From positions 262,910 through 300,054 of the forward strand of contig NZ_BBJP01000023.1 of assembly GCF_000739595.1 (NCBI RefSeq): a stretch of 37,145 nucleotides of DNA, read 5' to 3'. The DNA is from Halorubrum halophilum (GTDB taxonomy: Archaea > Halobacteriota > Halobacteria > Halobacteriales > Haloferacaceae). Shown in pieces: positions 1-37,145 of the stretch. Each line of letters begins with the position of its first letter. The first letter of the stretch is position 1. The position numbers and the translations under genes are program-made. Under the pieces are notes generated by a model that worked only from the letters and a program-made list of their open reading frames with translations, was not told the origin of the DNA and did no database searches.

Positions 1-74
1 CGCCGCTCCGACTCCCTCGCGCGTGCTCCTCCCGGCCGCCAAGGCGGCCGCTCGGAGGCGCGCGCCACCGCACG
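1..74 (+). repeat. partial copy (C) of structured intergenic repeat, cut by window edge
   Basis: This stretch carries the 3' portion of the element seen complete at 19109-19361. It has the shared linker ACTCCCTCGCGCG (11-23), then a hairpin with perfect 8-bp arms at 33-40 and 43-50 around an AA loop, an outer 5-bp pairing CCTCC (28-32) with GGAGG (54-58), and the shared end GCGCGCCACCGC (59-70). The hairpin sequence differs from the other copies but occupies the same place. The rest of the element lies left of the window. Confidence 0.7.
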
Positions 75-147
75 GCCGAGGTACGATCTCGATCGCGATC
101 CGGATCCGAGAGGGAAGCGATTAGTCGCCGCCGCCGAAAGGACCGGT

Positions 148-1374
148 ATGGAGTCGACGGAGACGACGACGGCGTTCCGCGGGTTAGAGAGTCGCGCGTC
201 GGGTCGCGTCCACGAGACGGCCGACCCGACGACCGTGTCGGCCGAGGAACAGGCGCGCGGGCTCGATCCCGCCTACGACTACGACGCGGTCGATCCGGAG
301 ACGCTGCTCGGGTCCCCGCGAGACGGCCCGGCCGGGACGGGGCGCGGGCACTGGCGCTTCGACGCGCTGCTCCCGTTCCCGGCGAGGGAGGCCATTTCGG
401 CGGGCGAGGGCGCCACGCCGCTAGTGCCGACGGAGCGGCTCGCCGACGAGCTCGATGTCGACGCGGTGTACGTCAAAGACGAGGGACGGAACCCGACCGG
501 AACCGTGCTCGACCGCGGACTCTCCGTCGCGCTCACCGCGGTCGCGGCGCGGGCCGCGGAGGGGGCCGACGTGGAGCCGCTCGCGTGCGCGAGCCCGGGC
601 AACGCCGGGCAGTCGATGGCGGCGTACGCGGGCCGGGCCGACCTGCGCTCGTACTCGTTCGTCCCCTCGCGATGCGCGTTCTCGAACAAGGCGATGACCA
701 ACGTCCACGGCGGCGACATGCGCGTGGTCGGCGGGCGGTTCCCCGACGCGGCCGACGCGGTCGACGAGCAGCTGGAGACGGCGTACACCGACCTCGCCGA
801 GTTCGCGACGCCGTACCGCCACGACGGCGTGAAGACGCTCGCGTTCGAGCTGGTCGCCGACCTCGGTGCGGCGCCCGATGTCGTCGTCGTCCCGACCGGC
901 TCCGGCGAGGTCGTTGCCGGCGTTTACAAGGGGTTCGCGGAGCTGGAGCGGGTCGGTGCGATCGACGCGGTCCCGAAGGTCGTCGCCGCGCAGGCGGCGG
1001 GCTGCGCGCCGATCGCGGCCGCGATCGAGCGCGACCTCGACGAGCCGGAGCCGTGGGAGACGCCCGATACGATCTGCGGCGAGCTGGAGATCGCCGACCC
1101 GGCGGGCGGCGCGGCCGCAGTCGAGGCGGTCCGGGAGAGCGGTGGCACCGCGGTCGGCGTCGAGGACGAGGACATCCTCGCGAGCGCGGTCGCGGTCGCC
1201 CAGAACGAGGTGATGGAGATGGGCGCCACCGGCGGGGCCGCGCCCGCCGGCGCGTGGGCGCTCAAGGAGGACGGGTTCTTCGACGGCGACGAGACGGTGG
1301 TCCTCGTCAACAGCGACGCCGGGCTCAAGACGCCGGACGTGCTGCGCAGCCACCTGATGGGACAGGGTATTTAA
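148..1374 (+). CDS. threonine-synthase-like PLP-fold protein lacking the catalytic lysine
   Basis: This 408-aa protein has the layout of a fold-type II PLP enzyme of the threonine synthase group. A KDEGRNPTG segment is followed by the SPGNAGQSMAAYAGRA segment, which matches the family's substrate/PLP loop. Further on come PTGSGEVVAGVYKGF, in the place of the phosphate-binding loop, and a C-terminal VVLVNSDAGLKTPDVL block. In the family the segment after NPTG reads SFKxRG, and its lysine forms the Schiff base with PLP. Here it reads TVLDRG, with Leu121 (codon CTC, 508-510) in that position. The other visible lysine, in KDEG, is the separate conserved one. The protein is therefore unlikely to be an ordinary threonine synthase; it could be a pseudoenzyme or bind another ligand. 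A GATTAG box about 27 nt upstream of the ATG fits a leaderless start. Confidence is high in the fold and low in any activity. Confidence 0.85.
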   Translation: MESTETTTAFRGLESRASGRVHETADPTTVSAEEQARGLDPAYDYDAVDPETLLGSPRDGPAGTGRGHWRFDALLPFPAREAISAGEGATPLVPTERLADELDVDAVYVKDEGRNPTGTVLDRGLSVALTAVAARAAEGADVEPLACASPGNAGQSMAAYAGRADLRSYSFVPSRCAFSNKAMTNVHGGDMRVVGGRFPDAADAVDEQLETAYTDLAEFATPYRHDGVKTLAFELVADLGAAPDVVVVPTGSGEVVAGVYKGFAELERVGAIDAVPKVVAAQAAGCAPIAAAIERDLDEPEPWETPDTICGELEIADPAGGAAAVEAVRESGGTAVGVEDEDILASAVAVAQNEVMEMGATGGAAPAGAWALKEDGFFDGDETVVLVNSDAGLKTPDVLRSHLMGQGI

Positions 1375-1436
1375 ACGGGGTCGACGCCCTCGCCCCGCGG
1401 GGAACCGTTTTTACGTCGTCCCGCGTACGTGTATCC

Positions 1437-2033
1437 ATGTACGTCCGCGACGCCAAGAACCGTGACGAGGCGTGGTTACTGGACGCGATCGAGCAACTGG
1501 GGCTCGACGACGTCGCCTTCCGCTCACGGGACTACGTGATCGCGGTCGACGAGGAGTCCGGCGACCGGGCGGGATTCGGTCGGCTCCGCCTCCACCGCGG
1601 CGGCGAGGAGGCGGAAGAAGAGCAAAACCGGATCGAGCTCACCGGGATCGGCGTGCTCCCCGAGTGGCGCGACCGCGGCGTCGGGGCGCACGTGGTCGAG
1701 CGTCTCGTCGACACCGCGGCCGCGGACCGGTTCGAGACGGTGTACGTCCTCACCGACCAGCCCGGGTACCTGACCCAGTTCGGCTTCGAGGCGGTCGACA
1801 CCGACGACCTCCCGGCGGCGCTCTCGGACCGGCTCGCGGAGAAGCGCGAGTTCCTCGGCGGCGACGTGGTCGGTCTGCAGTTGGCCGTCGACGACTTCGA
1901 GATGCCCGATCGGTTCCGCGAGGCGTTCAAGGCCGCCGAGCCGGCCGACGCCGCCGACGACACGGCCGAGTCGCCCGAGGACTTCGGGATCGACCCCGAC
2001 TCGGCGACGTATAAGTACGACACGGGTCGGTGA
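1437..2033 (+). CDS. GNAT family N-acetyltransferase
   Basis: This 198-aa protein carries a GNAT core at about residues 10-115. The acetyl-CoA loop is visible as GIGVLPEWRDRGVGAHVVERL, the family's V-x-P-x-x-R-x-x-G-x-G pattern, and is followed by a strand-helix unit ending YLTQFGFEAVD. The last 40 residues are acidic and probably disordered. The substrate cannot be told. The start is the ATG at 1437, because GTTTTTACG lies about 27 nt upstream, as expected for a leaderless transcript. A longer open frame extends far upstream but runs antiphase through the preceding gene and is not credible. The gene follows the threonine-synthase-like gene by 62 nt on the same strand but appears to have its own promoter. 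Confidence 0.85.
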   Translation: MYVRDAKNRDEAWLLDAIEQLGLDDVAFRSRDYVIAVDEESGDRAGFGRLRLHRGGEEAEEEQNRIELTGIGVLPEWRDRGVGAHVVERLVDTAAADRFETVYVLTDQPGYLTQFGFEAVDTDDLPAALSDRLAEKREFLGGDVVGLQLAVDDFEMPDRFREAFKAAEPADAADDTAESPEDFGIDPDSATYKYDTGR

Positions 2034-2114
2034 GGGCGGCCGGCGGACCGAGGAAAACGCGCCGAAGCCGACAGCGATCCGACCGCTTATCGGCCCGCCG
2101 GTCGACGCCCCCGT

Positions 2115-2522
2115 ATGGACCTGATCGAGGCTGCGCGCGACGCACTCTCTGACGCCCACGTCCCGTACTCCGAGTACCGCGTCGGCGCCGCGCTCCGGAC
2201 CGCCGACGGCACCGTCTACACCGGCTGTAACATCGAGAACGCGAACTACTCCAACAGCCTCCACGCCGAGGAGGTCGCGCTCGCGGAGGCGGTGAAGAAC
2301 GGCCACCGTGAGTTCGACCGGATCGCCGTCGCCTCCGGCGCCCGCGACGGCGTCACCCCCTGCGGGATGTGCCGACAGTCGCTCGCGGAGTTCGCGGCCG
2401 ACGACCTCGCCGTCGTCTGCGACGAGGGCGACGGGGAGACGACCGAGTACACACTGGGCGAGCTGCTCCCGAACACCATCTCGGAGGGGACGCTGGACGA
2501 CGCCGAACGGAACCGGCGCTGA
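2115..2522 (+). CDS. cdd: cytidine deaminase
   Basis: This 135-aa protein is a small homotetrameric-type cytidine deaminase, which hydrolyses cytidine or deoxycytidine to uridine or deoxyuridine and ammonia in the cytoplasm. The zinc site is clear: His50-Ala-Glu52 (the catalytic Glu) and Cys83-Gly-Met-Cys86 in a TPCGMCRQ block. CNIENANYSNS (38-48) is the substrate-binding segment. Length and motif spacing are normal for the family. The first zinc ligand is His, as in the E. coli enzyme, where many small enzymes have Cys. The ATG at 2115 has a CGCTTATCGG box about 27 nt upstream. A uridine phosphorylase-type gene lies 2.5 kb downstream, and the two would act consecutively in pyrimidine nucleoside salvage. 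Confidence 0.95.
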   Translation: MDLIEAARDALSDAHVPYSEYRVGAALRTADGTVYTGCNIENANYSNSLHAEEVALAEAVKNGHREFDRIAVASGARDGVTPCGMCRQSLAEFAADDLAVVCDEGDGETTEYTLGELLPNTISEGTLDDAERNRR

Positions 2523-2566
2523 TCGAGCGACGGGATCAGGGGTAACGCGGGCGGCGTTCGGCGGGC

Positions 2567-4054
2567 TCAGTCCGCGAGGCCGCTCTCGCGGAGGACGCGT
2601 CTGCCCGACTCCACGAACCGCTCGCGTTCCTCGTCTATCGTCTCGTTCAGGAGGTCGCCGTCACGCTTCACGACGGTCCCGTCCGCGAGGACGGTGTCGA
2701 CGTTCCCGACGCCCGCCTGGAAGACGACCGTCTCGACCGGGTCGTTGACCGGTGACGTGTTGATGTCCTCGCCGTCGATCACCACGAGGTCCGCGCGCTT
2801 GCCGGGCGTGATCGAGCCGATCCGGTCGTCGAGTCCGAGCGCGCGGGCGCCGTCGATCGTCGCCAGCTGCAGCGCGCGGTGCGCGTCGATCGACACCTCG
2901 CTGATCTGCTCGCCGGCCTCGACGGTCGGCCGGTTGTCGAGGCCGCGCTGGACCTGGACGGCGCTCCGCGTCTGCGTGAACATGTCGCCGCTGACGTTCG
3001 AGACGATGTCGACGCCGACCGTCGGGATCGCGCCGGCGTCCATCGCCTTCCCGACCGCGGGCATCCCCATTCCCATCTGCATCTCGACCTCCGGCGTGGT
3101 CGATATCGAGCCGCCGGTGTCGCCGATCAGATCGAACTCCGCGTCCTCGAAGCGGTTCCCGTGGACGAAGTTGAGGTCGTCGCCGAGCAGCCCGAGCTCT
3201 TCGAGCTTGTAGACCGCGCCGGGGCCGAGCGAGCCGGCGTGCAGCGAGATCGGAATCCCCATCTCGCGGGCGCGGGTGATGTCCTCCTCGACCACCTCGT
3301 CGGTGGCGTAGTCGGGGCCGCGGATCCCCATCGCGAGGGTCAGCCGGTCGTCCGCGGCCGGGAACCGCTCCTCGTGGAGTCGCTCGATGTCTTCGGGGTG
3401 CGGGGCCGCGCTCGCCTCCCACCACCGGGCGCCGTCGTCGCCCGGCGGCCCGTGCGCGAACACGGCGCGGATGCCGGCGTCCGCGAGGCCGTCGACCGCC
3501 CGGTCGGAGTGCTCGGGCGAGTTGGCGATGTGGAACCAGTCGAGGATCGTCGTGGTGCCGGCGTTGAGCTGCTCGACGGCCCCGAACAGGTTGCCGAGGT
3601 AGGCGTCCTCCGGCTCGTAGTGGCTGCTCACCTCGCCGAGCATCGTGTCGAGGTACTCGGAGAAGGTCCAGTTACCGGCGACGCCGCGGACGCCAGCCTG
3701 CCACGTGTGGAGGTGGGAGTTGACGAATCCGGGAGCCACGACCGACCCCTCGACGTCGATCTCGGTCGCGTCCGCGGCCTCGATCGTCTCCCCGACGTCG
3801 GCGATCTCGCCGTCTTCCACGTACACGTCGCCCCGCTCCAGCACGCCCACGCTCGGGTCGACGGAGACGACCGTCCCGTTTCGGAGGACGAGTCGGTCCG
3901 GGTCCTCTCCGAGGGACCCGTCGCCAGCGGTGTCGCCGTTGCCTCCGCCGATCGATCCGAGACATCCCGAGAGCGGGAGCGAGAGCGCCGCCGCGCCCCC
4001 GGCCAGATAGCTTCGTCGCGATACGCCGCCGTCGTCGTCAGTTCGTCGTCGCAT
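2567..4054 (-). CDS. exported Tat lipoprotein, amidohydrolase superfamily (cytosine/SAH deaminase-like)
   Basis: This is a 495-aa product. The N-terminus has a twin-arginine signal, SRRSYLAGG (12-20), a short hydrophobic stretch, then a lipobox LSGC with Cys31. It should therefore be Tat-exported and lipid-anchored outside the cell. From residue about 55 it is an amidohydrolase of the chlorohydrolase/SAH-deaminase group. There is a metal-binding HLH (114, 116) in PGFVNSHLHTW, a second His in ISLHAGS, another in NFVHGNR, an Asp in TVGVDIVSN, and a C-terminal composite domain with GSITPGKRADLVVID. The segment after the second His reads HAGSLGPG and lacks the Glu seen in many deaminases (HxxE), so deamination is uncertain. 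The frame stays open upstream, but the ATG at 4054 is chosen because it places the RR signal at the N-terminus. It lies 86 nt downstream of the HTH gene on the same strand and may be cotranscribed. Confidence 0.85.
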   Translation of the reverse strand: MRRRTDDDGGVSRRSYLAGGAAALSLPLSGCLGSIGGGNGDTAGDGSLGEDPDRLVLRNGTVVSVDPSVGVLERGDVYVEDGEIADVGETIEAADATEIDVEGSVVAPGFVNSHLHTWQAGVRGVAGNWTFSEYLDTMLGEVSSHYEPEDAYLGNLFGAVEQLNAGTTTILDWFHIANSPEHSDRAVDGLADAGIRAVFAHGPPGDDGARWWEASAAPHPEDIERLHEERFPAADDRLTLAMGIRGPDYATDEVVEEDITRAREMGIPISLHAGSLGPGAVYKLEELGLLGDDLNFVHGNRFEDAEFDLIGDTGGSISTTPEVEMQMGMGMPAVGKAMDAGAIPTVGVDIVSNVSGDMFTQTRSAVQVQRGLDNRPTVEAGEQISEVSIDAHRALQLATIDGARALGLDDRIGSITPGKRADLVVIDGEDINTSPVNDPVETVVFQAGVGNVDTVLADGTVVKRDGDLLNETIDEERERFVESGRRVLRESGLAD

Positions 4055-4140
4055 TGGACACCCGTTCGTCGGGCCCGTGGAACCGTGGGAGTTCGTTCGG
4101 TATGTTCCAACCGTGCCGACGAGGAACAGCGGAGGGGCAG

Positions 4141-4902
4141 CTACGGGGCGCTCTCCTCGACCTCGACCGAATCGGACGCGAACGCGGTGCGCCCGGAGAG
4201 GTAGTTCTTCGCGAGCCACGCCTCGGCGCGCGAGACGCGGTACTGGAGGGTGGAAACGGGGATCCGCTCCGCCTCCGCGATCTCTTGGAGGGACATTCGA
4301 CGCGGGGTGTCGTAGTAGCCGCGCTCGATCGCCGCCCGGAGCGCCTCGCGCTGTTCCGGCGGGAGGTCGTCGGCGTCCGGCCGGTCGGCCGTCCAGTCGG
4401 GAGAGCCGTCGACCCGGCCGAAGGTCAGATCGAGGCCGGGGCGGAGGTTCGCTTCGAGCTCCTCGTACACCGGGCTCAGGGCGCTGTCGTCGTCGACGAG
4501 CACGTTCCACTCGTAGGTGTTCCCGTACTGCTGTGCCCGGCAGAGCGCCCCGTCGCCCAGCCGCCGCGTGACGAGGTACGGCACCGATCGGCACCCCTCG
4601 CCCTCCGACTGCTTCGAGTAGATGAGTCGGCTGGTCGGCCGCTCGGCGAGCACCTCGTGTTCCCAGTCGAGCTGACACCCGCCCATCCCGCGGAGGCTCG
4701 AACAGCGCGGGAGCCCCTCGATCCGGCGGTCGTACGCCTCCAGCGCCTCCGGCGGCCCGGTGACCTCGTCGACGCGCCACATCGTGTCCGCGGTCGCGTG
4801 ACAGGAGACCGTCCGGGAGTAGAGCCCGGAATTCTCGATGAACACGTCCATCAGATCGTCAGCGCCCTCCTCGTAAGTGACCGTGAAATCGAACTCCTGC
4901 AT
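4141..4902 (-). CDS. Bat-type helix-turn-helix transcriptional regulator
   Basis: This 253-aa protein ends in the HTH_10 (Bat) domain typical of haloarchaeal regulators. LPPEQREALRAAIERGYYDTP is followed by MSLQEIAEAERIPVSTLQYRVSRAEAWLAKNYL (about residues 180-240). The first 150 residues match the usual cysteine- and histidine-containing N-terminal half of this family and may sense a small molecule. The frame is open far upstream, through the antisense of the next gene, so the ATG at 4902 (MQEFDF) is taken as the start. A GGTATATGCC box sits about 45 nt upstream. The gene is divergent from the uridine phosphorylase gene and lies upstream of the exported amidohydrolase on the same strand, so it is a good candidate regulator of one or both. 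That role is inferred from position only. Confidence 0.88.
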   Translation of the reverse strand: MQEFDFTVTYEEGADDLMDVFIENSGLYSRTVSCHATADTMWRVDEVTGPPEALEAYDRRIEGLPRCSSLRGMGGCQLDWEHEVLAERPTSRLIYSKQSEGEGCRSVPYLVTRRLGDGALCRAQQYGNTYEWNVLVDDDSALSPVYEELEANLRPGLDLTFGRVDGSPDWTADRPDADDLPPEQREALRAAIERGYYDTPRRMSLQEIAEAERIPVSTLQYRVSRAEAWLAKNYLSGRTAFASDSVEVEESAP

Positions 4903-5034
4903 GCCGATCGATACGACGGATCCGTACAAGAACGCACGGTTGGCATATACCGAGTCGGCGCGGGTGCGGAATCCGGCGCCGTGCCGGGCGTCGTGACGGC
5001 CGTCGGAGCGAAGCGGTCCGTCCGACAGTTCGTG

Positions 5035-5049
5035 AAGTATTATAAAAGG
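5035..5049 (+). promoter_or_regulatory. TATA box of the uridine phosphorylase gene
   Basis: A clean archaeal TATA-like stretch, ATTATAAAAGG, is centred about 25 nt before the ATG at 5068. It stands out from its GC-rich surroundings and implies a leaderless or near-leaderless mRNA. Confidence 0.75.
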
Positions 5050-5067
5050 AGGCCCTCTACGGGAGGC

Positions 5068-5895
5068 ATGACCGACAAGAGCGACAGGAGCGAGGACCCC
5101 AACGACGACGTGCAGTACCACGTCGAGGTCGCCGAAGGCGACGTCGCGGACGCCGTGCTCCTCCCCGGCAACCCCGAGCGCGTGGACAAGGTCACGGCGC
5201 TGTGGGACGGCCACGAGGAGGTCGCGCATCACCGCGAGTACCGCACCGCGACCGGGACCTACGAGGACGCGCCGATCTCGGTGACCTCCACCGGGATCGG
5301 CTCGCCGTCGGCCGCCATCGCGGTCGAGGAACTGGCCAGAGTCGGCGTCGACACGTTCATCCGGGTCGGCTCCTGCGGCGCGATCCAGCCGGGGATGGAC
5401 GTGGGCGACCTGGTCATCACGACCGGCGCGGTCCGGCAGGAGGGGACCAGCGACGAGTACGTCCGCGAGGACTATCCGGCCGCCGCCGACGGCGAGGTCG
5501 TCTCCGCGCTGATCGCCGCCGCCGAACGGCTCGGCCACGACTACCACACCGGCGTGACGATGAGCGCCGACTCCTTCTACGCCGGGCAGGGGCGTCCCGG
5601 TTTCGAGGGGTTCGAGGCGGCCGGCTCCGACGAGCTGGTCGAAGAGCTGCGGGACGCGAACGTGAAGAACATCGAGATGGAGTCGTCGGCGATCCTCACG
5701 ATCGCGAACGTGTACGGGCTCCGCGCCGGCGCGGTCTGCTCCGTCTACGCGAACCGGGTCACCGGCGAGTTCCGCACCGAGGGCGAGTCGCGGGCGGCCG
5801 AGACCGCGAGCCTCGCCGTGAAGCTCCTCGCGCGGATGGACGAGGTCAAGCGCGAGGCGGGCGCCGACCGCTGGCACGCCGGCCTCTCGCTTTGA
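5068..5895 (+). CDS. udp: uridine phosphorylase-type nucleoside phosphorylase
   Basis: This 275-aa protein belongs to the PNP/UDP phosphorylase family, which cleaves nucleosides with phosphate to a base and (deoxy)ribose-1-phosphate. Visible motifs are LLPGNPERV near residue 33 (phosphate/nucleoside site), STGIGSPSAAIAVEEL (about 74-89), the family signature RVGSCGAIQPGMDVGDLVI (about 96-114) and NIEMESSAILTIA (about 193-205), where the Glu-Met-Glu contacts the ribose. The motif pattern resembles uridine phosphorylase, but purine specificity cannot be excluded. The ATG at 5068 follows a TATA box at leaderless spacing. Together with cytidine deaminase nearby it would complete a route from cytidine to uracil. 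Its stop codon overlaps a hairpin-rich sequence resembling an IS605-type end (5894-5938). Confidence 0.9.
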   Translation: MTDKSDRSEDPNDDVQYHVEVAEGDVADAVLLPGNPERVDKVTALWDGHEEVAHHREYRTATGTYEDAPISVTSTGIGSPSAAIAVEELARVGVDTFIRVGSCGAIQPGMDVGDLVITTGAVRQEGTSDEYVREDYPAAADGEVVSALIAAAERLGHDYHTGVTMSADSFYAGQGRPGFEGFEAAGSDELVEELRDANVKNIEMESSAILTIANVYGLRAGAVCSVYANRVTGEFRTEGESRAAETASLAVKLLARMDEVKREAGADRWHAGLSL

Positions 5896-5938
5896 CATCT
5901 TCCCGGCGCTGAAGCGCGAGGCTTTCGCCTCGAATTTT
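5894..5938 (-). mobile_element. relic resembling the right end of an IS200/IS605 (TnpB-type) element; possible terminator
   Basis: Starting inside the udp stop codon, the plus strand reads GACATCTTCCCGG, then hairpin GCGCT-GA-AGCGC (5906-5917), then hairpin CGAGGC-TTTC-GCCTCG (5917-5932), then AATTTT. Haloarchaeal IS605/IS1341-type elements are remembered to end with a very similar GACATC-CTCCC-hairpin block, which would put the missing tnpB on the minus strand to the right. Instead an intact NADH dehydrogenase gene begins at 6025, so only a solo end remains. Independently of origin, the hairpins and trailing Ts could end udp transcription. Confidence 0.5.
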
Positions 5939-6024
5939 CTGTAAGGCGACGGGGCGACCACAGACCAGTCGGATATCGTGTTTGTTCCAAAGCGACTTTA
6001 TTCACGCGCTGCGGACATACACAC

Positions 6025-7206
6025 ATGACTACACAGGTCGTCGTCGTCGGCTCCGGCTACGCCGGGGCAGGTGCGGTGAAGGCGTTCGAAGACGAGGTCG
6101 GCGACGGGGAGGCCGAGCTCACGTGGATCTCGGAGCACGAGTACCACCTGGTTCTCCACGAGGTGCACCGCGCGATCCGCAACCCCGCGGTCGCCGAGAA
6201 GATCACCATCCCCGTCGACGAGATCAAATCGCCCGAATCCGACTTCGTACAGGGTCGCGTCGTCGACGTCGACCCCGACGAGCGGGTCGTCGAGACCGAC
6301 GACGGGACGACCGTCGACTACGACTACCTCCTGCTCGGCGTCGGCTCCACGACCGCCTTCTTCGGCATCGACGGCCTGAAGGAGAACGCCCACCAGCTCA
6401 AGAGCCTCGACGACGCGAAGGCGATCCACGAGGACGTGCGGTCGGCCGCCGCCGAGGCGACCCGGTCCGACCCGGTCGAAGTCATCGTCGGCGGTGCGGG
6501 CCTCTCCGGCATCCAAACCGCGGGCGAGATCGCGGAGTACCGCGACAAGCACCGCGCGCCGATAGAGATCAAGCTCGTCGAGGGCCTCGACGAGGTCTTC
6601 CCCGGCAACGACCCGCAGCTTCAGGGCGCGCTCCGCCAGCGGCTCGAGGACGCCGACGTCGAGATCCTCACCGGCGACTTCATCTCGAAGGCCGACGAGG
6701 ACGCGGTCTACCTCGGCGGCGGCGAGGACGAGGAGCCCGAGGAGCTCGCCCACGACGTGCTGGTCTGGACCGGTGGCATCACGGGGCAGCCGGAACTGGA
6801 GAACGTCGAGGTCGAGAAGGACGAGCGCTCGAACCGCGTCCACGCCGCCTCCGACTTCACCACCAGCGACGACCGCGTGTTCGCCATCGGCGACACCGCC
6901 CTCGTCGAGCAGGGCGACGACGACGTGGCGCCGCCGACGGCGCAGGCCGCCTGGCAGGCCGCCGAGGTCGCCGGCGAGAACCTCGCACGCGCCGCTCGCG
7001 GCGCGCCACTCCAGTCGTGGGAGCACAAGGACAAGGGGACCGTCATCTCGGTCGGCGAGGACGCGGTCGCTCACGACGTGATGGGAATGCCGATCCAGAC
7101 GTTCGGCGGCACCCCCGCGAAGCTGCTGAAGAAGTCCATCGCGGTGCGGTGGATCGCGAAGGTCTCCTCGCCCGGGCGCGCCGCGAGCGCGTTCGGCGAC
7201 ATGTAA
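6025..7206 (+). CDS. type II NADH dehydrogenase / FAD-dependent pyridine nucleotide oxidoreductase
   Basis: This 393-aa flavoprotein carries an N-terminal FAD-binding fold, VVVVGSGYAGAGAVKAF (about 5-21). A second nucleotide fold, VIVGGAGLSGIQTAGEIAEY (about 153-172), should bind NAD(P)H, and a C-terminal FAD motif reads RVFAIGDTA. This is the NDH-2 layout: a non-proton-pumping enzyme that passes electrons from NADH to quinone. The C-terminal tail (LLKKSIAVRWIAKVSS) has the amphipathic, basic character expected for peripheral membrane attachment. Length is normal for haloarchaeal members. A TTTATT box at 5997-6002 lies about 25 nt before the ATG, so the mRNA is probably leaderless. Some family members are sulfide:quinone reductases, but the paired cysteines expected for those are not seen here. 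Confidence 0.88.
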   Translation: MTTQVVVVGSGYAGAGAVKAFEDEVGDGEAELTWISEHEYHLVLHEVHRAIRNPAVAEKITIPVDEIKSPESDFVQGRVVDVDPDERVVETDDGTTVDYDYLLLGVGSTTAFFGIDGLKENAHQLKSLDDAKAIHEDVRSAAAEATRSDPVEVIVGGAGLSGIQTAGEIAEYRDKHRAPIEIKLVEGLDEVFPGNDPQLQGALRQRLEDADVEILTGDFISKADEDAVYLGGGEDEEPEELAHDVLVWTGGITGQPELENVEVEKDERSNRVHAASDFTTSDDRVFAIGDTALVEQGDDDVAPPTAQAAWQAAEVAGENLARAARGAPLQSWEHKDKGTVISVGEDAVAHDVMGMPIQTFGGTPAKLLKKSIAVRWIAKVSSPGRAASAFGDM

Positions 7207-7386
7207 CGCCGGCGAGAGCGACGCCCGACTCGGAGGAACTTTTCGTCGAAGTCGACGGTTCTCGGACCCGCGAGCAGCGCCGCTATCGACAGCGACGGAG
7301 TCGGCTACCGAGTCCGAGCGGCCGCAATCGGGCTATCGACGGGTTCGCGAAGAGAGGGAAGCAGAACGGGATCGTCAGGGACGCGG

Positions 7387-7920
7387 TCAGTGCTCGGCGG
7401 GCTCGTCGGGCGCGCGCATGTCGTCGATCCGGAGGATGAGGATGTTCGCGGTGTCGTCTTTGCCGTCGACGGTCCCGTCGATGACGAGCTTCGAGAGGGG
7501 CGTCGGCCCGACGGTGACGGAATCCCCCTCATGGAAGTCGCGGACGGAGCCCTGCACGTGGATCTCGGCGCGGCAGAGCTCGGGGTGGTGGACGCTAGAG
7601 AGGTCGATCCCGTCGACGTTGACCCCGGTCACTTCCTCGCCCTCGTGGTAGATGGGGACGTCGGCGGGCTCGTCCATGCGCTGGATGTCGAGCGCCTCGT
7701 ACGCGTTCGAGGTGGGCTTGTACCCGCCTTTCGGCCCCGGTACGCCCTCGACCAGCTGGAGGGCCTTCAGGCTCTGCATCTGGTTGCGGATAGTGCCCGG
7801 ATTGCGGTCGACCTCCTCGGCGATCGCCTCACCTTTGACGGCGTCTTCCTGTTCCCCGTACAGGTTGATGAGGGCCGTGAGGATGCTTTTCTGACTCGAT
7901 GTGAGCTCGATCGATGACAT
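7387..7920 (-). CDS. Rrf2-like winged-helix transcriptional regulator
   Basis: This 177-aa protein has an N-terminal winged helix (about residues 5-70): SSQKSILTALINLY, then GEAIAEEVDRNPGTIRNQMQSLKALQLVEGVPGPKGGYKPT. The GPKGGY wing motif is characteristic of Rrf2-type and similar regulators. The remaining 100 residues are predicted beta-rich and acidic (ADVPIYHEGEEVTGVNVDGIDL and onward), with a single Cys in PELCRAEIHV, so an Rrf2-style three-cysteine iron-sulfur site is absent. It may sense a ligand through the C-terminal domain, which I do not recognise. Two TATA-like boxes lie upstream on the minus strand, at 7946-7952 (leaderless spacing) and 7964-7973. It is convergent with the NADH dehydrogenase gene. 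No target can be named. Confidence 0.8.
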   Translation of the reverse strand: MSSIELTSSQKSILTALINLYGEQEDAVKGEAIAEEVDRNPGTIRNQMQSLKALQLVEGVPGPKGGYKPTSNAYEALDIQRMDEPADVPIYHEGEEVTGVNVDGIDLSSVHHPELCRAEIHVQGSVRDFHEGDSVTVGPTPLSKLVIDGTVDGKDDTANILILRIDDMRAPDEPAEH

Positions 7921-7987
7921 GGTCGCGAATAGATGGCGACCCTGCTTAAATGCGATGGAAGCCCGTTATAAACGATCATGTGATTTC

Positions 7988-8203
7988 TCAAGACTCGCGG
8001 AGGCGACGGAGGCGAACGTACGCGATTGGGCTGGAGAGCGCGACGATGGCGCCGACTCCGATCAGCGCGAGCCCGAGGTCGCTGAGGAAAAAGGCAACCC
8101 CTGCGCCGACGAGCCCGATCACCGCGCCGGTGAACGCGACGGCGATCATGGCCCCGATCGGTTCGATGTCGGCCGGAGCGAAATCTCTCTCGGAGCCGCT
8201 CAT
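7988..8203 (-). CDS. small two-helix membrane protein, unknown function
   Basis: This 71-aa protein starts at the ATG at 8203 (MSGSERDFAPADIEP). A short acidic head is followed by two hydrophobic segments, about residues 17-39 and 42-62, and a basic tail, VRLRRLRES. By the positive-inside tendency, the C-terminus faces the cytoplasm. The frame continues upstream without a convincing start, and upstream residues lack the acidic composition. I do not recognise a family. It lies 67 nt upstream of the Rrf2-like regulator on the same strand, but the regulator seems to have its own promoter. Confidence 0.7.
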   Translation of the reverse strand: MSGSERDFAPADIEPIGAMIAVAFTGAVIGLVGAGVAFFLSDLGLALIGVGAIVALSSPIAYVRLRRLRES

Positions 8204-8303
8204 ACCCGTCGTTGGAGGGGCGACGTGAAAACCGTGTGCGATCCGGGCGCGATCACGGCGGAAACCCCGATCATTCAAGCGTCGTCGGGGCGCTCTCTCG
8301 GAC

Positions 8304-9209
8304 ATGACCACAGTCAGGATCATCGGGGCGCCGACCGACTACGGGGCGAACCGACGCGGCGTGGACATGGGACCGTCGGCGATCCGGTACGCGGGACTGG
8401 CCGACCAGCTCGCGGGCGCGGGCGTCGAGACCGTCGACGCAGGCGACCTCGCGGTCCCGCGCGCCGAGGAGCGCGACCCAGACGCGGAGGCGCCCCGCGA
8501 CGGGAAGGCGAAGTTCCTCCGCGAGACGGCCGACGTCTGCCGCCGGCTCGGGGACGAAGTCGGCGGAACGCTGGCGGCGGGGGAGGTGCCGCTCGCGCTC
8601 GGCGGCGACCACTCGATCGCCATCGGCTCGCTCGTCGGCTCGGCGCGGGACGCGGAGATCGGCGCGGTGTGGTTCGACGCGCACGCCGACCTCAACACGC
8701 CCGCGACGACGCCCTCCGGGAACGTCCACGGGATGCCGCTCGCGGCCGCGCTCGGGCTCGGCGAGTTCGCGGGGTCGGACTGGGCGAACGCGCCCGGACT
8801 GAACCCGGAGAACGTCGCGCTCGTCGGGCTTCGGTCCGTCGACGACGCGGAGGTCGAGGTCATCCGCGACCGCGGGTTCGCGGCGTACACGATGTCCGAC
8901 ATCGACGAGCGCGGGATCACGGACGTGACGGAGGAGGCGATGGCCGAGGCGTCGGCCGGCGTCGACGGCGTTCATGTCAGCCTCGACCTCGACTGGCTCG
9001 ACCCCAAGGAGGCGCCCGGCGTCGGGACACCGGTCCGCGGCGGCGTCACCTACCGAGAGGCCCACAGCGCGATGGAGGTCGTCGCCGAGAGCGACGCCGT
9101 CCGGTCGATGGAGCTCGTCGAGGTGAATCCGACGCTGGACCAGCACAACGAGACCGCGGAGCTCGCGACGGAACTGGCCGCGAGCGCGTTCGGGAAGCGG
9201 GTGCTCTAA
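8304..9209 (+). CDS. rocF: arginase (ureohydrolase family)
   Basis: This 301-aa protein has the three manganese-binding motifs of ureohydrolases: GGDHS (about residue 96), FDAHADLN (about 128-135) and VSLDLDWLDP (about 224-233). The N-terminal GVDMGPSAIRYAGL is the arginase-type opening, and the metal-site spacing is normal. Arginase hydrolyses arginine to ornithine and urea. Agmatinase and formimidoglutamase share the fold, but the opening motif and the SGNVHGMPLAAALG loop favour arginase. The ATG at 8304 is the first Met of the conserved RIIGAPTDYGAN block. No other arginine-degradation gene is adjacent. Confidence 0.9.
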   Translation: MTTVRIIGAPTDYGANRRGVDMGPSAIRYAGLADQLAGAGVETVDAGDLAVPRAEERDPDAEAPRDGKAKFLRETADVCRRLGDEVGGTLAAGEVPLALGGDHSIAIGSLVGSARDAEIGAVWFDAHADLNTPATTPSGNVHGMPLAAALGLGEFAGSDWANAPGLNPENVALVGLRSVDDAEVEVIRDRGFAAYTMSDIDERGITDVTEEAMAEASAGVDGVHVSLDLDWLDPKEAPGVGTPVRGGVTYREAHSAMEVVAESDAVRSMELVEVNPTLDQHNETAELATELAASAFGKRVL

Positions 9210-9248
9210 GACCGGGGAGCCGCGGCCGGACGAGCCGCGGGGGCGCCG

Positions 9249-9545
9249 TCAGGGGCTTCGGTCCAGCTGATCGACGACTCGCTGGAGGTCCGCCTCGCGC
9301 TCGATATCGCGTTTGATCTCCTCGCGGCGGCGGACCGCCGCGGAGTCGGCGTCGTACGCGCGCACGAACTCGGCGCGGGTGTGCTCGTCGAACGCGTGCC
9401 GGATCGCGAAGTAGCCGTCCGGAACGATCGTACCGCACACCTTACACTCGTGGCGCTGGTGGCCGTTCGTCTGGTGGACGATGGCCGACTCCACGTCGTC
9501 GAAGCCGGCGTCGCAGCCGTCGATTCCGCACGTCCAGCGGGGCAT
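9249..9545 (-). CDS. small protein with two C2H2-like zinc fingers
   Basis: This 98-aa protein has two zinc-binding units: C-GIDG-C followed by His-x5-His (residues about 6-29), and C-KV-C followed by AIRHAFDEH (about 34-56). The C-terminal 40 residues form an acidic/basic helix, REEIKRDIEREADLQRVVDQL. The start is the ATG at 9545 (MPRWTCGIDGC). A TTAAC box (minus strand, about 9568-9574) lies about 25 nt upstream. Such short C2H2-type proteins are widespread and mostly uncharacterised in haloarchaea; nucleic-acid or protein binding is plausible. It is divergent from the PHP-type gene and convergent with arginase. Confidence 0.85.
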   Translation of the reverse strand: MPRWTCGIDGCDAGFDDVESAIVHQTNGHQRHECKVCGTIVPDGYFAIRHAFDEHTRAEFVRAYDADSAAVRRREEIKRDIEREADLQRVVDQLDRSP

Positions 9546-9702
9546 GTCATCTCGTCCCCGCCGCGAGGGATTAACGGTTTCCCCCGACGGCCGCCGCTTG
9601 GGGCCCGTCGCTCCCGCGCGTGACCGGCGCACCCCCGAGGCGACTCCGCCGGACTCGCCGTCGAACGATACGCCTTTGCTCGGCGACGAAGAACGCCCAC
9701 CC

Positions 9703-10494
9703 GTGACTGGATCGAGAACGCGCGTCGACGCCCACGTGAAGGTGCTCGACGACGACGTCGTGGCCCTCGCGAAGGACCGAGGGATCGACGCGCTCGTGTA
9801 CGCCCCGCACTTCACCCGCCTGCCGACGATCCGGGCGCGCGCGGCCCGGTTCTCCGACGACGACCTGACCGTGGTCCCCGCCCGCGAGGTGTTCACCGGC
9901 GACTGGGGGAACCGTCGGCACATCCTCGTTCTCGGCTTGGACGAGCCGGTCCCCGACTACATCACCTTCGAGGCGGCGATGGCCGAGGCCGACCGGCAGG
10001 ACGCCGCCGTCTTGGCGCCTCACCCGAGCTTCGCGACCATCTCGCTCACCCGCCCGGAGATCGCGGCCCACGACGCTCGGATCGACGCGGTCGAGACGTA
10101 CAACACGAAGCTCCTCCCGCACCAGAACGCCCGGACGCGCCGGATCGCCGAGGCCACCGATCAGCCGGGGTTCGGCTCGTCGTACGCCCACCTCCCCGGC
10201 ACCGTGGGCGAGGCGTGGACGGAGTTCGACGGCGACCTCGATGGCGTCGACGCGGTCGTCGAGGCCTTCCGCGAGGCGCGGCCGCGAACCGTGGTCCACC
10301 GCGGCGGGGCCGCCCATCAGCTCCGCGGACTCGTGGAGTTCGCCCACCTCGCGTACGAGAACACGTGGGAGAAGCTCGACCGGCAGTTCCTCTCCGGCGA
10401 CGAGCCGACCCTCCCGAGCAACGTCGCCTACGAGGGGCGGTTCAACGACGTAAGTGTCTACTCCGGGACGCTCTCCGACTACCGGCCGAACTAA
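9703..10494 (+). CDS. PHP-like domain protein (putative phosphoesterase or RNase P p30-like)
   Basis: This 263-aa protein appears to start at GTG 9703 (VTGSRTRVDAHVKVLDDD), since CGCCTTT lies about 30 nt upstream and no ATG fits the conserved beginning. It has PHP-type features: RVDAHVKV at the N-terminus, ALVYAPHFTRLPTI (about 33-46), VVPAREVFTGDW, HILVLGLDE, VLAPHPSF and ETYNTKLLPHQNARTRRIAEATD. The normal first PHP metal motif is HxH; here it is HVK. Metal binding may therefore differ, as it does in RNase P subunit p30, which shares the fold. Substrate is unknown. The gene meets the DUF457 gene tail to tail with a 3-nt gap. Confidence 0.75.
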   Translation: MTGSRTRVDAHVKVLDDDVVALAKDRGIDALVYAPHFTRLPTIRARAARFSDDDLTVVPAREVFTGDWGNRRHILVLGLDEPVPDYITFEAAMAEADRQDAAVLAPHPSFATISLTRPEIAAHDARIDAVETYNTKLLPHQNARTRRIAEATDQPGFGSSYAHLPGTVGEAWTEFDGDLDGVDAVVEAFREARPRTVVHRGGAAHQLRGLVEFAHLAYENTWEKLDRQFLSGDEPTLPSNVAYEGRFNDVSVYSGTLSDYRPN

Positions 10495-10497
10495 GCT

Positions 10498-11001
10498 TTA
10501 GATCCCGAGCCCCGCCGCCGCCTCCGAGGCGGCCGCCGAGAGGTCCAGATCGAGGGTCACGACGTAGGTGTGAATCGCCCAGAAGACCGCGAGTTCGACG
10601 GCCGTGACGATCACGGTGACGAGATCCGCGTACTTGCTGCTCGTCGTCACGCCGGTCGGCATCCCGTACTCCGTGTCCGACAGCGGGTGGAACAGCGCGA
10701 TGCCGCGGCGGCTCCCGACCACGTCGAGGACGTAGTGGGTCAACACGCCGATCCAGACGTACTGGAGGTTGCCGAACACGAGCGGGTACGCGAGGAATAT
10801 CCCGAGCACCGGGAGGCTGTGGAGCGTCTTCCGGTGGCGGCCGAAGGCGGTGTCGACGTCGGGGAACAGCGCCCCCAACACGATCGGGACGGTGATCTCG
10901 GCGACGGTCCGCGCGGTGGCCGCGCTGAGGCTCGGCTCGATGACGAAGCCGAGCCCGAGCGCGAGCAGTAAGCCGTTGAGAACGTGACCCCGTTTGTTCA
11001 T
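10498..11001 (-). CDS. membrane-bound metal-dependent hydrolase, YdjM/DUF457-like
   Basis: This 167-aa integral membrane protein has about four hydrophobic segments. Family hallmarks are MNKRGHVLNGLLLALG at the N-terminus (His in RGH), GALFPDVDTAFGRHRKTLHSLP (Asp and His ligands) and GVLTHYVLDVVG. These fit the YdjM-type family of predicted membrane zinc hydrolases (DUF457). Biochemical function is unknown even for characterised-by-name relatives. The start is the ATG at 11001. Two further paralogue-like genes occur at 24263-25611, so this family is represented three times in the window. Confidence 0.85.
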   Translation of the reverse strand: MNKRGHVLNGLLLALGLGFVIEPSLSAATARTVAEITVPIVLGALFPDVDTAFGRHRKTLHSLPVLGIFLAYPLVFGNLQYVWIGVLTHYVLDVVGSRRGIALFHPLSDTEYGMPTGVTTSSKYADLVTVIVTAVELAVFWAIHTYVVTLDLDLSAAASEAAAGLGI

Positions 11002-11143
11002 ACCTCCGGGTGACTGGGGGCGCAGGTGAAACCACCGGATCGGGGTGGGCAGAGGATACGGTCGGCATAACGCACGCAGGCGGCCGGCCAAGCGCAGGGG
11101 GGCCAGCCGAAAGAGCCACGGCGCCCGACGCCGAGCGACCGGT

Positions 11144-12247
11144 ATGGAGTACGAGGAGCCGAAGTTCTTCCACGTGATGCAGTACGCGACCGCGGCCGAC
11201 GGCGACGTCATCGACATGGTGAGCGGCAACCCCGACTGGGAGCCGCCGGCCGCGCTGCGGGAGGCGCTCCGCGAGTACGCCGACCTCCCCTCGGCGGAGT
11301 TCCAGTACCCGCCGAGCGAGGGACTGCTGGAACTCCGCGAGGCGATCGCCGAGCGCCGGAACGTCGACCCCGACCGCGTGGTGGTCACGAACGGGACCGG
11401 CGAGGCGAACTACCTCGCGATGGCGCGCGCGTTCGAGCGCGACGCGGGCGACGAGGCGCTGCTCACCGACCCCGTCTATCCCTACTACCCCGGCAAGGCG
11501 GACATGCTCGGCGGGGAGGCGACGCTCGTCCCGACCGCGCGCGACGGGAGCCTCGACGTCGACGCGATCCGGGAGGCCGCGAGCGAGGACACCGCCCTCG
11601 TCGTCCTGAACACGCCGAATAACCCGACCGGCGCGGTCTACGACCTCGACGCGATCCGCGAGGTCGTCGCGGTCGCCGAGGCGGTCGACGCCCTCGTCCT
11701 CGTCGACGAGGTGTACGACCACTTCGATCTCAGCGGCGAGTTCGAGTCCGCGCTGACGCTGGACTCCGATCGGGTGATCGTCACCAGCGGCTTCTCGAAG
11801 TCGATGGCGATCACGGGGTTCCGGGTCGGGTACGGGATCTTCCCCGAGAAACACGTCGGCGACGCCAAGACGCGGCACATGCTCGTGAACGTCGCCGGGG
11901 CGCGGCCCTCGCAGTACGCGGTCCACCACGCGCTCGCGGAGACGCCCCCGGAGTACTACGCCGAAGCCCGCGACCTGCTCGCCGACCGCGCGGACGCGTT
12001 CACCGACGCACTCGACGCGGCTGGCGCGGAGTACACCCGCCCTGAAGGAGCGTTCTACGTGCTCGCGCGCTTCGACGGCTTCCCCGGGACGATGGACAAC
12101 GTCAAGCGCCTGATCGACGAGGCCGGCGTCGCCGGGATGCCGGGCGACGCGTTCGGCACCGCCCGCGACGAGTGGATCCGGTTCGCGCTCGTGACGCCGC
12201 GGACCGCGGAGGCCGCGGAGCGCCTCGCCGACTACTTCGGGGACTGA
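11144..12247 (+). CDS. class I/II PLP-dependent aminotransferase
   Basis: This 367-aa protein shows the fold-type I aminotransferase motifs: GNPDWEPP near residue 28, FQYPPSEGLLELREAIA (53-69), TNGTGEANY (82-90), NTPNNPTGAVYD (156-167), VLVDEVYDHF (185-194), SGFSKSMAITGFRVGY with the Schiff-base Lys219, and RFALVTP near the C-terminus. It transfers the amino group of an amino acid to a 2-oxoacid. The donor cannot be read from sequence; aspartate or aromatic/branched substrates are typical for the subgroup. The start is the ATG at 11144, inside a longer open frame whose upstream part is arginine-rich and not protein-like. Confidence 0.88.
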   Translation: MEYEEPKFFHVMQYATAADGDVIDMVSGNPDWEPPAALREALREYADLPSAEFQYPPSEGLLELREAIAERRNVDPDRVVVTNGTGEANYLAMARAFERDAGDEALLTDPVYPYYPGKADMLGGEATLVPTARDGSLDVDAIREAASEDTALVVLNTPNNPTGAVYDLDAIREVVAVAEAVDALVLVDEVYDHFDLSGEFESALTLDSDRVIVTSGFSKSMAITGFRVGYGIFPEKHVGDAKTRHMLVNVAGARPSQYAVHHALAETPPEYYAEARDLLADRADAFTDALDAAGAEYTRPEGAFYVLARFDGFPGTMDNVKRLIDEAGVAGMPGDAFGTARDEWIRFALVTPRTAEAAERLADYFGD

Positions 12248-12272
12248 TCCGTGGACGGCCCCGCGACGGATC

Positions 12273-12523
12273 GCGGTGGCGTGCCGGCGAGCGCCCTGAT
12301 AAGGGCGCGAGCCGACCGCGAGGGAGTCGGCGCGGCGCTTAAAAGCGCCGCGCCGACGAGGCTGGGGAGGCGTGAGGTGCGGGGCGGTGCTGTGCGGGGT
12401 GGGACTCAAAGGGGCAGCCGCGAGGACGACGCTTGGCGATGCAAGCACCGGAAGGAGCGAGTGAAACGAGCGACTGAGGAGCGCAGCGAGCGTGCGGGCT
12501 TCTCGCGACTGGGGCTTTGGAGG
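12273..12523 (-). repeat. structured intergenic repeat copy A (candidate ncRNA)
   Basis: On the minus strand this copy starts at CCTCCAAAGCCCCAG (12523 downward). The long-range stem P1 pairs 12415-12424 with 12502-12511 (nine Watson-Crick pairs and one G-U on this strand). There is a conserved C/T-rich core, then ATCAAAG-type linker complement near 12404-12410. Hairpin P2 is 12326-12357, with 15-bp arms around AA. Hairpin P3 is 12291-12308, with 7-bp arms around a 4-nt loop and an outer 4-bp pairing of 12285-12288 with 12311-12314. The end is CGCCACCGC (12273-12281). Linkers are nearly identical to copy B, while P1, P2 and P3 sequences differ but stay complementary. No credible protein is encoded. 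Confidence 0.85.
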
Positions 12524-12550
12524 TGTTCTCCGCCGATCCAGCATCAACCA

Positions 12551-12557
12551 TTTATAA
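12551..12557 (-). promoter_or_regulatory. TATA-like box upstream of repeat copy A
   Basis: TTATAAA on the minus strand is centred about 31 nt before the conserved CCTCC start of copy A. The same relation is seen for copy B (box 19079-19085) and for A' (box 12605-12613). Confidence 0.55.
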
Positions 12558-12559
12558 GC

Positions 12560-12580
12560 GAGCGACTGGGGCTTTGGAGG
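12560..12580 (-). repeat. duplicated 5' start (A') of the structured repeat
   Basis: CTCCAAAGCCCCAGTCGCTCG on the minus strand repeats the first 20 or so bases of copy A, then stops at the TATA-like box of copy A. It is a truncated second start, itself preceded by a TTTTTAAG box at 12605-12613. Confidence 0.7.
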
Positions 12581-12640
12581 AGTTCACCAATTCTCAGTAA
12601 TCCACTTAAAAACAACCGCCTAAAACGTCCCAAACCGCGT

Positions 12641-13285
12641 CTAGCCGAAGTTCTCGACCTTCGCGGCGTCCGCGTCGCCGCCGGCGGCCTCGACCGCGGC
12701 CTCCGCGTCGGCCACCAGATCGGCGAAGCCGTACACGAAGACGGTCTCGCCCTCGCTCCCCGTCAGCGCCTCGGCGACCGCGTCGTCGAGTTCCTCGTCC
12801 GCGTCGAGAAGGTGGATCGCGGCGCCGCGCTCCGCCAGTCGATCGAGCCGGTCCGCGTGCGACACGTCGTCGTCGCGGTAGACGACCGCGGCCTCGGCGC
12901 CGTCGTCGAGCGCGCGCTCCGCGATGGCGACCGCCGGACCGACGCCCGGGCCGCCCGCGATCACGACCGCGCGCGGCTCGCCGTCGTAGTGCTGGTCGCC
13001 GAACGGCCCGGAGAGGGTCATCTCGGTGCCCGCCTCGGCGCCGGCGAGGAACGCGGAGAAGTCGCCGCCTTCCTCGGGGTCGATGCCGACCGTGACCTCG
13101 AAAGTGTCGCCCACGGTCGGCGACGACAGAGTGTAAAACCGAGCGACCGACTCGCCGTCGATCTCGGTGCCGAGCTTGACGAACTGACCGGGCTCGGCGG
13201 CGAACCCGTCGGGGGCGTCGAACCGGAGGGCGTACGTGTCGCGGCCGACCGTCTCGACCGCGCTGACCGTCGCTGTCGTGTCCAT
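12641..13285 (-). CDS. FAD-dependent oxidoreductase, ferredoxin-NADP reductase-like
   Basis: This 214-aa protein has an N-terminal FAD-binding barrel (1-95) with the diagnostic RFYTLSSP (about 49-56; the family's RxYS/T motif) and GQFVKLGTEIDG. A C-terminal NAD(P)-binding domain starts VIAGGPGVGPAVAIAERAL (about 110-128) and ends VYGFADLVADAE and a C-terminal Phe-Gly. It is a stand-alone FNR-type module without an attached iron-sulfur or globin domain, so it would pass electrons between NAD(P)H and a separate carrier such as ferredoxin. The start is the ATG at 13285 (MDTTATVSAVE); the upstream extension is not acidic. It is divergent from korA, a ferredoxin-reducing enzyme, and a shared ferredoxin pool is plausible but inferred. 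Confidence 0.85.
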   Translation of the reverse strand: MDTTATVSAVETVGRDTYALRFDAPDGFAAEPGQFVKLGTEIDGESVARFYTLSSPTVGDTFEVTVGIDPEEGGDFSAFLAGAEAGTEMTLSGPFGDQHYDGEPRAVVIAGGPGVGPAVAIAERALDDGAEAAVVYRDDDVSHADRLDRLAERGAAIHLLDADEELDDAVAEALTGSEGETVFVYGFADLVADAEAAVEAAGGDADAAKVENFG

Positions 13286-13617
13286 GACTCCGTTCCGGCC
13301 GGGAGACACAAACGTGTTCCCGTCGGCGTCGGTGCTGCCCGTGTCGAAACCGTCGCGGACGCGCGGGCCGTTGGATCGAGTCACGCGCGCTGTCCGTCTG
13401 CCGCGCCCGATTTGTTCGACAGTTGTCGATATCACCGACGACAATGAGGGTCGATCGTGAGGGATTTGAAAAACATTCGTTCACTATAAACGATATATAA
13501 CCGTATCTAAGCGCTATTAGCGACAATATTCGCAGAAAATACAACGAATATTCAGAAACGGATTGGTAGCTCCTTCCAGAAGTCTTTTGATGAGTCCGGC
13601 GAAAGCCCCCACATAGC
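13286..13617. other. AT-rich divergent intergenic region
   Basis: No gene is seen here. The right half (about 13465-13600) is unusually AT-rich for the window, with ACTATAAACGATATATAACC near 13484-13503, which contains TATA-like sequences in either direction. An inverted repeat AATATTCG (13525-13532) / CGAATATT (13545-13552) lies between it and korA and could be an operator. A weak TTTTGA box at about 13584-13589 sits about 30 nt before korA. Confidence 0.6.
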
Positions 13618-15375
13618 ATGCCTGCGGACTTCAACTGGGCCGTCGGCGGTGAGGCCGGCGACGGCATCGACTCGACCGGGAAGATCTTCGCGCAAGCGCT
13701 CTCTCGGGCGGGTCGACACGTGTTCACGTCGAAGGACTTCGCCTCGCGGATTCGGGGCGGCTACACCGCGTATAAGGTGCGGACCTCCGTCGACAAGGTA
13801 CAGAGCGTCGTCGACCGCCTGGACGTCCTCATCGCGTTGACTCCCCGGACCATCGAAGAGAACCTCGACGAACTCCACGAGGGGTCGGTGATCATCTACG
13901 ACGGCGAGCGGACCACGATGCAAGACGTGGAGATCCCCGAGGAGATGATCGGGATCGACGTCCCGCTCAAGCGACTCGCCGAGGAGGCGGGCGGGGCGAT
14001 CATGCGGAACGTCGTCGCGCTCGGCGCGGCCTGCGAGGTCGCCGAGTTCCCCATCGAGAACCTCGACTCCGCCCTCGAAAAGCGCTTTTCCGACAAGGGT
14101 CAGAAGCTCGTCGACAACAACAAGGAGGCCGCCCGCGCGGGGCGGTCGTACGTCGCCGAGGAGTACGACCACGAGTTCGACTACAACTTGGAGACCACCG
14201 ACGAGGACTACGTCCTCCTCAACGGCGACGAGGCGATCGGGATGGGCGCCATCGCGGCCGGCTGCCGCTTCTACGCCGGCTACCCGATCACGCCCGCGAC
14301 CGACGTGATGACGTACCTCACGGGTCGGATCGAACGGTACGGCGGCCACGTCGTGCAGGCGGAAGACGAGCTGTCCGCGATCAACATGGCGCTCGGCGCC
14401 GCCCGCGGGGGCGCGCGGTCGATGACCGCCACGTCCGGTCCCGGGATCGACCTGATGACGGAAACGTTCGGGCTCATCGCGACCTCGGAGACGCCGCTGG
14501 TCATCTGTAACGTGATGCGCTCCGGCCCCTCGACCGGGATGCCGACGAAACAGGAGCAGGGCGACCTGAACCAGATGCTGTACGGCGGCCACGGCGAGGT
14601 CCCCCGGTTCGTACTCGCGCCGACGACGATCGCGGAGTGCTTCTGGAAGACGGTCGAGGCGTTCAACCTCGCCGAGAAGTACCAGCTCCCCGTCTACCTC
14701 ACCGCCGACCTCTCGATGGCGGTCACCGAGCAGACGTTCTCCCCGGACACCTTCGACATGGACGAGGTTGAGATCGACCGCGGCAACGTCGTCGACGAGA
14801 CGACGATCGACGACCACATGAGCGAGTCGGGCGGCTTCCAGCCCCACGAGATCACCGACGACGGGATCTCGCCGCGGGCGTTCCCCGGCACCGCCGACGG
14901 CGCGCACATGTCCACCGGCCTCGAACACGACGAGCAGGGCCGCCGGACCGAGGACACGGAGATGCGCGTCGAGCAGGTCGACAAGCGCAACCGAAAGGTC
15001 GAGACGGCCCGCGAGCGCGAGGACTGGAGCCCGCGCGAGTTCGGCGACGAGGACGCCGACACGCTCGTGGTCACGTGGGGGTCAAATGAGGGCGCGCTCG
15101 CCGAGGCCGTCGAGTTCCTCGCGGACGACGGGCTCGACGTGCGGGTCCTCTCGGTCCCGTACATCTTCCCGCGGCCGGACCTGTCCGAGGATGTCGAGGC
15201 GGCGGAGAGCGTCATCGTCGTGGAGTGCAACGAGCAGGGGCAGTTCGCGGACCTCGTCGAGCACGACGTGTTAGAGCGCGTCGATCGGATTAACAAGTAC
15301 AACGGCGTGCGATTCAAGGCGGACGAACTCGCAGACGACATTAAGGAGACCCTCGCGGCGGGGGTGGAGGCGTAA
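13618..15375 (+). CDS. korA: 2-oxoacid:ferredoxin oxidoreductase, alpha subunit
   Basis: This 585-aa subunit is a fusion of the gamma and alpha domains, as in the two-subunit halophilic and aerobic-archaeal enzymes. Residues 1-180 are the gamma domain, starting NWAVGGEAGDGIDSTGKIFAQ and containing FASRIRGGYTAYKVR. From about 200 the alpha domain shows GDEAIGMGAIAAGCRFYAGYPITPATDVM, a hallmark of the family, and the transketolase-like C-terminal part (VVTWGSNEGALAEAVEFL). The enzyme oxidatively decarboxylates a 2-oxoacid with CoA and reduces ferredoxin. 2-Oxoglutarate is favoured over pyruvate by resemblance to haloarchaeal KorA, but the two are hard to separate by eye. The partner korB begins 3 nt after its stop. 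Confidence 0.9.
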   Translation: MPADFNWAVGGEAGDGIDSTGKIFAQALSRAGRHVFTSKDFASRIRGGYTAYKVRTSVDKVQSVVDRLDVLIALTPRTIEENLDELHEGSVIIYDGERTTMQDVEIPEEMIGIDVPLKRLAEEAGGAIMRNVVALGAACEVAEFPIENLDSALEKRFSDKGQKLVDNNKEAARAGRSYVAEEYDHEFDYNLETTDEDYVLLNGDEAIGMGAIAAGCRFYAGYPITPATDVMTYLTGRIERYGGHVVQAEDELSAINMALGAARGGARSMTATSGPGIDLMTETFGLIATSETPLVICNVMRSGPSTGMPTKQEQGDLNQMLYGGHGEVPRFVLAPTTIAECFWKTVEAFNLAEKYQLPVYLTADLSMAVTEQTFSPDTFDMDEVEIDRGNVVDETTIDDHMSESGGFQPHEITDDGISPRAFPGTADGAHMSTGLEHDEQGRRTEDTEMRVEQVDKRNRKVETAREREDWSPREFGDEDADTLVVTWGSNEGALAEAVEFLADDGLDVRVLSVPYIFPRPDLSEDVEAAESVIVVECNEQGQFADLVEHDVLERVDRINKYNGVRFKADELADDIKETLAAGVEA

Positions 15376-15378
15376 CCA

Positions 15379-16242
15379 ATGAGCTCAGACATTCGATTCA
15401 CCGACTTCAAGTCCGACAAGCAGCCGACGTGGTGCCCGGGGTGCGGCGACTTCGGGACCATGAACGGGATGATGAAGGCGCTCGCGGAGACGGGTAACGA
15501 CCCCGACAACACCTTCGTCGTCGCCGGCATCGGCTGTTCCGGAAAGATCGGCACGTACATGCACAGCTACGCGCTCCACGGCGTTCACGGGCGCGCGCTC
15601 CCGGTCGGCACCGGCGTCAAGATGGCCCGCCCCGACATCGAAGTGATGGTCGCCGGCGGCGACGGCGACGGCTACTCCATCGGCGCGGGCCACTTCGTCC
15701 ACGCCGTTCGGCGGAACGTCGACATGACGTACGTCGTGATGGACAACCGCATCTACGGGCTGACGAAGGGGCAGGCCTCGCCGACCTCGCGCGAGGACTT
15801 CGAGACGTCGACGAGCCCCGAGGGTCCGAAACAGCCGCCCGTTAACCCGCACGCGCTGGCGCTGGCGTCTGGCGCGACGTTCATCGCGCAGTCGTTCTCT
15901 TCGGACGCGCTCCGCCATCAGGAGATCATCCAGAAGGCGGTCGAACACGACGGGTTCGGCTTCGTGAACGTCTACTCGCCGTGCGTCACGTTCAACGACG
16001 TGGACACCTACGACTACTTCCGCGACTCGCTGGTCGACCTGAAGGAAGAGGACCACGACCCCAGCGACAAGGACGCCGCCAAAGACGTCATCTTCGACGA
16101 CGAGACGGAGCATCAGGGTATCATCTACCAGGACGAGGAGTCGGTACCGTACCACGAGCGTCACGGCGTCGACGAAGACATGTCCGTCATTCCGGACGGC
16201 GCGCCCGAGGGCGCGACGGACCTCGTGCGCGAGTTCTACTGA
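15379..16242 (+). CDS. korB: 2-oxoacid:ferredoxin oxidoreductase, beta subunit (TPP-binding)
   Basis: This 287-aa beta subunit binds thiamine diphosphate and an iron-sulfur cluster. QPTWCPGCGDFG (about 15-26) and GIGCSGKIGTY (about 50-60) supply three cysteines. A later Cys in YSPCVTFND (about 197-205) completes the usual four-cysteine set. The TPP/Mg motif reads VAGGDGDGYSIGAGHFVHAVRRNVDMTYVVMDNRIYGLTKGQASPTS. The order alpha then beta, the 3-nt gap and a GGAGG ribosome-binding site inside the end of korA (15366-15370, 8 nt before ATG) indicate one transcript with internal reinitiation. The acidic C-terminal extension after residue 215 is typical of halophiles. Confidence 0.92.
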   Translation: MSSDIRFTDFKSDKQPTWCPGCGDFGTMNGMMKALAETGNDPDNTFVVAGIGCSGKIGTYMHSYALHGVHGRALPVGTGVKMARPDIEVMVAGGDGDGYSIGAGHFVHAVRRNVDMTYVVMDNRIYGLTKGQASPTSREDFETSTSPEGPKQPPVNPHALALASGATFIAQSFSSDALRHQEIIQKAVEHDGFGFVNVYSPCVTFNDVDTYDYFRDSLVDLKEEDHDPSDKDAAKDVIFDDETEHQGIIYQDEESVPYHERHGVDEDMSVIPDGAPEGATDLVREFY

Positions 16243-16436
16243 ACCGGAACCGAACGCGGGACCCGGCTTTCCGTCCTGCGTTCCGATCGCGATCGCTTCT
16301 GCCGATTGGCGACGTTTCGCCGACCGAGACATTCCGACCTTAGTGGATCGCCAAAATCCGGCGACCGAGGCGGCTCACGGCCCCTTTGCAACCGGTTTCA
16401 GCAAACCTAATTACGTGGGTCTGTATTCACGGGTAT

Positions 16437-17672
16437 ATGGTTGATCGCTACGACGTCGTGATCGCGGGTGCCGGACCGGCGGGCGCCCAGTGCGCTCGCG
16501 ACCTGGCGACGCGAGACTACGACGTCGTCGTTCTCGAAACAGAGCAGGAAGACGAGTTTCCCCGCCAGAGCAACAAATCGACCGCCGGGACGTTCCCGTC
16601 GATGATGTCCTCCTTCGGGGTCCCCGACGACGTGGTGATGTCGTACACCGACGACGTGGTGTTGGAGTCGCCCAACAGCCACTACAAGAGCTACCAGCCC
16701 GGCGCGGTGTTGGAGTTCGCCGAGTTCAAGCGGTTCCTCGTCGCAGACGGCCGCGAGAACGGCGCCGAGTACCGGTTCGACTCGCGCGTCTCCCGGCCGA
16801 TCCTCGACGACGACGGCGTCATCGAGGGGGTCCGGTACAACGGCGACGAGGAGGTGTACGGCGAGGTGGTCGTCGACGCCACCGGCCCCGCGGCGCCGAT
16901 CGCGAGCGCCCTCGACGTGGTCGATCTGGAGCGGGAAAACCAGGCGATCGGGATCGAGTACGAGATGGAGGGCGTCGAGATGAACCACCCGGAGTACGCC
17001 GACCTGCGGCGGGCGATGATGCTCCGCCTCGACCACGACATCGCGCCCGGCGGCTACTCGTGGATCTTCGCGACCGGCGAGGACACCGCGAAGGTCGGGC
17101 TCTGTTACATCCAGAACGACCGGCACCGCGAGTTCGCACAGGAGGGGCAGACCGTCGACGGCTACCTCGACGCGTGGGTCGACCGCGATCCCCGCTTCGC
17201 CGACGCCGAGACGATCGACGAGAAGGTCCACCGCGGCTCCGCGCACATCCAGATGCCCGACGAGATGCACACCGACCGCTTCCTCGCGATCGGCGACACG
17301 GTCCCCTCCATCGACCCGCTGTGGGGCGAGGGGATCCACAAGGGGATGAAGTCGGCCCGCGCCGCGGCGGCCACCGTCGACCGGTGTCTCACCGACTCGG
17401 AGCGCCGCCTCGACGCCGAGAGCCTCGCCGTCTACGAGCGCCTCTGGCACCGCGACGTGGCGCCGCGGATGAAGTCGCGGCTGATGCTCACGCGGCTGCT
17501 GTACCTCGCGCCCAACGAGCGCTACGACCAGTTCATGCGCGACCTCCGGCAGGCGGAGGAGAACACGCTGGAGAAGGCGAACCAAGGCGAGAAGGCGTCG
17601 ATGGCGAAGCTGCTCCACCTCTCCGACGTCCCGCTGTTGGCGAAGTTCGCGCGCGAGCACCTGGGGTCGTAG
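16437..17672 (+). CDS. geranylgeranyl reductase family FAD-dependent oxidoreductase
   Basis: This 411-aa flavoprotein starts with a dinucleotide fold, YDVVIAGAGPAGAQCARDLATRDYDVVVLE. Later come VVVDATGPAAPIASALDV (about 142-159) and the second FAD contact FLAIGDTVPSIDPLWGEGIHKGMKSARAAA (about 281-310), the pattern of geranylgeranyl/digeranylgeranylglycerophospholipid reductases. Archaeal members saturate isoprenoid chains of membrane lipids or quinones, but haloarchaea carry several paralogues and the substrate here is unknown. The start is the ATG at 16437 (MVDRYDVVI) because CCTAATTACG lies about 28 nt upstream; an in-frame extension upstream is unlikely. It is probably a single-gene transcript. 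Confidence 0.85.
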   Translation: MVDRYDVVIAGAGPAGAQCARDLATRDYDVVVLETEQEDEFPRQSNKSTAGTFPSMMSSFGVPDDVVMSYTDDVVLESPNSHYKSYQPGAVLEFAEFKRFLVADGRENGAEYRFDSRVSRPILDDDGVIEGVRYNGDEEVYGEVVVDATGPAAPIASALDVVDLERENQAIGIEYEMEGVEMNHPEYADLRRAMMLRLDHDIAPGGYSWIFATGEDTAKVGLCYIQNDRHREFAQEGQTVDGYLDAWVDRDPRFADAETIDEKVHRGSAHIQMPDEMHTDRFLAIGDTVPSIDPLWGEGIHKGMKSARAAAATVDRCLTDSERRLDAESLAVYERLWHRDVAPRMKSRLMLTRLLYLAPNERYDQFMRDLRQAEENTLEKANQGEKASMAKLLHLSDVPLLAKFAREHLGS

Positions 17673-17769
17673 CGACGGTCCGTTCGGGCTGACGAGGCCG
17701 GATCCCGCAGAGACCCGCCGATTTAATGCGACGTGGGTAGTGTTACGATACCAAGAGCCCTGATGCACG

Positions 17770-18930
17770 ATGGATGACGTGGAACTGTCGGAGGGCGACG
17801 CCCTGCGCCGGATGTACCGGATCACCGCGGAGCAGGAGCGGTCGTTCGAGAGCAAGCTCCCGGATCTCCTCGATCTGGGCTGCGTCTACCTCGGGGTCGA
17901 GACCGGCTTTCTCACCGAGATCGACGACGACACCCAGCAGATCGTGGCCGCGAGCGGCGATCACGAGCTGCTCCAGTCAGGGCAGAGCTGCCCGCTGTCG
18001 AAGGCGTACTGCAGGAAGACGGTCGATGTCGACGGCGCGCTGACCGTCCAGCACGCGCGCGTCGAGGGGTGGGAGGAGGACGCCGCCTACGAGGAGTTCG
18101 GGCTGGAGACGTACATCGGGGCGAAGGTCGTCGTCAACCGCGGGGTGTACGGCACGTTCTGTTTCGCGGACACCGAGGCGCGCGACCGGCCCTTCTCCGA
18201 GGACGAGGAGACGTTCGTCGAGCTGATGGCCCAGTGGGTGAGCTACGAGATCTTCCAGAAGCAGGCCACCGAACGGATACAGAAACAGCGCGACCAGCTG
18301 GAGGAGTTCACCCGCGTCGTCTCCCACGACATCCGGAACCCGCTCGGCATCGTCGACGGCTACCTCGACTTGGCCGAAGAGACGGGCGACCCCGAGCACT
18401 TCGAACGGTGCCGCAACGCGATAGACCGGATGGGGTCGCTGATCGACGACCTGCTGTTTCTCACCCGCGAGGGGCAGACGATCGGGGGCCGCGAGGAGAT
18501 CCGGATCGACGAACTCGTCGAGGAGTGTTGGTCGTTCGTGAACGCGACCCATGCGACCCTCGAAGTCGACACCGACCGCGCCGTCTTGGGCGACTGGAGC
18601 CGGCTCCAGCAGGTGTTCGAGAACCTGTTTCGAAACGCCATCGAACACGGCGGCGAGGACGTGACGATCCGCGTCGGCGACCTGGACGGCGGCGACGGCG
18701 TCTACGTCGAGGACGACGGCGCGGGGATTCCCGAAGACGAGCGCGATCAGGTGTTCGTCGACGGGTTCACCACCGGCGAGTCCGGGACCGGGCTCGGGCT
18801 GACGATCATCCAGCAGGTCGTCTCGGCGCACGGCTGGGAGGTGTCGGTGACCGAGAGCGACGCGGGCGGGGCGCGGTTCGAGATCGGCGGGATGGAGCCG
18901 GTCGAGCCGGGGACGGAGGGTAGCGAGTAG
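17770..18930 (+). CDS. GAF-domain sensor histidine kinase
   Basis: This 386-aa soluble kinase has no membrane segment. Residues about 25-160 form a GAF-like sensor domain, ending RPFSEDEETFVELMAQWVSYEIF. A short coiled coil leads to the dimerisation/phosphoacceptor helix VVSHDIRNPLGIVDGYLD with His186. The ATPase domain follows, with N-box NLFRNAIEHGG, G1 DDGAGIPEDERDQVF and G2 GESGTGLGLTIIQQV. No response regulator is adjacent, which is common for haloarchaeal orphan kinases. The GAF part has three cysteines (about 38, 74 and 81) that might bind a cofactor or sense redox, but this is speculation. Downstream lies the structured repeat copy B. Confidence 0.92.
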   Translation: MDDVELSEGDALRRMYRITAEQERSFESKLPDLLDLGCVYLGVETGFLTEIDDDTQQIVAASGDHELLQSGQSCPLSKAYCRKTVDVDGALTVQHARVEGWEEDAAYEEFGLETYIGAKVVVNRGVYGTFCFADTEARDRPFSEDEETFVELMAQWVSYEIFQKQATERIQKQRDQLEEFTRVVSHDIRNPLGIVDGYLDLAEETGDPEHFERCRNAIDRMGSLIDDLLFLTREGQTIGGREEIRIDELVEECWSFVNATHATLEVDTDRAVLGDWSRLQQVFENLFRNAIEHGGEDVTIRVGDLDGGDGVYVEDDGAGIPEDERDQVFVDGFTTGESGTGLGLTIIQQVVSAHGWEVSVTESDAGGARFEIGGMEPVEPGTEGSE

Positions 18931-19108
18931 TCGAGCGGCTCCGTTTCGATCTCCACCGGGTGAGTATCTATCTCGGTTGCGGTCGATACGGACACGGCGG
19001 CGATCGATCGCGGGAGTAGGTATCGTACGTCGCAAGTGAGATTGGTTATAAGCGATCGAGTGGCGTTGCTGTCGGCTATTTATAAGCGATCGACGACTCT
19101 GTGGTGAA
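18931..19108. other. intergenic region with repeated TTATAAGCG boxes
   Basis: No gene is seen here. TTATAAGCGATCGA occurs at 19046-19059 and again at 19081-19094, and TTTATAAGCGA recurs just past copy B at 19366-19376. The middle one is positioned as the TATA box of repeat copy B. Confidence 0.6.
19079..19085 (+). promoter_or_regulatory. TATA-like box upstream of repeat copy B
   Basis: TTTATAA is centred about 29 nt before the conserved CCTCCAAAG start of copy B (19111), a normal archaeal promoter spacing. Confidence 0.6.
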
Positions 19109-19361
19109 GACCTCCAAAGCCCCAGCCGGTGAGGCGGGCGCACGCTCGTTGCGCTCCTCAGTCGCTCGTTCCACTCGCTCCCTGCGGTGCTTGCGTCGCC
19201 TGCGCCCGCCTCACCGGCTGCCCCTTTGAGTCCTCCCCACCCGCAACCGCACCGCAGCCTCACGCCTCCCCAGCCTCGTCGCTCGCCTCTGGCGAGCGAC
19301 TCCCTCGCGCGGGCGGTTCGCGCCGCGTTGCGGCGCTCACCGGGGCGCGCCACCGCCGCGT
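19109..19361 (+). repeat. structured intergenic repeat copy B (candidate ncRNA)
   Basis: The best-preserved copy runs plus strand. It starts CCTCCAAAGCCC. Stem P1 pairs 19123-19142 perfectly with 19201-19220 (20 bp), and just outside it CAAAG (19115-19119) can pair with CTTTG (19224-19228) in the following linker. The loop of P1 holds a C/T-rich core almost identical to copy A. Hairpin P2 is 19278-19300 (10-bp arms, TCT loop). Linker ACTCCCTCGCGCG leads to hairpin P3 at 19320-19336 (7-bp arms, GTT loop), flanked by a UC/UC internal loop and an outer pairing CGGT/ACCG. The end is GCGCGCCACCGC. Open frames across it are arginine-rich and not protein-like. Confidence 0.88.
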
Positions 19362-19538
19362 TCATTTATAAGCGATTGTCGCTATCGCTCATGTCTTTTT
19401 AAGTACGATCTTGCCACTGACGATCTGCAATACTCACTTTTGCAATCGAGCGGGGAGCAATCCTCAGTAACCGACTGTCGCGGGTGAATCCGACTGAAAA
19501 TAGGATTTCAACGTCGTCGTCGGAGAGAAACGGCGTCG
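19362..19538. other. intergenic region between repeat B and purNH
   Basis: This moderately AT-rich stretch contains TTTATAAGCG (19366-19375) and TTTTTAAG (19395-19402). No gene is recognised. It lies downstream of the purNH stop codon. Confidence 0.5.
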
Positions 19539-21143
19539 TCAGTCGTGCCGGAAACAGCGCGAGCCCGTAAACGCCATCGCCATGTCGTGTTCGTCGGCCG
19601 CGGCGATCACGTCCTCGTCGTTGACGGAGCCGCCGGGCTGGATCACGGCCTCGATGCCGGCCTCGGCCGCCTCCTCGATCGCGTCCGGGAACGGGAAGAA
19701 GGCGTCGGAGGCCATCACCGCGCCCTCGGCGGATTTCCCGTCCGCGTCCTTCTCGGCCTTCATCGCCGCCAGCGTGACGGCGTCGACGCGGGACACCTGC
19801 CCCATCCCGACGCCGACCGTCTCCGTGCCGGTCGCGAAGAGGATGCCGTTCGACTTGACGTGTTTGAGCGTCTTCCACGCGAAGGTCATCGTCTCAAGCT
19901 GCTCGTCGGTGGGCTCGCGCTCGGTGACCACCTCGAGGTCGCTCGCGGCCGGCGACTGGCGGTCCCGCTCCTGCACGAGGCGACCGCCGACGACCGGCTT
20001 CTCCGTGAATTGCTCGGAGAAGCGCTCGTCGCCCTCGCCGAGGGGGCCCACGTCGAGCACGCGGAGGTTCTTCTTCTCCCGGAGCACGTCGAGCGCGCTG
20101 TCGGTGTAGCCGGGCGCGACGACGACCTCCTTGAAGGAGTCGACGACCGCGTCAGCGGTGTCGGCGTCGCACTCGCGGTTCAGCGCGACGATGCCGCCGA
20201 ACGCGGACTTCGCGTCGGTGCGGAGCGCGCGGTCGTACGCGTCCGCGAGCGTGTCGCTCGTCGCGCAGCCGGCCGGGTTCGTGTGCTTGATCACGGCGGC
20301 CGCGGGCTCGTCGAACTCCTTGACGAGGTTCAACGCGGCGTCGGCGTCGTTGTAGTTGTTGTACCCCATCCCCTTCGCACCGGAGTTCAGTTGGGGCGCA
20401 TCGACGACGCTCGCCTCCTCGCAGCCGTCGTCGACGTAGAGCGCGGCATCCTGATGGGGGTTCTCGCCGTACCGCAGCGTGTCGGCGCGCTCCTCGGAGA
20501 CGAACCGTCGCTCGGGGAAGTCGCCGCCTGCGTCGCCGTCGACGGTCACGTTCACGGGGGCGCCGTCGCCGTCGCGCTCGACCGTCACCCGGTCCTCGGC
20601 GAACCACCGCACCGCCCGCGGGTACGCCGTGAACTCGGCGTCGTGAAGCACGCGGTCCTTCAGCGCGTCGGCGTCGTCGCCCTCGTAGACGGGCACCGGC
20701 TCCTGCGTGACGATCGGGCCCGCGTCGACCTCCTCGGTGACGACGTGAACGGTACAGCCGGTGGTGCGGACGCCGGCGTCGAGCACCTGCTCGTGGGCGT
20801 CCGTGCCGGGGAACGCGGGCAAAAGCGACGGGTGGACGTTCAGCGTCGCCGGCGCTGCGTCGAGGAACTCGTCGGTGAGCACGCGCATGTACCCGTCCAG
20901 ACAGACGAGGTCGAAGTCGTACCCGGCCAGTCGGTCGACGATCCGTCGCTCGTGCGACTCGCGCGATTCCCCCTCCTCGCGCTCGACGACCTCGGTCGGG
21001 ATCCGGCGCTCCGTCGCGGCCTCCAGCACGGGCGCCTGTTCGCGGTTGGTCAGGACGACCGACAGCTCCGCGCCGCCCGGCGCGGCGTCGGCGATGTGTC
21101 TGAGGTTCCGTCCCCGGTTGCTCGCGAGTCCGGCGATCTTCAT
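19539..21143 (-). CDS. purNH: fused GAR transformylase (PurN) - AICAR transformylase (PurH C-terminal) protein
   Basis: This 534-aa purine biosynthesis protein joins two folate-dependent formyl transferases. Residues 1-185 are PurN: GLASNRGRNLRHI, then catalytic Asn102 and His104 in LNVHPSLLPAFPG and Asp140 in TEEVDAGPIV. Residues about 205-534 are the AICAR transformylase domain of PurH: LRYGENPHQDAALY, NSGAKGMGYNNYNDADAAL, KHTNPAGCA (catalytic Lys-His), SDAFFPFPDAIEEAAEAGIEAVIQPGGS and the C-terminal GSRCFRH. The usual N-terminal IMP cyclohydrolase domain of PurH is absent, so a separate cyclohydrolase such as archaeal PurO is expected elsewhere. The start is the ATG at 21143 (MKIAGLASN); GGATATACGC (minus strand, 21163-21172) lies about 25 nt upstream. 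It is divergent from purB. Confidence 0.93.
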   Translation of the reverse strand: MKIAGLASNRGRNLRHIADAAPGGAELSVVLTNREQAPVLEAATERRIPTEVVEREEGESRESHERRIVDRLAGYDFDLVCLDGYMRVLTDEFLDAAPATLNVHPSLLPAFPGTDAHEQVLDAGVRTTGCTVHVVTEEVDAGPIVTQEPVPVYEGDDADALKDRVLHDAEFTAYPRAVRWFAEDRVTVERDGDGAPVNVTVDGDAGGDFPERRFVSEERADTLRYGENPHQDAALYVDDGCEEASVVDAPQLNSGAKGMGYNNYNDADAALNLVKEFDEPAAAVIKHTNPAGCATSDTLADAYDRALRTDAKSAFGGIVALNRECDADTADAVVDSFKEVVVAPGYTDSALDVLREKKNLRVLDVGPLGEGDERFSEQFTEKPVVGGRLVQERDRQSPAASDLEVVTEREPTDEQLETMTFAWKTLKHVKSNGILFATGTETVGVGMGQVSRVDAVTLAAMKAEKDADGKSAEGAVMASDAFFPFPDAIEEAAEAGIEAVIQPGGSVNDEDVIAAADEHDMAMAFTGSRCFRHD

Positions 21144-21311
21144 ACCTGTGGGGTCCGACCGATCGCGTATATCCATTGCGGTCCGCGGCGGGAGTGTGTT
21201 CACGTTCGCGGATATATATCAGGTAAGAACCCGGCGGAGATCGAGAACGGATCCACGTCCGTGCGTCTCCCCATCGACACGCTTTTGCTGGCTCCGGCGG
21301 CAGTCGCGGAC

Positions 21312-22787
21312 ATGACCGACGCCGACGACACGCCCGGCGACGACGCACCGGCCGACGAACCGATCCCCGGGCTGTCGCGCTCGGACCCCCTCGCGGCGGT
21401 GTCCCCGCTCGACGGGCGGTACGCCTCCCGGACCACGCCGCTGTCGCCGTACGCGAGCGAGGCCGCGCTCATGCGCGCCCGGACTCGCGTCGAGGTCGAG
21501 TACCTGATCGAACTGGCCGCACTCGACGCGACCCCCATCTCTCTCGACGAGACGGCCGAGGCGGCGCTTCGGGCGATCTACGAGGATTTCTCCGCCGAGG
21601 ACGCTCGCCTCGTCAAGGCGCTTGAGGTCGAGGGCGCCGAGGGGTACGACGCGACCAACCACGACGTGAAGGCGGTCGAGTACTTCCTGCGGGTCCGACT
21701 CGACGACCTCGAGGAGTCTGACACGATCGCCGAGAGCGAGGCGCTGTACCCGTGGATCCACTTCGGGCTCACGAGCGAGGACGTGAACAACCTCGCGCAC
21801 CGACTCTTGGTGAAACAGGCCGTGAGCGAGGCGATCGTCCCCGCGATCCGCGAGGTCCGGGACGCGCTCGCCGACCTCGCGCGGGAGCACCGCGAGACGC
21901 CGATGCTGGCGCGTACCCACGGCCAACCCGCGACGCCGACGACGTTCGGCAAGGAGATGGCCGTGTACGCCTCGCGGCTCGGCCGTGCGCTCGGGCGGGT
22001 CGTCGTCGCGAACGGCGACCTCTCTGGCAAGCTCGCGGGCGCGTCCGGCACGTACGCGGCCCACGACGCCGCCTACCCCGAGGTCGACTGGCCCGCCTTC
22101 GCCGAGTCGTTCGTGCGCGGGCTCGATCTGGAGCACACGCGGCTCGCGACGCAGGTGAACCCCTGCGACGACTTGGCAGCGCTGTTCGACGCGCTGCGGG
22201 GCGTCAACAACGTCCTCCTCGATCTCGACCTCGACGCGTGGCTGTACGTCTCCGACCGCTACCTCGGCCAGCGGACCGTCGAGGGCGAGACCGGCTCCTC
22301 GACGATGCCGCACAAGGTGAACCCGATCGACTTCGAGAACAGCGAGGGGAACCTCTCGAAGGCGAACTCGGATCTGGCCTTCCTCGCCGACTACGTGACG
22401 ACCTCGCGGCTCCAGCGCGACCTCTCCGACTCGACGGTCAAGCGCAACGTCGGCGCCGCCCTCGCGCACTGCCTGATCGGCTACTCGAAGGCTGGCGACG
22501 GGCTCGCGTCGATCGTTCCGAACGAGACCGTCATGCGCGAGGAGCTGGCGGCGACACCAGAGGTGATCGGCGAGGCGGTCCAGACGATCCTCCGCCGTGA
22601 GGGCGACACGGACGCCTACGAGCGCGTGAAGGACCTGACGCGGGGCAAGCGCGTCACTCTCGATAACTTCCGCGACCTCTTCGACGACCTCGACGTCGAC
22701 GAGGGCGTCCGCGAGGAGCTGAAGGCGTTGACGCCCGCAGGGTACACCGGCGTCGCCGACGAGTTGGTCGACGAGATCGACGAGTAA
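21312..22787 (+). CDS. purB: adenylosuccinate lyase
   Basis: This 491-aa protein belongs to the fumarase/aspartase superfamily. It cleaves SAICAR to AICAR and adenylosuccinate to AMP, each with release of fumarate. Visible signatures are the opening AVSPLDGRYASRTTPLSPYASEAAL, KAVEYFLRVRL with ALYPWIHFGLTSEDVNN, the THGQPATPTTFGKEMAVYASRL block with its catalytic His, and the flexible loop GSSTMPHKVNPIDFENSEGNL near residue 328 carrying the superfamily GSSxMPxKxNP motif. The N-terminal 25 residues are an acidic halophilic extension. The start is the ATG at 21312; CGCTTTTGC lies about 28 nt upstream. Head-to-head with purNH across 168 nt, it places two consecutive pathway steps under one intergenic control region. 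Confidence 0.95.
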   Translation: MTDADDTPGDDAPADEPIPGLSRSDPLAAVSPLDGRYASRTTPLSPYASEAALMRARTRVEVEYLIELAALDATPISLDETAEAALRAIYEDFSAEDARLVKALEVEGAEGYDATNHDVKAVEYFLRVRLDDLEESDTIAESEALYPWIHFGLTSEDVNNLAHRLLVKQAVSEAIVPAIREVRDALADLAREHRETPMLARTHGQPATPTTFGKEMAVYASRLGRALGRVVVANGDLSGKLAGASGTYAAHDAAYPEVDWPAFAESFVRGLDLEHTRLATQVNPCDDLAALFDALRGVNNVLLDLDLDAWLYVSDRYLGQRTVEGETGSSTMPHKVNPIDFENSEGNLSKANSDLAFLADYVTTSRLQRDLSDSTVKRNVGAALAHCLIGYSKAGDGLASIVPNETVMREELAATPEVIGEAVQTILRREGDTDAYERVKDLTRGKRVTLDNFRDLFDDLDVDEGVREELKALTPAGYTGVADELVDEIDE

Positions 22788-22828
22788 CGCCACAAAAGGT
22801 TTAGTCGTCGCGGGAGCAGGTGGCACCG

Positions 22829-23191
22829 ATGCCCTCCGACGACAGCGAGACGGAGTACTCCGTCTTCGACGACGAACGGACCGACGAGCGAGACCGCGCG
22901 ACCGACGATCGGGATCGTTCGGCAGGCGATCGAGACCGCACCGCGGGCGATCAGTCCCCCGCGACCGACGACCGCCACGATTCGATCGCCGCCGGCGAGG
23001 GACGCGGCTGTCCGAAGTGCGGCGGCGAGGAGACCGAGACGGACGAGATCGCCACGAGCGGCACCGGCCTCACCAAGATGCTCGACGTACAGAACCGCCA
23101 GTTCACGGTGGTCTCGTGCGCGGACTGCGGCTACTCGGAGCTGTACAAGGGACGCTCGACCGGCGACGCGATCGACTTCTTCATCGGGTAG
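22829..23191 (+). CDS. zinc-ribbon nucleic-acid-binding-type protein (DUF2082-like)
   Basis: This 120-aa protein has two parts. Residues 1-55 are very acidic and arginine-rich, with a degenerate short repeat (RDRATDD, RDRSAGD, RDRTAGD). Residues 58-120 are a zinc ribbon: CPKCGGEETETDEIATSGTG, then LTKMLDVQNRQFTVVSCADCGYSELYKG, the pattern of the Zn_ribbon_13/DUF2082 family. Two CxxC pairs would bind one zinc. Function is unknown. The ATG at 22829 is preferred to the GTG 9 nt upstream because AAGGTTTAGT lies about 27 nt before it. The gene follows purB by 41 nt but seems to have its own promoter. Confidence 0.82.
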   Translation: MPSDDSETEYSVFDDERTDERDRATDDRDRSAGDRDRTAGDQSPATDDRHDSIAAGEGRGCPKCGGEETETDEIATSGTGLTKMLDVQNRQFTVVSCADCGYSELYKGRSTGDAIDFFIG

Positions 23192-23291
23192 GTGGGCGCG
23201 ACGCGGCCGAGACCGTCCCTCTTTTGAACTCTCTTACGCCCCGTCGATTGCGACCGATTTATGTCGGCGGAAAGAAACGTCACGACCGCGC

Positions 23292-24176
23292 ATGGTCTCC
23301 CTCCGTTCACCCTCGACCCTCCCGGTCGTCGGCGTCCTCGCCGACGGCAGAACGTACAGACACCTGTTGTACCTCCTGCTCGCGATCCCGCTCGGGTTCG
23401 TCTACTCGATGCTGTTCTCGTTCGGGTTCATGTTCGGACTCGTGTTCTCCGCGGTGCTGGTCGGCTTCGTCATCCTGCTGGCGACGCTCATCGGCGCCCG
23501 GATCGCCGCCGGCTTCGAGCGCTGGCTCGCCAACCGGCTGCTGGGGACGGACCTCGACCGGTACGACGACGTGCCCGCCGACACGGACGGCGCGGTCGCG
23601 GGCGTCAGAAAGTACGTCGACGCGGCGTCGACGTGGCGGGGCGTCGGCTTCCTCTCGCTGAAGTTCTTCGTCACCGTGGTCGCGTTCGTCCCTCTGGTCG
23701 CGCTCGCGAACGGGCTCCCGCTGCTTCTCGCCCCGCTGCGGTACCCCTACGTGGCCAACTTCGGCGAGTCCAACGGGGAGCCGGTAACGTGGGCGATCGA
23801 CACGCTCCCCGAGGCGTTGCTGGCGGTCCTGCTCGGCGTCGTCGGAGTCCTTGTGGCGCTCCACGTCACGAACTTCGTCGCGTACGTCTGTCGGCAGATG
23901 GCGACCGCGCTGCTCGGGGAGCCGAGGACGGACGAGGAGGCGTCTGCCGCGGAGTCGGCGGCGGACGACGGGGGTCCGGTGACAGTCGACGACTCGAGCG
24001 GGAGCGACGATTCTAGTGGGAGCGACGACGAGTCGCCGGCCGCCGAGTCCGCGCCTCCCGAACCGGACGAGTTCATCCCGGCGGACGCGGTTGAGCCGGG
24101 CTCGGGCGACGATACAGGCTCAGCCGGCGATACAGGCTCGGCGGACGAGCCGGTCCGGGACGACGGCGGCTCCTGA
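23292..24176 (+). CDS. multi-pass membrane protein with sensor-like domain
   Basis: This 294-aa protein has about four membrane segments: paired hydrophobic stretches at 26-75 and 122-150, and one at 175-200. The arrangement resembles the putative sensor domain (PF13796-like) found in some bacterial and archaeal histidine kinases, here without any kinase attached. Residues 210-294 are an acidic Ser/Asp/Gly tail with short repeats (DDSSGSDDSSGSDDE, GSGDDTGSAGDTGSADE), probably disordered and cytoplasmic. A CGATTTATGTC box sits about 30 nt before the ATG. Function is unknown and the sensor call is tentative. Confidence 0.75.
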   Translation: MVSLRSPSTLPVVGVLADGRTYRHLLYLLLAIPLGFVYSMLFSFGFMFGLVFSAVLVGFVILLATLIGARIAAGFERWLANRLLGTDLDRYDDVPADTDGAVAGVRKYVDAASTWRGVGFLSLKFFVTVVAFVPLVALANGLPLLLAPLRYPYVANFGESNGEPVTWAIDTLPEALLAVLLGVVGVLVALHVTNFVAYVCRQMATALLGEPRTDEEASAAESAADDGGPVTVDDSSGSDDSSGSDDESPAAESAPPEPDEFIPADAVEPGSGDDTGSAGDTGSADEPVRDDGGS

Positions 24177-24262
24177 TCCGGCGCCGCGGCTGCCGTGACC
24201 GCCGCGGCCGCCGCGATCCCCGCCCCCGGAGCGCTTATTCTCGTGCGACCGTCAGAGTCGGT

Positions 24263-24919
24263 ATGGCTCCGACGCTCGTCGCCGCCGCCGTCGGCGCGTT
24301 GCTGGCGGCGGCCCTGCTCGGCGCCGCGTTCGACCGGCGCGCGGTCGCGGTCGTCGTCGCGGCTGCGGTCGCTCCCGATCTCGACGCGCTCGCGAGTCTC
24401 GTCGTTCCGGGCGCGACGAACGCGCTTCTCCACTCGATCTGGCTCCCGCTGTTCGCGGCGGGCGCGCTCTACTGGGACGCCGTCGTGAGCGGTGAATCCC
24501 GGTTCCGCGCTCGGTTCGGGTGGCGCGGCGTGCGGATCGTGTGGGTCGCGCTCGCCGCGTTCCTCGTCGCCGGCGTCGGGACGGACCTGTTCGGATCAGA
24601 GGGAGCGAACCTGCTGTATCCCGCTCACGACGCCTACTATCGGATCGACGGACGACTTCTCTTCTCGACGCGAGAGGGGATCGTCCAGACGTTCGTCGCG
24701 CTCGGCGCTGACGGCCCCGGAATCCTCCCGATCGCGAGCCCGGGAACGACCGCCTCGCACGCGATTCCGACGTTCGTGAATCCCGACGGGCGACCGGGTC
24801 TCGCGCTCGACGCCGACCGCGAGCTGTCGCTCGTCCGGAGCGCGTGGCAGTTGGTCGTCGTCGCGGCCGCGGTCGCGACGCTTGCGGTCCGGTTCGGGCG
24901 ACGGGAGGTGACCGAGTAG
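24263..24919 (+). CDS. membrane protein, degenerate paralogue of YdjM-like metal-dependent hydrolase
   Basis: This 218-aa protein is clearly paralogous to the next gene: AALLGAAFDRRAVAVVVAAAVAPDLDAL here matches AALLGDYYDRRALAVLLVVVVVPEIDSF there, and LLYPAHDAYYRIDGRLLFSTREGIVQTFV matches LLWPLRDEFLALDGEILLSTADGFVQTFV. It has about four membrane segments. The metal-site Asp in APDLDAL is kept, but the His-rich segment AHVFAHVALDWTH of the second copy is replaced by FLVAGVGTDLFG, so most putative metal ligands are gone. The stop codon overlaps the GTG start of the second copy by one base (TAGTG), so the two are translationally coupled. A CTTATTC box sits about 28 nt before the ATG. Confidence 0.8.
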   Translation: MAPTLVAAAVGALLAAALLGAAFDRRAVAVVVAAAVAPDLDALASLVVPGATNALLHSIWLPLFAAGALYWDAVVSGESRFRARFGWRGVRIVWVALAAFLVAGVGTDLFGSEGANLLYPAHDAYYRIDGRLLFSTREGIVQTFVALGADGPGILPIASPGTTASHAIPTFVNPDGRPGLALDADRELSLVRSAWQLVVVAAAVATLAVRFGRREVTE

Positions 24920-25611
24920 TGCCCTCGACGGTCGTTCACGCCGGGTTCGCGCTGTTGCTCGCGGCGGCGCTGCTCGGCGACTACTACGACCGGCGTGCGC
25001 TCGCGGTCCTGCTCGTGGTCGTGGTGGTTCCCGAAATCGACAGCTTCCTCGGGCCGATCATGCCCGGCGCTCACCGGACGGTCGGACACAACCTCGTCTT
25101 CCCCGCGGTCGGCGCGCTGCTCCTGTACTACGACACCCGCGTTCGGGGTCGGTCGCTGGTCCGCGACCGGCTCTCCGACCGATGGGTCGCGATCGCGTGG
25201 GTGGCGATCTTCGCGCACGTCTTCGCACACGTCGCGCTCGACTGGACCCACCTCGACGGAGTGAACCTCCTCTGGCCGCTTCGCGACGAGTTCCTCGCGC
25301 TCGACGGGGAGATTCTGCTCTCGACCGCCGACGGCTTCGTCCAGACGTTCGTCGACGTGCGGATCGATCCGGAGACGGGCACGCGGAGCGTCGACGCCGG
25401 AACGACGGGATCGACGGAGACCGTCCACGTCAACAACCCGGTCGAGCCGCGCGACCCGTCGATCGTCACCGACGAGCCGGTAGACCGGCGGTTCCCGGTC
25501 GCGAGCAGCGGCTGGCGGCTCTACCTGATCGGGTTGGGCCTCTTCGCGCTCGTCGCGAGACGGGTACAGGGGCCGGATTCGGGATCGGACCCGGACGCCA
25601 CCGAGGAGTGA
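24919..25611 (+). CDS. membrane-bound metal-dependent hydrolase, YdjM/DUF457-like
   Basis: This 230-aa protein starts at GTG 24919, which overlaps the preceding stop. It has several membrane segments with probable metal ligands: HAGFALLLAAALLGD (N-terminal His), PEIDSF, MPGAHRTVGHNLVFP and AHVFAHVALDWTHLDGVNLLWP. The soluble part, residues about 125-205, is likely extracytoplasmic and unlike the smaller family member at 10498-11001. A second hydrophobic anchor ends the protein (LYLIGLGLFALVAR). Gene duplication with the upstream copy is evident. Function is unknown; the pair may act as a heteromeric complex in which only this subunit keeps the metal site. Confidence 0.82.
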   Translation: MPSTVVHAGFALLLAAALLGDYYDRRALAVLLVVVVVPEIDSFLGPIMPGAHRTVGHNLVFPAVGALLLYYDTRVRGRSLVRDRLSDRWVAIAWVAIFAHVFAHVALDWTHLDGVNLLWPLRDEFLALDGEILLSTADGFVQTFVDVRIDPETGTRSVDAGTTGSTETVHVNNPVEPRDPSIVTDEPVDRRFPVASSGWRLYLIGLGLFALVARRVQGPDSGSDPDATEE

Positions 25612-25705
25612 GTTCGAGTCGGACCCGTCCGAGCCGCGTCCGGGTCGCTTTCGAACCGACCGCGGACGGGCGGGGAATCCGACGCGACGAAAATCCTGAT
25701 AACCG

Positions 25706-25712
25706 TTTATAA
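25706..25712 (+). promoter_or_regulatory. TATA box of the lactate permease transcript
   Basis: TTTATAA is centred 28 nt before an ATG at 25737, not before the permease ATG at 25829. The transcript should therefore begin at or next to the ATG of a 31-codon upstream frame. Confidence 0.65.
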
Positions 25713-25736
25713 GATCCGCCATTCCGCACAAAAACA

Positions 25737-25832
25737 ATGACAGTTAGGCCCGTGATGCCGTCCCGCCGAGACAGTCCGAACACGCGTCGCGTATGGAAAC
25801 GACACCCCGACCGCGCGGGTGATCGGCGATGA
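25737..25832 (+). CDS. 31-codon upstream open reading frame, coupled to lactate permease
   Basis: This small frame reads [19 protein letters not shown] and continues to a TGA that overlaps the permease start in an ATGA arrangement (25829-25832). The TATA box places transcription start at its ATG, so a leaderless mRNA would be translated here first. The peptide is arginine-rich and basic, unlike typical haloarchaeal proteins, so it may be a regulatory leader rather than a functional product. It could be chance. Confidence 0.35.
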
Positions 25833-27607
25833 CGCTCTCGGCGAGCGCACCGCTGGCGCTGGTTCCGCTTTTGGTCGTCGCCGGACTCCTCGTCGGGCTG
25901 CTGTGGTCCGCCTCGCGCGCGATGCCGGTCGCGTGGCTGGCCGCCGCCGCGGTCGCGTTCCTCGCGTGGGACATGCCCGTCGAGTGGATCCTCGCCGCGT
26001 CGGCCAACGGCGCCATGGCCGCGATCGAGATCCTGTGGATCGTCTTCGGCGCGCTGGTCCTGTTGTACACGCTGATGAACTCCGGCGCCGTCGACCGGAT
26101 CAACGCCGGCTTCGCGTCGATCAGCGACGACCGACGGGTGCAGGTCGTCCTGTTAGGCTTCTTCCTCGCGACGTTCATCGAGGGCGTCGCCGGGTTCGGG
26201 ACGCCCGCGGCGGTGGTCGCGCCCCTGCTGCTCGCGCTCGGGTTCCCGGCCTTCGCCGCCGTCGTCGCGGCGCTCGTCGGCCACGCCGTCGCGACCGTGT
26301 TCGGCGCCGTCGGCACGCCGATCATCGTCGGGTTCGAACAGCCGCTCGCCGCGGTCTCCGACGCCATCGTCGGCGGCGGGTTCGAGTCCGTCGGCGCGTA
26401 CTCGGCGAGCGCGGGCGCGTGGGCGGCCGTCTTCAATGGACTGTTAGGCACGCTCATGCCGCTTTTCGCGGTGGGGATGGTCGTCTACTTCTTCGGTGCG
26501 ACCGACGACGAGGACCGGTCGCTGGAGCCGGTGTGGGAGGTCGCTCCGCTGTGTCTGTTCGCGGGCGTCGCGTTCGCGGTGCCGTACGTCGCCGCGGCGT
26601 GGCTCGTCGGGCCGGAGCTCCCGTCGCTCATCGCGGCGATGGTCGGCGGCGCCGTCGTCGTCCTAACGCTGAACGCGGGGTATCTCCTGCCGGAGGAAGA
26701 GTGGACGTTCCCGCCCCGCGAGGAGTGGCCCGACCACTGGGTCGGGAGCATCGAGCCGGGCAGCGACGCGGGGGAGGGAGCGCTCGACGCCGAGACGGTC
26801 GCGGGCGGCGACGCTGCGTCGACCGGCGACGAGGGCGGCGCGGTCGCCGGCGAGCCGTCCGTTTCGCTCCTACGTGCGTGGTCGCCGTACCTCGCGCTCG
26901 TCGTACTGCTGATCGGGACGCGGGTGATCGACCCGATCGCGTCGTTCCTCCAGAACGGTCCCGGGATGACGATCGCGGTCGACGGCATCCTCGGGACCGG
27001 AATCGACGGCGCGATCGGCTGGGCGTACGTCCCCGGGACGTGGCTGCTCGTCAGCGCGCTGCTCGCGGTCCCGATCTTCCGGATGCGGAGCGGTGACGTG
27101 ACTGACGCGTGGCGCGAGGCCGCCGGGAAGATCGTCTCGCCGGCGATCTCGCTGGTGTTCGTCATCGCGATGGTCGAAGTGATGCTCCAGACCGCCGCCC
27201 ACCCCGGCGCGACCGTCGACGGGAGCATGATCGTCGTGCTCGCGGACGCGACCGCGTCGACGTTCGGCGCGGCGTACCCCTTCTTCGCGCCGATGGTGGG
27301 GACCCTCGGGGCGTTCATCGCCGGGTCGATCACCGTGAGCAACGTGACGTTCGCGGCGTTCCAGTTCGAGATCGCACAGGAACTCGGACTGTCGACGCAA
27401 CTGCTCGTCGGCGCCCAGACAATCGGTGCGTCGATCGGGAACGTGATCGCGATCCACAACGTGATCGCCGCGCTCGCGACGGTCGGCCTCGTCGGCAAGA
27501 CCGGTCACGTCATCAGGCTGAACCTGATCCCCGTGGCATACTACCTCACCGCCGGCGGCGCGCTGACGACCGCGTTCGTGTACGTCGTGTTCCCGACGGT
27601 GTTCTGA
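25829..27607 (+). CDS. lctP: L-lactate permease family transporter
   Basis: This 592-aa polytopic membrane protein has about 12-14 hydrophobic segments. It carries the family hallmark [29 protein letters not shown] (about 111-139), [18 protein letters not shown] (about 151-168), and in the second half [33 protein letters not shown] and [25 protein letters not shown]. These are the LctP/LldP lactate (and glycolate) uptake family features. A hydrophilic acidic insert at about 310-345 separates the two halves. Length is normal. No lactate dehydrogenase is adjacent in the window. The ATG at 25829 overlaps the stop of a small upstream frame. A TATA-like box sits 120 nt upstream, giving a leader of about 92 nt. 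Confidence 0.9.
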
Positions 27608-27932
27608 GGAGGGCGACGGATCGCGCCACCTCCTCAGAGCCCGTGGCGGTCGCGGTGTTTCGCCGAGGGATCCGGACACAGCTACCGACCCTCTCCCCTC
27701 AGAGGATCGCACGACTGCGGCGTTCGCCTTGGAACCCCGAGGCTAATTGATTCTCTGGGGGAAGGGGGATAGATCCTCTATTTCCCCGATGACGCACAGT
27801 ATAGCGATTCTACTGTGCGTTTGAGAACAACCGATATGGCGGAGGAATCGGAATGGACTTGCGGGGGTCCCGTGAGTGCAACGAACGGGACCACGCGAGG
27901 GAACGACTGAACGAACGAAGTGAGTGAAGAAG
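27608..27932. other. convergent intergenic region with hairpins and a partial tRNA-end duplication
   Basis: No protein gene is credible here. A 10-bp perfect inverted repeat ACGCACAGTA / TACTGTGCGT occupies 27792-27801 and 27811-27820. Just before it GGGGATAGA and TCTATTTCCCC (about 27766-27787) form an imperfect hairpin. At 27854-27868 the sequence matches 13 of 15 bases with the 3' end of the tRNA-Ala gene (27933-27947). The hairpins may terminate the convergent lactate permease and tRNA transcripts. Confidence 0.6.
27792..27820. terminator. 10-bp inverted repeat, possible bidirectional terminator
   Basis: Perfect 10-bp arms surround a 9-nt loop in the space between two convergent transcription units. 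A TTTG follows on the plus side. It could instead be an end of a degraded mobile element. Confidence 0.4.
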
Positions 27933-28004
27933 TGGACTCGCGGGGATTTGAACCCCGGGCCTTCCCCGTGCCAGGGGGATGATCTACCACTGATCTACGA
28001 GCCC
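27933..28004 (-). tRNA. tRNA-Ala (anticodon GGC)
   Basis: On the minus strand the 72-nt gene folds as a complete cloverleaf. The 7-bp acceptor stem GGGCTCG/CGAGTCC contains the G3-U70 pair that identifies alanine tRNAs. The D-arm region is GATCAGTGGTAGATC. The anticodon loop CTGGCAC between CCCC and GGGG arms gives anticodon GGC. The T-arm contains GGTTCAAATCC, and the discriminator is A. CCA is not encoded. A TTAATATATCC box (28031-28041) lies about 32 nt upstream, an ordinary archaeal promoter position. No intron is present. Confidence 0.96.
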
Positions 28005-28030
28005 TCGTACGCATCCATTCGTTCCCCGCT

Positions 28031-28041
28031 GGATATATTAA
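28031..28041 (-). promoter_or_regulatory. TATA box of the tRNA-Ala gene
   Basis: TTAATATATCC on the minus strand is an AT-rich island about 32 nt upstream of the mature tRNA 5' end. Confidence 0.7.
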
Positions 28042-28086
28042 GGCCTTCGACTCGGCGACACCGCCGACATCGATTCCCACACGGCT

Positions 28087-28659
28087 TCAGATCCGCGCGG
28101 AATCGACGTACACGTCGAGGTCGACGTCGCGCGTCGAGTCTTCCAAATCGCGCACGGCGCGCTCGACGACGCGCTCGGCCTCGCCTCTGATGAGCGGGAT
28201 CGCCTTCTTCAGCACCCAGTCGAACGAGACGAGAGCGGGGAGGTTGAGCGCGTCCGAACTGGCCGAGCCGGGGTCGAACTCGACTTCGAGCGCGACTTCG
28301 CACGGGCGGTCGGTCGGGTCGTCGCCGCCGCTGTCGTCGGCGGTGTGGTCCGTGTCGGGACCGCTCTCCGACGCCGCCGGCGTTACTCGCCAACACCCGC
28401 CGGCGTCGATGTCCTTCGTGATCTCCCAGTCGATCCGTTCGGGCGGGTCGACGCCGGTCACGCGCGAGTGAGCCGTGTAGGTGATCTTCCACCACGCGAA
28501 CGTCAGCGCGTAGCGGGTTCCCGGCCCGCCCTCCCCCTCCAGCGTCCGTACCTCCCGGAGGTACTCCGAGTAGTTGGCGTACCGCGGGAAGTCGAGCAGG
28601 AACGCGTACACGTCCTCGGGGTCGGCGTACACCTCCGTGCTCACGACGAGTTCGTCCAC
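28087..28659 (-). CDS. SRPBCC (START/polyketide cyclase-like) domain protein
   Basis: This 190-aa protein opens MDELVVSTEVYADPEDVYAFLLDFPRYANYSEYLREVRTLE, the typical start of SRPBCC-fold proteins, in which a helix and a curved sheet enclose a hydrophobic ligand cavity. GPGTRYALTFAWWKITYTAHSRVTGVDPPERIDWEI follows as the next strands. An acidic loop (about 102-120) and a long C-terminal helix (IRGEAERVVERAVRDLED) complete the fold. The ligand is unknown. GCTTAATAGG on the minus strand (about 28682-28691) sits about 27 nt before the ATG at 28659, consistent with a leaderless transcript. Confidence 0.85.
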   Translation of the reverse strand: MDELVVSTEVYADPEDVYAFLLDFPRYANYSEYLREVRTLEGEGGPGTRYALTFAWWKITYTAHSRVTGVDPPERIDWEITKDIDAGGCWRVTPAASESGPDTDHTADDSGGDDPTDRPCEVALEVEFDPGSASSDALNLPALVSFDWVLKKAIPLIRGEAERVVERAVRDLEDSTRDVDLDVYVDSARI

Positions 28660-28794
28660 GCAGGGGAATTCGGGTGACGCCTATTAAGCAGTCCGACGAT
28701 TGGATGGGGCCCTCTCGATCGGAAGCCGAAACGATCCCTCGAAGCGAGGGGCTCGGCGGCTGAACGATCGAAAGGGGAGGGGAGGTCAGCCGAG

Positions 28795-31700
28795 TCAGTC
28801 GTCGCTCGACGCCTGCTCGGTCGCGTCGGACGCGGAGCCGGGTACGGCGGCGGCGGGCTCCGGCGGCTCCTCGCGCACGTCGGCGCCCGTGCCCTCGGCG
28901 ATGACCTCGGCGTAGGCGTCGGGGAAGACGCGTACGAAGTCGTCGAGCGCGCTCGTCCAGTCGTCGAGCAGCTCGGCCGCGCGGTCGCTGTCGGTGTACG
29001 CGTGGTGGTTCTCGACGAGCCGGCGGAGCATGCGCTCGTCGGACTCTTCGAGGGTCTCCGAGACCGACACCATCCCGCGGTTGACGCGGTCGTCGAGCCG
29101 GTCGTCGGGATCGTACACGTAGGCGACGCCGCCCGACATCCCGGCCGCGAAGTTCCGTCCGGTGTCGCCGAGCACGGCGACGACGCCGCCGGTCATGTAC
29201 TCGCAGCCGTGGTCGCCGACGCCCTCGACGACCGCCTTCACGCCGGAGTTGCGGACGCCGAACCGCTCGCCGGCGACGCCGTTGACGTAGACCTCGCCGC
29301 TCGTCGCGCCGTACAGCCCGACGTTGCCGGCGACGACGTTCTCGGCGGGATCGTAGCCGGCCTCTTCGGGCGTGTTGATCACGAGCCGACCGCCGGAGAG
29401 CCCCTTGCCGACGTAGTCGTTGGCGGCGCCGGACAGCTCCATGGTGATCCCGGACGCGAGGAACGCGCCGAAGCTCTGACCCGCGTAGCCGTCGAACCGG
29501 CAGGTGACGGTGTCGTCCGGGAGCCCGTCGCCGCCGTGTTCGGAGACGACCCGGTTCGAGAGGGTCGCGCCGATCGCCCGGTCGACGTTCTCCACGTCGC
29601 GGGTGAGCGCGACGGGCGCGCCGTCCTCGATGGCCGGGGCCGCCTCCTCGATGAGGTCCCAGTCGAGCAGGTCGTCGATACCGGAGTGGTCCTGCTCGCG
29701 GGTCTTCGTGCGAGCGTCGCCCGCGGGCTCGGCGATGACCGCCGACAGGTCGAGGTGTTTGGCCTTCTCGTGGTCGGTCTCGCGCTGGGAGAGGAGCTCG
29801 GGCCGGCCGATGAACTCCTCGACCTCCGTGTAGCCGAGTTCGGCCATGATCTCGCGGAGCTCCTGCCCGATGAACGTCATGTAATTGATGACGTGGTCCG
29901 GCTGGCCGGGGAAGCGCTGCCGGAGGTCCTCGCGCTGAGTGGCGACGCCGACCGGACACGTGTTCTCGTGGCACTGCCGCGCCATCACGCAGCCGGCGGT
30001 GACGAGCGAGGCGGTGCCGAACACGTACTCTTCTGCGCCGAGCGCGGCGGCGACCGCCACGTCCCGCCCGGTCTTCAGGCCGCCGTCGGCGGTGACGCGG
30101 ATGCGGTCCCGCAGGCCGGTCGCGCGGAGCATCTGGTTCGCCTCGGCGAGCCCGAGTTCCCACGGGAGCCCCGCGTTCTTGATCGACGTCTTCGGCGACG
30201 CGCCGGTCCCGCCGTCGTGGCCGGAGACGTGGACCACGTCGGCGTTCGCCTTCGCGACGCCGGCCGCGATGGTGCCGATGCCGGCCTCGGAGACCAGCTT
30301 CACGTTGACGTCGGCGTCGGGGCTCGCGGCCTTCAGATCGAAGATGAGCTGCTTGAGGTCCTCGATCGAGTAGATGTCGTGTTGCGGCGGCGGCGAGATG
30401 AGCCCGACGCCGGGCGTGGAACACCGGACGTGCGCGATCATCTCGTTGACCTTCTTCCCGGGGAGGTGTCCGCCCTCGCCGGGCTTCGACCCCTGCGCCA
30501 TCTTGATCTGGAGCTCGTCGGCGCTCGCGAGGTACTCGGAGGTGACGCCGAACCGACCCGAGGCGACCTGCTTAACCGAACACTCCTTCTCGGTGTCGAA
30601 CCGCTCCGGGGGCTCGCCGCCCTCGCCGGTGTTCGACTTCGCGCCGAGCCGGTTCATCGCGATCGCGTTGTTCTCGTGGGCCTCCGGCGAGATGCTCCCG
30701 AGGCTCATCGCGGCCGTCGAGAAGCGCTCGACGATCGACTCGACCGGCTCGACCTCCTCGACCGGGACCGGATCGCGGTCGGACTCGAACGAGAGGAGGC
30801 CGCGGAGCGTCTGCAACTCCTCGGACTGGTCGTTGACCAGCTCCGCGAACTCCCGATACTGCTCGTAGTCGCCGCCGCGGACCGCCTGCTGGAGCGTGCC
30901 GACCGTCTGTGGATTCCAGCCGTGTTTGATCCCCGACGAGCGGTGCTCGTACTCGCCGGTGGTCTCCAGTTCGGGGTCGGCGCCGAACGCCATCGCGTGA
31001 CGCGTCCGAAGGTCGTCTTCGATCTCTGCGACACCGATCCCCTCGGTGCGGATCTCGGTGCCCTCGAAGTACTCGGCGACGAACTCGGAGGAGAGCCCGA
31101 CGGCCTCGAAGATCTGCGCGCCCTGATACGACTCCATCGTCGAGATGCCCATCTTCGCCATCGTCTTGAGGAGGCCGTCCTCCAGCGCGTGCCGGTAGGC
31201 GGCGAGCGCCTCGTCCTCGTCGGCGCCGTCGGGCCCGGCGACCACGTCGGCGATGGAGGCGTACGCGAGGTACGGGTCGATCGCGTCCGCGCCGTAGCCG
31301 ACCAGCGTCGCGACGTGGTGGACCTCGTGCGGCTCGCCGGACTCGACGACGAGCCCCGCGCGGTTCCGGAGCCCGTTGCGGACGAGGTGGTGGTGAACCG
31401 CGCCCGTCGCGAGCAGACTCGGCACCGCGAGCCGGTCCGGTCCGACCTCCCGGTCGGAGAGGACCACGGCGTCGGCGCCGTCCTCGATGGCGGTCGCGGC
31501 GTCCTCGCGGATCCGGGTGACGGCGTCGACGAGCGAGTCGTCTCGGTCGTACGTCACGTCGACGGTCACGGAGGTGAACGACGCGGCGTCCGCCCCCTCC
31601 TCGCCTTTGTCACCCGGCGCGCGCTCGCCCGGCCCCGGGAGATCGCGCAGCGCGGCCGTCTCCGCGTCGGTGAGGATCGGAGTGTCGGAGACGATCTGCT

Positions 31701-33495
31701 CGGCGTGCTCGGGCGTCTCGTCCAGCAGGTTCCGCTGGTTGCCGATCCGGGTCTCCAGCGAGGTGACGAGCTCCTCGCGGATGTAGTCGATCGGCGGGTT
31801 CGACACCTGCGCGAACAGCTGCTTGAAGTAGGTGAACAGCGGGCGGTCGACGTCGGCGAGCACCGACAGCGGGGTGTCGTCGCCCATCGAGCCGACCGGG
31901 TCCTTCCCGTCCTTCGCCATCGGCTCGACGAGGTGGTTCAGCGAGTCGGTGGTGTAGCCGAACGCGGCCTGATGGGCGCGGACGGTCGGCGCCGCCGAGT
32001 CATCGCCGGACGCTGCGTCGGCCTCGTCGTCCGAATCGATCCCCGCTGCGATCCCGTCCCCCTCGACGATGTCGTCGAGGTCGACCTGTCGTTCGGCGAC
32101 CCACTCGCCGTACTTTTGGTCGGTGAGGGCCTCAAACACCTCGTCGTCCGGGACGATCCGGCCCTCCTCGGGGTCGGCGACGAAGATCTCGCCGGGCTGG
32201 AGCCGGCCGCGGCGCGTCACAGCTTCCGGCTCAGTCGGGAGCGCGCCGACCTCGCTGCCGACGATCAGCCGGTTCTCGTCGGTCACCTCGTACCGGCAGG
32301 GACGGAGCCCATTGCGGTCCAAGACGCCGGCGACGCGGTCGCCGTCGAAGCCGATGACGAGGGCGGGCCCGTCCCACGGCTCCACGAGCGAGGCGTGGTA
32401 ATCGTAGAAATTCGCGCGGGCCTGATCCATCAGGTCGTCGTCCCGGAACGCCTCCGGGATCAGCATCCGGAGAGTGTGCGGGAGGTCGCGGCCGGCCTGT
32501 AGGAGGAGCTCGACCGCGTTGTCGACGCTCGCGGTGTCGGATTGGTTCGGGTCGTCGATCACCGGCTTGATCGTGTCGAGCTCCGCGCCGAACGCGGGGT
32601 GATCGAGGTCGTTCTCGCGGGCGCGCATCCAGTTGACGTTCCCGCGGATCGTGTTGAACTCGCCGTTGTGGACGATGTTGCGGTACGGGTGCGCGAGGTG
32701 CCACGCGCCCAGCGTGTTCGTCGAGAAGCGCGCGTGGACTAAGGCGACGTGGCTCGCGAAGCGCTCGTCGGTCAGGTCGGTGTAGTAGCCGTCGAGCTGC
32801 GAGCCCTTCAGCAGCCCCTTGTACACGACGCGCTGACGGTCGAGTGAGCAGACGTAGAACCGCCCCGCGCCGTCAACCTCCGACACCGCGTTCTCGATCT
32901 CGCGGCGCGCGGCGTACAACGCGCGGTCGAAGCCGAGGATTTCCGGGTCGGCGTCGTCGAGGCGGCTCTCCTCGCTGGTGAACCGCTCGGCGAGGCCGGC
33001 ACCTTCGACCGGCGCGACGAACAGCTGGGAGACCTCCGGCTCGGAGTCGAGCGCGGTCGCGCCCAGATCCGCGTTGTCCGTCGGAACGGAGCGCCACTCC
33101 AAGACCTCCAGCCCGTACACGGAGAACACCTCCGCGATGACGTCGTGGATCTCGGCCTGCACGCTCGGCTCGGTCGGCATGAACACGGAGCCGACTGCGT
33201 ACTCCTCGGGCAGATCGGCGTCGACGACCTCGTGGAAGAAGTCGTCCGGACGCGCGACCATGATGCCGGCTCCGTCGCCGGTGTCCTCCTCGGCGCCCGT
33301 CGTCCCGCGGTGTTCGAGATTCTCGAGCAGTTCGACGGCGTCGGTGACCGTCTCGTGGCTCGGGTCGCCGTCGAGGTCGACGATTCCGCCGATCCCGCAG
33401 TTCGAACGCTCGTCCGTTACCGCCGCAAGCCCCCCACCGTGGCCCGAGAGATCCCGCTCCGATACCTCCCGGGTGTTACTACGTGGCTCGGTCAT
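28795..33495 (-). CDS. gltB: glutamate synthase large subunit (GOGAT)
   Basis: This 1566-aa protein converts glutamine and 2-oxoglutarate to two glutamates. Domain order is standard. A class II glutaminase domain begins at Cys33 (SNCGIGGIVD), which becomes N-terminal after propeptide removal. A central domain follows, then the FMN synthase barrel with VVHVSGHDGGTGASPKTSIKNAG near 1095. The 3Fe-4S ligands are GCVMARQCHENTCPVG near 1165 (C-x5-C-x4-C). The C-terminal glycine-rich beta-helix contains GQSFGAFLASGITMELSGAANDYVGKGLSGGRLVI. No small NADPH-oxidising subunit (gltD) is adjacent, so reduced ferredoxin is a likely donor. The start is the ATG at 33495; CCTTTAAG (33518-33525, minus strand) lies 27 nt upstream. 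The frame is open to 33588, but the added residues look untranslated. Confidence 0.95.
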   Translation of the reverse strand: MTEPRSNTREVSERDLSGHGGGLAAVTDERSNCGIGGIVDLDGDPSHETVTDAVELLENLEHRGTTGAEEDTGDGAGIMVARPDDFFHEVVDADLPEEYAVGSVFMPTEPSVQAEIHDVIAEVFSVYGLEVLEWRSVPTDNADLGATALDSEPEVSQLFVAPVEGAGLAERFTSEESRLDDADPEILGFDRALYAARREIENAVSEVDGAGRFYVCSLDRQRVVYKGLLKGSQLDGYYTDLTDERFASHVALVHARFSTNTLGAWHLAHPYRNIVHNGEFNTIRGNVNWMRARENDLDHPAFGAELDTIKPVIDDPNQSDTASVDNAVELLLQAGRDLPHTLRMLIPEAFRDDDLMDQARANFYDYHASLVEPWDGPALVIGFDGDRVAGVLDRNGLRPCRYEVTDENRLIVGSEVGALPTEPEAVTRRGRLQPGEIFVADPEEGRIVPDDEVFEALTDQKYGEWVAERQVDLDDIVEGDGIAAGIDSDDEADAASGDDSAAPTVRAHQAAFGYTTDSLNHLVEPMAKDGKDPVGSMGDDTPLSVLADVDRPLFTYFKQLFAQVSNPPIDYIREELVTSLETRIGNQRNLLDETPEHAEQIVSDTPILTDAETAALRDLPGPGERAPGDKGEEGADAASFTSVTVDVTYDRDDSLVDAVTRIREDAATAIEDGADAVVLSDREVGPDRLAVPSLLATGAVHHHLVRNGLRNRAGLVVESGEPHEVHHVATLVGYGADAIDPYLAYASIADVVAGPDGADEDEALAAYRHALEDGLLKTMAKMGISTMESYQGAQIFEAVGLSSEFVAEYFEGTEIRTEGIGVAEIEDDLRTRHAMAFGADPELETTGEYEHRSSGIKHGWNPQTVGTLQQAVRGGDYEQYREFAELVNDQSEELQTLRGLLSFESDRDPVPVEEVEPVESIVERFSTAAMSLGSISPEAHENNAIAMNRLGAKSNTGEGGEPPERFDTEKECSVKQVASGRFGVTSEYLASADELQIKMAQGSKPGEGGHLPGKKVNEMIAHVRCSTPGVGLISPPPQHDIYSIEDLKQLIFDLKAASPDADVNVKLVSEAGIGTIAAGVAKANADVVHVSGHDGGTGASPKTSIKNAGLPWELGLAEANQMLRATGLRDRIRVTADGGLKTGRDVAVAAALGAEEYVFGTASLVTAGCVMARQCHENTCPVGVATQREDLRQRFPGQPDHVINYMTFIGQELREIMAELGYTEVEEFIGRPELLSQRETDHEKAKHLDLSAVIAEPAGDARTKTREQDHSGIDDLLDWDLIEEAAPAIEDGAPVALTRDVENVDRAIGATLSNRVVSEHGGDGLPDDTVTCRFDGYAGQSFGAFLASGITMELSGAANDYVGKGLSGGRLVINTPEEAGYDPAENVVAGNVGLYGATSGEVYVNGVAGERFGVRNSGVKAVVEGVGDHGCEYMTGGVVAVLGDTGRNFAAGMSGGVAYVYDPDDRLDDRVNRGMVSVSETLEESDERMLRRLVENHHAYTDSDRAAELLDDWTSALDDFVRVFPDAYAEVIAEGTGADVREEPPEPAAAVPGSASDATEQASSDD

Positions 33496-33854
33496 GATAC
33501 ACACTCTAGATCCGTCACTTAAAGGTATAACCCTGATAGGGGTAGGATCCCTCGTACACACATTAGGGAATATAAGGTAATTATTCATCAGGGGGGTGTA
33601 CCAATGACGTAATCTCTGTTTGATCAGAAGATATCCGGTTCTGAGTAAACAATCCGGCGGTTATTTGGAGCACGCGAGACAGAACCGGTCGAATTCGGAA
33701 TGTATATTGCCGATCGTCAACCGAATTCTTTCGGGCGCATCAAGGGGTACCAGCGCCGGAGACAGTAGCGGCGATCGAAGTGGGAACAGGTGGCGACCGA
33801 AGCGAGCTCGCGGAGGGCGCGACCGAGCCAGCGATCCTCACCGCCGAATCGCGG
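33496..33854. other. AT-rich intergenic region upstream of gltB
   Basis: No gene is recognised. The left half holds the gltB promoter and AT-rich DNA. An inverted repeat GAATTCGG (33691-33698) / CCGAATTC (33721-33728) lies about 200 nt upstream of gltB and may bind a regulator. The open frame at 33620-33874 is arginine-rich and has no supporting signal. Confidence 0.55.
33518..33525 (-). promoter_or_regulatory. TATA box of gltB
   Basis: CCTTTAAG on the minus strand is centred 27 nt before the chosen ATG, which decides the start at 33495 and implies a leaderless mRNA. Confidence 0.65.
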
Positions 33855-34022
33855 TCACTCGCTCAGCGGGGTGAACGTCCCGTTGATGTCCCACTCGTGG
33901 ATACAGTAGACGTTGCCGGGCTCGTCGTCGATCTGCCAGCCGTCGGCGTCGTCGTCCCACAGCTCCTCGCGGCCGCACAGTTCGCACTCGCGCTCCCGCG
34001 GCGGGGTGATCGTGACGCTCAT
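33855..34022 (-). CDS. small zinc-binding HEWD family protein
   Basis: This 55-aa protein starts at the ATG at 34022. It contains a CELCG pair, an acidic middle and the ending VYCIHEWDINGTFTPLSE. The HEWD motif after a Cys-x-x-His matches the small haloarchaeal HEWD-type proteins. The CxxC and CxH residues probably bind one zinc. Function is unknown. CCTTTTGCTG on the minus strand (34042-34051) lies about 25 nt upstream, fitting a leaderless transcript. It follows the surface-protein gene on the same strand with a 72-nt gap. Confidence 0.82.
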   Translation of the reverse strand: MSVTITPPRERECELCGREELWDDDADGWQIDDEPGNVYCIHEWDINGTFTPLSE

Positions 34023-34604
34023 ACTCTCACGAACGGCGCGGCCCAGCAAAAGGGTACCGCCGACTCCGTGGCGAATCGGCGCCTCGATCGCAGATCACCG
34101 GGGACGCCGCCCCCAAGCAGCGGCCAGGAGCAACGCCGCGACGGCGGCCAGCGAGTGCAGCGGGCCGAACCCGGGAACGTCTTCGGCGGTCGCCCGGATC
34201 GGCGCGTTCTCGTAGGTCGGCGTCGGCCGTTCCGAACCGGCGCTACCGGGTTCGGTGCCGTCGGTCTCGCCCCCCGCTCTCTCCGAACTGTCCCTGCTGT
34301 TCCCGGCCCCGACCGCCTCGGGATCGGTCGTTCCGGCGTCGGCCGGCGGTCCGTCGCCTCCGGCCGTTCCGGAAGCCTCGGGCGCCCCAGTGTTCCCGGC
34401 CGCGGTTGGCGCCGACACCGCGATCGGCCCGTCCAAATCCGGGATCCGACGCTCGGCGTTCGGCCGGGGTCCGAATCCGACCCCTCGGACGGAAGCGATC
34501 CGATCGTCGCTCCCGCTGGTTCCCGATTTCCTACCCGCGCTCGGGCCTCCTGGGGAACCGCCTCCGCTGGGGCCGGCCGGATTCGCTCCTCCCGTTGAGG
34601 CCCC

Positions 34605-34745
34605 TCCGGCACCACCTCCTCCGGAACCACCTCCCCCAGCACTCCCACCTCCTCCTGCACTGCCGCCTCCCCCAGCACTCCCACCTCCTCCTGCACTCCC
34701 TCCCCCTCCTGCCCCGCCGCCTCCCCCGGCGCTCCCACTTCCTCC
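34605..34745 (-). repeat. tandem SAGGGG-coding repeat in the surface protein
   Basis: Alternating CCTCC and GCACTCCCACC units encode at least five SAGGGG hexapeptides with sequence drift. This is a flexible, length-variable spacer between the folded domain and the cell-anchored stalk. Confidence 0.8.
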
Positions 34746-35758
34746 GGTACTTTCGTCCCCTCCCTCAGTGACCGGGTCTTCGGAAGCGATCTGCTCGCGA
34801 TCGTCGCCCGACGAATTACTTCGATCCCCGCCGGCGAACGCCACTGTCGAGGCGACGCGATGGCCGTTCGGTGAGTCCGACGCGGCCTCGCGAAGCCGGT
34901 CGTCGGTAATGTGGAACTCGGCGATGAACTCCTCTCCGGGCTCCGGTTCTCCGTCTGTCGGGAGCGCGTCCTCGGCGTCGGCGACCACGTAGAGCCCGGT
35001 CTCGTCGACGTGGACGGTCGATTCGGGGGGCACCTCGCCGCTCGCGTTGCTCGCGGTCATCCCGTCGCCGTCTGCGGTCGATCGAACGCCGAACTCGAGT
35101 CCGTCGAGGCGGTCGAGGTCGGCGCCCGTCTCGGGTGTGGCGTTCCGCGCCGCGGGTAGTCCGGTCAGCCCAGACGCGCTCACCGCGTAGACGACCGTGT
35201 CGTCGGTGTCGACGCGCTCCGCCGGCGAGAGCGCGTCGTCGTCGATGGCGTCTCGGACCGCCGCGGCGCTTCCGAGCTCCGCCCGATCTGCTTCCGTTCC
35301 CGCGTAGGTGGTGAGTCCGTTCGTCGAACGTCGCGTGAGCGTCATCGTCGCGTTGTCGCTCGTCGTTGCGATGCCCTGTTCCGAGCGAACGGAGATTTCG
35401 TAGGTACCCGGTGCGAGCGTTCCGTTTCCCCCGGGCGTGGTAACGGACTCGATCGACGCCCCCGGACCCGCAACGGTGACGCTCTCGTTCAGCGATCTGT
35501 TCGCCGCCGCGTACGTGTTGTATCTGAGCGTTGTCTGTCCCTCTTCGGGTGTTTCAAGTTTGATCGTGGCGGCCGTGGTGTTGGTGTCTATCTTTTTAAA
35601 TTCTACATACGAACTTGGCGAATTATGTTGTATCTTGAACGATATACGTCCAGAATTTGTTGATAATTTTGGTATGTCGAGAATATCCACGTACTGATCT
35701 TTAGAACCAATTATTTTAAAAGAATTTCCAGATTTGGATCCATTTTTATCAAACGTAT

Positions 35759-35762
35759 ACCA
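35759..35762. repeat. left copy of IS target-site duplication (ACCA)
   Basis: ACCA directly abuts the left inverted repeat of the IS; the right copy is at 36696-36699. The following A makes a 5-bp reading (ACCAA) also possible. Confidence 0.75.
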
Positions 35763-36695
35763 ACTGCTGTGTTGAATAGATGCTGAGTCACGGCTACAGC
35801 GGCTCACACAGCGGTTCTATGTTGATGATGGCGAACATCAAGACAATCTCACGGAACTGTCGATACCAGCCCAGCGCTCGCACGGCATCGCCGAGCGAGC
35901 GCTTCGTTGTCGAATATGACGTTTCGGCCCTCCACCGCTGAGAGTAGCCCTTTGCCCGGTTGAGAGCGTTTTTCGCGGCTGCGTTCGCTGACGAGCCGCG
36001 ATAATGAACGAGGTAATCGATGTCGTGTGCGGCGATCTCGTACTCGGTTTGCCAGTCTTGGAAGCCGTTGTCGGCGGCGACGGACTGGAGGTCGTCCGCG
36101 TTTCGGCGGACAACCTGCGGTCCCGTCTTCGTGTCATGCTTCCACCGAGCTGCGATGTGAACGTCAAGAACAGCCAGCGATTCCACATCAGTCAATGTCG
36201 TGACTTTCAGCGTCTGTATCGTCCGTCCTGCCCGCTGACGAAAGTACGAGGATGCACGTCGCCGGTCGAAGAACGTGCTGTCGAGCGCAGCGTGGCCCGA
36301 CTGCGGGTGCTGCTGCGCGGAAACGCGCAGCAGCGCCCGCCACACCCACATTTTCAGCCGATCAAACGACTTGTAGATCGTCGTGTGATCGGGCAGATCG
36401 TCCCGATCTAAGTCGAGAGCGTCACGAATCTCAGTCATGTACTGCAGCCGATTCGGCGTTTCGCGGTAGCTGTGGCCGTCTTCGACCCGAAAACAGTGAA
36501 GAACGACATGAACCCAGCGGGCGAACCCGCCGCTGGCGGGCTCGCCCGCATGCTTCCCCAACGCTTGTTTAGCTAGGTCACGACACTGCTCAATGAAGTC
36601 GAGGATGTCGATTTCCATGGTAGGTTTGATATCCTCGGTTTGACCCTTCTAAACCGGCGATATCGGTAGATAAGATCGCTCTTCAACAGAGCAAT
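35763..36695 (-). mobile_element. IS5-type insertion sequence, 933 bp
   Basis: Terminal inverted repeats are ACTGCTGTGTTGAA on the left (35763-35776) and, reversed, ATTGCTCTGTTGAA on the right (36682-36695), 12 of 14 identical. The single transposase gene fills most of the element. A 4-bp ACCA duplication flanks it. Excising the IS with one ACCA makes the surface-protein frame read continuously through ...LQTGWYTFDKNG..., so the boundaries are right to within a base. The element looks intact and recent. Confidence 0.88.
35794..36618 (-). CDS. IS5 family DDE transposase
   Basis: This 274-aa transposase has the DDE triad in the expected places: Asp113 in ALDSTFFDR, Asp183 in SVAADNGFQDW and Glu232 in the YSQRWRAETSYSTTKR block, the Y-(2)-R-(3)-E type motif of IS4/IS5 enzymes. 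The N-terminal third is helical and probably binds the ends. Length is normal for haloarchaeal IS5 members, and no frameshift or stop is seen, so it should be active. The start is the ATG at 36618, which leaves about 77 nt to the right inverted repeat, room for its own promoter. It is oriented the same way as the gene it interrupts. Confidence 0.9.
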   Translation of the reverse strand: MEIDILDFIEQCRDLAKQALGKHAGEPASGGFARWVHVVLHCFRVEDGHSYRETPNRLQYMTEIRDALDLDRDDLPDHTTIYKSFDRLKMWVWRALLRVSAQQHPQSGHAALDSTFFDRRRASSYFRQRAGRTIQTLKVTTLTDVESLAVLDVHIAARWKHDTKTGPQVVRRNADDLQSVAADNGFQDWQTEYEIAAHDIDYLVHYRGSSANAAAKNALNRAKGYSQRWRAETSYSTTKRSLGDAVRALGWYRQFREIVLMFAIINIEPLCEPL

Positions 36696-37145
36696 ACCAA
36701 CCAGTCTGCAAGCCTTTTGTGCTGAATTCTGTCAAATTAGTATTTGTTATTGGAGATCCAACTGCGGATATAATCTTCTTGCTTTTATTTATACGATGCA
36801 TCTTTTTATCATCACTTTCCAATAATGTGTTATTAGCTAATATTGTGGATCCTGAATAGATATCTGTCTGTGTATTATTGTGCCGATATTGATGGTCGAT
36901 ATAAACACTCTTCTGCTCAGATTCAAGATTGTCTTTAATTTCAATCCGAGCGTCATCTGAGACACCACCGTTCACAAAGTGATCATTTGTATCTGAGTTG
37001 GGCAATATCTGTGTTGAATCTAGACCATCTTCTTTTTTAGTATCATTTTCATATATTTGCACAGTTGCCGCTAGCTGATTACTAGTGTGTATCTTTGCAC
37101 TATTATTATTTGGACTTTTGAGATCGTATGTGTTTACCCCGAGGT
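36696..37145 (-). pseudogene. 5' part of the interrupted surface-protein gene, continues past the window
   Basis: The minus-strand frame is open from the window edge to the IS. It reads LGVNTYDLKSPNNNSAKIHT at the edge, then ATVQIYENDTKKEDGLDSTQ, and ends TKGLQTGWY at the target-site duplication, after which the IS adds a short run-off (CSVEERSYLPISPV) and a stop. The composition is Asn/Ser/Lys-rich with many NxT/S sites, and the DNA is far more AT-rich than the rest of the window. The real start lies to the right, out of view. A truncated surface protein lacking the anchor could still be exported. Confidence 0.8.

Follow-up and report, generated by a model that had tools for sequence, protein, structure and literature searches.

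The PATEs of Haloquadratum walsbyi are non-coding, palindromic elements present at 177-194 per genome (PMC3119063). The repeat described here resembles them in being haloarchaeal, non-coding and palindromic, in its similar copy number and in the heterogeneity of its copies (PMC3119063); it is also PATE-like in having hairpins throughout, no gene overlap and a majority of copies without inverted ends. However, PATE ends are related to IS605-type transposons and no such link was found for our repeat, which sets it apart from PATEs by description.

Like the REP/BIME elements of bacteria, the repeat is dispersed, strictly intergenic, palindromic and mosaic, reaches about 100 or more copies per genome and sometimes forms inverted pairs. 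Its unit is about 100-250 nt, whereas that of REP/BIME is 20-40 bp, and it differs further by its elaborate conserved internal loops. The REP/RAYT system has a dedicated Y1 transposase, but no Y1/RAYT transposase was seen to track our repeat. The repeat is therefore filed neither under REP/RAYT, from which unit size and the lack of a tracking Y1 separate it, nor under PATE, since it has no IS605-type ends.

Haloarchaeal MITEs and SMRs are likewise short and transposase-free, and some copies of the repeat have inverted ends. Most do not, however, and neither a target duplication nor a parent transposon was identified. The class I intergenic repeats of halovirus HF2, a virus of Halorubrum, are 56-58 bp long and have TATA promoters (PMC8707807). 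They recall the 57-nt module upstream of type II copies of our repeat, but no sequence match to the repeat was found in 50,697 phage records. Viral contigs gave 16 exact 15-mer matches, none of which matched the covariance model R1 described below, and an 18-mer typical of the window's genus had no match in them. A virus origin was rejected on these grounds.

Copies in the window and across haloarchaea

The window, which is the whole stretch of 37,145 nucleotides from Halorubrum halophilum analysed here, holds copies A and B and also the 3' portion of a further copy, C. In this genus the core is about 250 bp and consists of P1 followed by P2 and P3. As claimed in an earlier note on this DNA, the C-rich linkers of copies A and B are alike, and at both loci three hairpins of differing sequence but internal complementarity occupy matching positions. 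Folding of the C-rich strand gave P1 the same lengths as stated there, 20 bp in copy B and 10 bp in copy A, and the P3 internal loop reported as UC/UC is present as TC/TC in both. The features are as follows.

19111 to 19356, plus strand: core of copy B; C-rich strand 5' to 3' with leader, P1, linker L2, P2, linker L3, P3 and tail; anchors kept in about 140-150 copies
19115 to 19234, minus strand: P1 unit of copy B, G-rich strand match to covariance model R1 (75.3 bits, E 1.8e-13)
19278 to 19300: P2 hairpin of copy B, 10 bp with a TCT loop
19314 to 19342: P3 of copy B, with CGGT/ACCG, the internal loop TC/TC (read as GA/GA on the opposite strand) and GCGCCGC/GCGGCGC
19079 to 19086, plus strand: TATA-like box of copy B, TTTATAAG, lying upstream with respect to the C-rich strand
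19046 to 19052, plus strand: second TATA-like box near copy B, upstream of the C-rich strand
19011 to 19027, plus strand: CGGGAGTAGGTATCGTA, the inverted-repeat end that bounds the larger unit of copy B on the left; it precedes the CTCC anchor by exactly 101 bp, a spacing shared by most type I copies
19426 to 19442, minus strand: decayed right inverted-repeat end of that unit (TGCAATACTCACTTTTG on the plus strand), placed by comparison with the type I consensus and too decayed for the threshold of the inverted-end search
12273 to 12523, minus strand: core of copy A, whose C-rich strand is the minus strand
12401 to 12519, plus strand: P1 unit of copy A, G-rich strand match to R1 (75.1 bits, E 2e-13)
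12326 to 12357: P2 hairpin of copy A, 14-bp arms
12285 to 12314: P3 hairpin of copy A, CGGC/GCCG, TC/TC, GCGCCCT/AGGGCGC
12564 to 12580, minus strand: CCTCCAAAGCCCCAGTC, an extra leader module that precedes copy A by 57 nt
12551 to 12557: TATA-like box TTATAAA, between copy A and its extra leader module
1 to 71, plus strand: 3' part of copy C (locus L084), truncated by the start of the window; its right end is approximate

Both strands of copies A and B folded better than all 200 of 200 dinucleotide shuffles. The z-scores were -6.06 (B) and -3.69 (A) for the C-rich strand and -4.78 (B) and -3.66 (A) for the G-rich strand.

One correction to the earlier account is that copy B sits within a larger unit bounded by inverted repeats. 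Such a unit, about 430 bp long and with GATCGATAGCGGGAGTNNGTNTNGCA as its inverted ends, encloses about one third of the copies in genomes G000 and G014, the limits of the larger units being approximate; most copies in these two genomes are without inverted ends. The type I inverted-repeat sequence is GATCGATAGCGGGAGT. In the larger unit (about 19003-19455 in the window, and type I copies of G000 and G014) two TATA-like boxes lie on each side of the core. All resemble the palindromic TTATAA, so that inward-facing promoter-like sites are found on both strands.

In the 3.68 Mb genome to which the window belongs, anchor CCTCCAAAGCCCCAG had 151 matches when at most 1 mismatch was allowed and anchor GCTGCCCCTTTGAGTCCCACC had 136 when at most 2 were, compared with 0 matches for the reversed-pattern controls of both, which excludes chance for the repeat. 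By the anchor patterns, this genome has roughly 140-150 dispersed intergenic copies and the related genome G014 has 180. In a blastn search that was limited to scoring about 20 candidates per genome, every congeneric genome searched gave close to, or at least, that number. A degenerate pattern was present in 196 of the 292 genomes of the class (54 of 77 genera), at 0 to over 130 matches per genome and with almost no control matches; some genomes of the class hold only one to three copies. R1, the model of P1, had matches in 48 of the 53 class genomes included, and no match was found when about 240 other genomes of the phylum were searched. As far as sampled, the repeat is restricted to this class of haloarchaea.

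The earlier note knew of no named family to which the sequence belongs, and our searches agree. With Rfam 15 the whole window gave only a tRNA elsewhere in it at gathering thresholds, and positions 18900-19540 gave nothing at E<=1; no description of the repeat was found in the open-access literature. The repeat is thus apparently unnamed and undescribed. Its copies number up to about 180 in a genome of 3.7 Mb and have kept one fold across an archaeal class, which makes it a large genome component.

The P1 fold and the folded strand

On the G-rich strand, P1 reads GGGACUGAAAGGGGCC, a variable arm, GACGCAAGCACC...GGAGCGCAGCGAGUC, the complementary arm and GGGGGCUUUC, and the unit is mostly 95-127 nt long. 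Outside the window's genus the repeat is usually a single long P1 hairpin (GAAAGCCCC, arm, loop, arm, GGCCCCTTTCAGTCCCACCC), and some genomes there have two P1 units that are inverted with respect to each other and separated by about 25 nt. The arms were compared in 64 P1 units from outside the genus, with 58 distinct arm pairs. The 13 outer pairs were Watson-Crick in 92.4% of cells, compared with 50.9% when the arms came from different copies, and 697 pairs were observed as against 385±14 after the arms had been permuted among copies.

A G-rich-strand alignment of 28 P1 units contained 29 pairs, 18 of them with double changes. In this alignment 95.8% of cells were paired, 131 cells showed double changes (38±5 in shuffles), and the covariation score was 0.442 compared with 0.043-0.070 in slid versions. 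The claim of a structured intergenic repeat with covariation is thus upheld against both kinds of control. R1, the covariance model made from these 28 units, contains no copy of the window's genus, and it found P1 of both B and A at E about 2e-13, its E-values being rough. When aligned to R1, copies of the window's genus gave the same covariation support, including an A-U to G-C change in the nearly invariant outer stem, in an alignment which was fitted to R1 and so leans towards it.

The internal loops of P1, GAC/GA, AA/GCA and A.A together with tandem GA/GA, are conserved on the G-rich strand across families. The apical part reads GC-GA-xy-NNN-y'x'-GA-GC on that strand, with GC/GC, GT/AC and AC/GT versions. 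Of 99 distinct P3 versions, 80 retain the TC/TC internal loop between stems that vary. Tandem GA/GA can form sheared pairs. At six loci of genome G197 (L284, L288, L295, L299, L303 and L307) the P1 frame holds a second conserved interior, which is unrelated to GACGCAAGCACC and has its own complementary changes.

The earlier note took the C-rich strand as the sense strand. This agrees with the TATA-like box that most copies in the window's genus have 31-38 nt ahead of the leader, since a box in this position would transcribe the C-rich strand; the conserved GAC/GA, GA/GA, AA/GCA and A.A loops, however, lie on the opposite one. No such box before the leader was seen in the other families examined, and TATA boxes were rejected as proof of an RNA gene because they are not conserved outside the genus. 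G-U pairs, said to occur only on the proposed sense strand, do so in copy A, but across the family A.C is commoner there, with G.U opposite. Counted over four data sets, G.U pairs favoured the G-rich strand by 99 to 32 (52 vs 22, 10 vs 1, 14 vs 5 and 23 vs 4). The unpaired linkers have a two-fold bias of the same sense, and the wobble asymmetry has p about 0.05 after allowing for it. In view of this background, the asymmetry was rejected as proof of the strand. The conserved loops, which read as tandem GA/GA on the G-rich strand, suggest, short of proof, that this is the strand that folds, opposite to the one first proposed.

Hairpin exchange and the origin of the repeat

At 18 sites with homologous flanks on both sides, the two species represented by G000 and G014 each have a copy, and its orientation is the same in the two; this sample consists of occupied sites and is not informative on the rate of gain or loss. 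The sequence 80-150 nt downstream of these sites was clearly orthologous (similarity 0.80 vs 0.61), and the linkers persisted despite the differences between hairpins. Similarity of the hairpins at shared sites, compared with random pairs, was 0.71 vs 0.66 for P2 and 0.59 vs 0.63 for P3, and slightly higher than random for P1 (0.75 vs 0.69). Some hairpins were found again in several copies of one genome. In four G000 copies (L062 and three others) the entire P1 hairpin has the opposite orientation to the remainder of the element, an outcome that recombination between the P1 arms would be expected to give. Near-random hairpins at orthologous sites, recurrence of hairpins and inversion of P1 together indicate that hairpins are exchanged as units. 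The covariation therefore overstates the number of independent compensatory substitutions. Selection on an RNA fold, or on the folding of single-stranded DNA in a mobile repeat, had been read from the compensated stems: the strength of the covariation agrees with it, but most changes are exchanges of whole hairpins, which inflate covariation as evidence for RNA. Selection on the fold can still be argued because mismatched loops persist, and arm-to-arm copying alone should remove mismatches. The repeat is in this respect a natural experiment on how a fold survives the exchange of its hairpins, and a caution that covariation in repeats is not proof of RNA function.

Gene positions were predicted by a simple codon-usage caller written for this analysis, and none of the copies tested overlapped a predicted gene. 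In G000 and G014, 81 of 165 copies lay between convergent genes, compared with 69 of 421 background gaps; the preference is absent from the other families (9 of 56 copies). Copy A lies between a convergent aminotransferase gene and minus-strand ORF, and copy B between convergent genes for a histidine kinase and AICARFT/IMPCHase. Because the enrichment belongs to the window's genus and is not class-wide, a general terminator role is unlikely.

Neither a clean empty site nor a target duplication was found at the two sites examined, where the empty sites resemble deletions, and no mobilising enzyme for the repeat was found. Of the 30 TnpB loci of the window's genome, two had a copy nearby, about chance level, and the IS605/TnpB ends at these 30 loci showed no homology to the repeat; an association with such ends was rejected. 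Numbers of Y1 transposases (PF01797) do not follow repeat copy number, genome G056 having 88 pattern matches and no Y1, although Pfam alone cannot separate RAYT from IS200 TnpA. A RAYT-like driver is not supported by these numbers.

We consider it probable, though well short of certain, that the repeat is a non-autonomous, modular, dispersed intergenic repeat of REP/BIME-like kind, under selection for a fold that forms in RNA or in single-stranded DNA, with exchange between copies homogenising it. What selection would keep is a hairpin of the G-rich strand whose loops are non-canonical and rich in purines, and a putative factor would recognise it. Spread of the copies would be a past event, and they would be homogenised through the linkers they have in common, by recombination or gene conversion, with whole hairpins swapped and P1 sometimes inverted; this mechanism is one that we infer. 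The explanation draws on copy number, intergenic placement, class distribution, the conserved fold and the replacement of hairpins at fixed sites, and is also backed by P1 inversions, BIME-like inverted pairs and two unrelated interiors in one P1 frame. Counting against it are the lack of a clean insertion, target duplication, mobilising enzyme or TnpB or Y1 link, and the P1 loops, which are more elaborate than those of REP and would equally suit an RNA. The main rival is a dedicated multicopy noncoding RNA family, with copies that would be RNA genes or UTR elements and a product more likely from the G-rich strand. Strong covariation together with GAC/GA, AA/GCA, A.A and tandem GA/GA loops on that strand fits such a family, as do conservation across the class, including genomes with one to three copies, and the promoter-like boxes that precede the C-rich strand of copies in the window's genus. 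These boxes, however, are on the strand that the loops disfavour and are not conserved outside the genus, the wobble asymmetry is at p about 0.05 after background correction, and hairpins are found swapped or inverted, or with an unrelated interior in their place, which makes the dedicated family rather doubtful. We hold as a tentative possibility that the repeat is a class-wide functional structured RNA family of the G-rich strand, with about 150-180 copies in some genomes and one to three in others, a core of non-canonical loops and exchangeable accessory hairpins. An RNA family, if true, would be the more interesting outcome.

The nearly perfect Watson-Crick stems, which change as units, and the small perfect hairpin cassettes inserted in many copies could also be produced without selection on the fold, if the element were a selfish or neutral repeat whose complementarity arises by template switching or conversion of arms in a palindrome. 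Copying from arm to arm should erase mismatches, but 80 of 99 distinct P3 versions retain TC/TC, and the loops of P1, with their mismatches, are conserved across families; such an origin is unlikely. Less likely still is a MITE or PATE, that is, a shortened transposon whose ends are recognised by a transposase that acts in trans to move it. About a third of G000 and G014 copies do have inverted ends GATCGATAGCGGGAGTNNGTNTNGCA about 430 bp apart, and PATEs of Haloquadratum are non-coding and palindromic at 177-194 per genome (PMC3119063), but the majority of copies have no such ends, no target duplication was seen, the 30 TnpB loci show no link, and G056 combines 88 pattern matches with no Y1 transposase. 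The earlier reading is thus partly supported: the repeat is real, structured and apparently undescribed, with its RNA nature and strand as candidates, and folding of single-stranded DNA in a mobile repeat may account for the structure instead.

Upstream modules, cassettes and flanking sequences

Upstream of copies such as A, which belong to type II, are 57-nt modules in which the leader and a TATA-like box are repeated. A tandem arrangement of leader module and copy at 54-57 nt recurs elsewhere in the genome of the window. The leader of the genus, CACCTCC on the C-rich strand with GGAGGTG in its complement, resembles the 3' end of 16S rRNA (the anti-Shine-Dalgarno sequence), possibly by chance.

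Small perfect hairpin cassettes, for example GGCGGCTTCGCCGCC and GAGGGACCGAAGGTCCCTC, are inserted in the P1 or P3 loops of many copies, among them loci L040, L087, L125, L132, L230 and others. In other families, the low-copy units L348, L351, L352 and L358 are flanked by a different repeated sequence, GGCGAGCGGGGCGTGCCG.
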